From: Planctomycetota bacterium
Lineage (GTDB): Bacteria > Planctomycetota > Planctomycetia > Gemmatales > Gemmataceae
Direction: 5' to 3'
NCBI GenBank assembly: GCA_016195405.1
Contig: JACPZP010000100.1
Span: 62,001 to 126,000, forward strand
Length of the DNA stretch: 64,000 nucleotides
In this document: positions 1 through 64,000 of the stretch, piece by piece
Numbering within the stretch: position 1 is the stretch's first letter
How the letters are laid out: every line of letters begins with the position of its first letter
Notes under the pieces: model-generated
What the model was told of the DNA's origin: nothing
The model's database searches: none
The model's input: the letters and a program-made list of their open reading frames with translations, nothing else
Position numbers and translations under genes: made by a program

Positions 1-23
1 CGGTTTCGCGTGCTTCACACAAC

Positions 24-3000
24 TCAGTTCTTTCCTTGTTTCGCCTTCTGCAGCAATTTCGTCACTGAGGGGGTGTTGGGGTAGAGCGCCAGGGCGGCCT
101 CGAATTCGCGGACGGCTTCCGTGTAACGCTTGGCGTCGAGGTGTTTCTGGCCTTCCTGCACGCGGAAGATGTACTCCATTTGCTTGGCCTTGTCCTTCGC
201 CTTGGCGTCGTCCGGACTGTATTTGAGCGCATCCTGATACGCCTTAAAGGCCGCCTCGTATTTCTTGTCTTTTTCCAAGGCGGCGGCGCGGTTCATTTCC
301 TTCTGAAAGTTCTCTCGCGCTTCCGCTTTGGGATCCGTCTTTGGCACATCTTTGGTCTTCGGCACGTCTTTGGTCTTGGGTGCGTCAAGGCCACGCAGCG
401 CCTCTTGCAAGCCGCGCGTCGCCTCGGGATCGCCGGGAACCAACTTGAGGGCGTCGCCGTAGGCTTTCTGGGCGTCGGCAAACTTCTTGGTGGTGAGGGC
501 GGCCGACCCCGACTTGATGAGCCGGCCGTATTCCTGTGAACGGGCTTCGTCCGATTTAGCGCGTTCCCATGATTTCTGGGCCTCGCCTAAAAGGGCTAGG
601 GCTTTCTGGTCTGTGGGAAACAGGCTGGCTGCCTCCTGAAAAGCTTTGACTGCTTCTTCGAACTTTTTGCCCTGCAGCGCGGCTTGTCCGGTTTGAAGGG
701 ATTTCTGGAAGCTTGCGAGCTTCTGTTTCTCCGCTTCTTTCTTTAGAGCTTCCTTCTTAAGCGCTTCCGCGGCGATGGCGTCCTGCGCGGCTTTCTTCCC
801 GGCTTGGGAGTCCTTCAAAGGATCCGCGGCGACCTTATCGCCCGGCGGCGCCTTTCGCACCGCCTCAACAAGCGCTTTGTCGCGCGCTTGCTCGGCTCGG
901 GTTAGGGCGGTGATCACCTCGACGTTGTCCGGGGCGATCTTCTTCGCTTGTTGCAGCTTGTCCACTGCGTCGGCGAACTTTCGCGCCGATAAAGCCGTTT
1001 GACCGTCGCTCACCAATCTCAGCAGGCGAGCGTTTTTCTCTTGGTCCGAAACAGCTTTTTGCCTGGCGGCGTCGATGTCGGTGAGCGCTTTGGTGCGGGC
1101 CGATTCGACCTGCTTCAATCCCGTGAGAACCGCATCGGTTTGGAAGACCTTGCCGGCTTCCTGGAATTTGGTCTTGGCGGCGTCGAATTCCTTCTGGGCC
1201 AGTGCCTTGTTGGCCTGGTCAAGCGTGGCCTTGTAGAGGTCTTGGTTGCGTTTGGCCTCGTGCTCGGCCAGCTTGCGGCGTTCGCGCTCTTTGGCGAGCT
1301 TCTGTTCCAGCGCTTGCCGTTCGGCGTCGCCCTTGGCAATCGTCTTGGCCTGTTCGGTCACTGCATGCGCGAGCAGGGCTTCCGCGGCGTCGCTCTTTTG
1401 CAGGCGGCGGGCAAGCTGCAACGAGGCGATGGCGGCGTCATAGTTGCTCTTGGCCAGCTGAGTCTGCGCTTCACTGAACGCAGCCTTGTAGGCGGCCTTG
1501 TCGCGCTCTTCCTGAAGGCGCTTCTGCTCGCCAAGCGCCGCCGCGGTGCGCTGGCGCTCCATCTGGAGCTGAGCCTGCACGTTCGCCAACTCCAACTCGC
1601 GCTGTTGACGCAGGACCGTTTCGCGAGCCGCGACTTGCTCGGTTGCGCGCACTTGGGCCAAGCGATCGGCCTCCACACGAGCCACGGCAAACTCGCGGAG
1701 TACGTTTTCCTGCGGCGGCGCAATCGCCGTGGCCCCGCTGAAAATGTTGACGGCGAAGCTGAAGTTCTTCGTATTCACGGCAATGCGGGCCTGGCTGAGC
1801 AAGACGCCCTGCGCCCGCCGGCGTTGATCTTCAAGTAGAATGCGATCGACTTCGGCGCGGGCGGCGGCTTCCTGGGCAGCGCGCATGCGGGCCAACTCAG
1901 CGGCCTCGGCCAACTCGCGCGCGCGCCGGCGCGCGGCGCCTTCGTCGAATATGACTACGCCGACGAACAGACCGCGCCGTTGCCGTTCCAGGAATGCAAC
2001 GCGGCCTAGAAAACGCGCCCGTTCCAGATACGCGAGCACTTCGATATGGCCGGGCCGCAGCACGAGGGCGTCGTTGAAAGCGGCAACGGCGACGTCGAAA
2101 TCGCCGCGATCGAGCGCTTGACGGCCACGCAGCACGATTCCGCCGAAGCGATCGCCCACTTCGAGGAACAGCTGGCGCTGGCTCGGATTCATCACCGTGA
2201 CCTGGGCGAGTTCGCCGAGTCGAAGCTTCAGCTCGAACGGATTTTGAACGTGGACCCGGCCCGAGCCTTGCAAGTAGCCGAATTCCGCGTCGAGGAGATA
2301 AGTGGTCACGTCGAAGCTGGCCGTCTGCTGGATGGTCCCAAGGACGAAGTAGCGCACGCCAAGGGCCCGGCCCAGCCATTGCCGCGCGGCTGGGTTTTCC
2401 ATCAAATCGCGCAGGGTTAGCCCCATCTGGCCCATGTACCAGTAAACCTCGCTTGAATCGACGACGTCAAAACTCGGGCTGAAATAAGGAGCGAGGTTGT
2501 AGGCAGTCCACGGGCCGAGACTGGGCGGCACGACGAATGGGTCGCCGGCGACGACGAAGTTCAACACAGCGACGCGCGGACGAAGGACAAGCACTGGCTG
2601 CTCGACGACGACAAAGACGGGCGGAGGCGGCAGGAATGGCCGCACGTTGTCGAGGCGGAGCTGGATATCGAAGTTGCCCGGCGCCAAGGTGAGAGCGAAT
2701 TCGAATTGTCGGTGCGCGTCGCGGAACAGGCCCCTGCGGAAAAGGTTATCGCCCAGGTGCAGGGCCGCATGAAGTAGGCGATGCTTGACGCGGAAGACGA
2801 CCTCGGGGGCGGGCGGCGGGATCACGATGACCTGGCCGGGCGGCGGAGGCGGCGGCAGGTTCTGGAACGCATCCACTCGAAGCCCACCCACAGGCGGTGG
2901 CGGCGCTTGGAACATCGGAGGCGGTGGAGCGGGCACTTCCTTGGCCGGCAGCTGCGGAGGCGGGGGCAGCGGCGCGTTATCCGCCGGCGGCTCCGGGAGC

Positions 3001-4301
3001 TTCGCCTCTTGTGCTTTTTTCTCCTCATAAGCCATCTTTTCCTGGTCGCTCATGAGGAGTTGTTTGCCAAGATCGGGAAGCTGCTTCATCGCATCTTCCG
3101 CTGTTGCAGCGATGATCTTGGCCGTTTGCACGACCAGCCCCGTGCGGACATCGACCAGCCGGGCATTGACCGAAACGCCCGCCAGACGCTGCACGCTTCC
3201 CAGCACTAGAAAGCGGATCTTGGCCAGCTTGCCGAACTCGCGCTGCTGGTTAGGGTCGTCGAGGGCGTTTTGCTCGAATTTCAGCTCGTCGAGAACTTTG
3301 GCGATCTGACCGCGCTCGACGAGATCGAAACGCGGCTTGAGCGTGGACAGAAGCTCCTCCGCGATCCCTTTGCCGGCTTCAGGAAAGCCGACGTCGCCGC
3401 GCACTTCGAAGTCCGCGACGCTGACGTTATCGCGGCGTTTTTGCAGCGCCAGGTTGTACTCATCGATGTCCTGGCGGATTTGCAGCGTGTCCCAGGCCTT
3501 GGCAGCTTCCTGGAGCGCGGCCAGCGCTTCTTCAAGCTGGGCGGGATCGCGGCGCAACTCAGCGGCTCGCTTTCGCAGAGAGTCGTACCTTTCGAGGTTA
3601 GTGCGAAGCTCGCCGACTTGATCTTTCAGGGCGCTATCGTCGCGGATGGTAAGCGCCTGTTCATAGGCGAGGACGGCGGCGCGCAGGTTTTTTTCCTCGA
3701 GAGCCGTCTTTGCCTCGTCGCGTAGACGGCGGAGGCGGGCGTCGTCGTCTTCCTTGGCTTGGACGTTCTGCAGCGCGTCGGCCTGCACGCGAAGCTTGAC
3801 GAGTTGGTCGGCTGCGTCGCCGCCGCCGAATTCCTTGAGAGCGGCCTGAGCGAGTTTTGCCGCCTCGGCGCCTTTGCCGTCTTCCAAAACGGCGCCGATT
3901 TCAGCAACCGTCTTCCGGGCGGCTGTTTGCTGCTCGATTCGGCCCTGGACCTTGGCGATCTCACTCTTGATGAAGTCGTTGTCTTGAAATGATTGGGCCG
4001 TTTCCAACGCGACCAAGGCGTCGGCTAGCTTCTGACCTGCTAAGAGGTTTAGGGCGTCGGCGAGGGCGGCTTCGTACCGATCTTGTTTTTCGTCCGGCGC
4101 GGCCGACAGCGCCACCAGTTCGGCGGTCACCTTGTTGGGCACACCTTTGGCGTCTTGGGTCTGACCAAGGTCTTGAGTCGGAGCGACGACGAGTTCGGGT
4201 CGATTTTTGACGTCGCCCTTGTTTTCGGCCTGCCGCGAGCAACCGGCGAAAATCACATAGGTCATTGCCAAGCAAAGAGAGAGAATCGAGAGACGCCGCA
4301 T
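24..4301 (-). CDS. Large TPR-repeat lipoprotein with two CsgG-like domains
   Basis: About 1425 residues. The start is the ATG at 4301, preceded by a GGAGGTGG ribosome site; it opens a lipoprotein signal (MRRLSILSLCLAMTYVIFAGC, lipobox FAGC). An upstream in-frame extension exists but is not signal-like. Two CsgG/FlgO-like alpha-beta domains are visible: about residues 290-425 (VSVADFEVRG..., 'VLGSVQRLAG') and about 575-700 (RVAVLNFVVAG..., 'VLGTIQQTAS'), separated by a proline-rich segment. The last half is coiled coil followed by roughly seven TPR-like units of the pattern 'G...L..k.f.eA...f..A....P'. A short PKTKDV repeat lies near the C-terminus. CsgG family members act in outer-membrane secretion; here the domains probably serve as an envelope scaffold. 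Molecular function is unknown. The 3' end is at 24. It is divergent from the DUF1549 gene. Confidence 0.85.
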   Translation of the reverse strand: MRRLSILSLCLAMTYVIFAGCSRQAENKGDVKNRPELVVAPTQDLGQTQDAKGVPNKVTAELVALSAAPDEKQDRYEAALADALNLLAGQKLADALVALETAQSFQDNDFIKSEIAKVQGRIEQQTAARKTVAEIGAVLEDGKGAEAAKLAQAALKEFGGGDAADQLVKLRVQADALQNVQAKEDDDARLRRLRDEAKTALEEKNLRAAVLAYEQALTIRDDSALKDQVGELRTNLERYDSLRKRAAELRRDPAQLEEALAALQEAAKAWDTLQIRQDIDEYNLALQKRRDNVSVADFEVRGDVGFPEAGKGIAEELLSTLKPRFDLVERGQIAKVLDELKFEQNALDDPNQQREFGKLAKIRFLVLGSVQRLAGVSVNARLVDVRTGLVVQTAKIIAATAEDAMKQLPDLGKQLLMSDQEKMAYEEKKAQEAKLPEPPADNAPLPPPPQLPAKEVPAPPPPMFQAPPPPVGGLRVDAFQNLPPPPPPGQVIVIPPPAPEVVFRVKHRLLHAALHLGDNLFRRGLFRDAHRQFEFALTLAPGNFDIQLRLDNVRPFLPPPPVFVVVEQPVLVLRPRVAVLNFVVAGDPFVVPPSLGPWTAYNLAPYFSPSFDVVDSSEVYWYMGQMGLTLRDLMENPAARQWLGRALGVRYFVLGTIQQTASFDVTTYLLDAEFGYLQGSGRVHVQNPFELKLRLGELAQVTVMNPSQRQLFLEVGDRFGGIVLRGRQALDRGDFDVAVAAFNDALVLRPGHIEVLAYLERARFLGRVAFLERQRRGLFVGVVIFDEGAARRRARELAEAAELARMRAAQEAAARAEVDRILLEDQRRRAQGVLLSQARIAVNTKNFSFAVNIFSGATAIAPPQENVLREFAVARVEADRLAQVRATEQVAARETVLRQQRELELANVQAQLQMERQRTAAALGEQKRLQEERDKAAYKAAFSEAQTQLAKSNYDAAIASLQLARRLQKSDAAEALLAHAVTEQAKTIAKGDAERQALEQKLAKERERRKLAEHEAKRNQDLYKATLDQANKALAQKEFDAAKTKFQEAGKVFQTDAVLTGLKQVESARTKALTDIDAARQKAVSDQEKNARLLRLVSDGQTALSARKFADAVDKLQQAKKIAPDNVEVITALTRAEQARDKALVEAVRKAPPGDKVAADPLKDSQAGKKAAQDAIAAEALKKEALKKEAEKQKLASFQKSLQTGQAALQGKKFEEAVKAFQEAASLFPTDQKALALLGEAQKSWERAKSDEARSQEYGRLIKSGSAALTTKKFADAQKAYGDALKLVPGDPEATRGLQEALRGLDAPKTKDVPKTKDVPKTDPKAEARENFQKEMNRAAALEKDKKYEAAFKAYQDALKYSPDDAKAKDKAKQMEYIFRVQEGQKHLDAKRYTEAVREFEAALALYPNTPSVTKLLQKAKQGKN
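336..382 (-). repeat. Short in-frame tandem repeat (PKTKDV units)
   Basis: Imperfect 18-base tandem units inside the large TPR lipoprotein gene encode KDVPKTKDVPKTKDVPKT. The unit separates two TPR-like blocks and probably acts as a charged linker whose copy number could vary. Confidence 0.6.
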
Positions 4302-4544
4302 GGTGCCACCTCCATGAGGAGAGATGCCCGGCGCCGCCGGGTTCTTCCTGTGAGATTTCGACATGAAAACTGGCTGCATCATAAGCAAGTGGGCAAAGTG
4401 GGACAAGCCGGCTTGAAGCGAACCCGCGGAAAGGAAACGCCAAGGGGCGACAAACTTGCGCACGGGCAGCAGAAAGGAGCCTGTCATCAATTGTGGCGGG
4501 GTTTTTGTCTCCCGGTCGCGAGTGATGTCGGATAAAATGAGCGC

Positions 4545-7298
<2,754 letters not shown>

Positions 7299-7369
7299 CA
7301 ACTCTGCCCTTGCCTGAACCCGTACAATGGGGCGATGAGTCAAGCGGCCCCGGCTGGAGGCGACGCGGT

Positions 7370-7398
7370 TTGCATCGCCACCGGGCTTGACCTATAGT
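7370..7398 (+). promoter_or_regulatory. Predicted sigma-70-type promoter of riboswitch-protease unit
   Basis: TTGCAT (7370-7375), a 17-base spacer, then TATAGT (7393-7398). The predicted transcription start near 7405 falls directly at the 5' edge of the riboswitch, which supports the assignment. Confidence 0.5.
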
Positions 7399-7404
7399 TG
7401 TGCA

Positions 7405-7517
7405 GACCGTGTCCTGCCGATTCCCGACAACGGCAAACCCACGGCAACGTGGGGACGCAAAGCCATGGGCCGGGCCGCTCACCCCAACGCGGCGTTCTGG
7501 TCGCCAGGTTACCGAAG
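7405..7517 (+). promoter_or_regulatory. Cyclic-di-GMP-I (GEMM-I) riboswitch
   Basis: The conserved GEMM-I core is present: GGCAAACC (7432-7439), a stem CCCACG-GCAA-CGTGGG capped by a GNRA tetraloop (7438-7453), then GGGACGCAAAGCC (7452-7464). A second stem follows (about 7465-7500), and the aptamer closes with GTCGCCAGGTTACCG (about 7500-7514). The base aligning with the ligand-contacting G20 of the Vc2 aptamer is a G, which favours c-di-GMP over the cGAMP variant. The ribosome site AAGGAA (7515-7520) immediately follows the last conserved bases and lies about ten bases before the protease ATG at 7530. Control of translation initiation is therefore the simplest model. Confidence 0.9.
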
Positions 7518-7529
7518 GAATTACACCGC

Positions 7530-9797
7530 ATGAGTCTCCCCATTTGGCCATGGGCCATCCATGGCACAAAGGTCCGCGCGCGCCGGCGTCCTGCCACGAT
7601 TTCACTCGACCTCGAATCACTGGAAGATCGACTAGTGCCGTCGACGACGCTGACCCACGACCAATGGCGTCAGGCGACTTTCCACGTCGATGACGTTTCG
7701 GTCGCCAACTTGCCTGTGACAGGCATCGGCCGCCGCGGCGCTTTGGGAATTCAGGCTCAGGCCGACAGCGCCGCTTCGCTCATTCATCTCGACCAGGTCT
7801 TCGCCGACTACGCTTATCGCGGCGACGGCTATAGCGTCGCCGTCATCGACACCGGCATTGACTACACGCATCCCGACCTTGGCGGCGGTTGGGGCAAGCG
7901 CGTCGTCGCCGGCTACGATTTCGTCAATCACGACAGCAATCCGATGGACGACAACGGCCACGGCACGCACGTCGCCGGCATCATCGGCAGCAGCAGCGCC
8001 ACCTATCCCGGCGTGGCGCCGCACGTGAACCTGATCGCACTCAAGGTGCTCGACGCTTCGGGTAGCGGCAACTTCGGCAACGTCGAAGACGCGCTTCAAT
8101 GGGTCGCCGTCCATCAGGCTCAGTATCACATCGCAGCCGTCAATTTGTCACTCGGCACCGGGGATTTCACGGTCAACCCTTACACGTTTCTCGACGGCGA
8201 TTTCGCCACCCTGAAGTCCGAAGGCGTCTTTATCGCCGTCGCTTCCGGCAACGACTATTACGCGAACAACGGCACGCCAGGCCTAGCCTACCCAGCCATC
8301 AGCAGTCAGGTGGTCTCGGTGGGCGCCGTCTGGGCGGGCAACTTCGGCGCCGTGAGCTGGGTTTCCGGCGCTCGCGACTATTCGACCGCAGCGGATCGGA
8401 TTGTCAGCTTCACGGAACGCGGCCCCGCGCTCGACATTTTGGCGCCGGGCGCGATGATCACCAGCACATACTTGCACGGCGGTTACACGACGATGGCCGG
8501 CACCTCGATGGCCAGCCCAGCCATCGCCGGCGCGGCCGCGATTCTGCACCAAGCCCTCGACGCCACGGGTCATCACATTCAGGCAAGCCAGGATTACATC
8601 CTGAACCTGATGCAGACAACCGGAAAGACCGTCAACGACGGCGACGATGAGAACGACAACGTCGTCAATTCGAGCCTCAACTTCAAACGGCTCGATCTCT
8701 TGGCCGCCCTCAATAAGGTCACGGTCACGAACGCCTCGCCGGTTTTGAGCCCGATTGCGAATCAAACTGCGACCGCGGCTAAGGCGCTGGTCATCACCCT
8801 GAACGCTACCGATCCCAACGGCGACAACATCACTTTCAGCGGACGGGTCATCGGCGGCGGCGGCTCGGCGGTGGCTTACAATCTCGATCAAAGTCTCGGC
8901 CTACGCTATGCCGGCTCGTACTTCACGAACCAATACGGCGCCAATGAAAAATGGATGGTCGGCGCGAGCAACTGGTATTGCATTCTGCCTAACGGTGAAT
9001 TCCGCCGCTGGGCCGGCAGCATGAGCGCGACGCTGCAATCGGCGGCGCTTTTGGCGACGCTTGACCAGTCCTTCTACGCTGACCCAAGCTTGTTGTGGAA
9101 TGCCCAACCGCCTGGAAATGCCCCGGCGACTCTAAGCTTTAGCGGCAACAAGCTGACGATATTTACGCCCGCCACCTACAAAGGCGCGTTTACGGTTGAA
9201 GTGACTGCCAGCGACGGTGCGCTGTCGGCCCAGCAGAGATTCACGGTAGCCGTCAGGCAAGCGAACGTGGCGCCGACTTTGAGTCCGATCGCGAATCAGA
9301 CGGTGGCTTCGGGAAAATCGCTGTCTCTGACCTTGAACGGCGACGACGTCAACGGAGATTCACTGGCCTACAGCGCTCGCGTTCTGGGCGGCACGACGCC
9401 GTCGCAGGCGTATCAACTCAAGCAACAGCTCGGGCTAACGTATCCCGGTTCGTACTTCACCAATTTCTATGGCCACGGCGAGAAATGGCTGAGAGGAACG
9501 AATAATCAGTGGTATTGCATTTTGCCTGACGGCGAGGTGCACCATTGGATGGGCAGCGCTGCGACCACGTTCGCGGCTTCCGGTCTGGTTGCATCCATGG
9601 GCGCCAGCTACTTTGCCGACCCGAGTCTGTTGTGGAACGCGGCAGCTCCGATCGCAACCTCGCTCACCATGAAAATCACGGGCAACACCCTAGCCCTCAC
9701 GCCGCCGGCAAACTACAAGGGCGCGTTTGATGTGGAAGTCACCGTGAGCGACGGTCAGCAAACGGGCACGCAGACCATTCACGTTACCGTAGTTTAA
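7530..9797 (+). CDS. Subtilisin-like S8 exoprotease with tandem C-terminal repeats
   Basis: 755 residues. The ATG at 7530 is chosen because it follows the riboswitch and AAGGAA; the upstream in-frame extension would be riboswitch RNA. The N-terminus lacks a classical signal peptide but carries the planctomycete export-associated motif LESLEDRLVPS. The S8 catalytic triad is Asp107 (VIDTGIDYTHPDL), His144 (NGHGTHVAG) and Ser326 (GTSMASP). Two cadherin/Ig-like C-terminal domains follow (about 400-580 and 585-755), each starting 'PxLSPIANQT'. Each is interrupted by a conserved insertion of about 75 residues with 'LGL.Y.GSYFTN.YG..EKW' and 'WYCILP(N/D)GE'. It is probably a secreted or surface endopeptidase under c-di-GMP control. 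The substrate is unknown. Confidence 0.9.
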   Translation: MSLPIWPWAIHGTKVRARRRPATISLDLESLEDRLVPSTTLTHDQWRQATFHVDDVSVANLPVTGIGRRGALGIQAQADSAASLIHLDQVFADYAYRGDGYSVAVIDTGIDYTHPDLGGGWGKRVVAGYDFVNHDSNPMDDNGHGTHVAGIIGSSSATYPGVAPHVNLIALKVLDASGSGNFGNVEDALQWVAVHQAQYHIAAVNLSLGTGDFTVNPYTFLDGDFATLKSEGVFIAVASGNDYYANNGTPGLAYPAISSQVVSVGAVWAGNFGAVSWVSGARDYSTAADRIVSFTERGPALDILAPGAMITSTYLHGGYTTMAGTSMASPAIAGAAAILHQALDATGHHIQASQDYILNLMQTTGKTVNDGDDENDNVVNSSLNFKRLDLLAALNKVTVTNASPVLSPIANQTATAAKALVITLNATDPNGDNITFSGRVIGGGGSAVAYNLDQSLGLRYAGSYFTNQYGANEKWMVGASNWYCILPNGEFRRWAGSMSATLQSAALLATLDQSFYADPSLLWNAQPPGNAPATLSFSGNKLTIFTPATYKGAFTVEVTASDGALSAQQRFTVAVRQANVAPTLSPIANQTVASGKSLSLTLNGDDVNGDSLAYSARVLGGTTPSQAYQLKQQLGLTYPGSYFTNFYGHGEKWLRGTNNQWYCILPDGEVHHWMGSAATTFAASGLVASMGASYFADPSLLWNAAAPIATSLTMKITGNTLALTPPANYKGAFDVEVTVSDGQQTGTQTIHVTVV

Positions 9798-9805
9798 TAG
9801 TCGGA

Positions 9806-10486
9806 TTAACCCGCTTTGCGGTACGATCGGCCCCAACCGGATTTGGAGCGCCGGCCAAGGAGAAACTCCCAGGCGTCCTGGCCTCGCGAATCATGATCGC
9901 GATCATATCTATCCAGCCGCCGGCGATTGACGAGGAATTGAAAAACCAAACCGACGAGAGCCATCAACGCGCAGATCCAGTTGAGCAGCGTGCCGCCCTG
10001 ATCGGTCCAGGCGACGGCGTCCATGGCGCCGTAGTGGGTGAGAAGCCCCAGGCCGGCATAGGTGATGAAAATGGTGCCGGCGACGCTGCTGAGGGCCATC
10101 ATCGAAAACCGAAACAGGAATAAGCCGATCAAGCCGCTGATGAGAAAGCAGATAAGCGGCTGGTCGAAGCTGGGGATGACAGCCTGGGCCGCGAGAAGGC
10201 CAGCGGTGCCGCCCGCGAGGAACGCCACCAGCCGGACCAGGGCGAGCGCCAACATGCCCGCGGTCAGCGCGAGGAGCACGGCGGCCACAAGCGGTTGCGC
10301 TTTGAACGCCGGGGCTTCATACAGGCCGTAAATCCCTGCCAGCACCGTGGTGATCAACACGATCCAGAAGCGATGACATGACCAGCCGAAGAGCCAAAGT
10401 GCCAAACCAATGACCAGGCCGGCAATGAGCAACGGCGGCGACAAGCCACAGGTATCCGCCAAAATATCTGGGGCAACCAGTTGCAT
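9806..10486 (-). CDS. Multi-pass membrane protein, DUF4203/TMEM198-like
   Basis: 226 residues with about six or seven hydrophobic helices between residues 18 and 185 (for example LLIAGLVIGLALWLFGW and FWIVLITTVLAGIYGLY), followed by a basic, Arg-rich cytoplasmic tail (NRRRLDRYDRDHD...). The small-residue-rich helices resemble the DUF4203/TMEM198 group, but no catalytic motif is visible. It converges with the riboswitch-controlled protease (8 bases apart) and is divergent from fbp. Function unknown. Confidence 0.7.
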   Translation of the reverse strand: MQLVAPDILADTCGLSPPLLIAGLVIGLALWLFGWSCHRFWIVLITTVLAGIYGLYEAPAFKAQPLVAAVLLALTAGMLALALVRLVAFLAGGTAGLLAAQAVIPSFDQPLICFLISGLIGLFLFRFSMMALSSVAGTIFITYAGLGLLTHYGAMDAVAWTDQGGTLLNWICALMALVGLVFQFLVNRRRLDRYDRDHDSRGQDAWEFLLGRRSKSGWGRSYRKAG

Positions 10487-10592
10487 GAGCCGCCTTCGTT
10501 GGCCTCTAATATGTAATCAAGGATGCACTCAAGGGGGGCAGACCGAGGAAGCTAACAAGGACACGAAACCCTGTCAAGACGAGGGCCTCACC

Positions 10593-11591
10593 ATGCCCAG
10601 TTCCATGATGACCGTCGAGCAGCATATCCTCGAAGAGCAACGGCGACACTTCCCGCACTCCAGCGGAGAATTCTCCTGGCTCCTTTCGGGAATCACCTAC
10701 GCCACCAAGATCATTGCCGACAAAGTGCGGCGCGCCGGCTTGGTGGACGTGCTCGGCAGCGCGGGCGTCGAGAATGTCCAGGGAGAAACGCAGCAAAAAC
10801 TCGATGTGCTGGCAAACCAGGCGCTTTTGACGAGCCTGGCGGGCAGGGGCAACGTCGCCATCATGGCGTCCGAGGAAGACGCCGAGCCCATTGTGGTCTC
10901 GCGCGATCGCCAACAAGGCCGCTATGTCGTCGTTTTCGATCCCCTGGACGGCTCGAGCAACATCGACGTCAACGTTTCCGTCGGCACCATCTTCTCCATC
11001 CTCCGCCGCGAACCCGACCCACAGCAGACGCGGCCGCCGCTGGACGACGTGCTGCAGCCGGGCTATCGGCAACTCGCCGCCGGTTACGTTGTTTACGGGT
11101 CGTCAACGATGTTTGTCTACACCTCCGGCAACGGCGTGGCCGGCTTTACGCTTGATCCTTCCGTCGGCGCCTTTGTGCTGAGCTTCGAGAGAATTTCCAT
11201 GCCGGAGAAGGGCAGCCTCTATTCCGTGAATGAAGCCAACGCCGACAGTTTCCCGGACGAATACCGCACCTACCTCGCGCGTCTCCGCGCCGGGTTGGAC
11301 GGCCGAGTCTATTCCTCGCGCTACATAGGCTCCTTGGTTGCCGACTTTCATCGCACGCTTCTCAAAGGCGGCATTTTCCTATACCCGCCGACCAAGGCGA
11401 ACCCCAAGGGCAAGCTACGGCTCATGTACGAGGCGAACCCGATTGCGTTTCTCGCCGAGCAAGCGGGCGGCATGGCCACCGACGGCACGCAGCGCATCCT
11501 CGACATCACGCCGACCGGATTGCATCAGCGCACGCCCTTCCTCGTCGGCGGCAGAGCGGAAATGGAATTGCTTATGGGGATGCTGAACTGA
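10593..11591 (+). CDS. fbp: Fructose-1,6-bisphosphatase class 1
   Basis: 332 residues, the usual class I length, starting at the ATG at 10593. It hydrolyses fructose 1,6-bisphosphate to fructose 6-phosphate and phosphate in gluconeogenesis. Diagnostic motifs are MASEEDAEP and FDPLDGSSNIDVNVSVGTIF (metal-binding loop) in the first half, and KGGIFLYPPTKANPKGKLRLMYEANPIAFL then AEQAGGMATDG in the sugar-phosphate-binding half. The reading frame is open further upstream (to 10410), but that part overlaps the divergent membrane gene and is not family-like. Cytoplasmic; no operon partner is evident. Confidence 0.95.
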   Translation: MPSSMMTVEQHILEEQRRHFPHSSGEFSWLLSGITYATKIIADKVRRAGLVDVLGSAGVENVQGETQQKLDVLANQALLTSLAGRGNVAIMASEEDAEPIVVSRDRQQGRYVVVFDPLDGSSNIDVNVSVGTIFSILRREPDPQQTRPPLDDVLQPGYRQLAAGYVVYGSSTMFVYTSGNGVAGFTLDPSVGAFVLSFERISMPEKGSLYSVNEANADSFPDEYRTYLARLRAGLDGRVYSSRYIGSLVADFHRTLLKGGIFLYPPTKANPKGKLRLMYEANPIAFLAEQAGGMATDGTQRILDITPTGLHQRTPFLVGGRAEMELLMGMLN

Positions 11592-11763
11592 CCCGCAAGC
11601 GGGGTAAACGGCGCAAGTAAGGTGCGTCCGCACTTCCGTCACAATCGTCACAACCCCTCTTTTTGTTCATTTCTCTCCATCTTTTGACCGAAGAATACTG
11701 AGACCATTGCCAGGTCTTGGTGCGTCCTGCATCCGGACCGCGCTCTCCCGACCGAGGAACGCC

Positions 11764-12573
11764 ATGAAATTGCAGGTCATGAACAAGCAGGTGATGTTCT
11801 GGGCCGTTGTGGGGACGATTTGCAGCTTCGGCAGCCTCCAAGCACAGGCCCCCGGCGACGAGAAAATCCCGCCGCCCACGGTTCAGGAAGCCGCGCCGCG
11901 CGCCTATGTCGAAATTCCGCAGACGGGTCTTTCCAATTGGATCACCTACCATCGCGAAAACTGCTGTTTCGGCAATGTCGGCGGCGACACGCCCATCGGC
12001 ACCGAGCTGTTCCTGCGCATCGGCCCGTCCGTGCCTATCGGAAGCAACTTTCTCAGACATATCCTCAACACCGGCTGGATGATCGAGGGCGGCGGCCGAA
12101 GCATGTTCTTCAACCCATCCATGGAGGCCGCCTGGTTCGTCGAATTCAGCATTTCCAACACGAACAACCACTCCGGACCGGAGGTGCAGATTTTCACTCC
12201 CAGGCTGGCCACGAACCCCGTGGTGGTCCAATCCTACAATCGCACGTTCGTGAATCTCGGCGCGGGTCGGGAATGGTATTTGTTTCCTGCCACGGATACC
12301 GGGCGCAACTGGCGCACGGGCCTTGACCTTGGAGTCCGCTACGGCTCCGCCAGCCTCGGGCTGTATAACACGCAGCACCTAACCGACGTCGTCGGCGGCT
12401 GGTACGCGTCCTGGCACACCGATCTCGAATTTCCGTTTTGCTGCTGCCACAACCCGTGCATCTTCCAAGCGGGATTCCGCGTCGAGTATGGCTATACTTG
12501 GAGCGATATTCTCGGCCATTCCACGGACCTGCAGGATTTGAACTTGCTGTTCAGCTTCGGCGTGCGCTACTAA
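11764..12573 (+). CDS. Predicted outer-membrane beta-barrel protein
   Basis: 269 residues from the ATG at 11764 (GAGGAA ribosome site just upstream). The signal peptide covers residues 1-26 (VMFWAVVGTICSFGSLQAQA). The mature part is rich in alternating aromatic and polar strands and ends in a barrel-like final strand (LLFSFGVRY, terminal aromatic). Unusual Cys clusters occur at ENCCFGNVGGD and FPFCCCHNPC. This is a common planctomycete envelope protein type without an assigned function. It converges with lpxB (12 bases between stop codons). Confidence 0.7.
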   Translation: MKLQVMNKQVMFWAVVGTICSFGSLQAQAPGDEKIPPPTVQEAAPRAYVEIPQTGLSNWITYHRENCCFGNVGGDTPIGTELFLRIGPSVPIGSNFLRHILNTGWMIEGGGRSMFFNPSMEAAWFVEFSISNTNNHSGPEVQIFTPRLATNPVVVQSYNRTFVNLGAGREWYLFPATDTGRNWRTGLDLGVRYGSASLGLYNTQHLTDVVGGWYASWHTDLEFPFCCCHNPCIFQAGFRVEYGYTWSDILGHSTDLQDLNLLFSFGVRY

Positions 12574-12585
12574 TCGTTACACTCA

Positions 12586-13734
12586 TTACGCCGCTGCGCG
12601 CTTTCCGCTCGATAACGCTTGTAAGATCAACGCCGCCGCCCTGGCGCAGGCGCCGGGAAGGACCACACGTTTCTTTAGCTCAGTCAATTCACGCACACGC
12701 ACATCGTAATACGCCGCGTCATTCAGCCAGCGCAAGATCTCCGCGGACATCGTCTCAGCCTCACAGCGATCGGTGAGAAACTCCGGGAAGAGTTCCTTGT
12801 CGGCTAGCAGGTTGACCAGAGAAATGAACTTCGCCGTCTTGAACAGTAGGCCGAGCCTCAGGTCGAACTTGCCGACACGGTAGATAATCGTGGTCGGCTT
12901 GGCCCGGTAAAGGAGCTCCAGCGTAACCGAACCCGATACAGCCATGCACGCTTTCGACAGTTCGATAATCTCCGGCGTTCGACCCGCATGCGTTTCGATC
13001 GGCACTCCCGGATGACGCCTGAGGTAATCGTCGATCGTTTGCTGGTGTTCCGTGCGGAAGCACGCGACAAGGAAGCGCGTGTCAGGCCGAAGTTTGTGGA
13101 TGCGGCGGGCGGCCCGATACTGCGTGGAGAAGTTCTTTTGGATTTCCTGGGTGCGCGAGCCCGGAAGGATGCCAATGACGATACCGGGTCGGGTACGCTG
13201 TGCTTCGAGGAAGGCGGCGTCGAGGCGTTGCTGCGGCACTTCGTCGAAGAAGGGATGGCCGACGAAGTGGGCGTGAACGCCGCGCTTGGCATACCAGGGC
13301 TTCTCGAACGGCAGAGTGCAGAGCACATGATCCACGAAGCGGCGCATCTTCTCGACGCGCCAAGGGGCCCAAGCCCAAAGCTGCGGCGGCACGAAGTAGA
13401 AGACCGGGATTCCGTGGAAGCGCGCCCGCCGCGCCAGCCACCAGTTGAATCCGGGAAAGTCGATGAGCACGACGGCGTCGGGACGATGATGGCGGAAGTA
13501 TCGGTCCGCCAGGGAGAGAAACCCGAGAAACTTGTGAACGCTGGCAAGCACGCGCGCGAACCACATGACGGCAAGTTGCACCAGCGGGAACAGCAGTCGG
13601 CAGCCCGCCGCGCGCATCTGATCGCCGCCGAAGCCGACGCATTCGATGGCCGGATCAAGCGCCCGCAGCGCGCGGATCAAGTTGGCGCCGTGGATGTCGC
13701 CTGACGGCTCGCCGGCGCTCAGAAAGATTCGCAT
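12586..13734 (-). CDS. lpxB: Lipid-A-disaccharide synthase
   Basis: 382 residues starting at the ATG at 13734, where the family's N-terminal strand MRIFLSAGEPSGDIHGANLIRAL begins. LpxB condenses UDP-2,3-diacylglucosamine with lipid X to form the lipid A disaccharide at the inner membrane. Visible family signatures are GEPSGD, IDFPGFNWWLARRAR, YFVPPQLWAWAPWR, LPFE..WY...G, GILPGSRTQEI and SGSVTLELLYRAKPTTIIYRV. Its presence supports a lipid A-containing outer membrane. The other lpx genes are not in the window. An intrinsic terminator ends only 15 bases before the start codon, leaving no space for a separate promoter downstream of it. Confidence 0.93.
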   Translation of the reverse strand: MRIFLSAGEPSGDIHGANLIRALRALDPAIECVGFGGDQMRAAGCRLLFPLVQLAVMWFARVLASVHKFLGFLSLADRYFRHHRPDAVVLIDFPGFNWWLARRARFHGIPVFYFVPPQLWAWAPWRVEKMRRFVDHVLCTLPFEKPWYAKRGVHAHFVGHPFFDEVPQQRLDAAFLEAQRTRPGIVIGILPGSRTQEIQKNFSTQYRAARRIHKLRPDTRFLVACFRTEHQQTIDDYLRRHPGVPIETHAGRTPEIIELSKACMAVSGSVTLELLYRAKPTTIIYRVGKFDLRLGLLFKTAKFISLVNLLADKELFPEFLTDRCEAETMSAEILRWLNDAAYYDVRVRELTELKKRVVLPGACARAAALILQALSSGKRAAA

Positions 13735-13749
13735 TGGCGTCCATGGCTC

Positions 13750-13779
13750 AAAAAAAACGCTTGCGGATTTCCGCAAGCG
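13750..13779 (-). terminator. Rho-independent terminator between small charged protein gene and lpxB
   Basis: On the minus strand a CGCTTGCGGA / TCCGCAAGCG stem (13758-13779) is followed by eight T residues (13750-13757). It lies downstream of the 118-residue protein gene and directly upstream of lpxB, so it may act as a terminator or an attenuator. Confidence 0.85.
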
Positions 13780-13827
13780 GTTAGTTTTGACGAAACCGAA
13801 ACATCAATGCAAGAGCGCTTTCGCGTG

Positions 13828-14184
13828 TTACGCGTGCTCGCTGACGACGGGCGGCATGGTTGTGGACAGGCCGGGCATCATACTTGGCTGGGCGACCTTG
13901 CGATAACCGAGGGCCCGCAACACCTCCAAAACCTCGCTCCAGGTCGGGAACGGCCTGCGGTTGTCGCGCTTGTATTGGTCCATCGCCTTCATGAACTCGA
14001 TTTCTTCGTTGCTGTAATCGCGCTCGCAGGTGGTGGGATCGATCTGGCGACGGCGTTCTCCCTGCTCCCGGCGGTCCTTGCCGCTGCGGCGCTCGAGGGC
14101 GACGGGGATGTTTCGTTTGCGGCGATCCCCTCCGCGACGATCGGTGACAACGACTTCGGGATATTGGCTTTCGCGGTTACTCAT
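13828..14184 (-). CDS. Small charged hypothetical protein
   Basis: 118 residues from the ATG at 14184 with GAGG upstream. The N-terminal half is extremely basic and acidic ([33 protein letters not shown]). The second half (about 50-105) reads [39 protein letters not shown], a helical segment I recognise as recurrent in planctomycete hypothetical proteins. No signal peptide or membrane helix. It is probably cytoplasmic and could bind nucleic acid because of its charge, but that is inference. A strong terminator follows. Confidence 0.75.
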
Positions 14185-14414
14185 TGGGGAGACCTCAGGG
14201 ATCGGATGGAAAAAATGACTGAAACGATGGCCCTTTGGCGAGTATACCCTGTGGAATGGAAATAACAAATGCACCAGTGATACAAAGAGCGAATTCTAGG
14301 TAAAATGGGGTGCTTTATGACGATTGTGCGAATTCTATGACCACGGCAAAACCGGCTTATTCCGTGGCGCCATCATTTCCTTTCAGCTTTGTTCCGAAAT
14401 TCCCTTGAAAACTC

Positions 14415-14912
14415 TCAAGTTTTAAGCAGTCCGCTTTCCAACACCTTCTTCGTCTGTTGCTCACGGTATTCAAGAAGGCGCTGTCGCAGGCTGGAATCCG
14501 TTGTTGCCAGAAAGGCGACTGCAAGCAACGCAGCATTGGTTGCGCCTGCGGCCCCGATCGCCAGCGTTCCCACGGGAATGCCTGCCGGCATCTGCACGAT
14601 GGAGAGAAGCGAATCCATGCCGTGCAGCGCTTTCGATTCAATCGGCACGCCAAGAACAGGCAACATCGTCAACGAGGCGGCCACGCCGGGAAGATGAGCC
14701 GCCCCGCCCGCGCCGCCGATTAAGACCTTCAACCCGCGGCTCTCGGCAGTCGTCACATATTCCCGAAATGCGTCCGGCGTCCGATGAGCGGACAGCACCC
14801 GTACTTCGTGCGCGACCTGAAGTTGTGCCAACGTGTCCGCGGCGTTCTTCATGGTCTCCCAGTCCGACTGGCTGCCCATGAGGATGCCGACTAGGGGTTT
14901 GTTTTCCGCCAC
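14415..14912 (-). CDS. purE: N5-carboxyaminoimidazole ribonucleotide mutase
   Basis: 165 residues from a GTG at 14912, chosen because GGAGG (14921-14925) sits eight bases before it; a TTG five codons upstream lies within that ribosome site. Class I PurE converts N5-CAIR to CAIR in purine synthesis. Motifs: [24 protein letters not shown] and [13 protein letters not shown], then LPVLGVPI and [13 protein letters not shown]. purK is not adjacent. A REP hairpin begins at the upstream edge of the ribosome site. Confidence 0.95.
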
Positions 14913-14927
14913 GCAAAACACCTCCAA

Positions 14928-15040
14928 GTTTAGCCCCGGTTCGAAGAACCGGGCGGGCCGTCGCGCCCAATTCGATACATTGGCCTCGAGGGATCAAATC
15001 CAGCCCGGTTCTGCGAACCGGGGCTAAACGGGGCTAAACG
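14928..15040. repeat. Inverted pair of REP hairpins (CCCGGTTC-nnn-GAACCGGG with GCTAAACG head)
   Basis: Copy 1 (14928-14954) reads GTTTAG-CCCCGGTTC-gaa-GAACCGGG. Copy 2 (15004-15030) is CCCGGTTC-tgc-GAACCGGGGCTAAACG in the opposite orientation, followed by a tandem duplicate of GGGCTAAACG (15031-15040). Together they form a REPIN-like inverted pair between purE and the transposase remnant. Confidence 0.8.
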
Positions 15041-15043
15041 AGT

Positions 15044-15454
15044 TCAGGGTTCGAAAGGAACCACGAATGACCAGCGCTGTTTCGGTTTGCCTTCCTTGAG
15101 GGCATTGTCCTCCACGTATTTTATCGAACGGTGTACGTCTTCGGCCGTATCGAGATACACCTTCCAACAGCGCTCGGCCCACGGTGTGTGCAATGACCCG
15201 TCCTTTTGTGGCCATGCCGCCATGGGATGTCGGCCATCCTCTTTAAGTTTCATCGTTGCCTCGGCTTTGAGCAAGCGGATCATCGTTTCCACGCGGTAGC
15301 GGAATCGTCCGATTACGAGAGGAACGTGTTCGGGTAGTATCGAGCATGCGAGAATTCGATAACTGCCCTTTTCCACCATGCGCGCAAACCCATGGCCGGT
15401 GCTCTGGACTGGATCCCTCGGAATGAATGCAGCCACGGCGGGGCGACGTCCCAC
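15044..15454 (-). pseudogene. REP-associated tyrosine transposase (RAYT) remnant
   Basis: 136 codons resembling the Y1/IS200-like REP-associated transposases: GSYRILACSILPEHVPLVIGR, then AERCWKVYLDTAEDVHRSIKYVEDNALKEGKPKQRWSFVVPFEP. The nucleophile Tyr and YVEDN motif are kept. The HUH motif reads H-V-P (codon CCT) instead of H-V-H (CAC/CAT). The first beta strands of the family (the '...FTxYGxWLPxD' part) are absent; the frame instead begins with a GTG inside the flanking REP repeat. Both features indicate an inactive 5'-truncated relic. Matching REP hairpins lie at both ends. Confidence 0.8.
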
Positions 15455-15480
15455 CCGGTTCTTCGAACCGGGGCTAAACG
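15454..15480. repeat. REP hairpin overlapping the DUF1501 stop codon
   Basis: CCCGGTTC-ttc-GAACCGGGGCTAAACG, the same unit and orientation as 15004-15030. The TAG in its minus-strand head (CGTTTAG) is the stop codon of the DUF1501 gene, and the other end contains the GTG of the RAYT remnant. Confidence 0.8.
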
Positions 15481-16931
15481 AGGATTTCGGTTACCACCTC
15501 GCCCGCCACGTCCGTCAAACGATAATCGCGCCCTTGAAACCGGAACGTGAGCCGCGTGTGATCGATTCCCAAGAGATGCAACACCGTCGCTTGGAAATCG
15601 TGGACGTGTACGGGATCGCGGACGACGTTGTAGCAGAATTCATCCGTTTCGCCATACGTGATGCCAGGCTTGACGCCGGCGCCGGTCATCCAGATCGTGA
15701 AGCAGCGACCATGGTGATCGCGGCCAAAACGCGGCTGGTTGAAATCGCCCTGCACGAACACGGTTCGGCCAAATTCGCCGCCCCATATCACAAGAGTATC
15801 GTCCATCAGCCCGCGCTGGCGAAGGTCTTTCACCAGAGCCGCGGAAGGTTGGTCGGTGTCGCGACATTGAACGGCCAGTTGGGTCGGCAGGTTGTTGTGT
15901 TGGTCCCAGCCGGCATGCATCAGGTGAATGAAGCGGACGCCGCGCTCCGCCATCCGCCGCGCCAAAAGACAGTTCCAGGCGAACGAGCCGCGGCGCTGTA
16001 CGTCGGGTCCGTACATTTCCAGGATGTGGCGCGGCTCGTTGCTAATGTCGGTCAGCTCGGGCACGGACGCCTGCATCCGGTACGCCATCTCGTATTGAGC
16101 GATCCGCGTCAGGATTTCCGGGTCGCCGACTTCCTGATGGTGCATGCGGTTCAATTCGCCGAGATCGTCGAGAAGTCCGCGGCGGACTTCGCGGTTCATG
16201 CCGTCCGGATTGGAGAGGAACAGCACCGGGTCGCCGTTGGAGCGGAGCTTGACTCCCTGGAAGCGCGACGGCAGGAAGCCCGCTCCCCAATAGTAGTCGT
16301 AGAAGATTTGGCCGCAAGATAGTTCGCGGTCCTGGCTGGTCATGACCACGAAAGTCGGCAGCTCCTGATTCAGGCTCCCCAGGCCGTAGGAAAGCCAAGC
16401 GCCCATGCTGGGCCGGCCCGGCATTTCCGCCCCGCACAGGAACAGCGTCACCGCCGGCGCGTGATTAATTGCTTCGGTGTGCATCGACTTGATGATGCAG
16501 ACGTCGTCCGCAAGGGTGGCGATGTGCGGCAAGAAATCGCACATCCAAGCGCCTGAGCGGCCGTGACGTCGAAATGGTGCGATGCCAGGCAGGATTAATT
16601 GCCTCTGGGTCTCCGTCATGGTGGTGAGGCGCTGGCCCATCTGCACCGAAGGCGGCAGCAGTTCGCCGCGCCGCCGGGCCAGGCTAGGTTTATAGTCGAA
16701 CAGGTCGACGTGCGACGGCGCCCCGGTCTGCATGAGGTAGATGACGCGGCGGACTTTGGGTGGAAAGTGCGGCAATCCCGGCAAGGCGCCCGCGCCCGGG
16801 GGAGGATCGTTTGCCCGCGCTCTGCTTTCGCCCCAGAGCGTCGCGAGCGCCGCCAAGCCGAGACCGGCGCCGGAGCGCCCCAGCAATTGGCGACGCGTCA
16901 GGGACAAGGAGTTGCTGAGAAACGGATGCAT
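15474..16931 (-). CDS. DUF1501 protein, Tat-exported
   Basis: 485 residues starting at the ATG at 16931, where a twin-arginine signal begins (LTRRQLLGRSGAGLGLAALATLWG). The frame is open further upstream but overlaps the kinase gene. The alkaline-phosphatase/sulfatase-like DUF1501 fold is indicated by 'VIYLMQTGAPSHVDLFDYKP', 'MHTEAINHAPAVTLFLCG', 'RRMAERGVRFIHLMHAGWDQH', 'WGGEFGRTVFVQ', 'DHHGRCFTIWMTGAGVKPG' and 'ATVLHLLGIDHTRLTFRFQGRDYRLTDV'. The family is abundant in planctomycetes and usually sits next to DUF1549/1553 genes; here that protein is 8 kb away. Enzymatic activity has not been established for this family. The stop codon lies inside a REP repeat. Confidence 0.92.
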   Translation of the reverse strand: MHPFLSNSLSLTRRQLLGRSGAGLGLAALATLWGESRARANDPPPGAGALPGLPHFPPKVRRVIYLMQTGAPSHVDLFDYKPSLARRRGELLPPSVQMGQRLTTMTETQRQLILPGIAPFRRHGRSGAWMCDFLPHIATLADDVCIIKSMHTEAINHAPAVTLFLCGAEMPGRPSMGAWLSYGLGSLNQELPTFVVMTSQDRELSCGQIFYDYYWGAGFLPSRFQGVKLRSNGDPVLFLSNPDGMNREVRRGLLDDLGELNRMHHQEVGDPEILTRIAQYEMAYRMQASVPELTDISNEPRHILEMYGPDVQRRGSFAWNCLLARRMAERGVRFIHLMHAGWDQHNNLPTQLAVQCRDTDQPSAALVKDLRQRGLMDDTLVIWGGEFGRTVFVQGDFNQPRFGRDHHGRCFTIWMTGAGVKPGITYGETDEFCYNVVRDPVHVHDFQATVLHLLGIDHTRLTFRFQGRDYRLTDVAGEVVTEILV

Positions 16932-16942
16932 TCGTTCGTCTT

Positions 16943-18622
16943 TCACGGCAGCGGCCGATGTTCGTAATAGCGGCTCAAAGCGCGCACGCGGTTGACTTGA
17001 TAGGCGACGATGTCTCCCAGGACTGCAAGTCCGATCAAGAAAACAATGTGCTTGTGCAGGCCGTAGAGCTGCTGAGTTTGGATGTACTGCTCCACCCACA
17101 AGAGGATGTAGGCGATTTCGGCAATGACCGTATTGAACCAAATCAGGCTGATTCGAAACCAGAGACCGGAAGCAGCGACGAGGAGCGGATAGCCAATGAT
17201 GATTGGGTTGTTCAACGTGTCATGCCGCTTGAGCGGATCGTCGAGGTAGAGAAGGCCGGAGAAAAACAGCATGTCCAGCGCGGACCACAAGAACGGAATC
17301 GTGCGCTGCCAGGCGGGACGGTGCAAAAGTTTTTGGCATACGAGCGATGCCACGGCCCAGCCGGCCAATATGCCCATCACTTGCGAATGAAGCGACAGCG
17401 TAACGGTCTGGAAGAACTGAAAGCTCACCTGTGCAAGGATGCAGCAAAGCGTCAAGGTCACCAAACGTGAGACCAGCGCGGGCTCGCGCCGCGACCAGCG
17501 GAGAATGCGCTGCCGCCAGCCGGGCTGGCGCAGATCGAGCACTTCGTTCTTCAAGAACTTTTCCAGGTCCGAAGCGAGGGCGGCAGCGGACGGGTAGCGC
17601 TGACATGGCTCCTTTTCCAAGCAGCGCAGGCAAATGAGTTCCAACTCCGCGGGCAGCTCCGGCCGGATCTCCCTGGGTGGTTTCGGCTCGCCTTCCAAAA
17701 CCTGCACGAGCGTGTCCAGCGGCGTGGCCTCGCGGAACGGCGGCCGGCCGGTCAATAGCTCGTAAAGGATGACGCCCAAGCTGTAGACGTCACTGAGCGG
17801 GCCGACTTTCTGAGCGTGGCCGGAAGCCTGCTCCGGGGCCATGTAGCTGGGCGTGCCGACGATGACGCCCGTGCTGGTGCGGTGGCTCTCACCGGTCACG
17901 ACTTTGACCAGGCCAAAGTCGGTGACGTAGGGACATCCCTGCTCGTCGAGAAGAATGTTCGAAGGCTTCAGGTCGCGGTGGACGATGTTGTTCTGGTGTA
18001 AGTGCGCGACTGCTTGAGCGATTTGTCGGATAAGGCGGGCTGCGGCTTCCGGCTCAAGCGGCCCCTCTTCGAGCCGCTTCGATAAGCTGGGGCCGCCGAT
18101 GAATTGCATCGCGAAAAATGGCTGCCCTTGCTCCTGCCCGGCTTCGTAGACAGACACGATGTTCGGGTGGTGCAAGGCCGCGGCAGCACGGGCTTCGTCC
18201 TGAAAGCGCTTGAGCAGCTCCGGCGAAGCAAGCTGCCCCGAAAGGATCATCTTGAGCGCCACCGGTCGCTTCAGTTCCTTGTGCCGCGCTTTGAAAACAA
18301 CCCCCATGCCGCCGCGGCCAATCTCACCTTCCACCTCGTAGGCGCCGAAATCAAAGCTGCCTTCCGCGGCTGAGCCGGTGCAGATTTGGCCGGCGGCGTT
18401 TCCATCCGTCCACGAACGCCCTTTGCCGTTGAGCCTGGCGAGATCGAGCGGCGGGGCCAATAGTTCCAGCGCTTCCAGACACGCGAGCGTATTGGCGAGG
18501 TGGGGATATCGAGCGAGAACCGCCTCCCGGTCCGGATGCTGACCGCTCTGAAGCTGGATCAGGTAGTCGTCAAGCTGACCGAAGGCGACCTCGCTCAGCG
18601 TGTCGTCATTGGGATTGCTCAT
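16943..18622 (-). CDS. Membrane Ser/Thr protein kinase (PknB-like)
   Basis: 559 residues. The ATG at 18622 overlaps the TGA of the sigma factor gene (ATGA), implying translational coupling. After a roughly 90-residue N-terminal segment, the kinase domain spans about 95-360: GEIGRGGMGVVFKARH (P-loop), VALKMI (Lys), HRDLKPSNILL (catalytic loop), DFGLVKV and GTPSYMAPEQASG. The C-terminal third (about 390-545) holds five or six hydrophobic helices in place of PASTA or TPR sensor domains. It probably phosphorylates targets in response to a membrane or redox/ligand signal. ECF sigma factor-kinase pairs are typical of planctomycetes, and the sigma factor is the obvious candidate partner. Confidence 0.92.
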   Translation of the reverse strand: MSNPNDDTLSEVAFGQLDDYLIQLQSGQHPDREAVLARYPHLANTLACLEALELLAPPLDLARLNGKGRSWTDGNAAGQICTGSAAEGSFDFGAYEVEGEIGRGGMGVVFKARHKELKRPVALKMILSGQLASPELLKRFQDEARAAAALHHPNIVSVYEAGQEQGQPFFAMQFIGGPSLSKRLEEGPLEPEAAARLIRQIAQAVAHLHQNNIVHRDLKPSNILLDEQGCPYVTDFGLVKVVTGESHRTSTGVIVGTPSYMAPEQASGHAQKVGPLSDVYSLGVILYELLTGRPPFREATPLDTLVQVLEGEPKPPREIRPELPAELELICLRCLEKEPCQRYPSAAALASDLEKFLKNEVLDLRQPGWRQRILRWSRREPALVSRLVTLTLCCILAQVSFQFFQTVTLSLHSQVMGILAGWAVASLVCQKLLHRPAWQRTIPFLWSALDMLFFSGLLYLDDPLKRHDTLNNPIIIGYPLLVAASGLWFRISLIWFNTVIAEIAYILLWVEQYIQTQQLYGLHKHIVFLIGLAVLGDIVAYQVNRVRALSRYYEHRPLP

Positions 18623-19254
18623 GGCCTCACCTGCGGCGGGGCCGCTTGTTGAAGCGCCGCAAACGCCTGCTGCAACCGGCCCAACGCACGGCCCCAAAGC
18701 ATCTGCACGGCGGCCCGCGACCGGCCCATGCGCTCTGCCACCTCCGTGAACGACATGCGCTGCAGGTTGCGTAGGGAGATCACTTCCTGATAATCTTCGG
18801 GCAACTGGGCCAGCGCGTCGGCAATCTGAAGGTCGCGCTCTTCGCGGATGAGCAGCTGGCTGGGCGACTCGCGGCGGTCCGCAAGGAGTGCCGCGCCGCC
18901 GTTCGAGTTGTCGCCCAGCAGGGTGGTCGTTTCGCGCCTTAGCTCGCGCTTGCCGGTGGCGCGGTAGTGGCGGTGGAAATTGGCGGTATTGCGCGACAGA
19001 ATCTGCCTAAGCCAGGCGAGCCATTCCGCCTCCGTCGCCCCGCGAAAGCTGCCGAAGTCGCGGTAGGCTTCCAGAAGCGTCTGCTGCACGAGATCGGAGG
19101 CGTCGAACTTGGCTGCCAGCCAACTTTCCACTTGCGCCCGGGCGACGATGCTGAGATAGTTGCGGCACGCGCCGAAGAGACGCTCCACTCCGCCGGGAAC
19201 GTTGTCCCGGGCGTGATGCAACAACGTCGTGACCGAAGACGGGTCCGTGTTCAT
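18619..19254 (-). CDS. ECF-type RNA polymerase sigma factor
   Basis: 211 residues. Region 2 is at about 25-95 (DASDLVQQTLLEAYRDFGSFRGATEAEWLAWLRQILSRN) and region 4 at about 140-200 (LPEDYQEVISLRNLQRMSFTEVAERMGRSRAAVQMLWGRALGRLQQAF). The wording 'DASDLVQQTLLEA...F.G....E..AWL..IL' fits planctomycete-type ECF groups associated with kinases. No anti-sigma factor gene is adjacent; the overlapping kinase gene may replace it. A 12-base direct repeat (ATGGAAAGTCGT twice, plus strand 19253-19276) overlaps and precedes the start codon. Confidence 0.9.
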   Translation of the reverse strand: MNTDPSSVTTLLHHARDNVPGGVERLFGACRNYLSIVARAQVESWLAAKFDASDLVQQTLLEAYRDFGSFRGATEAEWLAWLRQILSRNTANFHRHYRATGKRELRRETTTLLGDNSNGGAALLADRRESPSQLLIREERDLQIADALAQLPEDYQEVISLRNLQRMSFTEVAERMGRSRAAVQMLWGRALGRLQQAFAALQQAAPPQVRP

Positions 19255-19382
19255 GGAAAGTCGTATGGAAAGTCGTGCCGATTCGTGCGCTGACGAGCCG
19301 GCTTTAGCGTAAACTAAGTGCGAGCGCCAGGCAATGAAGTGTGGCGTTTTTTTGTTGCGCTCGTTGAACTCGTGGGATTTCC

Positions 19383-20042
19383 ATGACCGTTTTGCCCGGC
19401 TGTCGCGCGGTCTGCTTCGATCTCGACGGCACGCTCATCGACAGTTATGAAGCGATCGCCGCCAGTGTCAATCACGTGCGTACCCAGCACCGGCTTGGCC
19501 CTCTGAGCATCATGGAGATCAAGAACTTCGTTGGACGAGGCCCGAATTACCTTCTCGAACACACGCTGCCGGACTTCCGCGGCGAACCGGATCTGGTGTC
19601 CTATCGCGGACACCATCCGTCCGTGATGCTGGAGAAGACGGTGTTGTTGCCCGGCGCGGCCGAAGGGCTACAGGCTCTCCACGGCCTCGACAAGCTCCTC
19701 GCCCTTTGCAGCAACAAGCCACGGCAGTTCTCGCGAGCGATCTTGCAGCACTTGAAAATTGAGCGATATTTCACGGTGGTGCTCGGACCGGAGGATGTCG
19801 AGCGCATTAAGCCGGCGCCTGACATGCTGCTTTGCGCGCTTGCGCGTTTGGGGGTGTCGCCGTCGGAAGCGCTTTACGTGGGCGACATGACGGTCGACAT
19901 CGCTTGCGCCCGAGCCGCGGGGGTCTCAGTCTGGGCCGTCGCCACGGGATCGGATGACGCCGCGGCCTTGGCAGCGGTCAGGCCGGACCGGATTCTCTCG
20001 GGACTCGGACAGCTTATCGAGGCTGAAGGACCGGATACGTAA
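19383..20042 (+). CDS. HAD-superfamily phosphatase, phosphoglycolate phosphatase-like
   Basis: 219 residues. HAD motif I is FDLDGTLID (Asp13 nucleophile, Asp15), motif II is ALCSNKP, motif III Lys is in ERIKPAPDMLL, and motif IV is YVGDMTVDIACARAAG. The helical cap between motifs I and II is the C1 type of phosphoglycolate phosphatase (Gph). It is likely to hydrolyse a small phosphomonoester. 2-Phosphoglycolate is possible, but the family is broad and specificity cannot be read from sequence. It is a single-gene unit divergent from the sigma factor. Confidence 0.85.
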   Translation: MTVLPGCRAVCFDLDGTLIDSYEAIAASVNHVRTQHRLGPLSIMEIKNFVGRGPNYLLEHTLPDFRGEPDLVSYRGHHPSVMLEKTVLLPGAAEGLQALHGLDKLLALCSNKPRQFSRAILQHLKIERYFTVVLGPEDVERIKPAPDMLLCALARLGVSPSEALYVGDMTVDIACARAAGVSVWAVATGSDDAAALAAVRPDRILSGLGQLIEAEGPDT

Positions 20043-20414
20043 GCTAGGAAACGGAGTTAAGACCTTGCTGTCGCGGATGGCTTCAGGGGTCGCTGAAGCA
20101 ATTTTTGTGAGCTAACTCGCGCATAGCTATAGAGTTAGAGAAATGGTTTCGGCAGGACGCTGGGACACACACATATTTGAAGCAAATCTGAGCGGCGTAC
20201 TATAAGTATGAGCAAGCCAATGACTTAATTCTTTCATCTATAACTGCAATCGCATCAGCGGCTTACGACTGCATTCCTGCCTCGCTGAAACCATCCTAGC
20301 GTCCTCGCAGTAAGTGATTAGGCGCTAAGGACTTAATTCTTTCAGAATGTTCTTCAATAAGGGGCCAAAGTGTCATGTATGTTTGGGGCGCATTCGAAAA
20401 ACCGTCAAAGGATC
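20043..20414. other. Noncoding stretch with a 15-base direct repeat
   Basis: No credible gene. Two copies of GACTTAATTCTTTCA lie at 20222-20236 and 20330-20344, 108 bases apart, both preceded by AA(T/G). The stretch is AT-richer than the HAD phosphatase gene. No terminator hairpin with a T-tract was recognised. Confidence 0.6.
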
Positions 20415-21302
20415 TCAATACTGGTCGGGTACGATTTCCCGGCCGGCGCGGGTTGCGAGAGCGGACATGATTGGGTCGGCGCCATAGGACAGAAAGCGCA
20501 CGGAGCCATCGGCAAAAAGGAAATTGGCGCCGCCGGAATGCGGGCTCCAAAAGTGAAACGCATCGCATTGATTGGCGAAGTCGCCGGCGGTGAATGCGTA
20601 TGGTCCGCTCGGGCAGCCGGGGCCGTAGATGTCGACGTTTAGCTCGCGAACGCCCAGGTCGTAATCGCCCGAGCCAGTTTTCGACTGTCCCCAGCCGGCG
20701 TACCACCAGCCCAGCACCAAGTCGGCGCTGGGCGGGCGCTCGCCGACCATGAGCGTCGTGCTGGTGCCGTCGATGATGTGCGCGATTTTGACGCGCGAGT
20801 CGAGGTATAAGACGCCGTCGAAAGTTGTGAGGTCGGTTCCTTCGACGCCGAGGTACGAGGTCAGTCCCACTTTCACATCTGCGATGAGCGCGGGCGAACG
20901 CATTCGGTAGTCCGACGGGCAGAGGTAGAGCGGAATCATCCGGGACAGCGCCGTGTGCGGCGGATCATTGAGAAAGAACGGGTCTTGCGCGAACGCTCGT
21001 TTCGCTTCGGTCCAAATGTCGTCTTGGTCGATGTAGGGCAGGATGCGTGTCAACCAACTCATGTGCGGGTAGGGGTCAGCGCCGTCTTTGTAACTGCACC
21101 CAGGCGGGAAGACGCGATGGACACTGTGATAATGATGGAGCGCAATGCCGATTTGCTTGAGCTTGTTGGCGCACTCCGTTCGTGCGGCCAGCGTGCGTAC
21201 GTGCTGGACACCCGCAACCGCCAGCGCCAAGAGGGTGCCAATGATGCCGATGACCACGATCAATTCGACGAGGGTGAACGCGCGACGCGGTGCTGGAGTC
21301 AT
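20415..21302 (-). CDS. DUF1559 type II pseudopilin-like protein
   Basis: 295 residues. The N-terminal prepilin segment is RRAFTLVELIVVIGIIGTLLALAVAGVQ; the residue before the FTLVE cleavage point is Ala rather than the more usual Gly. The DUF1559 body has 'RTECANKLKQIGIALHHYHSVHRVFPPG', 'YLCPSD', 'DGTSTTLMVGERP' and the family-closing 'PHSGGANFLFADGSVRFLS'. Such proteins occur in many copies in planctomycetes and are thought to be exported and assembled by a type II secretion/pilus-like machine. It is the last gene of the minus-strand cluster but more GC-rich than the others, so it may not belong functionally. Confidence 0.9.
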   Translation of the reverse strand: MTPAPRRAFTLVELIVVIGIIGTLLALAVAGVQHVRTLAARTECANKLKQIGIALHHYHSVHRVFPPGCSYKDGADPYPHMSWLTRILPYIDQDDIWTEAKRAFAQDPFFLNDPPHTALSRMIPLYLCPSDYRMRSPALIADVKVGLTSYLGVEGTDLTTFDGVLYLDSRVKIAHIIDGTSTTLMVGERPPSADLVLGWWYAGWGQSKTGSGDYDLGVRELNVDIYGPGCPSGPYAFTAGDFANQCDAFHFWSPHSGGANFLFADGSVRFLSYGADPIMSALATRAGREIVPDQY

Positions 21303-21336
21303 GGCTGCCTACAGTGACGGGTTTCAGCCAAATGTC

Positions 21337-21819
21337 TTACACGGACAAACTCGTCGAAGCGCTTTTCCCATCGCGTCCCGGAGGAAAAAACACAAACCAA
21401 GACACGAAAACAGTAGTCATCAAGAAGAATAGGGTCCGGAAAAAAGTGAGCCAATCGATAGGATCGGTTTCTGGCCCAGCGCATCCACATGGGAGTGCTT
21501 GCCCTCGCGCAAGTGCAGTTCCTTGGGCCACCAAGAAGCCACAAAACAAGGAAAAACAGAGGATCAGTGCTCCTTTTGTGAAAACGCCAAGAACTAATGT
21601 TAGCCCAACAACAGATTCAACCCAGGGTAGAAAATAAGCGACGCAAAACGCCAAATTCGCACCAAGTATTTCATAACGATAAACCGTGTTCAAGAATTCG
21701 TAAGGCTTCTCGATCTTCCAAATTGCAGAGAAGACCAAGAAAATACCTAGAACTACGCGCAATGGCTTGGAGATCTTCGAAAGCGCAGTGCGTAACCTGC
21801 CCGGCTCCCTCTTGTTCAT
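21337..21819 (-). CDS. MauE/DoxX-like redox membrane protein
   Basis: 160 residues. The ATG at 21819 overlaps the TGA of the preceding gene (ATGA), with GAGAGG before it, so translation is probably coupled. Four hydrophobic helices (about 22-40, 60-80, 85-110, 130-150) match the four-helix MauE/DoxX group. A Cys pair lies between helices 3 and 4 (LPCGCAGPETDP). MauE is needed for disulfide formation in methylamine dehydrogenase, and DoxX-type proteins couple thiol oxidation to quinones, so a role in periplasmic disulfide chemistry is likely. The neighbouring C39-rhodanese and Cys-rich proteins are plausible partners (inference). Confidence 0.8.
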   Translation of the reverse strand: MNKREPGRLRTALSKISKPLRVVLGIFLVFSAIWKIEKPYEFLNTVYRYEILGANLAFCVAYFLPWVESVVGLTLVLGVFTKGALILCFSLFCGFLVAQGTALARGQALPCGCAGPETDPIDWLTFFRTLFFLMTTVFVSWFVFFPPGRDGKSASTSLSV

Positions 21820-22853
21820 CTTCGCCTCTCCCAGCCCTGCCAACCTTCCCGAAAGAGGAAGAGATTATGATAACCCAAGTCCAAAAGCTTGCGGGCAACA
21901 ACATCGCTAAAGTAGCAACCGTAGCTCTCGCAATACACCAGAATCGGTTGTTCCTTGGGCCTCTTATTCATGATGTCTCCCATTTCGCCGACGGATAAGT
22001 AATAGGGAACATTGATCGAGTTTGGCAGATGTCCGCTTTCGTATGAGTCCGGGAGGCGGGCGTCGATGGTCAGATTTCCTGCTTCGTTAGTCCAGGCTTC
22101 CGCTTCGGCGAGTCTAAAGTGGGGCAGAAAGTGAGGCCGGTTGTATTCGCGCAGACTAGCCAATGTCTTTTCGCTCGAAAGGAAGCCGCCTGGGTTTAGC
22201 GAGGCAAACAAGAAAGGACAGAGAATTGTAACCGCAATGATCAGCAGGACCTCATTGATCCATCGATACCCAACGGTCGGAACGCGTGGCGCAACGAACA
22301 CGAGCAAGTTAACAAGAGCGGTTACCAAGCCCGCGAGAAAAAGATACCAGCAAGCAGACGAGAATAGCACCCATAAACCGGCCGAATTGTCCGTGTCAAT
22401 GATCACCGCCGTTCCGTCCCAAATCGAGGCGAGCTCCTCGAAGTTCATTGTTGCCAGCGGTTCAGAGCCGTCATAGATTCTAGCCTTCCCTTCAGAACAC
22501 CCTGCAAAAAGAACCCAATGATTGTAATCCCCCGAAGTGGGATGGTTTTTCACGTGAAGAATGGCCGGACGATCCAAGTTTCGCAAGACAAAACAACTTA
22601 ACTTGCCCCGAACGTAGGGCTCAAAACCGAAATGCCGGGCAGCTCGCGACAAGTCGGCCGCGGAGCTCCCTCGTTTGCTAGTGATGAATTCGGGCTTGAC
22701 AAGATCGACAAAAGGAACGGAACGACCTTGCATCGTCATGGCTCGCGCCAACGCTTGCACGCCGCAGTAGGTCGCAGGATTCGTTGCCTGCCGAGTTGAA
22801 GCAGAAACCGATACGAACACAGAGAAACAAATTGCCAAGGGAAGGTGTGCCAT
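21816..22853 (-). CDS. C39-like peptidase fused to transmembrane helices and a rhodanese domain
   Basis: 345 residues from the ATG at 22853 (AGGAG nine bases upstream); a longer in-frame start overlaps the upstream gene. The N-terminus is a signal/anchor helix (1-19). A C39-like papain-fold domain follows, with Cys30 (ATYCGVQALARAM), His112 (GDYNHWVLFAG) and Asp128 (RIYDGSEP). Two membrane helices lie at about 160-188 and 199-219. The C-terminal rhodanese domain (about 245-345) has 'TIDARLPDSYESGHLPNSINVPY' and catalytic-loop Cys308 in VYCESYGCYFSD, where Cys313 is a second Cys. C39 peptidases normally cut double-glycine leaders and are fused to ABC exporters; none is present here. The combination suggests peptide processing linked to sulfur or thiol transfer (inference). 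Confidence 0.8.
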   Translation of the reverse strand: MAHLPLAICFSVFVSVSASTRQATNPATYCGVQALARAMTMQGRSVPFVDLVKPEFITSKRGSSAADLSRAARHFGFEPYVRGKLSCFVLRNLDRPAILHVKNHPTSGDYNHWVLFAGCSEGKARIYDGSEPLATMNFEELASIWDGTAVIIDTDNSAGLWVLFSSACWYLFLAGLVTALVNLLVFVAPRVPTVGYRWINEVLLIIAVTILCPFLFASLNPGGFLSSEKTLASLREYNRPHFLPHFRLAEAEAWTNEAGNLTIDARLPDSYESGHLPNSINVPYYLSVGEMGDIMNKRPKEQPILVYCESYGCYFSDVVARKLLDLGYHNLFLFREGWQGWERRR

Positions 22854-22879
22854 ATCGATCGGCTCCTGGGGGCGCGCCT

Positions 22880-23986
22880 TTACGCTGGCTTTCGCTTGCA
22901 CCAAAACCGGAGAGAGATCACGAGAAGGACCGCACCGACAATTGCCAAGCTTACCAAAGCGAGGGCCCTGCTCCCCGTCCAGAACCCTTCCGCCGTTTGA
23001 TCAAAATCGGCAAAAGCCGGCACTACCTGGCCTCCTTTCCATTGGTAAGAGACGCCGGAGTCGCGCTCGTCTTCGTTAAAGACTCGGAAACCGTCCGGCA
23101 AGTCTAAGGTGAAAGGGTCTTTCGCCTGAAGATCGGGTCTTAACACGACGTTTGTTCGCTTGAAACGGTAGATCGCTTTGCCAGACGGCGGCGTCGCACT
23201 GGCGTTTTCCCACTCAATTGTGTACTCACCTTGGATCGGAAGAGGGACCCCGTTGTGGTTTTCGAAAGCAAGGTTCCTGACGCCTATTGTGCAAGTTTTC
23301 ATTTGTTGGTGAAACTGCTTGTTGTTGTCCTCCATAGTCTGATCATCGAATCCATAAACGTCGTGCAGTCCCTGTTCCAGCGTTGCTTTTTTCAACAAGA
23401 AGCCACTCTTCTTGCTCACCCAAAGTGACACTTTTCCCCATTTGATGCTGCCCGTGACCAAAAAACAAGCCTCTCCGTCAACGGTGGTTTCTTCCAGGCG
23501 CAAGTCAGGCGCTTTTCTCATAAGCTCTGCTATGGTCCGACCCTGGGTCCCGGGGAAATAACCGTCCAAAGCGCAGCCGAATTCCGCCTGGTCGAAAAGT
23601 AAGTCCTTCCTCCCATTGGATTTCGATGAAATGTACGCGAACTCCGGAGCCTTGGTCTTTTCATTGTAAGCGGCCCCTAAGGAGCCTTTCTCATTGGTCA
23701 CGTCGTGGAAATTCTGCACATCTTTTTCGGGACTCCCCACAAAAATCAATGTCCCTTTCGCGCTTAGGGAATTTCCTTTGCGCCAGAAAGAGAACCTGAT
23801 TCGCTGCTCCGAAGAAGGCCCAGCCTTTTGGTCAAGAACTCCCTCGACATCCATGGTAATATCGCTGCAATACTTGTGTGCGTCGATATTCAAGTCCAGC
23901 ACCTTCTGCGCCGTAATGACTTGGGCGTCAGCATGATTGGTGATCGAAAAAAGAAGAAGCAATGTGATTACCGTATTCTTCGCCAT
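22880..23986 (-). CDS. LolA-like exported protein with C-terminal membrane anchor
   Basis: 368 residues with a signal peptide (1-21, VITLLLLFSITNHADA), a beta-rich body that resembles outer-membrane lipoprotein-sorting (LolA/DUF2092-like) proteins ('FSFWRKGNSLSAKGT', 'TTVDGEACFLVTGSIKWGKVSLWVSKKSGFLLKKATLEQG'), and one membrane helix near the C-terminus (about 340-362) followed by a basic tail. This gives a large extracytoplasmic domain anchored from its C-terminus. The assignment to the LolA-like fold is by pattern only. The gene lies 26 bases before the C39-rhodanese gene and probably belongs to the same operon. Confidence 0.7.
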   Translation of the reverse strand: MAKNTVITLLLLFSITNHADAQVITAQKVLDLNIDAHKYCSDITMDVEGVLDQKAGPSSEQRIRFSFWRKGNSLSAKGTLIFVGSPEKDVQNFHDVTNEKGSLGAAYNEKTKAPEFAYISSKSNGRKDLLFDQAEFGCALDGYFPGTQGRTIAELMRKAPDLRLEETTVDGEACFLVTGSIKWGKVSLWVSKKSGFLLKKATLEQGLHDVYGFDDQTMEDNNKQFHQQMKTCTIGVRNLAFENHNGVPLPIQGEYTIEWENASATPPSGKAIYRFKRTNVVLRPDLQAKDPFTLDLPDGFRVFNEDERDSGVSYQWKGGQVVPAFADFDQTAEGFWTGSRALALVSLAIVGAVLLVISLRFWCKRKPA

Positions 23987-24058
23987 AATAGTTTCTCTGG
24001 ATCTTGCTTATGCGTGCTGTCGACCGGAAAGAAAATGAGTGCTTCTGGACCACGCGCT

Positions 24059-24418
24059 TCACGGACATGCCCTCTGGCAATAACAGCTATTATCATCAAT
24101 ATTCTTGGCTGGGTTCGGTACGGCGGTGCAATAACAGACCCCACCTGCGAAGCTTACACAGCCACCATTACCCTTGTGCTGTTTACACAATGTTCCCGCT
24201 TTTGCTCCGAGATTACATTGCTTACATGTCTGGGTGCTTTTCGCACCACACGCGCCCGTCTTGTTTGGCGAACAGAGCACCAGACCGTCGCCAGTGCACT
24301 CTACAAGTCCTTGGCACGCCCCACCGAAAACGCTTTCCTCCAGCACGGCGTGGGGAGTCAAATAAAGCCCGAAAAGACAGAGACCCAGCAACACGCCAAA
24401 CGAATGAATTGCCCTCAT
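24059..24418 (-). CDS. Secreted cysteine-rich small protein
   Basis: 119 residues from the ATG at 24418, set by the GGAGG ribosome site eight bases upstream. A hydrophobic leader (about 1-24) is followed by a mature region with thirteen Cys in about 90 residues: GAC, VEC, VLC, GAC, TCKQC, TLC, GGC, VCYC, SCYC and AC. No family is recognised. A Gly-Gly pair after the leader (ESVFGG/ACQG) resembles a double-glycine processing point, with Val at -4 but without the usual Leu at -7. Such a protein would need oxidative folding; the nearby MauE-like genes could supply that, and the C39-like protein could cleave it (both inference). Confidence 0.75.
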   Translation of the reverse strand: MRAIHSFGVLLGLCLFGLYLTPHAVLEESVFGGACQGLVECTGDGLVLCSPNKTGACGAKSTQTCKQCNLGAKAGTLCKQHKGNGGCVSFAGGVCYCTAVPNPAKNIDDNSCYCQRACP

Positions 24419-24470
24419 GGTTCGCCTCCAAAAAAAATGAGGATTGACACGAGAATCTTGAGAAGATCCC

Positions 24471-25378
24471 TCAAAAACCGAAGCGTCGTAGCAATACTTC
24501 GTGTCCCTGCAGACGCCCAACTTGGACCAGATAAAGGCCAATTATCCCCGCAACTAGGGAGCTTAGAATCCAGGGAAGCGCCGAGCTCCCCCAAGGGGTC
24601 GCAACCGCCAGATGATAGCCGTAGTCGGTCTTCTCCCAGCGGGTTGGAGTCCACTGTTTTTCGCCCATCGCGATCATCACGCTCCACGCCTTCCCAGTGC
24701 TCCAGTACCCGTAGTCAGGTGACCTCTGACGCAAGAGATCGTCAATCGTGAACTCCAAATCGGTAGATTCTCTCAAAAGCTCAAGGATTTCCTCAGATGA
24801 CGGTTGGCGCAGTTTGTGACCCAGTACCTTGTCTAAGTGCTTATCAGAGCGCAAATCAAGCGAAAGTCCCTGACGGCTATAGTAAACCATGTTGAGAAGA
24901 GCCGGCACGGACACAAGGAGGTAAATCGAGCCAAAGCCGTAAAGTCGCCACGGGGCGGACAACAAAGTTGGTCCGTTGGCCCTTGGCTGGCAAAAGACGA
25001 GCCCCAGCGCGCTAAGGGCCTCCACTAAGGCCACCAGACCCGGATCGATATTACCCTTGCCGAAGCAAGGGCAGGTTTTCTCTCCTTTCAGGCTCAAGAA
25101 AACATTAAACGAGGCGAATGCAACCAACAAGCTGATGGCGCCGCTCCAAGTCCACTTCGGATAGAGCCCGAAGACCAGCCAAAGTCCGAAGCCTATCTCA
25201 AAGACAACCAGGCTTGCCAAGAAGGATCGCGAATCCCACAGGTTTTTTTCCCAAGTTGAGTCCGTGGCCAATTTGTGTCCCTTGCTCCAAGCAGCGGTGA
25301 GAAGCACAGCACAGCCGCCAAGGCAAAGCGGGCCGCGACCCACCAGGGCACCAGAGGTTTTTTCGAGTTCCCGTACAT
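24471..25378 (-). CDS. MauE/DoxX-like membrane protein, frameshifted by a 5-base duplication
   Basis: Intact except near the N-terminus. The frame from the ATG at 25378 begins MYGNSKKPLVPWWVAARFALAAVL, a good first membrane segment, then runs out of register. The next frame continues LLTAAWSKGHKLATDSTWEKNLWDSRSFL through four helices with KTCPCFGKG (about residue 110 of the joined protein) and a C-terminal extracytoplasmic domain before a last helix. Removing one GTGCT from the tandem GTGCTGTGCT (plus strand 25303-25312) restores a single frame of about 300 codons. Without correction the long frame can only start from a TTG at 25409 overlapping the Calx-beta gene. It probably partners the Cys-rich secreted protein. 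Confidence 0.75.
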
Positions 25379-25399
25379 GGGTCCGGACCGGGGACCAAG

Positions 25400-25858
25400 C
25401 TATGGGCAAGGCACGTCGTCATCGATGATGTTCACAACCGCTGTCGATGGCGACCCCAGCTTCGCGTTCACCAGGTTTGAAAGAACCAAATTCACAGTTT
25501 CCGTGCTTTCCACGTCAACGTCGTTTAAAATGAAGATAGTGAAAGTCTTCGTCGTCCCGGCCTCGCTGGGTTGCCAGGTCAAGACCTGAGAGTTCGCTGT
25601 GTAATCCTCGCCTGCCGTGGCTGTACCGTCACTGGTCGAGCACGTGACGGAAACTGCGCTAGTTGGCGAGCCGGTCATCAGGACCGTGATCGTTACCGTG
25701 CCATCGTACTCGTTCACGCTCCAGCTGCTGTACTCGAACGAGACCGTACCTTGTTGAGGCGATGGGGTGGCAAATACCCTTGAGATGACAAGCGGCAACA
25801 GCAGGGTAAGAACAGCTGCGGCCCCTAGCCACGCGATTTGCTTTTTTCTCGCCGCCAT
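25400..25858 (-). CDS. Exported single Calx-beta domain protein
   Basis: 152 residues with GGAGGG upstream of the ATG at 25858. The signal/anchor segment is LGAAAVLTLLLPLVISRVFA. A single Calx-beta domain follows (about 38-150): GTVSFEYSSWSVNEYDGTVTITV, CSTSDGTATAGEDYT, 'DVESTETVNLVLSN' and 'AVVNIIDDD'. Calx-beta domains bind calcium and mediate adhesion in large extracellular proteins. A stand-alone copy of this size is unusual and might be a secreted ligand or structural subunit. It is the first gene of the probable operon after the LuxR-type regulator. Confidence 0.85.
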   Translation of the reverse strand: MAARKKQIAWLGAAAVLTLLLPLVISRVFATPSPQQGTVSFEYSSWSVNEYDGTVTITVLMTGSPTSAVSVTCSTSDGTATAGEDYTANSQVLTWQPSEAGTTKTFTIFILNDVDVESTETVNLVLSNLVNAKLGSPSTAVVNIIDDDVPCP

Positions 25859-25971
25859 GACTCATCCCTCCAAATAATTGAACCGTAGCAGACCGCTGCA
25901 ATGGAGTCACCACCAACACAAAGAATTTACGCGAGCGAAACTGCGATGCATATAGAGTCTTAGCTCTATCC

Positions 25972-26322
25972 TCACCCATCGCTCTTTTCAGGCCGTGTGG
26001 CGGGTTTTTCCTGCGCGTCATCGAGAAGAAATCCGAAAACCCTAAGGACGATTGCGAGCCGATCGTTTAACTTCAGCTTCTTGTGCAGACTGTCGCGGTG
26101 CAGGTTTGCGGTCTTTGTCGTGCATTCCAGCTGGCGGGCGATGCCATCCAATTCGTGGCCCGCGCATGTCGCCTGCAAGCACTTGAGCTCTTGTAGCGTC
26201 AGGCGGTAGTGATCTCTCATGCGCTGCCAGTTTTCGTGCGAAACAAGCCGGACGAAGGCGCCGGGACTAAGTTGTTTCGCGCTGTCATGTTGGATGTCCG
26301 CGATGATTCGATCAGGCGACAT
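25972..26322 (-). CDS. LuxR-type HTH regulator
   Basis: 116 residues from the ATG at 26322 (AAGGAG eleven bases upstream). The C-terminal half is a LuxR/GerE helix-turn-helix: 'RLTLQELKCLQATCAGHELDGIARQLECTTKTANLHRDSLHKKLKLNDRLAIVLRVFGF'. The N-terminal 45 residues are too short for a receiver or autoinducer domain, so it is a stand-alone DNA-binding protein. It lies upstream of the Calx-beta/MauE/C39 cluster on the same strand and is the natural candidate regulator. A small inverted repeat ATAGAG-tcttag-CTCTAT (25952-25969) follows the stop codon. Confidence 0.8.
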   Translation of the reverse strand: MSPDRIIADIQHDSAKQLSPGAFVRLVSHENWQRMRDHYRLTLQELKCLQATCAGHELDGIARQLECTTKTANLHRDSLHKKLKLNDRLAIVLRVFGFLLDDAQEKPATRPEKSDG

Positions 26323-26781
26323 TGTTGGGCTCCTTACTTCCTTCAACGGTAACAAAATCAAAAGCGGCCGAACAGCGCCTTAGTCCCAAGAAGCCTCGGC
26401 TACAAATGCTCCGGTCGCTGACGCTTCGGTCGCTGACGCTCCCGGCTCGCCAATTTTGAAAGTCCCCGACGGATTGCAAATCCGTCCTATGACCGGGCTG
26501 CCAGGCGCTATGCGCAGTGCACGAGAGAGAGAGAGAGTCATTGGCGTTTGTCCTTTCGAGTGAAAAACGAAATGCGGAAAACTCACCTAAGGACAAAGGA
26601 TGAGGATAAGCGACGCGAGGAAATAAGTCAAACGAAAAAAAGGCGGGCCTAGACGCTGCGCGAAAGCCGCGTGAACGCGGCGGAATGCCGTGCCCGAGTG
26701 TTGCTGGAACTGGCGTGCGCTAGTGCGCTGGCGAACATGGCGCGGCGCGGCTGAACATGGCGCGGCTGAAGATGGATTTCC
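26323..26781. other. Repeat-containing noncoding stretch
   Basis: Upstream of the LuxR-type regulator and the histidine kinase. It contains a tandem CGGTCGCTGACGCT (26412-26425 and 26427-26440), a perfect hairpin GACGGATT-gca-AATCCGTC (26468-26486), a (GA)7 microsatellite (26523-26537) and a near-duplicate AACATGGCGCGG (about 26734-26765). The first two resemble dispersed repeats of planctomycete intergenic regions. No gene is supported. Confidence 0.6.
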
Positions 26782-26811
26782 TTGACACTGCGCCCGTTGC
26801 CAATGTAGTTT
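26782..26811 (+). promoter_or_regulatory. Predicted sigma-70-type promoter of the FHA-histidine kinase
   Basis: A consensus TTGACA (26782-26787), an 18-base spacer and TAGTTT (26806-26811). The predicted start near 26818 gives a leader of about 80 bases to the GTG at 26902, or a near-leaderless ATG at 26824. Confidence 0.45.
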
Positions 26812-26901
26812 AACTATCTCTTCATGGCTTTCAGGGTCGCGCGGACAGCCGCGAGCGGGATCTTCCAAGCATTAAGCCGCGCGCGGCGTCGGAGTAGCAG
26901 C

Positions 26902-28638
26902 GTGTCTCGTCTATTAGTCATTAAGGGCGCCGACGAGGGCAAGCAGTTCGAGCTGGCCGACCCCGTGATCACGCTCGGCCGCGACGCCTCCAGCCGAATC
27001 CGCTTGCACGATACGGAAGTCTCGCGCCGCCATGCCGAGTTTCGCCGGCAAGGCGACGAGACGCGCCTCGTGGACGTCGGCAGCGCCAACGGCACCTACC
27101 TCAACAACCGCAAGGTCCAAGAAGCGACACTGCAGGCCGGCGACCACATACTCATTGGCCAAACCACACTCGTGTTCAGCGCCAGCCGGAGTGAAGCGGA
27201 GAGCATTACCGCGCCGAGCGACCTGGCGGAAAAGATCAACATGATTACGCGCGGAGACCTCGAATTGTCGTCGGCGATCGTCAAGACGATCGGCGAGACC
27301 GAAGGAAGCCGCATCCTCGCCCAACCGGACAAGGCCGCCTCGCCTTGGCTGAAAAACGCCCTCGCCAGCCTGACGGTCATGTACGAAGCGAGTCAGGCGG
27401 TCAGCCACATCCTCGACATCACCCAACTTCTCGACCGCATCCTCGAGATCATTTTCCGCAGTATCATCGCCGACCGCGGCTGCGCCCTGCTTTGCAATCC
27501 CGACACCGGCGAACTCGAACCCAAGGCGCTGCGCTATCGCAAGGCAGGCAGCCAGGGCGAAAAGCTCACCATCAGCCGATCCATCCCTGATTACGTCCTC
27601 AAAGAACGGCAAGGCGTGCTGCTCTCCGACGCTTCGCGCGACGAGCGCTTCAACACCGGCGAGAGCATCGTCAAGTTCGGCATCCGTGAGGTCATCTGCG
27701 TGCCCATCAAGGGGCGGCACGAAACGCTCGGCGTTCTCTACCTCGACACCCACAGCACGGGGCGCGAGATGGTGGCGCGCAAGACCGCGACCGGAAAATT
27801 CACCGAGGACCATCTCACCCTCGCTATCGCCGTCGCCCACCAGGCCGCATTGGCCGTCGAGGAGACGCGCTATCACCACGCCATGGTGCAGGCCGAGCGG
27901 TTGGCGGCTATCGGCCAAACCATCGCCGCCCTCTCGCACCACATCAAGAACATTCTGCAAGGGCTGCGGAGCGGCAGCGAAATCCTGCAAATGGGTTTCA
28001 AGGAGAAGAACGACACGCTGATCCAGCAGGGCTGGCGCGTGGCCGAGAAGAACCAGGCCAAGATTTACGACCTGGTGATGGACATGCTCAGCTACTCGAA
28101 GGAGCGCGTGCCGGCCGTCGAGCCCACGAAGCTCAACGAAAGCGTGCGCGAAGTGGTCGAGTTGTTGGCTGGCCGCACCAAGGAACTGGGTGTCCATCTC
28201 GAACTCAGTCTGGTGGACAACATGCCCATCGTGCAGGTCGACCGTGAAGGCATCCATCGCGCCCTTTTGAACATCGTGGGCAATGCTCTGGACGCCGTGG
28301 AGGAGCGGCCCAACCCGCATGTCACTGTCGGCACCCGCGTGAGTGATCAAGGATGGGCGCGCATCGTCGTTGTCGACAACGGCATCGGCATCCCTCCCGT
28401 CAAGCTCGGCGAGATCTTCAAGCCGTTCGTCAGCACCAAGGGCGCCAAGGGCACCGGGCTCGGCTTGGCCGTGAGCCGGAAAATCCTCCGCGAGCACGGC
28501 GGCGACATCTTGGTCCAAAGCCAGGTCGGAGTCGGAAGCAAGTTCATCCTCCGGCTGCCAATTCGCAGCCCGCTCAGCATCGATCCCTCCGTCACCAGTG
28601 CCGAAATGGCGGTGTTGCCTCCGCCTGAGGCCGACTAG
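26902..28638 (+). CDS. Soluble FHA-GAF sensor histidine kinase
   Basis: 578 residues from the GTG at 26902, chosen because GGAG (26891-26894) precedes it and it begins the FHA strand SRLLVIKGADEG; an ATG at 26824 would add 26 basic residues. Domains: FHA at 2-95 (TLGRDASSRIRL, SRRHAEF, NGTYLN), which binds phosphothreonine; GAF at about 155-330; HisKA with phospho-acceptor His346 (SHHIKN); and HATPase_c (NIVGNALDAV, DNGIGIP, FVSTKGAKGTGLGLAVSRK). No membrane segment. The FHA domain suggests input from a Ser/Thr kinase, so the protein may join Hanks-type and two-component signalling. No response regulator is adjacent. Confidence 0.92.
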   Translation: MSRLLVIKGADEGKQFELADPVITLGRDASSRIRLHDTEVSRRHAEFRRQGDETRLVDVGSANGTYLNNRKVQEATLQAGDHILIGQTTLVFSASRSEAESITAPSDLAEKINMITRGDLELSSAIVKTIGETEGSRILAQPDKAASPWLKNALASLTVMYEASQAVSHILDITQLLDRILEIIFRSIIADRGCALLCNPDTGELEPKALRYRKAGSQGEKLTISRSIPDYVLKERQGVLLSDASRDERFNTGESIVKFGIREVICVPIKGRHETLGVLYLDTHSTGREMVARKTATGKFTEDHLTLAIAVAHQAALAVEETRYHHAMVQAERLAAIGQTIAALSHHIKNILQGLRSGSEILQMGFKEKNDTLIQQGWRVAEKNQAKIYDLVMDMLSYSKERVPAVEPTKLNESVREVVELLAGRTKELGVHLELSLVDNMPIVQVDREGIHRALLNIVGNALDAVEERPNPHVTVGTRVSDQGWARIVVVDNGIGIPPVKLGEIFKPFVSTKGAKGTGLGLAVSRKILREHGGDILVQSQVGVGSKFILRLPIRSPLSIDPSVTSAEMAVLPPPEAD

Positions 28639-28659
28639 AATGTCAGCGCCGCGCGACTG

Positions 28660-30036
28660 TCACCGCCGCGCAATGCGAGCCGGAATTCCGGGTGCGGGAT
28701 GCAGCGTGAACGAGGCGGCCGGCCTCACGATGCAACCCGGCGCCAGCGTAAAACGGAAGCGCGGCGCGAGCGTTGCCAGAATCAGCGTCATCTCCATCAT
28801 CGCAAACGTGTTCCCAACGCACAGCCGCGGTCCGCCGCCGAATGGGAAATAGGCGAATTTCGGCAGCTTCTCAGTGCGCTCGTCGAGCCAGCGTTCAGGG
28901 TGAAACTCGTCGGGCTCGTCGAAGAAGCGCGGATCGCGCTGCACCACCCACTGGCTCATCAGCACCGTTTGCCCCTTGCGAAGCGGAAAGCCGCCAAGGG
29001 TCAAATCGCGCGTGGCCTCGCGGCCAATGACGTACGCGGGTGGATAGAGTCGCATGGCTTCGAGCAGCACGGCCTCGGTGTACGGCAGACGTGCAAGGTC
29101 GTCAAAGCTGGGTGAAGCGTTCGTGGACGCGCTTGCGTGGGCGACTGCCGCGTTGCACTCGTCGAAGAGCTTTTGCTCCGCCTTCGGGTTTTGCGCGAGC
29201 AGGAACCAAGTCCAAGACAGGGCGAGGGCTGTGGTCTCGTGGCCGGCGAGAAAAAGCGTCATGGCCTCGTCACGAACTTGCCGATCGGACATGCCGCGGC
29301 CATCTTCTTCATCGCGCGCCCGCAGAAGTAAAGACAAGAGGTCGCCTCTGCCCCCGCCATTTACCGTGGAAGATTGCCCTTGTGCGCGGCGCTGGCGAAT
29401 AAAGCCGAAGAGGATGGCATCGAGCCGCCGCACGGCCCGGCGCAGGCGCAAGTTGGCGGGAGTGGGAAGCCAGCTGGGCCAGGGTATCGTCCCTTGGAAA
29501 CGGGCCATGAAGTTCTCGCCGCTGACTTCCAGCGCGCGGGAGATGTCTTGGGCGTCTTCGGCGCCGGCGTCCGCGTCGAAAAGCGTTTTCGCGGCAATGT
29601 CGAGGGCCAGGCGGCGCATGTCGATATGAATGTCGCGCTGTTCTCCCGGCCGCCATTCGTTCAAGAGGCGGTGGGTGGCAGCTACCACGGCGGGGGCATA
29701 GGTCGCAAGCCGGCTGCGGTTGAAGGCGGGTTGGACCAGGCGTCGTTGCCGCAGCCAGAAATCGCCCTCGCTGGTCAACAGACCCTTGCCCAAAAGCAGG
29801 GGGTTGAGGCGCAGGGCGAAGTGCTTTTGAAAGCAGCTATTCTGCGTAACTAAGACTTGTTCAATAAGGTCGGGATGGCTGACGAGCAGGATGCGGCGAT
29901 GGGCGAAGCGCAGAGCCACGACATCGCCGTGCTCACGGGCGCAACGGGTCATGAAATCCAGGGCCCCTCGGCGATAGAGGGGGAGGTGGCCGATCAACCA
30001 GTGTCCTTTTGGACCCGGTGGTGAGTACGTTTTCAC
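28660..30036 (-). CDS. Cytochrome P450
   Basis: 458 residues, a normal length for a soluble P450. Visible signatures: I-helix oxygen-activation motif AGHETT (about 270), K-helix ExxR (LLEAMRLYPP), the PERF-like 'FHPERW', and the heme loop FGGGPRLCVG with the Cys ligand. The enzyme inserts oxygen into an organic substrate using a ferredoxin or other reductase, none of which is encoded nearby. The overall style (PGPKGHWLIGHLPLYRRGALDFM) resembles the fatty-acid or terpenoid-oxidising CYP4/CYP102-like bacterial group, but the substrate cannot be inferred. It converges with the histidine kinase gene. Confidence 0.95.
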   Translation of the reverse strand: MKTYSPPGPKGHWLIGHLPLYRRGALDFMTRCAREHGDVVALRFAHRRILLVSHPDLIEQVLVTQNSCFQKHFALRLNPLLLGKGLLTSEGDFWLRQRRLVQPAFNRSRLATYAPAVVAATHRLLNEWRPGEQRDIHIDMRRLALDIAAKTLFDADAGAEDAQDISRALEVSGENFMARFQGTIPWPSWLPTPANLRLRRAVRRLDAILFGFIRQRRAQGQSSTVNGGGRGDLLSLLLRARDEEDGRGMSDRQVRDEAMTLFLAGHETTALALSWTWFLLAQNPKAEQKLFDECNAAVAHASASTNASPSFDDLARLPYTEAVLLEAMRLYPPAYVIGREATRDLTLGGFPLRKGQTVLMSQWVVQRDPRFFDEPDEFHPERWLDERTEKLPKFAYFPFGGGPRLCVGNTFAMMEMTLILATLAPRFRFTLAPGCIVRPAASFTLHPAPGIPARIARR

Positions 30037-30064
30037 TATTATTCGATTATTACGATTTTTTTAT

Positions 30065-30094
30065 TTGCATCATGTTTTGCCTGACCTTTATAAT
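30065..30094 (+). promoter_or_regulatory. Predicted promoter of the sedolisin gene
   Basis: TTGCAT (30065-30070), 18 bases, then a perfect TATAAT (30089-30094) in a strikingly AT-rich patch (30040-30115), 52 bases before the ATG at 30146, which has AGAGGAAG upstream. Confidence 0.6.
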
Positions 30095-30145
30095 CCTATC
30101 TAAATCTCTTCTCCGTCACCTGCCCATCCAAACACAGAGGAAGTC

Positions 30146-31897
30146 ATGTTCTCCAATTCCCGGCGCGCGGAATACGCGGAGCGGACGCGGCGAAGCATCA
30201 GACGGCGTTTTACCTTGAGGGTAGAACAGCTGGAAGAACGCACGGTACCCACCGTCTACACGCCGGCGCAGATTCAACATGCCTATGGCTTCGACTTGAA
30301 CTCGAATACCGGGGCCGGACAGACCATCGCGATCGTCGACGCCTACGATGATCCAAATATCGCTTCCGACTTGGCCGCGTTTAGCTCGACGTTTGGCTTA
30401 CCCGCTGCCAGCTTCACCAAGGCGACACCGCAAGGCCAACCTGCAGCGAACTCCGGCTGGGCCACGGAAATCGCTCTCGACGTCGAGTGGGCGCACGCGA
30501 TCGCTCCAAGCGCCAACATCCTCTTGGTGGAAGCCGCCAGCAGCAGTTACGCGAATCTGCTGGGCGCCGTCACCTATGCCGCCACTCAGCCGAACGTCTC
30601 GGTGGTGTCCATGAGTTGGGGCGGCGGCGAATTCTCGCAGGAAACTTCAGCGGCCTACGACGGCGTATTCCTGAATCATCCCGGAGTGACCTTCGTGGCC
30701 TCTTCCGGGGATTCCGGTAGGCCACCGTCGTGGCCCGCCATTTCGCCAAATGTGCTCTCCGTGGGCGGCACCAAGCTCACGTTGGACGCCAACAACAACT
30801 GGTCCAGCGAAACCGGCTGGGGCAACGGACGACTTAGCTTCCTCTATGGCGGTTCGGGCGGCGGCATCAGCGCTTACGAGCCTAAGCCTTCCTATCAGGC
30901 CAGCGTCACCCAAAGCAGCACCAAACGCACCAATCCGGACATCGCCTACAACGCCGATCCAAACACGGGGGTCTACGTGCTTGACTCCTACAACGGCGGT
31001 TGGTTCCAAGTCGGCGGCACCAGCGCCGGCGCACCGCAGTGGGCCGCCCTCCTCGCCCGCGCCAATGAAGCTCGCGTTACCGCCGGCAAGGGCACGCTGA
31101 GCACCTCGGCCACTCTCACTGCCGTCTATAATCTGTCCAGCGCTGATTTCCACGACGTCACCTCCGGCAACAACGGTTATGCTGCCGGACCCGGCTATGA
31201 TCTCGTCACGGGCCGCGGCAGCCCCAAGGCCAACCTCGTTATCGCCGACCTGACCGCCGTAAACTCGAGCGGCAGTTTCAGCTCCGCGGCCGTCACTTCG
31301 GGCACGACCACGACTCCGACCGGCCGCACGCCGACGGGCCGCACGAAGCCGACTGACCTCAGTGCCGGGCGCCTCGATTTGGGCGGCACGCGCCAGGACT
31401 TCTCGTTCGTGATGTCGGGCATCGCGGCGCAAGGCCCGGTGGCGCAAATCAACGCCGGCATCGCGCCGCAGACGGCCCGGTTCGTCGATCAGCAGGTTTC
31501 TTCCAACGGCGCCAATACCTCATCCTTGCGGCTTCTACCCACCGGATATTTGAGCCTCGGCATCACCTCCGTGGATGTCGGTCCGGTGCTTGAAGAAGGC
31601 GTGTGCCGGCAACAACTCGAGGATGGTGCGCCGCCGTCAGGCATCGACCCCCAACCTGCCGTTCGCGACAACCCGGTGATTGAAGTTTTGTCGGAGCCAG
31701 CCGCGCTCTTGGGTGAGCCGCTAGACCGGGTCGATGCCGTCGAGCCCGCAGTTGCAAAACTTGCCTGGGTGGAGACGCACGGCTCCGCCGTGACGCCGAT
31801 GGCTGGAATGTTCGCCGCCGTGTTATTCAGCACGCATTGGCGCAATCAGCCCGAAGAAACTCGGCGGGCGATGCTGGCCAAGCGAATCCCACGCTAG
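30146..31897 (+). CDS. Sedolisin-family (S53) secreted peptidase
   Basis: 583 residues. There is no hydrophobic signal peptide; instead a basic N-terminus carries LRVEQLEERTVPT, the planctomycete export-associated motif also seen in the S8 protease. Sedolisin catalytic residues: Glu108 and Asp112 (ATEIALDVEWAHAIAP), oxyanion Asp189 (ASSGDSG), and Ser293 (GGTSAGAPQWA). The calcium site region is DVTSGNNGYAAGPGYDLVTGRGSP. The pro-domain seen in many S53 enzymes is missing. The last ~200 residues, after a TPTGRTPTGRT linker, have no recognised fold and end with a hydrophobic patch. It is an acid-type extracellular endopeptidase by family. Confidence 0.9.
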   Translation: MFSNSRRAEYAERTRRSIRRRFTLRVEQLEERTVPTVYTPAQIQHAYGFDLNSNTGAGQTIAIVDAYDDPNIASDLAAFSSTFGLPAASFTKATPQGQPAANSGWATEIALDVEWAHAIAPSANILLVEAASSSYANLLGAVTYAATQPNVSVVSMSWGGGEFSQETSAAYDGVFLNHPGVTFVASSGDSGRPPSWPAISPNVLSVGGTKLTLDANNNWSSETGWGNGRLSFLYGGSGGGISAYEPKPSYQASVTQSSTKRTNPDIAYNADPNTGVYVLDSYNGGWFQVGGTSAGAPQWAALLARANEARVTAGKGTLSTSATLTAVYNLSSADFHDVTSGNNGYAAGPGYDLVTGRGSPKANLVIADLTAVNSSGSFSSAAVTSGTTTTPTGRTPTGRTKPTDLSAGRLDLGGTRQDFSFVMSGIAAQGPVAQINAGIAPQTARFVDQQVSSNGANTSSLRLLPTGYLSLGITSVDVGPVLEEGVCRQQLEDGAPPSGIDPQPAVRDNPVIEVLSEPAALLGEPLDRVDAVEPAVAKLAWVETHGSAVTPMAGMFAAVLFSTHWRNQPEETRRAMLAKRIPR

Positions 31898-31916
31898 AAC
31901 GTTTTCATCCAAACGA

Positions 31917-31945
31917 AAAGCTCCCGGAATCTCCGGGAGCTTTTA
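31917..31945. terminator. Bidirectional terminator between sedolisin and ThuA genes
   Basis: AAAAGCTCCCGGA-atc-TCCGGGAGCTTTT: a strong stem with an A-tract on one side and a T-tract on the other. It can serve the plus-strand sedolisin gene (stop at 31897) and the minus-strand ThuA-like gene (stop at 31980). Confidence 0.85.
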
Positions 31946-31979
31946 TTGTTTGTGCAAACCTGCAAGCGGCGGCAGTACG

Positions 31980-33002
31980 TCACTTGCTTGCGGCCCGCGG
32001 CGCGGTGTCCGCCTTTTCTTGGCCGAACAGAAAGCGCAGTCCGCCGAGAATATGCTGCTGAAACCGTTCATCGCGCCAAACCTCGTCGCGATGGCCCAGG
32101 GCGGTGTAAAAAACCCGGCCCTTGCCGAATTCGTGCACCCAAGCCAGGGCGTTGTCGCGGTCCTGCCGTTTGGCGGGATCCTTGACCGAATCCATATCGA
32201 GCCGCATCAGGACGCGTAGCTTTTCGCGCGAATAAGGCCCTTTGAACTGGTAGATTTCGTCGGTGATTTCAAACGACTTGCCCAGGTGCTTGGTGGCCGG
32301 GTTCGCAGGATCCTCGACTAACACCTTGATCTTCTGGTGCCACGGGTGGCCGTCGAAGTAGGCGCCGATCAGTTCGCCGTATTCCTTCCATTTGTAAAAC
32401 GTGTCGGTGGCGCAGTGGCTGCCGCCGAATCCCTTGCCGGAGCGCACGAAAGCGAGCAGATCGGACTTTTGCACTTCCGATAGTGGCAACTCGCCGGTCG
32501 TGTAGAAGAACACCGCGTCGTAGTTCTTGAGATTGTCGACGTTGATCTCCTCGCGCGAATTCTGCGTGCAGGTTGCTTCAAAGCCATGCTTCTTGCCCAG
32601 TTCCAGAAACGTCACCTCCACCACGCACGGCTGCACGCGCGCGAACGGCTTGCCCTCGTGCTTGATTTCGAATGGCTTCGTGCCGCTGACGCGGCCAATG
32701 TACACGGCCTGTACGCTGACCTTGCCGTCTTTCCCTTTGCTGACCTGTATTTCGACGTCTTTCACCTTGGGCGGATTCTGCGGGTCGATCGAGACCAGCA
32801 GCTCGGTGTTGCGCGTCACGCAGGAGTGGCGATAGCCGCGTGATTCCGTAATAAGCAGGATTTTCTTGTTGGCCGGCGCATCGCCGGATTTCTTGTCGGC
32901 TTTGCCGCTCGATTTGTCAACGGCCCAGGCGGCCTGCGTCGCGCCGAGGAGCGATCCCCAAAGAAGCAACGCCATTCCTAGCAGACAGCGAAGCGTGTTC
33001 AT
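31980..33002 (-). CDS. ThuA-like domain secreted protein
   Basis: 340 residues from the ATG at 33002, which starts a signal peptide (CLLGMALLLWGSLLGATQAAWA). The ThuA (trehalose utilisation, glutamine-amidotransferase-like) fold is shown by 'KKILLITESRGYRHSCV', 'LKNYDAVFFYTTGELPLSEVQKSDLLAFVRSGKGFGGSHCATDTF', 'GAYFDGHPWHQKIKVLVEDPANPATKHLGKSFEITDEIYQF' and 'NALAWVHEFGKGRVFYTALGH'. An insertion of about 70 residues (60-135) carries a beta-rich segment. It follows the DUF1080 gene with a 52-base gap and is probably co-transcribed; such pairs are typical of planctomycete carbohydrate-degradation loci. The substrate is not known. Confidence 0.9.
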   Translation of the reverse strand: MNTLRCLLGMALLLWGSLLGATQAAWAVDKSSGKADKKSGDAPANKKILLITESRGYRHSCVTRNTELLVSIDPQNPPKVKDVEIQVSKGKDGKVSVQAVYIGRVSGTKPFEIKHEGKPFARVQPCVVEVTFLELGKKHGFEATCTQNSREEINVDNLKNYDAVFFYTTGELPLSEVQKSDLLAFVRSGKGFGGSHCATDTFYKWKEYGELIGAYFDGHPWHQKIKVLVEDPANPATKHLGKSFEITDEIYQFKGPYSREKLRVLMRLDMDSVKDPAKRQDRDNALAWVHEFGKGRVFYTALGHRDEVWRDERFQQHILGGLRFLFGQEKADTAPRAASK

Positions 33003-33054
33003 TTTTCCCTCGTGATGTGGTGTTGTATGGTTGTATTTGTGGTTGCACTCGTTT

Positions 33055-33633
33055 TCAGGGCAATTCCTTGATGCGGATGCGGCGAAACTCGAACTTGCCG
33101 TCTTCCGCTTGCAGGCCGATGCCGCCGCTCTTCGTCGCGACCGGCAGGTCTTCGAGGTATTCGCCATTGCAATAGCACTTGGCGACCGCCATGGTAAGGA
33201 TCACGTCCAGCTCGTTCCAATCGTCGTTCTTGAATTTCTTGAGCTGCTTGCGTTCGCCGCGGCGAATGTAGTCGCGGACCTGAAGCTGATGGCCTGAGGA
33301 GCGCACGTAGACGCCGCTGTCCGATTTCAACGAGGCGCGGAATTCCAGCTTCAGGTGGAAGTTGCCGGGAAAGTCCTTGACCGTGAACAAGTCCTTGATT
33401 CCCGTGCCCACGTGGGCGACGATGACGCCGGATTCCACCGTGAAGCGCTTGTCGGCTGTTTCCGTCTTGGTGTCCAGCAGTTCCTTATAGTAGCGCCAGC
33501 CCGTGAAGTTCTTGCCGTTAAAAAGGCTGGTGAAGCCTTCTTCGAGCTTGAAGTCGTCCCCGGCCGCGCTTGTCCGACTGATGGCGAGGCAGCACAGTCC
33601 TAACGAAAGCACCAGGGCAAAGCCTAATTTCAT
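33055..33633 (-). CDS. DUF1080 (3-keto-disaccharide hydrolase-like) secreted protein
   Basis: 192 residues from the ATG at 33633 with a signal peptide (ALVLSLGLCCLAISRTSA). The single DUF1080 concanavalin-like jelly-roll has 'GFTSLFNGKNFTGWRYY', 'FTVESGVIVAHVG', 'FPGNFHLKLEFRASLKSDSGVYVRSSG', 'DDWNELDVILTMAVAKCYCNGEYLED' and 'GGIGLQAEDGKFEFRRIRIKEL'. Members of the family hydrolyse 3-keto-glucosides or bind glycans. Its operon partner is the ThuA-like gene immediately downstream. Confidence 0.92.
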   Translation of the reverse strand: MKLGFALVLSLGLCCLAISRTSAAGDDFKLEEGFTSLFNGKNFTGWRYYKELLDTKTETADKRFTVESGVIVAHVGTGIKDLFTVKDFPGNFHLKLEFRASLKSDSGVYVRSSGHQLQVRDYIRRGERKQLKKFKNDDWNELDVILTMAVAKCYCNGEYLEDLPVATKSGGIGLQAEDGKFEFRRIRIKELP

Positions 33634-33951
33634 GAATGCTCCTTTTTCGGCGAATAGCACGGAAGCCGCGTCCGTGCCTGGACAACGAGGTCCGGACGGG
33701 AAAGCGTAGGCAGGGAATTCGAGCATCAACGAGACTACGTTAGCGGAATGGAACGAGTTTGAAAAGGAAAAAATGGCACTGCCGAGGAGCCGCCAAAAAT
33801 CTCATTTTTTCAAGATTTAGCCTCTTGCAATGCGGCTTTCGCTCCGGTAAAACCACAGCAATCCCGGTCCAGTCGATTCAGCGCCATTTCGCGAGCGACC
33901 GGGGAAAATGCTCCTTTGATCCGCAACACTTGGTCAGAAAGGGAGGTTTCG
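33634..33951. other. Noncoding stretch between DUF1080 and a small membrane protein gene
   Basis: No supported gene. It must hold the minus-strand promoter for DUF1080-ThuA and the plus-strand leader of the 30-residue protein. No hairpin with a T-tract and no known RNA motif was recognised. Confidence 0.5.
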
Positions 33952-34044
33952 ATGCCCTGGTACTTTTGGGTCTTGATTCCGGTGCTGCTCGGTTTGGTCG
34001 GCGCTTTCATCTACCTGCGCAATCAACGTCCCGAGGGAGATTAG
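33952..34044 (+). CDS. 30-residue single-pass membrane protein
   Basis: A very short gene: MPWYFWVLIPVLLGLVGAFIYLRNQRPEGD. It has a near-ideal ribosome site, GGGAGG, five bases before the ATG. Residues 3-22 form one membrane helix followed by a positively charged end (RNQR), so the C-terminus is probably cytoplasmic. The aromatic N-terminal cap and the clean stop argue for a real gene. No family is recognised. Small proteins of this kind often bind and modulate larger membrane complexes; the target is unknown. Confidence 0.6.
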   Translation: MPWYFWVLIPVLLGLVGAFIYLRNQRPEGD

Positions 34045-34121
34045 AGTTGCTGAGCCGGCGGCAGCTGGCCGCCGCAGGCCTGCCGGGCAAACCTGCGAGT
34101 TGGCTTCACGCCAAGAGCCCC

Positions 34122-35258
34122 TCACTGGAACCGAGTTTGTGCTTTAGCCCAATCACCGACGACGGCATCCAGCGTGACAAGGCTACGGTTGCGCCACACC
34201 TGTAAGCGCACGCGCTGACCCGACGGCAGGCCGGCAATCAAATTGATGAGATGGTTCTCCGTGCGGACGGCGACGGTGTCGATTTGAAGGATAACGTCAT
34301 CCGCCTGCAGGCCCGCTTCGGCTGCAGGAGTCTGCGGGAACACTTTCTCTACCAGCGCCCCTTGCACCCGATCCAGGCCGACGCGAAGGGCGTCTTTGGG
34401 CTCCAACGAAGTCGCCAGCTGCATTCCCAGATAGCCGCGCTGCACGCTTCCTTGCAGCATCTGGCTCAATACGCGCTTGACCAAGTTAATGGGAATGCTG
34501 AAGCTGACGCCGCTGTTGCTGCCGTTGTGGGACGCGATCGCGGTGTTGATGCCGATTACGTCCCCGTTCAGATCGAGCAACGGTCCACCGCTCGAGCCGG
34601 GATTGATGGCCGCATCGGTCTGCAAGAATTCCTTGATGCGAATCGTGCTGCCCAGGCTGACTTGTCCGCGGTCGCGGGCGCTGATGATTCCGTGCGTGAC
34701 CGATTGATTCAGGCCGAATGGGCTGCCGATTGCCAGCACCCAGCGACCGGCCCGGGTGTGATCGCTGTTGCCCAAAGCCGCGGTCGGTAAGTTGACCGCT
34801 CCATCCAGGCTCAACAGCGCAATGTCGGTTTCGGGATCGGACCAAACCTGACCGGGACGAAAGAGCCGGCCGTCAGCGAGATGAATCGTGATCTGGTCGG
34901 TGCGCGCCTGGCTGACGACGTGATTGTTCGTCACCACGAAGTAGCCCGGTTTGGCATCGAGCTTGACAATCACGCCCGACCCCGATTCTTCAACAGGCTT
35001 GCTCTTGCCGTTGCCGTTCCCGCCCGTGTTGGCCTTGGGCGGCTTGACGGCTTCCACGGACACCACTGCGGGACTCACGCGGGCTGCCACGCTTTCAAAG
35101 CGCTCGGACAGTTGGGCCAGCGGATCGGCCAACTCTCCCGCATGGGTCTTGGACTGGGCCGCCAGGGGCGAGCCAATTTGCAAAGGAACATGGACCAAAC
35201 CCGCCCCTAAGTAGAGCAGGATGAAACCCAGTGCGGTCAGGGGAATCGTTTTCTTCAT
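34122..35258 (-). CDS. HtrA/Deg-type periplasmic serine protease with one PDZ domain
   Basis: 378 residues from the ATG at 35258 (MKKTIPLTALGFILLYLGAGLVHVPL, uncleaved anchor or signal peptide). Trypsin-like triad: His in VVTNNHVVS, Asp in SDPETDIALLSL, Ser in AAINPGSSGGPLL. A single PDZ domain occupies about 275-365 (RGYLGMQLA, 'VFPQTPAAEAGLQADDVILQID'), as in DegS rather than DegP. A Gly/Asn-rich loop (NTGGNGNGKS) precedes the protease core. The protein degrades or senses misfolded envelope proteins. It is separated from the DksA-like gene by a terminator, so it should have its own promoter. Confidence 0.93.
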   Translation of the reverse strand: MKKTIPLTALGFILLYLGAGLVHVPLQIGSPLAAQSKTHAGELADPLAQLSERFESVAARVSPAVVSVEAVKPPKANTGGNGNGKSKPVEESGSGVIVKLDAKPGYFVVTNNHVVSQARTDQITIHLADGRLFRPGQVWSDPETDIALLSLDGAVNLPTAALGNSDHTRAGRWVLAIGSPFGLNQSVTHGIISARDRGQVSLGSTIRIKEFLQTDAAINPGSSGGPLLDLNGDVIGINTAIASHNGSNSGVSFSIPINLVKRVLSQMLQGSVQRGYLGMQLATSLEPKDALRVGLDRVQGALVEKVFPQTPAAEAGLQADDVILQIDTVAVRTENHLINLIAGLPSGQRVRLQVWRNRSLVTLDAVVGDWAKAQTRFQ

Positions 35259-35409
35259 GTCGGGCAATCCTGAGGGAATTGACGGAAAGACGGCCATGTC
35301 GAAGAACTGCCATGACGGGCATTCCATTCTAGACGGCGGGTGACACGGAAGTTGAGAAAAACCTGCGGTAGTCGAAGGGAAAGGAGGGCGTCCGGCCCTT
35401 AAAAACGCG

Positions 35410-35438
35410 AAAAGCCCGCGAGTCGCGCGCGAGCTTTT
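35410..35438 (-). terminator. Terminator after the DksA-like gene
   Basis: On the minus strand, AAAAGCTCGCGCGCG...CTCGCGGGCTTTT followed by CGCGTTTTT: a GC-rich stem with T-rich tails, 24 bases after the stop of the DksA/TraR-like gene. Confidence 0.7.
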
Positions 35439-35461
35439 GTGGTGAGGGATAGAATTCTCTG

Positions 35462-35932
35462 TCAACGGCTGGACATGTCAATTTCGATTTCGGAGATGTT
35501 GACCTCGCGTTGGTCTTCAAGGGGAGTCGGGTGGTCGGAAACCTTTTCCCAATTAGCGTTGCCGCCCGGGCCGCCCCAGGTGCCATATAGCTCCATCTCG
35601 CGCTGACATTCAATGCAAGTCGCGCTGAAGGGCAAGGCGTTGAGCCGGGCCACAGGAATCTTCCTCTGGCAACCCTCACAAACGCCGTATGTACCCTGTT
35701 TCAGTTTGTTCAAGGCGATTTCAATCTTGGCCAACTCGCGCGATTCCAACTCCGCTAAAGTCGAAGCAACTTCGTCGCTGCCGGCGTCGAATGCCAGATC
35801 GGCGCTATCGCCGGTGTCGCCGGATTTGAAGTTGCGTAGGTCCTTCAATTCTCCGCCTAAGCGTTTGCGCAACTCATCGCGCCGGCCAACCAAAGACTTG
35901 TGTAGGCGGAGCAAGGCATCTCGTCTTGCCAT
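35462..35932 (-). CDS. DksA/TraR-type C4 zinc-finger protein
   Basis: 156 residues. A coiled-coil N-terminus (LLRLHKSLVGRRDELRKRLGGELKDLRNF) is followed by 'DSADLAFDAGSDEVASTLAELESRELAKIEIALNKLKQGTYG', then a C4 zinc finger C-x2-C-x17-C-x2-C (VCEGCQRKI...ATCIECQ). The layout is that of DksA-like proteins that enter the RNA polymerase secondary channel and modulate transcription with ppGpp. The acidic pair at the coiled-coil tip (DTGDSAD) is compatible with that role. The C-terminal tail (EDQREVNISEIEIDMSSR) is extra. It is a single gene ended by a terminator. Confidence 0.85.
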   Translation of the reverse strand: MARRDALLRLHKSLVGRRDELRKRLGGELKDLRNFKSGDTGDSADLAFDAGSDEVASTLAELESRELAKIEIALNKLKQGTYGVCEGCQRKIPVARLNALPFSATCIECQREMELYGTWGGPGGNANWEKVSDHPTPLEDQREVNISEIEIDMSSR

Positions 35933-36222
35933 GGCTCATCACCTTCCTTCTCGAAACAGGGCAGGGATATCAAATGGGCGGTCACCGCAATCGCAAGTAG
36001 AATGCCGTTCGTCAGAAATTACCATCGTCGTGTCGATTTTTACACAACAACTTTCAAATCAATGACTTACATATAGCGATTCAATCTTCGATTTACCAAC
36101 ACCACCAACTTCACGGCTGCCAGATTGCGAAAACAAACTCTCAAGTGTGTCAAAATTGAACACTCCTGGTTTGCCGTGACCCAAGTATAACCGATAAACT
36201 TCGGCCGCGACGGAAATGCGGT

Positions 36223-36648
36223 CTAGTTTTCGTTCAAGAGAGGCCGAACCATCCGTACCATGGGATCTTGGCCTTTTCGACAATCTAAGGTGACCCACAA
36301 CCGCACAGGAGTCTCGAACATCCAGGATTCAAGGTAGCGTCGATACAGGACTTGCCGTGCCACCTGCTTTCTAGCATCCGGGCCCATCAACCGAAGGATT
36401 TCTTCCGGCTTGGCGCCTCGTTCACGCAAGATATCCGCCAACCTTCTGACACATTCATGGCGCTCCGCTTCGGTCAGTTCTTTGCTTTTCTCCAAGGAAC
36501 GCACAGCCTTGCTCAACAACTCCCAAGCCTCTGTGGCATTGGCGTTCGTCGCCATGTCGAGGTATTGGTTCACGTGATCGCGTCCGCCGCCCTTTGCGAT
36601 CGGAATTCCCGACACAAGGATTACGCTTGCCAGAACGTGGAGGTGCAT
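36223..36648 (-). CDS. Hypothetical small exported protein
   Basis: 141 residues. The N-terminal hydrophobic segment (HLHVLASVILVSGIPIAKGGG) looks like a signal peptide. The rest is helical and charged, with 'WELLSKAVRSLEKSKELTEAERHECVRRLADILRERGAKPEEILRLMG' resembling a helical bundle, and a C-terminal part 'YLESWMFETPVRLWVTLDCRKGQDP'. No family recognised. No clear ribosome site precedes the ATG at 36648. The intergenic 290 bases downstream (to 35933) show only weak open frames. Confidence 0.5.
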   Translation of the reverse strand: MHLHVLASVILVSGIPIAKGGGRDHVNQYLDMATNANATEAWELLSKAVRSLEKSKELTEAERHECVRRLADILRERGAKPEEILRLMGPDARKQVARQVLYRRYLESWMFETPVRLWVTLDCRKGQDPMVRMVRPLLNEN

Positions 36649-36915
36649 GGGGAACGGCAGAACAGGATGGAATGGATGGGAGCGGTCTACGTAATCAGAG
36701 AGGATTGCGCAGGCATCCGCTGCCTATCATCGCATCCATGTCTCTCCAGCCTCCCTTCTTCCGGCGGCCAAATTATATTCGCGCAGACTCGTCTGTCAAG
36801 CTGCCTTGCCCGCTTCCTTTACTTTTCGAGGGCTCTCCTTATTGCCGGGCGCGGTGAATGCCGTTGACCTTGCTGCACGATGGCTGTAGGAAAGTTCGCC
36901 GCCCGCGGAGAGTAC

Positions 36916-39900
36916 ATGGTCAAGCCGTGGAATTTGTGGTTCGTGCCCGCGCTTGCGCTCTTGGCGGTGTCCGGGACTCTTACGGCCGGCGAGCCTCCAG
37001 CCTGGCTGCCGCGCTATGACCTCGACATTGTTCTGGACCCGGCCCAGCGTCTGGCGAAGGTTAAGCAGCGAGTGACTTGGACCAATCGGCATCAACGGCC
37101 GGCGCGCGAAATTGTCTTCAACGCTCACTTGCATTATTCCATTCCTGACAAGGACGTTGGTCTCTTAGCCAAGATGGTCGAAATCCTGCGCATGGCGCCA
37201 AGCGAAGCAATGAGCTTTGACGGGCCGGCGCTTGACATTCGCCAGGTTACGCTCCTTGGCGCTGTGCCGAAGGACTCGACGCAGAGCGTCGCGGCACGCG
37301 TTCCCACGCGGAGCGTGGGAACGAGGTTTCAGTATGCCGAGGACAATCCGACTGCCCTGGTCGTGGCGCTTCCCGAGCCGGTGGGTCCCGGGGAATCGGT
37401 CACGCTTGAACTTAGCTATGACGTTCACATTCCGGCCAAGAAGGGGCGCTGGGGGCAATGGGCCGGCGTTACGACGCTTGCGCAGTGGGTGCCGGTCGTC
37501 GCGGTCTATAGCGAGAAAGGCTGGGATCCGGCGCCGTTCATCCCCTGGCATCAACCGTTCCACAACGAAGCGGGCATCTACAAAGTGCGCGTCGTCCTTC
37601 CCAAGGAGCAGAAACTCGCTTGCTCCGCGGCTGTTGCTAAAGAGCGCGATCTGGAAGACGGCAAGAAGGAATTGATTCTGGCGCCGACCTGCCTGCGCGA
37701 CTTTGCCATGATCGCCAGCGATCGCTTTGAGGAACACACCGGCAAGGCGCAGGGCGTCGACATCCGCGTCCTGGCACTCCCGCAACATGAGTTCTACGCC
37801 AAGGAAGCCGTCAAAATCATCAGCGAGTGCTTGCCCGTCTACAACCGCTGGTTCGGCGCGTACCCATACCCGCAGTTCACCTTGGTCGAGTCGTACTTCG
37901 GCTGGAACGGCAACGAATGCGGCGGACTGGTCATGATCGACGAACGCATGTTCAACATGCCTCACATGGCCCGCGCTTATCTCGACTATCTCATCTCCCA
38001 CGAGTTCTGTCATCAGTGGTGGTACAACGCCGTCGGCACCAACGGCTACGCCGAGTCCTTCATGGACGAGGGCCTGGCCACTTATTTCAGCCACCGAATC
38101 ATCAACGAAAAGCTCGGCAAGGAGAACATGCTGCTCGCGCTGCCCGCGGGATTGGAATGGCTGCCTAACATCCGCCGCGATGACTTCCGCAATTACGGCC
38201 TGATCGGCGTCCGGGCCCGCGGCGAGATCTTTCCCACCGTGCAAGAGATGCCGAAGTTCAAGCATCTCGTCAACCTGTCAGCCTACGCTTACGACCGCGG
38301 CAGCAGGATCATCGGCATGATCGAGGAGCGCCTCGGCGAGAAAGCCTTCCTCGAATTTACCCGACACACCTATGCCAAGTATCAGTTTCAGATTATGCGT
38401 GTCGCCGACTACCAGAAGGAACTGGAGCTTTATACGGGCCGCTCCTGGGAGGATTTCTTTCAGCATTGGGTCTACGGCAGCGGCATGTGCGACTGGTCGG
38501 TCGAGCGCGTCGAGATGGACGGCAAACTTCGGCCGCGCGTTTGCCTGCCGCGCCATCGCGGCAAGAATACGGTCAAGACCGTCGTGCTATTGAAACAACA
38601 AGGCGGCTTCAATGAGCCGACCGTCCTTGGCTTTTCTTTCAAGGACGGCGACGGCTACCCATTGCGCGTGCCGATCATTCCGAACGCACCGCTCTTGGAG
38701 CTGGACGAACTTGGCGCCCGCGTTCACTCCCACGCATCGGACGACTGCAAGGAAGCCACGGTGCGCGTGGAGATTGACCTGCCCTGCGAGCCCGTGCAGA
38801 TCACCGTTGACCCGGATCACGTTTTGCTCGATCAAAAGCCCACGAACAACCACTGGAAACCGGTGATCCGCTACCGGCTGACGCCTCTGTACACGCAACT
38901 GGAGGAAACCGACGTCACAAACTCCTACGATCGTTGGAACGTCATCGCCGGGCCGTGGCTTTTCGCATCGGCGTACAGCGACCCGTGGTTCCAGCGCACG
39001 CCGATCGCCGGGGCAAAGATCGGCGTCTACCGCACGCAGGAATTCGCGGGGGGAGCGTTCATCGGCTACCGCGCCAACGATCGCAACATCGTCGCCGGCG
39101 TCGACGGCGTCTGGGACCACGTGCCCTTGCCAAACACTCAGGTCGGCTTCGTTCTGGAGCGCAGCTTGGCCGCGCTTTCCAATGGCGATCCCTCGTGCAG
39201 CCGCGGCGTCGTCTATGGCCGCTACATCCTGCTCAACAGCAGCTCGCTCTATCTGCCGCCGTTCGAATACGTCGAAGTGTTTGGCGACATTCAGAATCGC
39301 TGTCTGCCCGACCCCATCGTCACGCTTCCCGGCGCCAATCCGTTCAACCAGCGAACGAGCCTAGGCATTCACTACCATAAGAATCTGATGACGCCTTACT
39401 GGGACGCCGAGGCAGGATTGTCTCTGGACGTCTCCTACCAATACGGCATTCCGATCTTCGGCAACAACGAGCAATTTCATCAAGTGTATGGGCAAGTGGC
39501 GATGGTAAAAAACACGCCGGATTGGCTGGTTCCCTTCCATCATCCCATTGGCGACTGGCTGCGTGAAACACGCTGGGCGTTTCGCCTGGGGGGCGCGGCG
39601 GCCCTGCCGAACAACGGTGAATTCTTCGCTCTGGGAGGCGGCGATCAGTTTCGCGGTTTCGACCAACAGCAGCGCCAGGGAAGTCTCGTGTGGGTTGGCA
39701 GCGTCGAATGGCGGGTGCCGATCTTCAAAGACGTGTGCTGGGATTTTTGCGACCACGTCGGCGGCGTACGCAACGTTTACATCGCTCCGTTTTATGACAT
39801 CGGCGACGCCTACGTGAATCATCAATCCTACGGACCGGTCGCGCATGCCTTCGGCGCCGGTCTGCGCATTGACTTCGCCTGGCTCGGATTAATCGAGCGC

Positions 39901-39984
39901 ACCATCCTTCGCTTCGATGTCGCCAAGACCATCAACGTCAACTCCCCCGTGCAGTTCTGGTTCGGCGTCCAGCACCCCTTTTGA
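36916..39984 (+). CDS. M1 metallopeptidase fused to an Omp85-like outer-membrane barrel
   Basis: 1022 residues from the ATG at 36916 (GGAGAG just upstream; an ATG at 36880 is possible). Signal peptide at about 1-27. The M1 aminopeptidase-like part (about 30-560) has zinc ligands His362 and His366 (HEFCHQWW) and Glu385 (MDEGLATYF), the usual HExxH-x18-E spacing, and a conserved Tyr region (YAYDRGSRIIGMIEERLG). From about 690 to the end the sequence is a 16-strand-type barrel with the Omp85/D15 signature 'FALGGGDQFRGFD...WVGSVEWRVPIFKDV' and a terminal Phe (FWFGVQHPF). No POTRA repeats are seen. The layout parallels the patatin-barrel type Vd autotransporters, with a peptidase as passenger. A palindromic repeat is inserted at 37299-37323. 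Confidence 0.85.
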   Translation: MVKPWNLWFVPALALLAVSGTLTAGEPPAWLPRYDLDIVLDPAQRLAKVKQRVTWTNRHQRPAREIVFNAHLHYSIPDKDVGLLAKMVEILRMAPSEAMSFDGPALDIRQVTLLGAVPKDSTQSVAARVPTRSVGTRFQYAEDNPTALVVALPEPVGPGESVTLELSYDVHIPAKKGRWGQWAGVTTLAQWVPVVAVYSEKGWDPAPFIPWHQPFHNEAGIYKVRVVLPKEQKLACSAAVAKERDLEDGKKELILAPTCLRDFAMIASDRFEEHTGKAQGVDIRVLALPQHEFYAKEAVKIISECLPVYNRWFGAYPYPQFTLVESYFGWNGNECGGLVMIDERMFNMPHMARAYLDYLISHEFCHQWWYNAVGTNGYAESFMDEGLATYFSHRIINEKLGKENMLLALPAGLEWLPNIRRDDFRNYGLIGVRARGEIFPTVQEMPKFKHLVNLSAYAYDRGSRIIGMIEERLGEKAFLEFTRHTYAKYQFQIMRVADYQKELELYTGRSWEDFFQHWVYGSGMCDWSVERVEMDGKLRPRVCLPRHRGKNTVKTVVLLKQQGGFNEPTVLGFSFKDGDGYPLRVPIIPNAPLLELDELGARVHSHASDDCKEATVRVEIDLPCEPVQITVDPDHVLLDQKPTNNHWKPVIRYRLTPLYTQLEETDVTNSYDRWNVIAGPWLFASAYSDPWFQRTPIAGAKIGVYRTQEFAGGAFIGYRANDRNIVAGVDGVWDHVPLPNTQVGFVLERSLAALSNGDPSCSRGVVYGRYILLNSSSLYLPPFEYVEVFGDIQNRCLPDPIVTLPGANPFNQRTSLGIHYHKNLMTPYWDAEAGLSLDVSYQYGIPIFGNNEQFHQVYGQVAMVKNTPDWLVPFHHPIGDWLRETRWAFRLGGAAALPNNGEFFALGGGDQFRGFDQQQRQGSLVWVGSVEWRVPIFKDVCWDFCDHVGGVRNVYIAPFYDIGDAYVNHQSYGPVAHAFGAGLRIDFAWLGLIERTILRFDVAKTINVNSPVQFWFGVQHPF
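37299..37323. repeat. Perfect palindromic repeat in frame within the M1-barrel gene
   Basis: CGTTCCCACGC-gga-GCGTGGGAACG, 11-base arms without mismatch. In frame it encodes the peptide RVPTRSVGT. The same palindrome is, to my knowledge, dispersed in planctomycete genomes. It sits in a surface-like loop of the peptidase domain. Confidence 0.8.
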
Positions 39985-40085
39985 CCCGCCGCGGGTTAGC
40001 GCAAGATTGCAAGCGCCAACTCGGAGTGGTATGATTCTTGCAGTTGGTTGTCCCCATCAACTTGGTGGCCAGTGGGTCTGCCGCT

Positions 40086-41150
40086 ATGCGCGAGCCGTTC
40101 TTGTGGTCGTTCCCGATAGGCCGTGTCTGTGGCATCACGGTGCGGGTGCATTTGCTGTTTCCGCTCGTGTGCTTGGGACTAATTCTGCGCGTAGCCACCG
40201 ATCCCAAATTCGCTCCAGGCGCCTGGATCGACATGGCGATGATCACAGGCTTGTTGTTCTTCACCGTCTTTCTTCATGAACTAGGCCATTGCTTCGCCGC
40301 CCGCCGCATGAACGGCGAAGCGACCGAGGTTCTGCTCTGGCCGCTAGGTGGCTTGGCCGCAGTGGATGTGCCGCACAATCCCAAGGCGCATTTTGTAACG
40401 GCCGCGGGAGGGCCCTTGGTAAATGTCGCCATCTGCCTTGCCTGCGGCGTCGCGATGGCGTTCCTCCTGAACCCTGGTTACTTGCCGCCGCTTAATCCAT
40501 TCTGGTATCCATTCCGCGATGCTTCGGGCGCCGTGGAAGTTATGTCTTGGGGCGGCAGCGCCGCTTCCACTACCAATCTGGCCGCCATCGCCCTCGCGCG
40601 TCTCTTTTGGGTCAGCTGGATTACTTTCCTCTTCAATGTACTTCTGATCGGTTTCCCGCTCGACGGCGGCCGCATGTTCCAGTCCATCCTCTGGCATTTC
40701 CTCGGCTATCGCCAGGCCACGCAATACGCCATCTACACCGGGTTCGTCGTCATGTTCCTGGTTCTGTTGGGGTCCTTGGCCGTCAATGACGTGCTGCCCT
40801 TGTTCCTCGGTCTGTACATTTACCTGGCGTGCAGGCAGGAATGGATCTTGCTGGAAACCGGAGGCGAGGAGTCCCTGTTCGGCTATGATTTCTCGCAGGG
40901 CTACACCAGCCTCGAACGCGATCAACAACAGCAGCCCACGCAAACGCGCCGCAAGAAGCCCAATTTCATTCAGCGCTGGCTGCAGCGCCGGGCAGCGCGC
41001 AAGATGCAACTCGAGCAGGAACGCGAGGAAGCCGATGCCCGCCGCATGGACGAGCTTCTCGAGAAAATCCAGCAGCACGGCAAGGAATCCCTCACTGACG
41101 AGGAAAATCGCTTCCTCAAACGCTATGCCGAGCGCTTGAAGAACAAATAA
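40086..41150 (+). CDS. Site-2-protease-type (M50) membrane metalloprotease
   Basis: 354 residues from the ATG at 40086 (MREPFLWSFPIGRVCGITVRVH, a typical S2P N-terminus). Zinc motif HELGH (FLHELGHCFAARR) lies in the second membrane segment, followed by LLWPLGGLAAV, AAGGPLVNVAIC and the third ligand motif IGFPLDGGRMF. Six or so membrane helices. The C-terminal ~110 residues are cytoplasmic and basic, ending in 'LLEKIQQHGKESLTDEENRFLKRYAERLKNK', a tail resembling that at the C-terminus of many rhomboid proteases. It cuts membrane-embedded substrates such as anti-sigma factors. It lies directly downstream of the M1-barrel gene. Confidence 0.9.
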   Translation: MREPFLWSFPIGRVCGITVRVHLLFPLVCLGLILRVATDPKFAPGAWIDMAMITGLLFFTVFLHELGHCFAARRMNGEATEVLLWPLGGLAAVDVPHNPKAHFVTAAGGPLVNVAICLACGVAMAFLLNPGYLPPLNPFWYPFRDASGAVEVMSWGGSAASTTNLAAIALARLFWVSWITFLFNVLLIGFPLDGGRMFQSILWHFLGYRQATQYAIYTGFVVMFLVLLGSLAVNDVLPLFLGLYIYLACRQEWILLETGGEESLFGYDFSQGYTSLERDQQQQPTQTRRKKPNFIQRWLQRRAARKMQLEQEREEADARRMDELLEKIQQHGKESLTDEENRFLKRYAERLKNK

Positions 41151-41161
41151 ATGCGGCGATT

Positions 41162-41219
41162 CGTTTAGCGGGGAGCCGTAGGCGACCGCGGGCCGGTCGC
41201 CTACGGCTCCCCGTTAGAC
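41162..41219. repeat. REP-type hairpin between the M50 protease gene and hisS
   Basis: A perfect 20-base inverted repeat (41169-41188 and 41194-41213; arms CGGGGAGCCGTAGGCGACCG) with a 5-base loop, preceded by the head CGTTTAG (41162-41168) and followed by TTAGACA. It has no T-tract, so it is more likely a mobile palindrome than a terminator. Confidence 0.85.
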
Positions 41220-41234
41220 ATTGAGGGTTGAGAG

Positions 41235-42554
41235 ATGGCCGATTTGATCCAGCCGCGCACGCTTAAGGGGTTTCGTGATTACCTCCCCCAATTAATGATT
41301 CCGCGCGAGCACCTCTTGGAGCAAGCTCGCCGCGTTTACCGTTCATACGGCTTCGCTCCCATCGACACGCCGGCGCTCGAATACACCGAAATCCTCTTGG
41401 GCAAAGGCGGCGAGGAATCTGACAAACAGCTCTACCGCTTCACCGATCATGGCGGCCGCGACGTCGCCCTGCGCTTCGACTTGACCGTCCCCTTCGCGCG
41501 CTTTGCCGCCGAGCACATGGGACAGCTCGGTACACCGTTCAAACGCTACCACATGGGCCCGGTCTGGCGCGGCGAGAACACGCAAAGAGGCCGCTTCCGC
41601 GAATTCTGGCAGTGCGATTTCGACACCATTGGCACGACGGCGAACGCGGCGGATATCGAAGTGGTCCTGGTCATTCACGATCTCTTCCAAGCTCTGGGCA
41701 TCGACCGCTTCACGATTCACGTCAATAATCGCCTGATCCTGAACGGCCTACTCGAAGAGCTTGATTTGGCAGGGAAGACCAAAGAAATGCTAATCGCGCT
41801 CGACAAGCTGCCGAAAATCGGCCGCGACGGCGTGAGCGCGGTGATGTCCGAAAAAGCAAACGTGACGCTCCAACAAGCCGAGCGTCTCCTGAACTTGGCC
41901 GAAATGCAGGGAACCAATGTGGAAATCCTGGCTCGGCTCGGCCAGGAATTCGGCGGCAACGCCAAGGCCGCCGAAGGCATTCACCGCCTTGAAGAGTTGG
42001 TGTCAACGGTGAAGGCCGCCGGCGTTCCCGAGGACAAAGTCAAGCTCGACCTGTCGATCGCGCGCGGTCTCGATTACTACACCGGCGCGGTTTATGAAAC
42101 ATTCCTCACCGACCTGCCCAAGATCGGCAGCGTCTGCTCCGGAGGCCGCTACGACAACCTCGCCAAGCTCTTCACGAAGCAAGAGCTGCCGGGCGTCGGC
42201 GCCTCGCTCGGGCTAGACCGTCTGCTCGCCGCCATGGAGGAATTGAATCTCTTGCAATCCGTCGCCACTCCGGCCCCAGTCTTCGTCGTCCAGTTCGACG
42301 CGCAGTACCTCGGCAAATATCAGAAGATGGCCCGCACGCTCCGGGCGGCCGGCATCGGCGTGGAAGTATATCCCGATGCCAAGAAAGTCGGCCAGCAACT
42401 TCAGTTCGCAGAAAAGCGTGGCTTCAAGATCGCCCTCATCGCCGGCCCTGACGAATTCGCTCAGGGGGTGTGGAAGATCAAGGATCTCGCGAAGCGTGAA
42501 GAGGCATCGATTCCCGCGAATGACGTGCTTGCCGTGCTGAGCGGCAAATTGTGA
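41235..42554 (+). CDS. hisS: Histidyl-tRNA synthetase
   Basis: 439 residues, the normal bacterial length. Class II motifs: motif 1 (EHLLEQARRVYRSYGFAPIDTPALEYTEIL), motif 2 (FKRYHMGPVWRGENTQRGRFREFWQCDFDTIG), the HisRS-specific LSIARGLDYYTGAVYE, and motif 3 (LPGVGASLGLDRLLAAM). The C-terminal anticodon-binding domain is at about 340-435 (PAPVFVVQFDAQYLGKYQKMARTLRAAGIGVEVYP). It attaches histidine to tRNA-His. Closest to the 'GIxxYTGxxFE' variants of non-proteobacterial enzymes. GAGG precedes the ATG. Confidence 0.97.
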   Translation: MADLIQPRTLKGFRDYLPQLMIPREHLLEQARRVYRSYGFAPIDTPALEYTEILLGKGGEESDKQLYRFTDHGGRDVALRFDLTVPFARFAAEHMGQLGTPFKRYHMGPVWRGENTQRGRFREFWQCDFDTIGTTANAADIEVVLVIHDLFQALGIDRFTIHVNNRLILNGLLEELDLAGKTKEMLIALDKLPKIGRDGVSAVMSEKANVTLQQAERLLNLAEMQGTNVEILARLGQEFGGNAKAAEGIHRLEELVSTVKAAGVPEDKVKLDLSIARGLDYYTGAVYETFLTDLPKIGSVCSGGRYDNLAKLFTKQELPGVGASLGLDRLLAAMEELNLLQSVATPAPVFVVQFDAQYLGKYQKMARTLRAAGIGVEVYPDAKKVGQQLQFAEKRGFKIALIAGPDEFAQGVWKIKDLAKREEASIPANDVLAVLSGKL

Positions 42555-42631
42555 ATGGTCAGTAGTCCATAGTCCGTCGTCAGTGGCTCCGATCCTTTAC
42601 AACTGACCACGGACAACTGACCACCGACGCT
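42555..42631. repeat. GGTCAGT-rich inverted repeat between hisS and an S41 peptidase gene
   Basis: GGTCAGTAGTCC...GTCCGTCGTCAGT on the left (42557-42584) faces ACTGACCACGGACAACTGACC on the right (42603-42623), pairing with small bulges around a ~18-base loop. GACCACGGAC and GACCACCGAC also form a short tandem. It sits exactly in the convergent gap and may end transcription from both sides. Confidence 0.7.
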
Positions 42632-44107
42632 TCACTGGCGCGCGAGTTTCAGCGCCAACTCCATCTCCCTGTCGGTTCCCGATAACATATCTTCAATCGT
42701 GCGCGGAATGGGATGATCGGGGATCACGCCACGCGCCGCGTCTTTATAGCCCTTGACGGCCATGTAATAGGTCACCAGCGGCACCGGCACGCGCAGTTTC
42801 GTGTTGGGTAAGTTCACTGTGGGCTGCATCCCTGAGCTATTGCCGTAGTAGCCGCCCGCCGATTCCTCGCCGATGAAGACGGCGCGTTTGTGGAAGTGCG
42901 CCTGCGACAGGAATTCCGACGTGGTCGAGAAGCTGCCGCCGTCGATAAGGATGAAGACTTTGCCCGCAAAAGTCGGCTTACTTGGCTGGTTGATGCCCCA
43001 GTTGGGATGGCCGACGCCGTGCCACTTGCCGTCGTCGCCGCGCTGCGCAAATTTCTCAGGCACCTTGAACTTGGTCTGAGCCGTGTATTTGGAGAAGGCG
43101 AACGTATCGTTGTTGATGACGAGATCGTCGTAATACTTGAATGGCTGATCGATCAGATGCGACAACAGAAGCTTGCCCAGCGCATCCTCGCCGCCGCCGT
43201 TGCCACGCAGGTCGATGATGAGTGCTTTGGCGCCTTTGGCTTGCAACTCCTCGAAAGCTTCCTTGTACAGATCGCGCACGGTCTTCTTCGTCTTCGGATT
43301 GGCGCCGCCGAAGCCGTAGATCGTCATGAGGCCGATGCGACCATCGTCGAATGACTGGAAGTCGCCGCCGCCGCCGGGTCGCTGATCCAGCGGGTACTCG
43401 GATTTCGACATCTCTTTGAGCTTCGGCAATTCAATCCCTTCGAGCCGCGCCTTGGTTTCGCTCTTGGTCTTCGGACTCCAGAATTCGCCTTCGTAGGGGC
43501 TCTTGAGGCCGAGAAGGGCGACGAGCAAGCTGTTGAAGCGCAGATCGCCGATGCGAACCTGCCGCGCGCTTTCCACGTCGCCGTCGCCGGTGACAGCCGC
43601 GAGCATCGTCGCCACGATCTTAGCCGCCGGCACGCCGTTGATCGCTCGAATCTCCATGCCGGCAAGGTCGTGGTTCTTGCACGAGAAATCGCGGAAAACG
43701 AAAGGCTTCTTGTCGATCACCCGCACTTGCAACGGCAAAAGCGGCGTGCGGACGTTGATCTCCTGCAACAAGGCGCCGGGCAAATTGGCGCTCGTATGGC
43801 CGCATTTGATCGCCGCGACGACCGGCGCCAACACGCGATAAAACTCGAAAGCGTCCATTGGCCGATCGAGCGTTTTGGCGGCCTCGTCGAAGATGCGGTC
43901 GAGATCGGCTTTCTTGGTGTAGCGATAGATGCCGCTATGGCCCTCTTCGAGAGCATCGCGCGCGATCTTGAGATCTTCGCGAAGCTGCTCCGGGGTGAAC
44001 TTGGGAGGCGCTTCGGCGCCGCCACCGGGCTTTGTATTCGTGCTTTGCGCTAACGCGAGATTTGTCGCAATGAAACCGGCGAACGCGAATGCAAGAAGGC
44101 GCTTCAT
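42632..44107 (-). CDS. S41-family (tail-specific protease-like) peptidase
   Basis: 491 residues with signal peptide LLAFAFAGFIATNLALAQ. The N-terminal helical region (40-130) is followed by a degenerate PDZ-like part. The S41 core holds 'GRIGLMTIYGFGGANPKT', 'AKALIIDLRGNGGGEDALGKLLLSHL', catalytic Ser in 'FILIDGGSFSTTSEFLSQAHFHKRAVFIGEESAGGYYGNSSG', and 'LRVPVPLVTYYMAVKG...GVIPDHPI'. The nucleophile is the Ser of GGSFSTTSE and the general base is a Lys or His in this family. It is more like the TSPc/IRBP-like group than CtpA. Exported; substrate unknown. Confidence 0.9.
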   Translation of the reverse strand: MKRLLAFAFAGFIATNLALAQSTNTKPGGGAEAPPKFTPEQLREDLKIARDALEEGHSGIYRYTKKADLDRIFDEAAKTLDRPMDAFEFYRVLAPVVAAIKCGHTSANLPGALLQEINVRTPLLPLQVRVIDKKPFVFRDFSCKNHDLAGMEIRAINGVPAAKIVATMLAAVTGDGDVESARQVRIGDLRFNSLLVALLGLKSPYEGEFWSPKTKSETKARLEGIELPKLKEMSKSEYPLDQRPGGGGDFQSFDDGRIGLMTIYGFGGANPKTKKTVRDLYKEAFEELQAKGAKALIIDLRGNGGGEDALGKLLLSHLIDQPFKYYDDLVINNDTFAFSKYTAQTKFKVPEKFAQRGDDGKWHGVGHPNWGINQPSKPTFAGKVFILIDGGSFSTTSEFLSQAHFHKRAVFIGEESAGGYYGNSSGMQPTVNLPNTKLRVPVPLVTYYMAVKGYKDAARGVIPDHPIPRTIEDMLSGTDREMELALKLARQ

Positions 44108-44412
44108 CGGGGCTCCCTTTCGCTAAAGCTGTGAGGCTCATTCTTAGACCGCGGCATGTGTTATCGCATTCGCGCGATGTTTCTTGGACACGGCGCCTCG
44201 AAAGAATTCATTCCATTTCGCGCACACGCACAACGTGGTGAAACGTGTTTCCGTCGGTGAAACGTAAGAAACGAATCCGCGAGTTCTGCCGCAAGCCCTT
44301 GTCGTCATTGGGGAAAATTCGTTTCGTATTACGAGGGGCCGGGGGCGGGACGTCGTGACATGAAACTCTGGTGATGATACGAACTGCACGATGGGTAAAG
44401 GCGCGCCACAGC
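44108..44412. other. Noncoding stretch upstream of the S41 peptidase gene
   Basis: No credible gene; the open frame on the minus strand (to 44686) has no family character and overlaps the next gene antisense. A near-repeat (GGTGAAACGT twice, 44239-44248 and 44258-44267) is the only visible feature. Confidence 0.5.
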
Positions 44413-45006
44413 TTATCGCGTGCAAATTGTTTCCCAGATCGTGCCGCCGGCCTTGCGTGCCCAGAAGAACCAGGCGACACAAGCTGCAGTCACCAATAAC
44501 CCAAAACCCATAAGCGCCCACGCCGCCCCGGCGGGCATCGGCTGGACTCCCGGATTGCGAGCTTGGTCGGGCGGCGCTGCCAGCAGGATGCCGGTGCACA
44601 GCAAAGTCAATAGCCCGAATACGGCGCCGGCGAGCGTTAACAGCAGTATCATGCGATTGCTTCGCGGCGTCTGCTGACAATGCCAATTCGGGCCGAGCAA
44701 ACGCACGAACGTCTGATAGAATGCGTCGCGATCGGCTTGGCTCTTGAAAGTGAAATCCTCCTTGGCTTTGCCGAGAAAGTCGCGCGCGACCACAAAGATA
44801 GTCGGCGACCCTTTCTTCGATTCGACGCGGACCAAGCTATTGAAGTTGCACGACGATCCTGAGAACCCGACTGCCTGCGCCATCGCAACGCCGGACTCCA
44901 GGTCCGCCCGCAATTTTCCGATTTCGCCGTCATTGGCCCAATAGCTGACAGCGGGCGTCAAAGCCACAACACCGGCCAGGGTAGGCCAGATGTGCACTGC
45001 TCCCAT
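44413..45006 (-). CDS. Hypothetical two-helix membrane protein
   Basis: 197 residues from the ATG at 45006 (GGAG five bases upstream). The first helix is weak (HIWPTLAGVVALTPAVSYW). A soluble stretch 30-115 contains 'SLVRVESKKGSPTIFVVARDFLGKAKEDFTFKSQADRDAFYQTFVRLLG'. Two strong membrane helices follow (about 120-143 and 160-185) with a short cytoplasmic end. No family recognised. It is transcribed divergently from the AAA+ gene. Confidence 0.6.
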   Translation of the reverse strand: MGAVHIWPTLAGVVALTPAVSYWANDGEIGKLRADLESGVAMAQAVGFSGSSCNFNSLVRVESKKGSPTIFVVARDFLGKAKEDFTFKSQADRDAFYQTFVRLLGPNWHCQQTPRSNRMILLLTLAGAVFGLLTLLCTGILLAAPPDQARNPGVQPMPAGAAWALMGFGLLVTAACVAWFFWARKAGGTIWETICTR

Positions 45007-45173
45007 AAAGTCTCCAGTCGAAGGTTTGGCCGAGAACTTCCACCAGGCTCGACGCGAAGTTTCTTGCTCATCGACTCGGCATGCACACCAGTAGGCCACA
45101 TGCCGCGAGCGCTGTCAATACTCGCCGCGCCTCATGCTGGCATCCGCCTCCCTCCCAAGTTATCATTGCCCTT

Positions 45174-46643
45174 GTGAACGAGGAACTTCAGAAACTGCTG
45201 GAACAAGCCCGCATCGTGCAGAACCAGCCGGACTCATTCCACCGGCTCGCGGACATGCTGCGGCTCCAGAGCAAAGATGATACGGGCATCCTCGTGGAGT
45301 TCGCTCAGTCGGCCGATGACTTGCAGCGGCGGGCGGCGATTTCCGCGGCGGCCGGACGCACCGAGCCTGAGGTGATCGCCGCCATGGCCGCGCTCGCCAA
45401 CGATCCGCTTCCCTTCGTCCGACAGAGTCTCGCTTTTGCCCTCACCGATTATTCCACTTGGCCGATGAATGAGGCGGTCGAAGCGCTCCTAAGCGACAGC
45501 GACGCCAATGTCCGCCAAGCGGCGATTTGGGCTGCGAAGCCGCGCGCGGCCGTGACCGCAAGCCTGGTCAAGCGGCTTGAGGTCGAAGAAAGCAATTGGA
45601 TTCGCACCGACATCGCCAACGCGCTGGCCGATTGCGACCATCGTCTCGCTTTGCCCGCCCTCTTCAACCGACTCGGCAAGGACGCCGATCCGGGAGTCCA
45701 GCAGGCTTCTGCCGGCGCCATTGAGAGACAGCTCGGCAATCTCCGCGCCTATCCCGCCGATCTCGACCGTCCGCCAACGAAAACTCTCAATGAAATCCGC
45801 CGCCGCGTCAGTGCCTATACATACGGGAGCTACCCGATCTTGCAGGCCTTCTTGAGCGAACAGCTCGCCGCCCATGTCGATGTGGAGCAGCTCGCCGGCT
45901 TCGGCACAGTCTTGACAGCCGAGGCCGAGAAGGGCCAATTGCCGCGCGGTTACTGTCTCGACGAAGCCGTCGAATCCGTGCTGACGATGCTGGACGGCGG
46001 CCCGCCCCGCGCGGTTGTCCTGGTGGGCGAGTCCGGCGCCGGCAAGACGGCGCTGGTGCATGAAATTACGCATCGCCTGCTCCGCGATCCAAGGCGACCC
46101 GGCTACGTTTTACGCATGGCGCCTCAGGACTTTCTTGCGGGCACCAAGTACATCGGTGAATGGGAAACCAAAGTCCGAAACGTCATCAACGCCGTCAAGC
46201 CGCCGCGCCGCGTCATCCTCTACATTCCCGCGATCGAGGAACTCGCCTGGATGGGAACGTGGGAAAAGAGCGAGGCCAGCGTCGCCACCGCGCTCGCCCC
46301 CTATATTGAGCGCGGCGACCTGACGATTCTCGGCGAAAGCACCGTCGAAGGCTTTCGCAAAGGTCTGGGCGCCAATCGCTCCTTGCGGCGTCTCTTCCAC
46401 ACCGTGGAACTTCAGCCTCCCGACGCCGACGAGGTCCGCGCAATCATTCGTTCCGTAGTGGACGAGGCCGATGCCGAAATCTCCGACTCCGTTCTCGACC
46501 GCCTGAGCGAACTCGCCGACTACTTCGTCTCCGGAATTGTGCAGCCGACACGAAAGCGCTCGATCGCCATGCAGTCCGGCATTTCTTCGAGAGCCGCGTC
46601 ATGGGTCAGCCCGAAGCGGTCGATGCCATGGTCGATCTCGTGA
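45174..46643 (+). CDS. HEAT-repeat/ClpB-like AAA+ protein, N-terminal part of a frameshifted gene
   Basis: Start GTG at 45174 (VNEELQKLLEQARIVQ); the upstream frame is not protein-like. Residues 1-210 are HEAT/Armadillo-like repeats (for example 'DPLPFVRQSLAFALTDY', 'DANVRQAAIWAAKP'). A ClpB-type first AAA+ module follows: Walker A GESGAGKTAL at 285-294, 'DFLAGTKYIGEWETKVRNVINAV', and a Walker B that reads ILYIPAIEEL instead of ILFIDEIH, so the hydrolytic Asp-Glu is lost. The region after SGIVQP runs out of register: the next frame gives TKALDRHAVRHFFESRVMGQPEAVDAM, the expected linker into the second AAA+ module. Adding one base after 46547 would join this to the following entry as one ~1135-residue protein. 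Confidence 0.85.
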   Translation: MNEELQKLLEQARIVQNQPDSFHRLADMLRLQSKDDTGILVEFAQSADDLQRRAAISAAAGRTEPEVIAAMAALANDPLPFVRQSLAFALTDYSTWPMNEAVEALLSDSDANVRQAAIWAAKPRAAVTASLVKRLEVEESNWIRTDIANALADCDHRLALPALFNRLGKDADPGVQQASAGAIERQLGNLRAYPADLDRPPTKTLNEIRRRVSAYTYGSYPILQAFLSEQLAAHVDVEQLAGFGTVLTAEAEKGQLPRGYCLDEAVESVLTMLDGGPPRAVVLVGESGAGKTALVHEITHRLLRDPRRPGYVLRMAPQDFLAGTKYIGEWETKVRNVINAVKPPRRVILYIPAIEELAWMGTWEKSEASVATALAPYIERGDLTILGESTVEGFRKGLGANRSLRRLFHTVELQPPDADEVRAIIRSVVDEADAEISDSVLDRLSELADYFVSGIVQPTRKRSIAMQSGISSRAASWVSPKRSMPWSIS

Positions 46644-48583
46644 CGCTGGTCAAGGCGGGCTTGTCCGACCCCAACAAGCCGTTCGGCGTGTTTCTTTTCG
46701 TCGGACCCACCGGCGTCGGCAAGACGGAGTTGGCCCGCGCCATGGCCGAGAATTTATTCGGCGATCCGGCCCGACTCGTCCGACTCGACATGAGCGAATT
46801 CGCAACCTATGAGGCCTTCGAACGGCTGATCGGCGGCGGTATTCACTCCACCGAGCCGGGGCTTCTGACTTCCACGGTGCGCGAACGGCCCTTTGCCGTC
46901 CTCTTGTTCGACGAGATCGAGAAAGCCCATCCGAACATCTACAATCTGTGCTTGCAGATTTTCGACGCCGGCCGCTTGACCGACACGCAAGGCCGCACCG
47001 CTGACTTCCGCCGCACCATCGTCATTATGACCTCGAACGTGGGGTCCAGCATTGCCGGCGAATCCCCCGTGGGATTCGGACGCAAGCCGACTCCCACCCC
47101 CGACCGCGACATGACCATGCGCGAGCTGGGGCGCTGGTTCCGCCCGGAGTTTCTCAATCGCCTCGACCGGATCGTCAACTTTCGCCCTCTGGCCGTCGAG
47201 ACCGCGGAAAAGATCGCTCAGCGCGAGGTGGCCAGGGTCTTGGAGCGAGGCGGCATCACGCGTCGGAACTTGGCCATCGAAGTCGATCCCGCAGTGCTGC
47301 CGGTGTTGCTCCGGGAGGGCTACTCGCCAGCGTTCGGGGCCAGACCGCTCAAGCGCACCGTCGAGCGCATGGTGCTCTTGCCGGTCGCGCGGGCGATCGC
47401 GGAGGGGAATCTGCCTCCGGGCTCGCTCCTGCGGCTGGTGGCCAGGCAGAATCGCGTCGATATCGAAGTCGAACCGCCCGAAGCCCCCGAAGGTCCGGCC
47501 CCGACCGCCGCACGTGCGCTGCCGGTCGTCGAACGTGCTGCGAAGCTTCTGGAGCGCCTCCGCGAGTTGTCTATTCAGGCCGAGCCGCTGGCGGAGCGAA
47601 AGTCGGAACTGCTGAGTCAGTCGTCGCAGCCTGACTTCTGGAACGACGCCGCCCAAACGCGCCGCATCTACGACGACATTTATCGGCTCGACGGCATTCT
47701 CGCCAACCTGGTAACGCTGGAAAAACAAGCCCAGGCCGAGGTCGAACGCGCCCAAAAGCAACGCGGTTCCGGTCGAGAGCTGACGCGCATCGAGGAACAT
47801 CTCGAAGGTCTCGAAAGCCAGGCCGAGCAACTGGCGTTCTTGGTGAGTTGCCGCGACGCGCGCGCCCTCGGCGATGCCCTCGTCACCCTGCGATTGGCGA
47901 CACGGCAGGTGGGGACTCGTCAGGGCAGGGGCTTGGACGGCGTGCCTCTTTTGGCCCGAATGTACGTGAACTTTGCCGCCCGGCGTGGCTTGGAGGTGCA
48001 GGTCGTGGACGATCGCCACGGCGGCGAGCCGAAAGAAGACACGATCACGCTGCACGTTTTTGGGCCCGGCGCCTTCGCACTCTTAGGAGGTGAAGCCGGC
48101 ATTCACCAGGTGAGTCGAGGCAAAGCCCATCGCAGCGAGCGCAAGAATAGCGTCGAGCGCAAAACCAGCGCCGAGCGCGAGATGATCCGCGTCGAGGTCT
48201 TGCCCGCCCCCAGTGGAACGGTCGCTTTTTCGCCGGACGAGCTGCAAGCCGAAGTGAAGCCGGCCAAGCTTCGCCAAGGCCGGCTCCTGACGCAAATCAA
48301 CCATGAAATCCGCCTCTTTCACGCGCCGACCATGACCTCGGTCCACGGCTGGTGCGATGGCAGCAAGACCGAAGCCATCGATCGGCTCAAGACGCTGCTA
48401 CGCGCACGCCTCGACGCTCAGAAGACTCCTGCTGTGGGCAAGCCTCCCGTGGTCCGCCGTTACCGGCTCGGCCCCAGCGCCATGGTCCGCGACCACCGCA
48501 CCGGCCGCGGCACGGCACGGCTCGACAGCGTGCTGGAGGGCCATCTCGATCCGTTTCTATTGCCGCCGAGCGGGAATGGCTAA
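46601..48583 (+). CDS. ClpB-like second AAA+ module fused to an RF2-like domain, C-terminal part of a frameshifted gene
   Basis: 660 residues counted from the ATG at 46601, but the true frame enters upstream (HFFESRVMGQPE). AAA+ module 2 is intact: Walker A GPTGVGKTEL, Walker B LLFDEIEKAH, sensor 'IVIMTSNVG', Arg finger FRPEFLNRLD, and a ClpB small domain to about 285. From about 310 the protein is release-factor-2-like: PCRF region 'LLSQSSQPDFWNDAAQTRRIYDDI', 'DTITLHVFGPGAFALLGGEAGIHQVSR', and the RF2 closing segment 'RRYRLGPSAMVRDHRTGRGTARLDSVLEGHLDPF'. The SPF loop is replaced (HQVSRGKAHRSE) and GGQ is missing (AKLRQGRLLTQINHEIRLFH). A canonical release function is therefore excluded; a ribosome-binding unfoldase is conceivable (inference). 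Confidence 0.85.
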   Translation: MGQPEAVDAMVDLVTLVKAGLSDPNKPFGVFLFVGPTGVGKTELARAMAENLFGDPARLVRLDMSEFATYEAFERLIGGGIHSTEPGLLTSTVRERPFAVLLFDEIEKAHPNIYNLCLQIFDAGRLTDTQGRTADFRRTIVIMTSNVGSSIAGESPVGFGRKPTPTPDRDMTMRELGRWFRPEFLNRLDRIVNFRPLAVETAEKIAQREVARVLERGGITRRNLAIEVDPAVLPVLLREGYSPAFGARPLKRTVERMVLLPVARAIAEGNLPPGSLLRLVARQNRVDIEVEPPEAPEGPAPTAARALPVVERAAKLLERLRELSIQAEPLAERKSELLSQSSQPDFWNDAAQTRRIYDDIYRLDGILANLVTLEKQAQAEVERAQKQRGSGRELTRIEEHLEGLESQAEQLAFLVSCRDARALGDALVTLRLATRQVGTRQGRGLDGVPLLARMYVNFAARRGLEVQVVDDRHGGEPKEDTITLHVFGPGAFALLGGEAGIHQVSRGKAHRSERKNSVERKTSAEREMIRVEVLPAPSGTVAFSPDELQAEVKPAKLRQGRLLTQINHEIRLFHAPTMTSVHGWCDGSKTEAIDRLKTLLRARLDAQKTPAVGKPPVVRRYRLGPSAMVRDHRTGRGTARLDSVLEGHLDPFLLPPSGNG

Positions 48584-48642
48584 CAAGCCGCCTCGAACGC
48601 CGCGTGGTACAATCAATCGTGTTCCCTAAAGGAGTCCAAGCC

Positions 48643-48819
48643 ATGTCCATCAGTGTCGAAGCTATTTACGAAAACGGCGTATTGAAGCCGACCCAGGCGT
48701 TGCCGCTCATGGAGCACGAACACGTTCGGGTCACGGTGCACTCCACTGTCGAAGCACGTTTGGAGGCAGCTACGGAAGCTGAGAGAATTGTCCGGCGTTC
48801 GTATGGCCTGCTCGGCTGA
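48643..48819 (+). CDS. AF2212-like (DUF104) antitoxin
   Basis: 58 residues from the ATG at 48643 with AAAGGAG upstream. The sequence MSISVEAIYENGVLKPTQALPLMEHEHVRVTVHS is the classic DUF104/AF2212-like antitoxin start; the remainder is a short helical tail. This antitoxin family pairs with VapC-type PIN toxins, and such a gene (degraded) follows 64 bases downstream on the same strand. A long open frame from 48352 in the same register overlaps the AAA+ gene and is not used. Confidence 0.85.
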   Translation: MSISVEAIYENGVLKPTQALPLMEHEHVRVTVHSTVEARLEAATEAERIVRRSYGLLG

Positions 48820-48883
48820 CCGGCGACGCAGAAACCCTTCGGCGCCTCGCGGAGGATGCCGAATTTGATCCACAGGAGAGCCC

Positions 48884-49168
48884 ATGAACTTCGCCGACCT
48901 TGCGAAGGGCGATTCGGTTTTTGTCGATGCAAACAGCTTGGTCTATCACTTTGCTCCCGATCCCATCTGGGGCGCCGCGTGTACCGAACTCTTGGTCCGT
49001 ATCAAATCGCAAGAGTTGGCCGGGGGCGCTGTAAGCCACCAGCACGGGCTGCTGACAAACGACGCGTTACTTGTTGCCGTCATGAACGCCAACTCGATTA
49101 CCAACCTCGCTAGCAGTCACACCGACTTCGACCGCGTGCCCAGCATCAACCGCTACGCGCCGGCATGA
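48884..49168 (+). pseudogene. VapC-like PIN toxin with internal deletion
   Basis: 94 residues (AGGAGAG before the ATG). The N-terminus MNFADLAKGDSVFVDANSLVYHFAPDP contains the first PIN acidic residue (VDAN). The C-terminus HGLLTNDALLVAVMNANSITNLASSHTDFDRVPSINRY carries the third and fourth acidic positions (TNDALLVA, DFDRV). The middle of the domain (about 45-60 residues with the second acidic residue, normally a conserved Glu) is absent: 'QELAGGAVSHQ' runs straight into 'HGLLTND'. Compared with a usual length near 135, the frame is kept but the fold is incomplete, so the toxin is probably inactive. Confidence 0.75.
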
Positions 49169-49379
49169 TCGACAGCGCGACGGCGAGGTCGTAGACCTGC
49201 CTTAAGGTACGGTTCCTGCACTTCGGGAAATCCATTTTCGCATCCCGTTATTCCATAAGCCTTTGTGGCGCAAGAATTCATTCGCCCGTCCTCGTCGGTT
49301 TGCGCACGTCCTCGGTTTTTGAACTATGCTTTACAAGACCCTGCAACCCTGACTATCGCAACTTCCCCGAGGCTCCGCC

Positions 49380-50291
49380 ATGTTGCTGGTCGGCGACGAA
49401 ACGCAAAGCCACGGTCGGATTCCCTGGGTGACGGGAGCCTTGGTCGTCATCAATGTGCTTGTTTTCTGCGCCCAGTCCTTCCTCGGTGAAAAGTTCACAC
49501 TCGGATTCAGCCTCGTCCCCTACGAGATTACCCATCTCAAGGACTTGACCAAGCCCGAGCGGGTAAAGGTCAAGGCGCCGGTCCGGGCTTACTATGCCCA
49601 GGGGAAACGTAAGATCGACTATGCCGAAGTGCACGTCGACATACCGCATGCTCCGGGACCCTATCCGATCGTCCTGACGCTGCTCACCTCCATGTTCCTG
49701 CACGGCGACTGGATTCACCTGATCGGCAACATGTGGTTTCTCGCCCTTTTTGGCCGCAATGTGGAGTGCGCGCTCAATCATGGGCGCTATCTGCTCTTTT
49801 ACCTTGCGTGCGGCGTCATCGGCGGCCTGGTTTATACGGCAATGGACCCCAATTCGATGCTTCCGGCTCTGGGAGCCAGCGGCGCCATCTCGGGAATCCT
49901 CGGGGCTTATGTGGCGATCTATCCGCTCAATTGGATCAAGGTCTGGTTGGGCTGGTGGATTGGCGTCATCCATGTGCCGGCCATCGTGGTTCTGGGAGTT
50001 TGGTTCTTGTTCCAATACATCGCCGCCTTTGCGGCGCTGGAGATGCGCGGGTACAACATGGGCGGAACGGCATATTGGGACCACCTAGGCGGTTTCGCGG
50101 CAGGCATCGGCATCATCTGGGGCACGATATTCTACTTGAAGTGGAAGAATGCGAATCAGCCGCAGGAGGAAGAAACCCCCGAAGAGATCGCCGCCGCCGA
50201 ACAAGCCCACGACGCACCGCCCGCCGCCGATCCATTTAACAACTTCCTGCCCACCAACGCGCCAACTCACGAAAACTCCCATCGTCTCTAA
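49380..50291 (+). CDS. Rhomboid-family intramembrane serine protease
   Basis: 303 residues; GAGG precedes the ATG. Six to seven helices. Catalytic Ser lies in GASGAISGILGAY and His in AYWDHLGGFAAG. The first-loop signature is HGDWIHLIGNMWFLALFGRNVE. A periplasmic segment of about 60 residues between the first helix and the core (50-100) is longer than in GlpG. The cytoplasmic tail is acidic and Pro-rich (QPQEEETPEEIAAAEQ). It cuts transmembrane substrates within the membrane; targets unknown. It is the second intramembrane protease type in the window besides M50. Confidence 0.93.
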   Translation: MLLVGDETQSHGRIPWVTGALVVINVLVFCAQSFLGEKFTLGFSLVPYEITHLKDLTKPERVKVKAPVRAYYAQGKRKIDYAEVHVDIPHAPGPYPIVLTLLTSMFLHGDWIHLIGNMWFLALFGRNVECALNHGRYLLFYLACGVIGGLVYTAMDPNSMLPALGASGAISGILGAYVAIYPLNWIKVWLGWWIGVIHVPAIVVLGVWFLFQYIAAFAALEMRGYNMGGTAYWDHLGGFAAGIGIIWGTIFYLKWKNANQPQEEETPEEIAAAEQAHDAPPAADPFNNFLPTNAPTHENSHRL

Positions 50292-50442
50292 GTTGCCTTC
50301 CGGGTATACTTTTTCGCACATCCATGCTGTTTCCGCTGACACCCGGATGCGTCGGCCTGGGTATGTGTTGGTGAACTCGTGACCGCCGTGCCTCGACACC
50401 AAGCCAGAACACAAACAAACCCTTCCGTAAAGGAGTGCTTTC

Positions 50443-52074
50443 ATGTTTTCGAGAAAGTTCGCGCTTCCGCGATGGACGCTGCCTCTCGTGACTTTGCTGA
50501 TATTCGGGGCGGCCGCGCCGCGCGTCGCCGCCCAACAAGGGCCGCCGACGCTGGTCTTTCGGGTTCGCTCGCTCGACACGGTGGTGGAGAATGTGAAGCT
50601 TTTGGTTTCGCTGGCCGGCCGCGAGGAAGTCGCCAAGCAAGTCGAGGGACTGATCAAGACCAAGATCGGCGCCAAGGGTTTGGAAGGCGTCGATCCCACG
50701 CGGCCTTTCGGCGGCTACGCGCGGCTCGGAAATGAGATTACCGACGTCTTCGGCGCCGTGCTTATCCCGATCGCCGACGAGAAGGCGTTTCTCAGCTTGC
50801 TGGAGAACTTGAATGTTCCCTTCAACAAGGGCAAGGACGGCATCTACACGGTGCAGGGCCCGGGCATCGACGCCTATTTCCGCTTCGCCAACAAGTACCT
50901 CTACGTTACCGCCCTCAACCGTCATCCCATCGAGGGAGACAATCTGCCTGATCCGGCCAAGATTTTGGGCGGCAGCAAAGCGGCCATCTCTCTAACCGTG
51001 CGTCTCGACCAATTGCCCGAAGCCGCCCGAAACCTGGCCCAGCTACAGGTCGAAGAGAAACTCAAGGAAGCGGAGGACAAGGGACCGCCGAATGAGTCGC
51101 CCGCCCAGAAGGCCTTTCGCATTGCCACGCTGCGCGAGTTTGCGAAGACGTTTGTCGGCGTGATCAAGGACGGCTCGGAATTGTCTGTCGATTTCGACCT
51201 GGACAAGAACCGCGGCGATTTCTCGATCGGTATGACTCTCGGCGCCGTCCCAAAATCGGATTTGGCGAAAGCTCTGGCCGCCGTCGGTCAGAGGAAGAGC
51301 CTGTTCGCTGGGCTGCGCGGCAAAGACAACGCGTTTTTCGGCGCGGCGCACGCGGCCCTTCCCGAAGACCTGAAGAAGGCGCTCGGCAAAGTGATCGACG
51401 AGGGCATGACCTCCGCGCTGGCCGGCATTCGCGAGGAAAAGAAGAAAAGCCAGGCGGAATCGGTTTTCAAGGCTCTCGCGCCGACTTTCAGAGCCGGTGA
51501 AATCGACGGCGCTGTGGCGCTCAACGGGCCCAACGACAACAAGACCTATACCTTCGTAGCCGCCGCCAAGCTGCGCGACGGCGACAAGCTGGCGCAGACG
51601 CTGCGCGACCTGGCCAACGACGTTCTCGGCGCTCTGCCCGATCGCGAGCGCGACAAGATCAAGCTGAACTTCGATTCGGCGGGTTCCGTGAAGATCCATC
51701 GTCTGGAGTTGGATGCTGCCGCCCAGGGCAAGAAGGAGTGGAAGAAACTGGTCGACGATCCCTATGTCTACCTGGCATTCCGTGACGACGCTGTTTTTGT
51801 CGCCGGCGGCAAGGACGCCCTCAAAGCGATCAAGGCTGCCGTCGCCATGGACAAGGCGGCTTCGATTCCTGTGTTCGTCCTCGAATTCGATCTGGCGCGG
51901 ATGGCGCCGTTGCTCGAAGACCCGGGCCTAGCCAAGAACCTCTTCGGCGACGGCCGCGACGGCAGAGTCGGCATCTGGATCGACGGCGGTGAACGCCTCA
52001 ACCTGCGGCTGCAAGGGCGGCTCGCGGTGGTTCAGTTCTTCAGCCAGCTCAAACAGCGCAACGCCGGGGAATAA
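50443..52074 (+). CDS. Hypothetical secreted protein (DUF3352-like pattern)
   Basis: 543 residues with AAAGGAG before the ATG and a signal peptide (WTLPLVTLLIFGAAAPRVAA). Mature alpha-beta protein with repeated 'DPTRPFGGYARLG', 'GVFGAVLIPIADEKAFLSLLENLNV', 'VQGPGIDAYFRFANKYLYVTALNR', 'EKKKSQAESVFKALAPTFRAGEIDGAVALNGP' and 'DDPYVYLAFRDDAVFVAGG'. This layout, with pairs of about 150-residue alpha-beta units, recalls planctomycete-abundant DUF3352-like proteins, but that is only resemblance. No catalytic motif. It is followed by a large hairpin repeat shared with the tilS end. Confidence 0.6.
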   Translation: MFSRKFALPRWTLPLVTLLIFGAAAPRVAAQQGPPTLVFRVRSLDTVVENVKLLVSLAGREEVAKQVEGLIKTKIGAKGLEGVDPTRPFGGYARLGNEITDVFGAVLIPIADEKAFLSLLENLNVPFNKGKDGIYTVQGPGIDAYFRFANKYLYVTALNRHPIEGDNLPDPAKILGGSKAAISLTVRLDQLPEAARNLAQLQVEEKLKEAEDKGPPNESPAQKAFRIATLREFAKTFVGVIKDGSELSVDFDLDKNRGDFSIGMTLGAVPKSDLAKALAAVGQRKSLFAGLRGKDNAFFGAAHAALPEDLKKALGKVIDEGMTSALAGIREEKKKSQAESVFKALAPTFRAGEIDGAVALNGPNDNKTYTFVAAAKLRDGDKLAQTLRDLANDVLGALPDRERDKIKLNFDSAGSVKIHRLELDAAAQGKKEWKKLVDDPYVYLAFRDDAVFVAGGKDALKAIKAAVAMDKAASIPVFVLEFDLARMAPLLEDPGLAKNLFGDGRDGRVGIWIDGGERLNLRLQGRLAVVQFFSQLKQRNAGE

Positions 52075-52091
52075 CCGACACCGTTTACAAA

Positions 52092-52180
52092 ATCGTTTAG
52101 CCGCGAGCCAGCGGCGAGCGCGGGCGGTGTCCCCCAGACTGGGGCGCCCCGCGCTCGCCGTTGGCTCGCGGCTAAACGAT
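52092..52180. repeat. 33-base REP-type inverted repeat overlapping the tilS stop
   Basis: Arms at 52092-52124 and 52148-52180 match with one mismatch (A-rich head ATCGTTTAG, then CCGCGAGCC). The loop (52125-52147) itself contains CCCCC-agact-GGGG. On the minus strand the head CGTTTAG of the right arm supplies the TAG of tilS. Confidence 0.85.
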
Positions 52181-53173
52181 TCGTCCAATCTGAATCACCT
52201 TGCCAACGCGCCGGACGCGCATCCCGCCCGCCAGATCGATGGCCGACGGCCCTCCATCGACCAAATCGGCGAGGCGCTGCCAGTCCTCGAAGTTCATCTC
52301 GCCCATTGGCCAATTTTCTCGCTGCCAGGCTAGGCGGAACACTTCGCGCCGCCAGAACGACAAAGCTGCCGCCAGTCCGGCAGCCGAAAAAACAAGCATG
52401 CCGCCGGCGCGGGGGAGCTCCACAGTTTGCAGGATCGTTTCGGTACGCGCGCGAATTTCATTTTGCACCTCGCGCGCCTGTTCCGCCAAACGTCCCAGCA
52501 CTTCGACGACGGCCGGATTGAAATGCGTCTTGAGAAGCGGCAACAGCTCATGGCGAAGCCGATTGCGGGTGAAGCTCAAATCTTCGTTGGATCGATCAAC
52601 CCGGAAGCTGAGTCCGTTTTGTTTCAGAACGAGCGCGATTTCCGAGCGCGTCGTATGGAGAAGCGGGCGGATCACGTCGATGCCTTCCGCAGCACGGCGA
52701 CGCTCCGGAATGCCGGCAAGCCCGTGCAGGCCGCTGCCGCGAACGATGCGAAACAGGACCGTCTCGGCTTGATCGTCGGCGGTGTGGCCGGTGGCGATCC
52801 AGGTCGCGCTGTCTTCCTGCGCGATCTGAGTGAGGAAAGAATAGCGGACGCCGCGGGCAAGGCTCTCCAGATTGTCGCCCTTCGCCCGCGAAGGAGTGTC
52901 GATTCGCGTGCTCCGGCAAGGAATGTTCCAAGTCTTCGCTAATTCGAGAACAAAACCTTCGTCGCCGTCGCTTTCGGCGCCGCGGAGTTGGTGATTGACG
53001 TGGGCCAAAACCAAGCGCGTGAGGTGTCCTTCATTGACCAGCGATCGCAAGAGCCAGGCGAGTGCGACGCTGTCGGGGCCGCCGGAGAGCGCCACGACGC
53101 CGGCCGATCCTTCCAGACCATGCCTCTGGAAAAACGCGGCGATTTGATGCGAAAGCGGACACGAAGAGTTCAC
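52172..53173 (-). CDS. tilS: tRNA(Ile)-lysidine synthase
   Basis: 333 residues. The GTG start at 53173 overlaps the trpC stop (GTGA). The PP-loop ATPase motif SGGPDSVALAWLL at about 30-42 and 'VLAHVNHQLRGAESDGDEGFV', 'TGHTADDQAETVLFRIVRGSGLHGLAG' and 'RPLL...RSEI' are TilS signatures. It converts C34 of the AUA-decoding tRNA-Ile to lysidine, an essential step. The C-terminal part (after about 240) is shorter than in E. coli TilS, giving the short type common outside proteobacteria. The stop codon lies in a REP repeat. Confidence 0.95.
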   Translation of the reverse strand: MNSSCPLSHQIAAFFQRHGLEGSAGVVALSGGPDSVALAWLLRSLVNEGHLTRLVLAHVNHQLRGAESDGDEGFVLELAKTWNIPCRSTRIDTPSRAKGDNLESLARGVRYSFLTQIAQEDSATWIATGHTADDQAETVLFRIVRGSGLHGLAGIPERRRAAEGIDVIRPLLHTTRSEIALVLKQNGLSFRVDRSNEDLSFTRNRLRHELLPLLKTHFNPAVVEVLGRLAEQAREVQNEIRARTETILQTVELPRAGGMLVFSAAGLAAALSFWRREVFRLAWQRENWPMGEMNFEDWQRLADLVDGGPSAIDLAGGMRVRRVGKVIQIGRIV

Positions 53174-53961
53174 GGTACACCCGTAGCCCGTAGTTCGCGT
53201 AGCTTGGCGCCGATATCGGCGGCACGCATGAGGGTTTCGCCAATGAGCACCGCTGTGACGTTGGCCGCCCGCAGAAGCTCCATATCGCCGCGGGTCTGAA
53301 TACCGCTCTCACTGACCAGGCAAACGCCTTCGGGCATCCGCGGGGCCAACTGCAGCGTGTGGTCCAGTCGGGACTCGAACGTGCGCAGGTCGCGATTATT
53401 GACGCCGACGATTTTGGCACCGGCGGCAAGGACGCGCGGCAAGTTCTCCTCAGCGTAAAGCTCGACCAGGGCCCGCATGCCGAGCGCATGGACCTCGCCC
53501 AAGAGTCGAGGCAATAGGTCGCCGGGCAAAATCTCGGCGATCAAAAGAACGGCGTCCGCACCGGCCACGCGCGCCTCCAGGACCTGATAGGGATCAAGGA
53601 CAAAATCCTTGCGCAAGACCGGCAGGCTTACGGCCCGGCGTATCGCACTCAGATGTTCGAGTCGTCCCTGAAAGAATTGCTCGTCGGTCAACACACTGAT
53701 CGCGCTGGCGCCGTTCTGTTCGTAGCTTCGAGCGATTGCGACTGGATCGAAGTCGGCGCATAGCACGCCTGCCGACGGCGACGCCTTCTTCACCTCCGCG
53801 ATGATAGCTGGAGGATTGCCGACTTTGAGCGCAGCCCGAAAGTCGCGCACGGGCGGCGCATCGCTTAGTCGGGCTTCGAGAGTCTTAACCGGGTCCTCGA
53901 TCTGCCGCCGCGCGATTTCTTGCCTCTTAGCGGCGACGATCTTCGCAAGAATATCGCTCAT
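53170..53961 (-). CDS. trpC: Indole-3-glycerol phosphate synthase
   Basis: 263 residues, a normal single-domain TrpC. It cyclises CdRP to indole-3-glycerol phosphate in tryptophan synthesis. Motifs: IIAEVKKASPSAG (catalytic Lys), VLTDEQFFQGRLEHL, 'LPVLRKDFVLDPYQVLEARVAGADAVLLIAEI', 'GVNNRDLRTFESRLDHTLQLAPRMP' and 'VSESGIQTRGD'. The other trp genes are not in the window. It is coupled to tilS by a 4-base overlap (GTGA), an unusual pairing. Confidence 0.96.
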   Translation of the reverse strand: MSDILAKIVAAKRQEIARRQIEDPVKTLEARLSDAPPVRDFRAALKVGNPPAIIAEVKKASPSAGVLCADFDPVAIARSYEQNGASAISVLTDEQFFQGRLEHLSAIRRAVSLPVLRKDFVLDPYQVLEARVAGADAVLLIAEILPGDLLPRLLGEVHALGMRALVELYAEENLPRVLAAGAKIVGVNNRDLRTFESRLDHTLQLAPRMPEGVCLVSESGIQTRGDMELLRAANVTAVLIGETLMRAADIGAKLRELRATGVP

Positions 53962-54020
53962 GATCCCGGTTCATCCCGTGGAGAGTTTTCCTCTATGATA
54001 CTCAAGAAAGGGATCGGATC

Positions 54021-55106
54021 GTGGACTGGCAAAGCGAAATTGCTTCGAACGGCTTGGCGTACTTGATCGCCTTGACCGGCGGCGCGTGCGTCGTTGGGCT
54101 GCTCTACGCCATCCGCCCAAGTCTCCTTAAGGAGATTTGGCCATCGCCACGGATCGATCGAGCCGCGTGGACGGGCGTAGAGGTTTTGGCGGTATTCGTG
54201 CTGTTGATTGTAATTAGCGGAAGAGGACGGCGCCTGCTTGAAGCCGCCGGCTTTTTCTCTGCTTGGCATTCCGAGCAGCCGCCGGAGGCCGCGAATGACT
54301 TGGTTGCCAGGGAGAACCTGTATGGCGCCCTCCTCGATATGCCTTTCATGCTCGGCTTGGCGCTATTGATCCTCTATTACCGTGCGGGATTGACGCCGGC
54401 AGATGTTGGTTTGACGTGTTGGCGGTGGCGCTCCAATCTTGCTCTTGGCGTTCTCGGTTATGCCGTGGGCACGCCACTGGTATTGGGGCTGTACATTGCG
54501 CTCTTACTTCTGATGCGTGCGGTGGGACTCGTTCCCGACGAACATTCCTTCGAGCACCTGGCGCGGCGGAATCTGCCATCGTTTGAGTGGGGGTTAATGT
54601 TTTTTCATGTCGCGATTACTGCGCCTTTGATCGAGGAATTCTTGTTCCGTGGCTTGTTGTTGGGCTGGTTGCCGCGCGCAACCGTGCCGGGACACCTGGT
54701 TCTGTCGGGCGGCGTACTTATATTGGGCCTTCAATGCGTGTATCCCAAGGGATTTGGAATGGTGCGCGCAAGCAAACTAGAGCCCATGGTTTTCGCGCTC
54801 GTGCTGCTCATCGGGTATGCCGCTTTGCTCAGTTGGTTGCGGACACGACCGGAAGCCGGGGATACATCAGCGAGACGAAATCGAATGGAGATATTCGTTG
54901 CGATGTACGGTTCCTCCATGCTGTGGGCGATGTTTCACGCGATGGTGTGGCCGTCGCCGATTGCGCTATTCTTCATGGGGCTGGGACTTAGCTGGTTGTC
55001 ATGGCGCACGCAGAGCCTTGTGGGCCCCATCGTCTGGCATAGTCTCTTCAACTGCGTAGCGTTCCTGGCCTTGGTGTTCCAATACGTGAGCGGGCCTACG
55101 AATTGA
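54021..55106 (+). CDS. CPBP-family (CAAX protease-like) membrane metalloprotease
   Basis: 361 residues from a GTG at 54021, with GGGATCGG upstream. Eight or so hydrophobic helices. CPBP motifs: EExxxR in 'APLIEEFLFRGLLLGWL', motif 2 'LWAMFHAMVWPSPIALFFMGLGLSWL' and motif 3 'LVGPIVWHSLFNCVAF'. An N-terminal extension of about 100 residues includes two extra helices. The family includes CAAX prenyl protease homologues and bacteriocin-immunity proteins; the partner is unknown. It is divergent from trpC. Confidence 0.9.
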   Translation: MDWQSEIASNGLAYLIALTGGACVVGLLYAIRPSLLKEIWPSPRIDRAAWTGVEVLAVFVLLIVISGRGRRLLEAAGFFSAWHSEQPPEAANDLVARENLYGALLDMPFMLGLALLILYYRAGLTPADVGLTCWRWRSNLALGVLGYAVGTPLVLGLYIALLLLMRAVGLVPDEHSFEHLARRNLPSFEWGLMFFHVAITAPLIEEFLFRGLLLGWLPRATVPGHLVLSGGVLILGLQCVYPKGFGMVRASKLEPMVFALVLLIGYAALLSWLRTRPEAGDTSARRNRMEIFVAMYGSSMLWAMFHAMVWPSPIALFFMGLGLSWLSWRTQSLVGPIVWHSLFNCVAFLALVFQYVSGPTN

Positions 55107-55430
55107 GTTCGGAGCGCCAGCGAGGGCGGCTGCCCTCGCTAAGCACTTCGTGGTCAATAGTAAACGCATTTCCAATAAAATAACGACTTACGTCGCGAGA
55201 AACCGAGGATGCGTCTAATGACACGGCGGATGCGTTTAGCGAATTGAAGAATGCGTTCAGCGGTATGTGGGTGTGGGCGTCACATTAGACGCATCTCGCT
55301 AAAGCCATCCGCCACAACGAGATACAGCCGAAGAATCCGTTTAGTCATCCTTAGAAGCATTTTCGAACCGGGCCTCGGAGGCCGCCCCGTGAACGATGTG
55401 CTGGCCTTGCTCCTCCAGCTGGACGAGGAA
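55107..55430. other. Repeat-rich noncoding stretch after the CPBP gene
   Basis: No gene supported. GCGAGGGC-ggct-GCCCTCGC (55120-55139) is a hairpin 13 bases after the CPBP stop. Then follow two interleaved inverted repeats: GATGCGTCTAATG (55208-55220) with CATTAGACGCATC (55283-55295), and CGGCGGATGCGTTTAGCGA (55224-55242) with TCGCTAAAGCCATCCGCC (55296-55313). Confidence 0.7.
55208..55313. repeat. Two interleaved inverted repeats (A-B-A'-B') with GTTTAGC
   Basis: A (55208-55220) pairs perfectly with A' (55283-55295); B (55224-55242) pairs imperfectly with B' (55296-55313). Because the order is A, B, A', B', both stems can form only alternately or as a pseudoknot. B carries GTTTAGC, the head seen in the other REP-type hairpins of the window. 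Confidence 0.65.
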
Positions 55431-56393
55431 TCAAACGAACGGCAATGGAGACACGAAGGCTTTTCGACCGGGTCGCGCCGGTTCGGTGGAAAGCTCCATT
55501 CCTGGATCTTGATAGCCACGCCGCAAGTAAGCGAGGGCGATCACCTGATCTAAGCGCGGCGAGCGCACCGAAGACGTCGTTTGCCCAGCTTCCACGTCAT
55601 CCTTGAAGAGCTTCGTGCCCGTCGGCAACGGCTCGCCTTCATCCACTTTCACGCCAAGCAGCGTTCGGTTCACCTGGCCGCGGTCGCGGGCCATGACGAT
55701 CGGCTCTTGGCCGAGAAAGCAGCCCTTGGCATAGCTGATCGCCTGCGCGGCTCGGCCTATCTCCATGACCAGGCGATTGTCGTCGATGTCGGGGCCGTAG
55801 AGCGGAAAACCGGCTTCTATGCGCAAGCTCTCGAATGTGCCCTGATCGCCTGGCCCCACTCCCGCCCCCTGCAGTTTGTGTAGGATCGAATCGGCGCTTG
55901 CTGCGGAGAAGATGAGGTCGACACCGGGCACGTTGAGGATCGCTTGGCAGCGCAGAAAGACGTCGGCGCCATCGAGTCGAACCTTGCGATGGTGCAGCGC
56001 CTTCAAGTCGCTCAAGGATTCGCGGAAAACCGTTTTGATAATGTCAAGCGATGTCGGACCGGCGAGCGTGAACAGGCCTAGGTCTTTTGTCCGGTCGGCC
56101 AGCTCCACCTGTTCGCTAATGAGATAGTGGTTGAGCGTCTGCACCAGTTTCTCCGACTGGCCGGGAACCGTGTCGAGCCAGAGAACCGATTCTGCGCCCG
56201 CGTCGAAGTGGCCCACGAAGAAATGGGAGACGACGCGTGCTTTTGCCGTGGTGAGAAATGCCTCGCAACCGGCGCCGACGGGCAGGTTTTTGACGTCATT
56301 CGTGCAGAGGTTGTGCAGGAACGAACGGGCTTCGGGGCCGGCAAGCTCCACCTTGCCCCAGGTGTTGCGATCGAAGAGCACCGCGCCGCTCAT
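55431..56393 (-). CDS. ygfZ: YgfZ/GcvT-family folate-binding protein
   Basis: 320 residues from the ATG at 56393, which overlaps the LarA-like TGA (ATGA). GcvT-like aminomethyltransferase fold: 'VELAGPEARSFLHNLCTNDVKNLPVGAGCEAFLTTAKARVV', 'LRIEAGFPLYGPDI...VMEIGRAAQAISYAKGCFLGQEPIVMARDRGQVNRTLLGV'. The KGCFLGQE motif is the YgfZ/IBA57 hallmark (K-G-C-Y-x-G-Q-E). YgfZ uses folate to help repair or assemble iron-sulfur clusters in some radical SAM proteins such as MiaB. It is the last gene of the regulator-LarA-YgfZ operon. Confidence 0.9.
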   Translation of the reverse strand: MSGAVLFDRNTWGKVELAGPEARSFLHNLCTNDVKNLPVGAGCEAFLTTAKARVVSHFFVGHFDAGAESVLWLDTVPGQSEKLVQTLNHYLISEQVELADRTKDLGLFTLAGPTSLDIIKTVFRESLSDLKALHHRKVRLDGADVFLRCQAILNVPGVDLIFSAASADSILHKLQGAGVGPGDQGTFESLRIEAGFPLYGPDIDDNRLVMEIGRAAQAISYAKGCFLGQEPIVMARDRGQVNRTLLGVKVDEGEPLPTGTKLFKDDVEAGQTTSSVRSPRLDQVIALAYLRRGYQDPGMELSTEPARPGRKAFVSPLPFV

Positions 56394-57604
56394 GGGGATT
56401 CCCTCAACACCGCAAGGGTTCTGTGGGCGTCCGGGATCACAACGCATTTGCCCGCGCCGCTTAGCAGGCGCTGAACCTGGACAGCGTGCTCGAGCGGCGT
56501 GGCGAACATCTCCTCAACGGCGTCGGGCGCCAACCGGCTTAAGAGATACAGCTTGGCCCGCTGTGCGGCGCTGGCCCAGGCGAAGCCGGCCTCGAGGTCG
56601 GCCGGGTTTTCTTGGTGGAGGAACTTGAGCGCCGGAGCAGGGTCTTCACTGCGACGCAGCACGTCGGCGCTTGCTCCTAGCGTGGGAGAAGCATCGGTGA
56701 GAAGAACGATGCTGCCGCCCGGCCGGACGACCCGCGACGCGCACAAGAAAGCCCGAGCCAGGTCGCTGAAGGTGTGCCGCACGGGATCGCCGCCGATGGC
56801 GGTAACGACCATATCGGCGGGTACGTCCACTTCTACGCGCCAGCGGGCATCGAGCGCCTGTTGGCCCGCGCGACTGCTCTCGACCGGACCGGCCACCACT
56901 TGCGCCACCTCGTCCCCGTCGCCCGGAATGACCTGCACCAGGAACGGGGCGCCGAGCAGCCAGGCAACCTCCGCTGCCTCCTGGCGCACCGGCCACACGT
57001 CATCGCCCGGGGCCTCTTGAGAAAGCCGCCCGGCTAACTCATTCGTGGTTGTGTCATCGCTCAAAGTCGGAAAGAGTGAGCCTTCCGCGCCGCCGATGCC
57101 GAGGAGAGGATCATACCAGCGGCCCGTGAGAAGGATAAGCTGATCGGCGTCCACGGCGGTCCGGTTCAGGTAAATGCGGCGTCCCTGGCGCGTGGTTGCG
57201 AGGTAGCTGAGCTTGCGGCGTTGGCTGGGGTCATGAATCTCAATATGCACGTCTTGAAATTCTTCAGGAAGAAGCTCCGCCCACGGTTGACCTGTCGAAG
57301 GAGGACTGCACAGAAGCGTGATGGCTGAAGGTGCGATCCCGGCCGAGCGCAGATGTTCGAGCAAAGGAACGAGTAAGTCGGGTAGGTGCGGCAAGCGCTC
57401 GTCCACAAAAATCGCAACGTGGTCGTCCGGCGTGAGCGCTTGGCGCAGCGGAGGGAACCCGTGTGGATGTTCCAACGCGTCACGAACAGCGGACGCCGGA
57501 TCCGATACGGCCGGCGGTGCGTTCTGACGCTGCACCGGGATCGTCTGATCGTCCGGAAGGTCCAGGTCTAATCGATTCTGGCCGAATGTAATGGGATGCC
57601 TCAT
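56390..57604 (-). CDS. LarA-like (DUF2088) protein
   Basis: 404 residues. 'HVAIFVDERLPHLPDLLVPLLEHLRSAGIAPSAITLLCSPPSTGQ' and 'LTGRWYDPLLGIGGAEGSLFPTLSD' match the lactate-racemase N-terminal domain pattern; 'PADMVVTAIGGDPVRHTFSDLARAFLCASRVVRPGGSIVLLTDASPTLG' matches its C-terminal domain. LarA carries a nickel-pincer cofactor and racemises lactate or related 2-hydroxyacids. The GGRK and histidine pattern expected of the canonical active site is not evident here, so an altered substrate or a lost function is possible. It starts four bases after the regulator gene. Confidence 0.8.
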   Translation of the reverse strand: MRHPITFGQNRLDLDLPDDQTIPVQRQNAPPAVSDPASAVRDALEHPHGFPPLRQALTPDDHVAIFVDERLPHLPDLLVPLLEHLRSAGIAPSAITLLCSPPSTGQPWAELLPEEFQDVHIEIHDPSQRRKLSYLATTRQGRRIYLNRTAVDADQLILLTGRWYDPLLGIGGAEGSLFPTLSDDTTTNELAGRLSQEAPGDDVWPVRQEAAEVAWLLGAPFLVQVIPGDGDEVAQVVAGPVESSRAGQQALDARWRVEVDVPADMVVTAIGGDPVRHTFSDLARAFLCASRVVRPGGSIVLLTDASPTLGASADVLRRSEDPAPALKFLHQENPADLEAGFAWASAAQRAKLYLLSRLAPDAVEEMFATPLEHAVQVQRLLSGAGKCVVIPDAHRTLAVLRESP

Positions 57605-57608
57605 AGCG

Positions 57609-59135
57609 TCAATCCGTGACCAGGCCGAGCTTTTTCATTTTACGCTGCAGCATTTGTGGCTTGAGGCTCATGATTTGGGCTGCCTTGTCGAGGTCGCCGC
57701 CGGCCTGTCCGAGCGCTTCGCGAATCCGGTCTTGCACCTTCCAGTCCTGAATGACGCGGTACAAGGTGCGTTCGCCGATGCCGAGCCGCTTGGCCGCCTC
57801 CTCGCGATTGCCGCCCAAGAGCGTCAGGGTCTGCTCGATGTAGTAGCGCTCGATCTCACTGAGCGACCTGCCCACCAGGTTTCCGGGGCCGGCTTGCACG
57901 GAGTCCGGCAGGTGCAGACGTTTGAGCGTATCACCGTCTTGTAAATCGTCAAGGCTGAGCATGCCGTCCTGGTCCTGGACGATCATACTCTCCATCAAGT
58001 TGCGCAGCTCGCGGATGTTGCCGGGCCAATCGTAGCCGTGCATTGCCTTGCGCAGCGGTTCCGCCACGCCTGTCACCTTCTTGCCGTGGCGCTGATTGAA
58101 TTCCTTGATGAACCGGGCGGACAAAAGGGTGATATCCTCGCGCCGCTCACGAAGAGGCGGCAGTTTGACGGTCACCACTTTAAGGCGGAAATACAGGTCT
58201 TGGCGAAAACTGCCTTTTTCGACGGCGGCCTCTAGGTCGCGGTTGGTGGCCGACAAAAGACGGACGTTGACCTTGATGGCTTCATTGCTGCCGATGCGAA
58301 AAACCTCCTGATTCTCCAGCACGCGCAGAAGCTTCGCCTGCAGGCTGAGCGGCATGTCGCCGACCTCGTCCAGGAATAACGTGCCGCCGTTGGCGTGCTC
58401 GAACCGCCCCTTGCGCAGACGATCGGCGCCGGTGAACGCGCCCGCTTCATGCCCGAACAGCTCGTCTTCGAGCAGGTTCTCGTTCAGCGCCGTGCAGTTC
58501 ATTGCCACAAAGTTGCGGGCTTTGCGCGGGCTGTTATTGTGGATCGCCTTGGCGACCAGTTCCTTGCCGGTGCCGGTTTCGCCTTGGATAAGCACCGTGG
58601 CCGCGGTCGGGGCGATGCTCTTGAGCTTGCCGATGATCTCGTGCATTTTCGGGCTGTTGCCGACCAAGCCTTCGAAACCGAACTTTTCGTCGAGCTGCTT
58701 CTGCAACTCCTGATTGCTTCGGGTGAGCCGACAGCGCTCCGCCGCCCGGTCGACCATTTCGCGCAGCTCGGCGAGATTGACGGGCTTTTGAAGGAAATTG
58801 GCGGCGCCGGCCTTCATGGCCTCGACGGCGGTCTGCACGTCGCCGTGGCCGGTGATGACCACGACCTCGGAATCCGGCAGCTCCTCTTTGGCCTTGCGGA
58901 GGATGGCCAGGCCATCGACGCCGGCCATCTTGAGATCGGTGAGGATAACGTCCGGCTCGTCGCGCTCCATGACCCGGGCGCCGGCTTGGCCGCTGGTGGC
59001 GACGACGCATTCGTAACCGACACGTTCCAGGCTTTCGGCGACCGCCTCGGCATGATTGGGCTCGTCGTCGATAATCAGGAGCTTCAAGCCTTCGCCGGCT
59101 TTGGGCTCAGGCTTGATCTTGCTGTCACTCGCCAT
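57609..59135 (-). CDS. NtrC-family sigma-54 response regulator with duplicated Fis-like HTH
   Basis: 508 residues. Receiver domain at 18-130 (phosphoacceptor Asp67 in VILTDLKMAG, conserved Lys in LQKPVN). AAA+ sigma-54 interaction domain at about 150-390: GETGTGKELVAKAIH, 'ELFGHEAGAFTGAD' with GAFTGA loop, 'GTLFLDEVGDM', 'RFNQRHGKK...YDWPGNIRELRN'. The C-terminal Fis-type HTH (IERYYIEQTLTLLGGNREEAAKRLGIGERTLYRVIQDWK) is followed by a second HTH-like segment (RIREALGQAGGDLDKAAQIMSLKPQMLQRKMKKLG). It activates sigma-54 promoters on phosphorylation. No histidine kinase is adjacent. Four bases separate it from the LarA-like gene, so they are co-transcribed. Confidence 0.95.
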   Translation of the reverse strand: MASDSKIKPEPKAGEGLKLLIIDDEPNHAEAVAESLERVGYECVVATSGQAGARVMERDEPDVILTDLKMAGVDGLAILRKAKEELPDSEVVVITGHGDVQTAVEAMKAGAANFLQKPVNLAELREMVDRAAERCRLTRSNQELQKQLDEKFGFEGLVGNSPKMHEIIGKLKSIAPTAATVLIQGETGTGKELVAKAIHNNSPRKARNFVAMNCTALNENLLEDELFGHEAGAFTGADRLRKGRFEHANGGTLFLDEVGDMPLSLQAKLLRVLENQEVFRIGSNEAIKVNVRLLSATNRDLEAAVEKGSFRQDLYFRLKVVTVKLPPLRERREDITLLSARFIKEFNQRHGKKVTGVAEPLRKAMHGYDWPGNIRELRNLMESMIVQDQDGMLSLDDLQDGDTLKRLHLPDSVQAGPGNLVGRSLSEIERYYIEQTLTLLGGNREEAAKRLGIGERTLYRVIQDWKVQDRIREALGQAGGDLDKAAQIMSLKPQMLQRKMKKLGLVTD

Positions 59136-59225
59136 AAGACGTACACCGCAATTCGACCAAGGGGATCCTTCTTCAAAGCTATTATAAGTGCGAGCGAAGT
59201 AATCCGCGCTCGCCGCGGATTGCCC

Positions 59226-61097
59226 TCATCCGATAATTCCGTGAAGCGGTCTTCCCGGAGAGGCCAAGGCGTTGATCCGGCGAGTTACGTCAGGGTCTTC
59301 GACCAAGGGCGGCGCGTGCCAGGGCTTGATGCGAGCGTCGAAGACCAGCGAACCGCCGCAACCCCAATGTTTCTGCCGGGTGAACGCGCCAAGGCCGTGC
59401 ACATCGGCAGCGGGGTTGGATCGGGTGAAAGTCACCCACAAGAAGTCATTGAGCGATCGGGCGGTGAAGTCACTGTCGTCGACCAGGACAACTAGCGGGA
59501 AGCGGTTGATGACATGGCCCCCGCCAAACGCCGCGCAAAAATGTCTGATGGCTGCTTCATCGCGACCAAGACGGCCATCGTCTTGATGTGCGATGGTGTC
59601 CGAAAATGCCGGCGATTGGATTGCGAGCACGCCGGGCAAGCAAATCCTGGGACGTGAGAAACCATCGGGCAAGGAAAAGCCGTCGGACAGGAGGGTCGGC
59701 AACTCGCGGCGCTTGGGGCCACAGGCGGCAATCACGAGCTTCGAGCCTTCGTTAAGCTGGCCGCCGGAGTAATCGAGCGTGTCGATCGTGGTACACGTCT
59801 GAAAATGCAGGTCGCGCGTCCAGTCGGCGCGCTCAAGCAGGTGACGAAAAAACGCCGGGATGTCGTGAATATCAAGGCTCGGGTCATCTTCGCGAGCGAC
59901 GATCAACAGAAACTTCGCCAGGGATAGCTGTCCCTGGCCGAGCAAGGCGTTCGCGGACGTCAACAGTTCCTGCGGCCGGCGCCGCTCGTTGTAGGGCGCG
60001 TAGCGCTCGCTGCCGATGGCCAAAAGCAGCGGATGGACGCCCGCGGCGTCAACGGCATGGACCGCATGCACGCCGTGGACCACGGTGGGAATGATTGGGC
60101 CGGTGATCTCGTGGATGATTCGGCCGAAGCTCGTGTCTTCCTGGGGCGGCCGGCCGACCACCGTGAAGGGCCAAACGGCGTCGGGCCGGTGATAGACCTT
60201 GTCGACGTTCAGCACCGGGAAGGGATGCTGCAGGCTGTAATAGCCCAGGTGATCGCCAAAGGGGCCTTCGGCCAACAACGTTCCAGGATCGACGGTCCCG
60301 GTGATGCAGAAATCCGCGTCGGCGGCAATCGGTGAAGCACTGGGGCCGCAGTCGATAAGACGGATGCGCCGTCCTCCGAGCGCACCAGCGAAGGCCAATT
60401 CCGGCATACCTTCGGGCAACGGCATGACGGCAGCCAGCGTCATGGACGGCGGCCCGCCGACGAAGATGCTGACGCGGAATGGCACCCCTTTCGCCAGCGC
60501 TTTGGCATGATGAACGCCGATGCCGCGATGAATCTGGTAGTGCAGTCCGACCTGGCGATCTCGGACATACTCGTTGCCCGAAAGCTGCACGCGGTACATG
60601 CCGAGGTTGGAGTGCCGCCAGCTGGGTCGGTCGGCGTCCTCGGTGTAGACTTGCGGCAAGGTGATGAAAGCGCCGCCGTCTTTGGGCCAAGAGACTTGCT
60701 GCGGCAATTGCGCGATCGTCGCTTCGTGGGCGAGAATGGGGCCGCCCGAGACGAACTTGGGCCGCATGAACCAAAGGGCGCGCGGCACGTCTCGGTAGCG
60801 CCACGGTCTTGTCCAGAAATGGGCTGGATCGACTTTCAGCTCAACAAGATGGCGGACGGCGTCGAGCATGTCGCGGAACAGGAAACGCGTTCGCTCGAGG
60901 GTGCCGAATAGATTGCAGACCATCGGGAAGCGGCAGCCCTTGACGCGGGTCAAAAGGATCGCCGGCCCGCCGGCTTGACAGACGCGGCGTTGGATTTCCG
61001 CGGCTTCGAGATAGGGGTCGATCTCCTCTTTGAGGCGCACCAACTGGCGGGTGCGTTCGAGATCGCGCAGGCAGGCGGCGAGAGTGGGGTAGCCCAT
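59226..61097 (-). CDS. UbiD-family prenylated-FMN decarboxylase
   Basis: 623 residues from the ATG at 61097 (a GTG at 61109 is the alternative). N-terminus MGYPTLAACLRDLERTRQLVRLKEEIDPYLEAAEIQRRV is typical of UbiD. The body has 'VKGCRFPMVCNLFGTLERTRFLF', 'YRVQLSGNEYVRDRQVGLHYQIHRGIGVHH', 'GGPPSMTLAAVMPLPEGMPELAFAGALGGRRIRLI', 'EGPFGDHLGYYSL' and 'VVLVDDSDFTARSLNDFLWVTFTRSNPAADVHG'. UbiD needs prenyl-FMN made by UbiX (not here). It decarboxylates aromatic or unsaturated acids. Longer than UbiD (about 490) by a roughly 120-residue C-terminal extension. Possible roles include menaquinone (futalosine route) or aromatic acid decarboxylation. Confidence 0.9.
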   Translation of the reverse strand: MGYPTLAACLRDLERTRQLVRLKEEIDPYLEAAEIQRRVCQAGGPAILLTRVKGCRFPMVCNLFGTLERTRFLFRDMLDAVRHLVELKVDPAHFWTRPWRYRDVPRALWFMRPKFVSGGPILAHEATIAQLPQQVSWPKDGGAFITLPQVYTEDADRPSWRHSNLGMYRVQLSGNEYVRDRQVGLHYQIHRGIGVHHAKALAKGVPFRVSIFVGGPPSMTLAAVMPLPEGMPELAFAGALGGRRIRLIDCGPSASPIAADADFCITGTVDPGTLLAEGPFGDHLGYYSLQHPFPVLNVDKVYHRPDAVWPFTVVGRPPQEDTSFGRIIHEITGPIIPTVVHGVHAVHAVDAAGVHPLLLAIGSERYAPYNERRRPQELLTSANALLGQGQLSLAKFLLIVAREDDPSLDIHDIPAFFRHLLERADWTRDLHFQTCTTIDTLDYSGGQLNEGSKLVIAACGPKRRELPTLLSDGFSLPDGFSRPRICLPGVLAIQSPAFSDTIAHQDDGRLGRDEAAIRHFCAAFGGGHVINRFPLVVLVDDSDFTARSLNDFLWVTFTRSNPAADVHGLGAFTRQKHWGCGGSLVFDARIKPWHAPPLVEDPDVTRRINALASPGRPLHGIIG

Positions 61098-61151
61098 GGA
61101 ACGCTTCACGAATGACGGGACATGCGTATCTGATACGTAAGGTACGGAATT

Positions 61152-64000
61152 TCATTCGTGCCGCATCTTGCTGAGCCATTCCTCTACGATTGGCAGCGCC
61201 GGCAGGTTGGCGCCGCCGAGGGCAGGTCGCACGTTCAACCAAAGGCTGCGTGCCCGAATGAAATCTTCGCGGGCGCGCGGGTCGCCGGCTTCCAAACTTA
61301 ACAAACCGGCTACGGTGTGCAATTCCGCTTCGTCGATCATTCGTTCCACGAGAATCTGCATGCTTTGGAGGGCGCTGAGCCGGGGATATGTCATCAGGGC
61401 GCCCGATCCCGGCGCGAAGTCCAAGAGACTGCGACCGAATGCGAAGCCGAGGTAATCGCCGAGAGAACTCTTGCGGCTTTCGAGGCCCGCGCCGGATGGA
61501 TTCTCGCCGTACGTCTCCAGCAGCGAATCGAGATTCGCAAGAACTTTTTCATAATCGCCTACGACCATGGCCTGCTCGGTCGTGAGGCGCGAGGAATCGG
61601 ACGCAAGGTGCGCGTCTTTGAGATCGATCCAAGTGCGGGCTTCTTTCACACGGCCGGTCACTTGAAGGAGACGAAGCTCAAGGATGAGCGCTCTTCTATC
61701 GAAGGCCGCACGGTCAGCTTTTAGCAGGAGGTCGAGTGCTTCTTTAGCGAGCCCCATATCGAACGCGGCTACGGCTCTCTTCGCCAGGGGCATGCCGGCG
61801 CCGGCGGCCTCCCATGCTTGACGTCGCTTGTCGACATCGCCCGTCAAAGGCTTGATCGGATTGTCTCGGTATTGTTTGAGACGCGAATCGAATTGGCCCG
61901 CGCTTTCTCCGGGATTGCGGCCTGCTTTTTCGATGCGGTCATAGACGATTCGAGCATGCTCCAGGGCCAAATCCAAAAGACCCATCTCCTGGTACAGACC
62001 GACCAAGTGAACATGGGCGGTGTATAGATTGGGATCAACGGTCAATGCCTGTTGAAAGGCGACAACAGCTTGTAGGTGGCGGAATTTGGGGAACGTCCGG
62101 AACTGCAGGTTGCGCTCCAAGGCAACCTTGGCCATACGAACGTAAGCTTCGCCCAGGGCGAGATAGCTCGCCGGCGACTGCGGATTGGCGGCGATGCCGC
62201 GGCGGGCGGCGCGCACCCCAAGGAAAAGGTGCTCGGGCTGCGACTCCTCGCGGCTCGTAAGAAAGAAGGTCGCAACGTTGACGCTGATGCGCTGAGCGTC
62301 ATCGCCCTTTTCCTTTTGACGATCGACTCTCACGAGCGAGAAAAAGCCGGTGGTCGGCAAGCCGGCCGACCATGCCAGGCTGTCCGCGGCGGCTACTGGC
62401 GCGAGGACGAAGTTGGTCGCCGCCAGCGCGCTCCAAACCTGAAAATTCCGGCGCGCCGTCACGCCGCGCAGCGAGTCGTAGTGGAAAAGGTGAAGATTCG
62501 CTTCTTGGGCGAAAGGATCGTCGTCGGCACGCGCCTTGCGGAGCACGTTCCACCATGACGGCGCCTCGGCGTCGCGACCGGACCACGGCGGCGCTACCTG
62601 CTCCGGCCGTGGGTGAACGACCCACCGCAAGAAATCGATTTGCAGAGCGGCGAAGCGCGGATCGGGAGCGGCCGGATCGCGCCAGCCGAATATCAACGTC
62701 GGACCATCGACGAACAGAAGCGGCCATTCCTCGGAGTTTTGAAAACAGCGGGCAATGGCGCCGGCGAAACGTCCGGGATCCTTGGCATGGATGACCACGT
62801 AGCCGATCTTCAACCGGCGCAAGAACTCGCGAAAGACGCGCAACTCGGTGACATCGAGCGGTTTGGGCTCTTGCAGTGCGCCGCGCAAAACCAGCACTTC
62901 CCGGGCATTGCTCTCGCTCAAGAGCGACAGGCGGCCATCGTATAACATCTTTTCTCCACCGGAGAAGGCGGCGAAGTAGCTGGCGACGTCGGGCGTGAGG
63001 TTGAAGCCGCGCGCCTCGGGGTTCAGCTTGTCCTCACGACGCCATTGCGCGACCGTCTCGGCTGCCTTTTTGAGGGATGGGTCGGCCACGACGCCAAATC
63101 GGCGCGGCTCCGAGGCGGTCCCCTGAAGCCAACCCGGCCAGCCGGCCGCCAAGAGCAGCACGCATGCCGCACCGACGACGAATCGGCCATAGGCTTCCAA
63201 GCCCGCAAGCGCGCGCGCCTGTCGGGCCGCTTCCTTGGCCACGACGGCTTGCCAGGCGTTTTGCAGATTGCGAGCCGCGATTGGCGCGGACACGATCACG
63301 AAGAATGGAATCGCCCGCGCATTGACCAGACCGATCGCCAGGAAGAAGAGGAAGACTAATAGGTCGGTCATTTGGATACGGCGAAGATTCACCGCAAATG
63401 CAAATAGTTCCAGAACGGCCAGGATCACCAGAGCGATTCCGCCCGGACTTTGCGCCAAAGGTGAAGCCCGAAACGACAAGGCGAGCGGCGACAGAGCGAT
63501 GTCGCGGAACACGAGGTCGTTTGACGACGCGAGCGTGCGGTAGGATTCAAAGAAGCCGAACGATATCGGCAGTTGCCAGATGCGGAAGTGGTGTGGATTG
63601 AGCAGGCAGACGAGGAGGCTGCCGCCGAAGACCACCAACAGCACCCGTGTGCGGCGAGCTTCCTGACCGGCCAGAAACCCGCCGAGAGCGTGGAGGAAAA
63701 TCACCACGGGACCGAGCAGGAACCATTGATCGCAGTTCACCCACAGGACTTGGAGTGCCCACAACGGCCAATACGATCTGGCTGCTCGGAACGCGGAGCC
63801 GGGCGCATCGGAAACTTCCGCTGACCACGATTCGGCCGCCCCGTCGAGGAAGAAGAGGAATAGCGCCAAGAACAGGTAGGACAGAAGCATGGGCCGCGGT
63901 GTCAGCCAGGGCCCCAGTGCTACAAGGGCAAGCAGGGTCGTGCCACAGGCAAGCCACGGGAAAGTGCGAAAGCCGGCGAGGAGGGCCATCAGCCACGCAA
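61152..64000 (-). CDS. Large multi-pass membrane protein with TPR-like C-terminal domain, 5' end outside window
   Basis: At least 945 residues; the frame is still open at the window edge, so the true start lies beyond 64000. The N-terminal part has eight or more helices (for example PMLLSYLFLALFLFFLDG, LLFLFFLAIGLVNARAIPFFVIV, VVGAACVLLLAAGWPGWL) arranged like a PMT/GT39-type or related sugar-transferase membrane block. 'NCDQWFLLGPVVIFLHALGGFLAG' fits a first luminal loop. The second half is periplasmic and helical with TPR-like units ('ASYLALGEAYVRMAKVALERN', 'YTAHVHLVGLYQEMGLLDLALEHARIVYDRIE'). Function unknown. It lies 54 bases upstream of the UbiD-like gene. Confidence 0.75.
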   Translation of the reverse strand, partial: AWLMALLAGFRTFPWLACGTTLLALVALGPWLTPRPMLLSYLFLALFLFFLDGAAESWSAEVSDAPGSAFRAARSYWPLWALQVLWVNCDQWFLLGPVVIFLHALGGFLAGQEARRTRVLLVVFGGSLLVCLLNPHHFRIWQLPISFGFFESYRTLASSNDLVFRDIALSPLALSFRASPLAQSPGGIALVILAVLELFAFAVNLRRIQMTDLLVFLFFLAIGLVNARAIPFFVIVSAPIAARNLQNAWQAVVAKEAARQARALAGLEAYGRFVVGAACVLLLAAGWPGWLQGTASEPRRFGVVADPSLKKAAETVAQWRREDKLNPEARGFNLTPDVASYFAAFSGGEKMLYDGRLSLLSESNAREVLVLRGALQEPKPLDVTELRVFREFLRRLKIGYVVIHAKDPGRFAGAIARCFQNSEEWPLLFVDGPTLIFGWRDPAAPDPRFAALQIDFLRWVVHPRPEQVAPPWSGRDAEAPSWWNVLRKARADDDPFAQEANLHLFHYDSLRGVTARRNFQVWSALAATNFVLAPVAAADSLAWSAGLPTTGFFSLVRVDRQKEKGDDAQRISVNVATFFLTSREESQPEHLFLGVRAARRGIAANPQSPASYLALGEAYVRMAKVALERNLQFRTFPKFRHLQAVVAFQQALTVDPNLYTAHVHLVGLYQEMGLLDLALEHARIVYDRIEKAGRNPGESAGQFDSRLKQYRDNPIKPLTGDVDKRRQAWEAAGAGMPLAKRAVAAFDMGLAKEALDLLLKADRAAFDRRALILELRLLQVTGRVKEARTWIDLKDAHLASDSSRLTTEQAMVVGDYEKVLANLDSLLETYGENPSGAGLESRKSSLGDYLGFAFGRSLLDFAPGSGALMTYPRLSALQSMQILVERMIDEAELHTVAGLLSLEAGDPRAREDFIRARSLWLNVRPALGGANLPALPIVEEWLSKMRHE

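Follow-up and report, generated by a model that had tools for sequence, protein, structure and literature searches.

A sporadic planctomycete operon that pairs a C39 peptidase-rhodanese fusion with a putative secreted Cys-rich peptide

We analysed a low-GC gene cluster from a planctomycete and found that it belongs to an operon type that is real, conserved and sporadically distributed across the Planctomycetia, built from known parts and apparently undescribed. No description of this gene combination in planctomycetes was found in the literature available under open licences; subscription papers were not covered. The reading that we favour, with moderate confidence, is that the cluster is a horizontally moving operon for one small secreted disulfide-rich peptide, which would be exported by Sec, cut after a Gly-Gly motif by a C39 peptidase and oxidised by MauE and rhodanese proteins. 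Both the cutting and the oxidation are inferred, in the absence of biochemical or expression data. If correct, this reading would define a widespread, overlooked family of secreted Cys-rich planctomycete peptides together with their processing machine, and would provide both a natural substrate for a periplasmic double-glycine protease and an example of a rhodanese dedicated to partnering a membrane thiol oxidase. Few peptide products are known from the phylum, and these would be candidates for new signals, toxins or surface proteins; the module might also serve to produce disulfide-rich peptides.

The locus and its conserved partners

The window, the whole stretch of DNA that was analysed, is 64,000 nucleotides long and comes from a genome of 6.86 Mb in 214 contigs that contains the C39-rhodanese fusion once. 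All seven ORFs listed in the first-pass annotation of the window are present (Table 1), and Pfam names MauE, Rhodanese, Peptidase_C39, Calx-beta and GerE among them. That list stops one gene too early at the 3' end, where a DUF1559 gene follows. Its description of overlaps and short gaps is borne out by three overlapping pairs (Calx/MauE1, LolA/C39 and C39/MauE2) and by gaps of 52 and 72 bp either side of the Cys-rich gene, whose ORF starts at ATG 24418, with GGAGG ahead of it, and not at the upstream TTG. It was also right about the low GC content, which at 52.6% in 21337-26322 is the lowest of any 5-kb stretch in the window (window mean 59.8%, s.d. 2.1%), and about the 13 cysteines of the secreted protein, all of which lie after the predicted GG site.

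Table 1. Features of the window locus (positions within the window)
Feature	Position	Strand	Evidence
LuxR/GerE-type HTH protein	25972..26361, probable ATG 26322	-	Pfam GerE 37 bits
Single Calx-beta domain protein, secreted or membrane-anchored, C-terminus Cys-Pro; accessory	25400..25858	-	Pfam Calx-beta 77.3 bits
MauE1, 312 aa: MauE-like redox membrane domain (CPCFG motif) plus an additional C-terminal domain and TM; uncertain start codon	24471..25409	-	Pfam MauE 26.7 bits (just below the cut-off of 27)
Cys-rich peptide precursor: signal peptide, short propeptide ending VLEESVFGG, 86-aa mature part with 13 Cys	24059..24418	-	Sequence and peptide family at homologous loci
Gly-Gly codons, predicted C39 cleavage site (..SVF-GG / AC..)	24320..24325	-	G[GAS] in 25/25 non-redundant relatives
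LolA-superfamily protein, 368 aa, signal peptide and C-terminal TM anchor	22880..23986	-	AlphaFold2 and Foldseek
C39 peptidase domain, two TM helices, rhodanese	21816..22904, probable ATG 22853	-	Pfam Rhodanese 55.3 bits, Peptidase_C39 37.1 bits (cut-off 22)
MauE2, 168 aa: MauE/DoxX redox membrane protein, CGC motif	21337..21843, probable ATG 21819	-	Pfam MauE 82.5 bits (cut-off 27)
DUF1559 (SBP_bac_10) H-X9-DG pseudopilin-like protein, directly behind MauE2	20415..21302	-	Pfam/NCBIfam

We compared 33 loci, all from the Planctomycetia and representing about five families (the window, L032-L057 and L100-L105). Failure of the neighbours to occur together elsewhere had been named in advance as an outcome that would refute the module, and they do occur together. 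The LolA-like gene is found in 31 of the 33 loci, both exceptions being truncated by contig ends, and a MauE gene stands behind the C39 fusion in 31 of 33, the exceptions being one contig end and L057, in which the rhodanese domain and MauE have been lost together. The order LolA-like gene, C39-rhodanese fusion, MauE gene is kept in families f1, f3, f4, f6 and f13.

The spread of the module is patchy. Homologues of the C39-rhodanese protein occur in about 24 of 297 Planctomycetia genomes (E < 1e-17; 23-33% identity), and a profile search detects the fusion in 11 of 95 genomes of the window's own family and in 15 of 170 and 4 of 45 genomes of two others. No intact full-length fusion was seen in genomes of the phylum outside the Planctomycetia, and a search of plasmids returned only lone rhodaneses. 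In 25 of 28 loci the cluster core has a lower GC content than the sequence flanking it, the mean difference being -4.7 points (P = 3e-7). Family labels are interleaved in a tree of the fusions, where the window, on a long branch, forms a group (100/98 support) with a pair of loci from another family. Tree and GC content together support transfer between families, in line with the horizontal acquisition proposed from the window alone; repeated transfer is the simplest reading of these sequence data, and deep paralogy is not excluded.

The LolA-like protein has no Pfam or NCBIfam match, sequence searches with Pfam and the PDB were unhelpful, and only folding placed it: its AlphaFold2 model (pLDDT 86.4) has its best Foldseek match in the LolA superfamily protein 3buu (E = 8.5e-10) and also matches LolA3 (9tp6), so that membership of the LolA fold rests on model and fold match. 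In 15 of 33 loci a same-strand DUF1559 gene follows at close range downstream, and in five of these it is fused to MauE, with the prepilin-like motif retained inside the fusion. This adjacency is not due to chance, because the window's genome has only 54 DUF1559-type matches, an estimated 1% or so of its genes. The DUF1559 pseudopilin thus belongs to the module. Eight loci continue with a gene for a PMT_2-like membrane glycosyltransferase. The LolA-fold protein might hold or hand over the precursor and the pseudopilin might act in surface delivery or display, both being weakly inferred and no more than guesses. We abandoned an apparent correspondence between the C-terminal tail of the window MauE2 and the linker in MauE-DUF1559 fusions, which proved to be an artefact of showing reference columns only.

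Other genes of the window locus travel less faithfully. The LuxR gene had been taken for a member, a status that it loses here, as no homologue was found in the related 17-kb loci; it is possibly a local regulator that is not conserved with the module. Homologues of MauE1 occur in 50 of 294 genomes, and several adjoin Calx and Cys-rich genes. Calx itself adjoins MauE1 in L121, L122 and L123 and shares a gene run with it in L126. The suggestion that the Calx-beta protein is a further member or substrate survives only in part, in that the gene recurs as an accessory in MauE1-type sister loci alone and its product has no GG site. Judged by these distributions, the Calx-beta protein and MauE1 would be lineage add-ons. 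The Cys-rich proteins of L122 and L123, which have no C39 in the stretch read, are without GG, as is that of L126; the MauE1 locus L128 has GG before the Cys part, yet no C39 was seen there.

A divergent peptide family and its putative cleavage site

Candidate peptides were picked solely as small ORFs with a hydrophobic start and several cysteines. They were found at most loci, 29 in total, and constitute one divergent family with a Pro behind the hydrophobic core, a short propeptide and the pattern C-x7/8-C-x6/8-C ... C ... C ... C. Scored against a leave-one-family-out profile, 24 of the 29, including that of the window, outscored 99% or more of shuffles matched for composition; for the window peptide, none of 1000 shuffles scored as well. 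The number of cysteines in the mature part is even in 22 of 25 peptides (P = 8e-5), the 13 of the window peptide being among the exceptions. Pfam and NCBIfam contain no match for the window protein, and Pfam and PDB sequence searches with its family gave nothing useful.

The peptides occur where the fusion occurs. The peptide profile matches 20 of 287 genomes and all 20 encode the C39 fusion; most of these genomes had contributed to the profile, and no fusion-free genome matched. Run against the window's own genome, the profile gave no match and missed even the known peptide, and is thus uninformative about further copies. Two peptides outside the profile were found at the fusion loci L035 and L039, with the motifs EITGA and QVIGG ([VI]xG[GA]).

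What the mature peptide does is open: toxin, signal and envelope protein are all candidates and none is assigned. Because the peptides are hypervariable and patchily spread, we favour an intercellular or surface role. The Cys-rich protein could instead serve envelope housekeeping, as a disulfide-cross-linked structural wall protein that is never released as a peptide. Planctomycete walls are said to be cystine-rich, and DUF1559 and LolA partners would suit the envelope; we nevertheless consider this possibility unlikely, since the patchy spread of the module through the three families surveyed speaks against a housekeeping role, and transfer between families and hypervariable peptides fit poorly with one.

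Under the favoured reading, the 119-aa precursor would cross the inner membrane by Sec, as inferred from its signal peptide. The module had been credited with exporting the Cys-rich protein; the precursor is indeed secreted, but in place of dedicated export plain Sec is the more likely route. All of the peptides have Gly-[Gly/Ala/Ser] ahead of the Cys-rich part. Among the 25 non-redundant sequences, position -2 is Gly in every case and position -1 is Gly in 20, Ala in four and Ser in one, and a hydrophobic residue occupies position -4 in 18 (13 of them with Val), compared with a background of 25% (P = 8.6e-7; 15 of 22 and P = 2e-5 without three peptides that were added later). GG, GA and GS are known leader motifs, and the peptidase LahT recognises Val-4 and Leu-7 of leaders (PMC6363468). 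Compared with classical leaders the propeptide is short, and most members match the E-8, L-7 and L-12 parts of the consensus only weakly. Two further loci, L162 and L163, have GG precursors next to C39 proteins. The proposal that FGG is a C39 site thus gains support from independent relatives, which retain GG, GA or GS with a hydrophobic -4 residue, while cutting itself remains an inference.

The AlphaFold2 model of the fusion has a pLDDT of 84.8, and Foldseek matches the N-terminal domain to the GG-peptidases ComA, PCAT1 and LahT (E = 1e-8 to 1e-7), which together with the Pfam score places it in peptidase family C39 by both sequence and fold. The first-pass annotation had staked its case on conservation of the catalytic Cys, His and Asp. 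The nucleophile C47 and H129 are invariant in an alignment of 23 fusions, and position 145 is Asp in 21 of 26 homologues, the remainder having Asn (3) or Glu (2). The Gln that precedes the Cys and serves the oxyanion, which in LahT lies 4.3 A from it (PMC6363468), is not conserved: a Gln is present within -4 to -8 in only 6 of 26 homologues. The two TM helices are joined by a positively charged loop (mean +2.4) and have neutral flanks, a pattern from which both the C39 and the rhodanese domain are predicted to be periplasmic. Anchored by its own TM helices, the C39 domain would then cut after VLEESVFGG and leave a peptide of about 86 aa. Catalytic residues, substrate motif and genome co-occurrence are the demonstrated basis for this step, from which cleavage is inferred.

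The missing Gln leaves room for a C39 domain that does not cut and that would act as a substrate tether or chaperone, comparable to the C39-like domains of RTX transporters, with the module as an oxidative folding station and GG as a flexible joint. The count of G[GAS] alone is likewise only modestly significant when regions are shuffled with their composition kept (P = 0.001). Against a mere tether stand the invariant Cys and His, with Asp kept or replaced by Asn or Glu, and the hydrophobic -4 preference of cleaved leaders that the motif shows. In addition, the only pair of loci with a Cys-to-Ser C39 domain (L106 and L107) is also without a detectable peptide. We give a non-cutting C39 domain little credence.

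Proposed thiol chemistry of the rhodanese and MauE

The C-terminal domain of the fusion matches rhodaneses in fold, including the RHD of persulfide reductases (Foldseek), and its assignment as a rhodanese is supported by the Pfam score and by conserved residues. D281 and R283 of the DxR motif are invariant in the 23 fusions, as are C325 and C330, the former the active-site Cys, in the form CQSxxC. There is no CRxGxR-type sulfurtransferase loop in this domain. MauE2 can be assigned to the MauE/DoxX proteins by its Pfam score and its CxC motif; the motif takes the form CGC in 25 of 26 homologues, all encoded directly behind the C39 fusion. We infer that MauE, through CGC, and the rhodanese, through CQSxxC, would oxidise the cysteines of the peptide to disulfides, with the rhodanese in the role of a thioredoxin-fold partner.

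A sister locus bears on this inferred role. L127 encodes, in order, a MauE with a CPKC segment, a Cys-rich precursor, a LolA-like protein, a C39-DUF1573 protein and a PMT_2 protein, and its precursor begins with a signal peptide that is followed by the canonical leader LSDRELAQVRGG. Pfam names only MauE in the first of these proteins; on our own reading of the sequence its C-terminal CPKC segment is thioredoxin-like, and a thioredoxin-like piece would thus occupy the place that the rhodanese has in the window.

The retained DxR and active-site Cys, and the fold matches to persulfide reductases, would suit sulfur chemistry in place of oxidation, in which sulfane sulfur on the rhodanese, together with MauE, gives a persulfide or trisulfide in the peptide or serves to sense sulfide. 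This is hard to reconcile with the replacement of the CRxGxR loop by CQSxxC, whose second invariant Cys suits a dithiol-disulfide relay, with the CPKC segment that is found instead in the sister locus, and with the lack of a sulfur donor enzyme nearby, and we regard it as improbable. Equally doubtful, though not excluded, is a new class of Sec-secreted, GG-processed peptides that receive sulfur cross-links (trisulfides, or disulfides made through a persulfide relay) from rhodanese and MauE once past the inner membrane, with neither an ABC exporter nor cytoplasmic modifying enzymes involved. That the genes merely happen to lie side by side in an AT-rich insert and share no function is scarcely tenable: the genome is fragmented and LuxR and Calx-beta lie outside the fusion core elsewhere, but the core order in nearly all 33 loci, which already refutes it for the core, the fusions between members and the genome-wide co-occurrence of peptide and fusion stand against it.

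Two standard arrangements were also rejected. No RiPP modifying enzyme (LanM, radical SAM, YcaO and others) is present among the window genes by Pfam and NCBIfam, and none was noticed among the conserved neighbours; a standard RiPP locus was rejected on this ground. A PCAT/AMS exporter was rejected for want of an ABC protein: only two TM helices and a rhodanese follow the C39 domain, and the genes that recur around it do not include one for an ABC protein. Both absences agree with the first-pass view that this is no standard RiPP locus.

Comparison with known systems

The closest precedent, by analogy, appears to be FapD of the Pseudomonas Fap amyloid system, a Sec-exported periplasmic C39 protease that is required for secretion and whose target is unknown (PMC5557850). 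Like the fusion, FapD is a C39 peptidase without an ABC transporter, and GG/GA motifs are its suspected target. However, neither a TM-rhodanese fusion nor MauE features in its description, and its substrates are amyloid subunits, not Cys-rich peptides. The partners of the fap operon (FapF pore, amyloid repeats) were not seen in our loci. With the PCAT/AMS proteins ComA, PCAT1 and LahT the window system shares the C39 fold, the Cys/His(/Asp) residues and a GG/GA/GS site with a hydrophobic -4 position. It differs in having no ABC or permease domain, in the predicted position of C39 on the periplasmic side, in a substrate with a Sec signal and a short propeptide, and in lacking the usual C39 Gln.

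Candidate RiPP clusters of Streptomyces also contain MauE, for which a disulfide-forming role was proposed (PMC7794033). The oxidase role of MauE is a proposal in the literature, not proof. As in those clusters and in MauE/MauD-dependent maturation of methylamine dehydrogenase, MauE here adjoins a Cys-rich exported protein; in contrast to the MauE/MauD system, a rhodanese takes the place of the MauD-type thioredoxin, mau structural genes are absent, and C39 and LolA-like proteins are added. In E. coli the periplasmic rhodanese PspE brings back disulfide formation (Chng 2012, cited in PMC5403849), so that, as far as the citing account goes, a rhodanese is able to support periplasmic disulfide formation. 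PspE carries a single Cys, works when overexpressed and has no peptidase attached to it, whereas the window rhodanese has two invariant Cys and a MauE partner.

The partner of about 370 aa shares its fold with the LolA superfamily (NE2245, LolA3). It differs in having a C-terminal TM anchor, in lacking a lipoprotein-carrier context (LolCDE and LolB were not examined) and in lying beyond the reach of Pfam. Set beside these systems, the module is best read as double-glycine peptide processing that now takes place in the periplasm, in combination with thiol chemistry.

A second type of Cys-rich peptide locus

Three loci (L127, L162 and L163) constitute a second type of Cys-rich peptide locus, in which the C39 protein contains DUF1573 or stands alone. 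Among these, MauE-CPKC (MauE with a thioredoxin-like C-terminal segment) and PMT_2, a membrane glycosyltransferase-like gene, occur as partners in L127. In two loci related to the window module, L040 and L042, tandem precursors have near-identical leaders and divergent mature parts, and most copies end in CGGGG; a LolA-like gene lies downstream in both.

Features of the loci and window flanks
Feature	Location	Remarks
Cys-rich peptide locus, second C39 type	L127 111-6562	Partners MauE-CPKC, PMT_2
Cys-rich peptide locus, second C39 type	L162 2728-8669	
Cys-rich peptide locus, second C39 type	L163 6044-9729	
Tandem paralogous Cys-rich precursors	L040 6027-7455	
Tandem paralogous Cys-rich precursors	L042 6424-7307	
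MauE fused to family 2 glycosyltransferase	L039 6527-7777	
C39-rhodanese + MauE pair, copy 1	L106 7413-9067	Genome G637, outside Planctomycetia
C39-rhodanese + MauE pair, copy 2	L107 7108-8765	Genome G637, outside Planctomycetia
TM-rhodanese (CDGWHC) directly adjoining MauE	L108 5849-7026	Genome G467
Ser/Thr kinase overlapping ECF-type sigma gene	window 16943-19254	Read from sequence only
FHA-GAF-histidine-kinase-like protein	window 26824-28638	Read from sequence only

MauE fusions and window flanks

The MauE-glycosyltransferase fusion of L039, together with PMT_2 genes in eight loci, hints that some Cys-rich peptides are glycosylated. MauE-DUF1559 fusions (L038, L047, L048, L051 and L053) retain a prepilin-like motif mid-protein, at which prepilin peptidase could therefore part the two halves.

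The genes flanking the window module are, on a reading of the sequence alone, ordinary planctomycete regulators. AT skew is strong relative to the rest of the window at 1-1000 (-0.39) and 54001-55000 (-0.27).

Forms outside Planctomycetia

In the two near-identical C39-rhodanese and MauE pairs of G637 the C39 Cys is replaced by Ser, and neither pair was found to have a Cys-rich peptide beside it; they are a degenerate or repurposed form. The TM-rhodanese beside MauE in L108 lacks a C39 domain, and thus rhodanese-MauE pairs occur by themselves outside the class.

Follow-up and report, generated by a model that had tools for sequence, protein, structure and literature searches.

A segment of the 64,000-nucleotide stretch of planctomycete DNA analysed here (the window) raises the question of whether a Clp-type double AAA+ ATPase joined to a relative of release factor RF2 is a genuine protein and, if it is, what a release factor fold does on such a motor. 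A preliminary description of the locus had proposed a ClpB-like unfoldase whose RF2-like part docks to the ribosome without releasing the chain. The segment examined spans 45081-48583 on the (+) strand, where two open frames, 45081-46643 and 46601-48583, overlap in different phase and carry the fusion. Every motif quoted in the preliminary description was located in its place. The features are as follows, D1 and D2 being the first and second AAA+ domains.

45174-45860 (end approximate), (+): N-terminal HEAT-repeat region in place of the Clp N-domain (Pfam HEAT_2 5.2e-12, HEAT 1.1e-07), also found in orthologues
45954-46505, (+): D1 (Pfam AAA_16/AAA; AAA_16 9e-08)
46026-46055, (+): D1 Walker A, GESGAGKTAL, kept
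46140-46166, (+): D1 aromatic pore loop, GTKYIGEWE, kept
46212-46244, (+): D1 Walker B with DE replaced, VILYIPAIEEL
About 46546-46567: lesion in the D1-D2 linker, a frame change with loss of ca. 127 bases (alignment with orthologues)
46589-47425, (+): D2 with small domain (Pfam AAA_2 3.1e-43, ClpB_D2-small 4.9e-14)
46703, (+): D2 Walker A, GPTGVGKTEL
46823-46870, (+): D2 pore loop region, RLIGGGIHSTEPGLLT, without GYVG
46898, (+): D2 Walker B, VLLFDEIEKAH
47063-47083, (+): SPVGFGR, the ClpA/C-type [VIL]GF loop in D2
47138, (+): D2 arginine finger region
47336, (+): D2 sensor-2, GAR
47522-48583, (+): RF2-like tail (domains 1, 2/4 and 3) without SPF and GGQ (TIGR00020, PCRF, PDB, hhalign, AlphaFold, Foldseek)
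47630, (+): PDFWND of the tail
Within 48068-48121, (+): GEAGIHQ of the tail
In 48272-48292, (+): QGR at the GGQ position of the tail
48449, (+): VVRRY of the tail
To 48556, (+): C-terminal closing segment of the tail, ending in DHRTGRGTARLDSVLEGHLDPF

Alignment with the orthologues demonstrated that ca. 42 codons of the D1-D2 linker are gone from the window copy, the gap starting after FVSGIVQP and ending just before TKALDRHAVRHFF, and that the reading frame shifts near 46546-46556. A programmed frameshift was rejected on account of these missing codons and because every orthologue stays in one frame; the sequence fits either an assembly error or a real loss. Downstream, at 48646-49168, an AF2212-like (DUF104) antitoxin gene precedes a short PIN-like ORF (94 aa) from which an internal part seems to be missing, possibly a second deletion within ca. 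2.5 kb of the lesion. A divergent ORF at 44413-45099 on the (-) strand matches DUF6338 weakly and is not a conserved neighbour at other fusions.

The fused protein that had been proposed is thus interrupted in the window, and uninterrupted elsewhere. Single-frame orthologues of 1179-1262 aa with the same domain order were present in five further Gemmataceae genomes (G003, G018, G029, G035 and G099); in G081, of the same family, the copy is cut. Among 392 sampled Planctomycetota genomes, 21 further carriers belonging to at least 10 families had frames of 961-1273 aa, and one orthologue lies in record VGYC01000136.1, a Planctomycetota MAG. Related but more distant proteins (frames of 1018-1199 aa) were found in 11 of the 301 Chloroflexota genomes searched; in the AAA+ tree, which carries a long-branch warning, some of them cluster with the window class and others do not. 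In four close pairs, dN/dS of the tail versus the rest was 0.112 versus 0.114, 0.304 versus 0.288, 0.060 versus 0.026 and 0.033 versus 0.028, and purifying selection on the RF2-like tail is about as strong as on the AAA+ part. Since the orthologues are uninterrupted fusions, the fusion is not an artefact, and the alternative in which the RF2-like part is a separate gene joined here by assembly error was not seen. These observations confirm that the Clp-type AAA+/RF2-like fusion is a genuine, conserved protein.

The C-terminal region was compared with release factors by sequence, profile and predicted structure. The full-length prfB model TIGR00020 matched the window tail at 3.6e-26 over profile positions 14-348 of 353, with a score of 92 bits that lies below the curated cut-off of 370, and the NCBIfam RF1 models followed behind it at 3.1e-14; Pfam PCRF matched at 1.4e-12. 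A PDB search with a profile of five tails retrieved RF2 chains at 1.6e-31, and profile-profile alignment (hhalign) of 27 tails with 23 canonical RF2 sequences gave a probability of 100 and an E-value of 2.7e-45. The AlphaFold model of the tail had a mean pLDDT of 84.9 and a pTM of 0.82, and its best PDB match in Foldseek was free E. coli RF2 (1gqe, E 1e-19); most rows of the underlying alignment were canonical RF2s, so that an RF2-like answer was favoured. The C-terminal ca. 350 aa are therefore homologous to RF2 at the level of sequence, profile and modelled fold, and the complete RF2-like part with its closing segment, as described from the letters of the window, is borne out.

Canonical RF2 was represented in the position-by-position comparison by GGQ-bearing frames only, and positions are numbered after the reference C_L019. 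Seven RF2-invariant positions (E178, G180, H182, L274, R307, Y309 and G335) were kept in all 27 tails, and others in most of them: G168 and G234 in 26, M134 in 25, W32 in 24 and F31 in 22. At the decoding positions the canonical residue was found in 0 (G118, W127 and S199), 1 (G120 and R183), 2 (G121 and T198) or 3 (S188 and P189) of the 27; at the peptidyl-transferase positions in 0 (Q235, Q263 and N266), 1 (G233 and N238) or 2 (R261); and at the switch-loop positions in 3 (G303) or 0 (Q305). The motifs lost in nearly all tails are thus GxGGTE, W, R, SP and RxTS of decoding, RSQxxN of the peptidyl-transferase side and GxQ of the switch. In the GGQ motif itself, the first G was retained in 1/27, the second in 26/27 and the Q in none, and the replacement of SPF and GGQ reported for the window copy holds across the family. 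The decoding, catalytic and switch-loop roles of these positions we take to be established from RF2 structures. On this reading of the alignment, the RF2-invariant positions split cleanly, the fold residues being kept and the functional residues lost; the comparison shows an RF2 fold fixed as a C-terminal tail, stripped of decoding residues and, apparently, of release chemistry, under strong selection.

Besides the fusion, two canonical RF genes were present in 20 of the 23 fusion genomes; therefore, the fusion does not replace RF1 or RF2. Individual counts were one canonical gene each in G018, G029 and G035 and two in G003, and the assembly of the window itself (G000, 90% complete) yielded neither RF1 nor RF2 in canonical form. 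In G035, a second short stretch of 36 residues near 4133-4240 of L136 (C433), lying in a 91-codon frame, shares 53% identity with the end of the RF2-like tail and is possibly a remnant copy.

The motor was characterised by counting motifs in 25 fusions and, from the same genomes, 11 canonical ClpA/B/C proteins. In D1, Walker A and the aromatic pore loop (25/25) were kept and the DE of Walker B was missing from every fusion (0/25); in D2, Walker A was intact, Walker B DE was present in 25/25 and the FRPEF..R segment was found. GYVG is the D2 pore loop that grips substrate for translocation. It was seen in 0/25 fusions and 0/6 Chloroflexota relatives versus 11/11 canonical Clp proteins, in all of which both D1 and D2 had intact Walker B and pore-loop motifs. 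The Walker A-Walker A spacing of the fusions (261-311 residues) resembles that of ClpA (289) rather than ClpB (402-407), so the fusions have no M-domain. No Clp_N match appeared among the domain matches listed for the window copy and the orthologues, HEAT repeats standing at the N-terminus instead. In the AAA+ tree, canonical Clp proteins (support 100) and fusions (99) formed separate clades, as did T1, T2 and T3 (100 each), the paralogues described below. These motifs suggest that D1 cannot hydrolyse ATP through its Walker B and that D2 is probably active; the AAA+ part thus differs from an ordinary ClpB unfoldase. The degenerate Walker B and the HEAT repeats had been recognised correctly in the preliminary description; its intact second AAA+ domain holds for the Walker motifs and fails for the pore loop, and its label 'ClpB-like' is right as to a Clp-type double AAA+ protein and imprecise in that the M-domain is absent and the loop is of the ClpA/ClpC type. 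Nor is the unfolding activity of ClpB modules simply transferable to a protein whose D1 Walker B is dead and whose D2 has lost GYVG.

Paralogous Clp-like double AAA+ genes, T2, T1 and T3, lie consecutively in many Planctomycetota (for example at L202 of genome G194, 3225-12197, and at L237-L251). All three share the dead D1 Walker B and the missing D2 GYVG loop with the fusions. The T1 and T2 tails matched the fusion tail with hhalign probabilities of 96.9 and 96.8, and the T2 tail matched canonical RF2 directly (96.6, E 6.1e-10); the stretch of the GGQ domain is missing from both, and T3 has no tail. RF2-tailed Clp-like proteins of Chloroflexota were located at L252 (7977-11552), L253 (9161-12757) and L257-L261; by reading of its sequence the L252 protein also lacks the GGQ domain, and the L260/L261 version has sequence at the place of domain 3, yet no GGQ. 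The absence of the GGQ domain from T1, T2 and the L252 protein suggests that the machine uses the decoding-domain core of the fold rather than the GGQ arm.

Based on these results, we propose an ATP-driven Clp-type remodelling ring in which a dead RF2 fold serves for binding or as a scaffold, without catalysis, a reading to which we give an even chance. The fusion protein would form a hexameric double ring, in which D1 would bind ATP without hydrolysing it and serve as a static ring with a structural or regulatory role, D2 would hydrolyse ATP and drive movement, and the HEAT repeats and the RF2-fold tail would bind or position the target. Since D2 is without GYVG while D1 keeps its aromatic loops, the action would most likely be remodelling of a specific partner rather than general processive unfolding; an unfoldase that threads its substrate in the standard way is disfavoured by the missing D2 GYVG. 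The tail would be a binding or scaffold module and not an A-site release factor, because decoding, peptidyl-transferase and switch-loop residues are all lost, which makes A-site docking in the manner of RF2 unlikely; the tail might contact the ribosome through other surfaces.

The fusion may instead be a divergent ClpA/ClpC that docks to ClpP, with the HEAT repeats and the tail as receptors for substrates or adaptors. The [VIL]GF-type loop is the ClpP-binding loop of ClpA, ClpC and ClpX, and a [VIFL]G[FL] tripeptide was found by eye after the D2 TSN in all 25 fusions despite variable flanks, and ClpB from these genomes has no [VIL]GF-type loop, so that ClpP docking is possible. ClpP genes were present in 11/11 genomes tested, ClpC is the best solved relative (PDB) of the AAA+ part, and the ClpA-like D1-D2 spacing without M-domain also fits. 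However, such a particle would have to work without the GYVG translocation loop and with D1 Walker B dead, and the loop could be conserved for structural reasons. Moreover, the 40-kDa tail lies at the C-terminal end of D2, on the ClpP-docking face, where it could hinder ClpP binding. We regard a ClpP-dependent protease particle as unlikely.

In the proposal of the preliminary description, a ribosome- or nascent-chain-associated unfoldase, the tail would dock at a (stalled) A site without release and the AAA+ ring would extract or unfold the chain. The complete RF2 fold of the window class (domains 1, 2/4 and 3), the strong purifying selection and the FW motif of RF2 domain 1 (kept in 22-24 of the 27 tails) are in its favour, and Dom34 is a dead release-factor relative that still acts on ribosomes (PMC6514570). 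Against it, GGTE, W, SP, TS, the switch GxQ and the peptidyl-transferase residues are gone in nearly all 27 tails, the GGQ domain is deleted in T1 and T2, the D2 pore loop is absent and ribosome-linked neighbours were found at neither the fusion nor the operon loci; docking at the A site, as originally put forward, is not upheld, and the whole reading appears quite improbable. A broader version, in which the inactivated RF2 directs a Clp-type ATPase, either alone or together with ClpP, to ribosomes or to complexes of termination in ribosome-linked quality control through contacts other than those of RF2, we also hold to be rather improbable. It is very unlikely that the tail binds termination partners off the ribosome (e.g. 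RF3, PrmC or a ribosomal protein) that the ATPase regulates: the domain 1 and domain 2/4 core is kept, but the Q of GGQ, which is the PrmC substrate, is lost in 27/27, and neighbours at the fusion and operon loci give no evidence for it. A chance fusion, an assembly chimera or a decaying pseudogene, to which the broken window copy and the cut G081 copy might point, is hardly credible against the intact frames of over 25 further genomes of Planctomycetota, the Chloroflexota relatives and dN/dS values well under 1, and is refuted for the family, so that it concerns only the state of the window copy itself.

Beyond the paralogues, no conserved partner gene that would explain the function was found at the 26 fusion loci and 15 operon loci, neighbour calls being rough because greedy ORF calling takes antisense frames in GC-rich genomes. 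PADLOC gave no match to a whole defence protein; the AAA+ stretches alone matched DolB, PDC-M37B and others.

A search of the full-text literature, with subscription papers and preprints outside its reach, retrieved no description of a Clp-release factor fusion, in agreement with the earlier statement that no characterised protein of this architecture is known. A survey of release factor evolution gives the bacterial kinds as RF1, RF2, ArfB and RFH, contains no word starting with Clp and describes no AAA+ fusion of a bacterial release factor (PMC6514570). An RF2-like domain appended to an HSP100/Clp protein is thus apparently unprecedented, although each of the two parts comes from a known superfamily. 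In two bacterial phyla, an HSP100-type motor appears to have taken up a core translation factor as a component without catalytic function, and both partners have changed: decoding and release residues are gone from the release factor, and the motor is short of one ATPase and of its substrate-gripping loop. The graded series from active RF2 through a dead full-length tail to a tail with the GGQ domain deleted clearly exemplifies how the fold of a translation factor is put to new use. The motor also presents an AAA+ design with ATP hydrolysis in one ring and the pore loop in the other, which can be tested biochemically.

Among known systems, the fusion is closest to ClpA and ClpC, with which it shares two AAA+ domains, complete D2 ATPase motifs, the absence of a ClpB-size M-domain and the [VIL]GF loop after the D2 sensor-1 TSN, ClpC being the top PDB match; unlike them, it has HEAT repeats for the N-domain, has lost the D1 Walker B and the D2 GYVG, bears an RF2-like tail and forms a separate clade. 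ClpB and Hsp104 likewise have two AAA+ domains, and the D2 of the fusion scores well with the ClpB model, but the fusion has no M-domain, possesses the GF loop, is without GYVG and has a dead D1 Walker B. The tail shares full-length homology, domain order and fold residues with prfB (RF2) and differs from it in lacking GGQ, SPF, GGTE and the switch-loop residues and in being fused to an AAA+ motor. Dom34, the baeRF-1 families and MRPS35 are catalytically dead release-factor relatives in which the fold has likewise lost its catalytic glutamine and taken another role, although they mostly belong to another superfamily (aeRF-1) or, in one case, are a mitochondrial ribosomal protein (PMC6514570).
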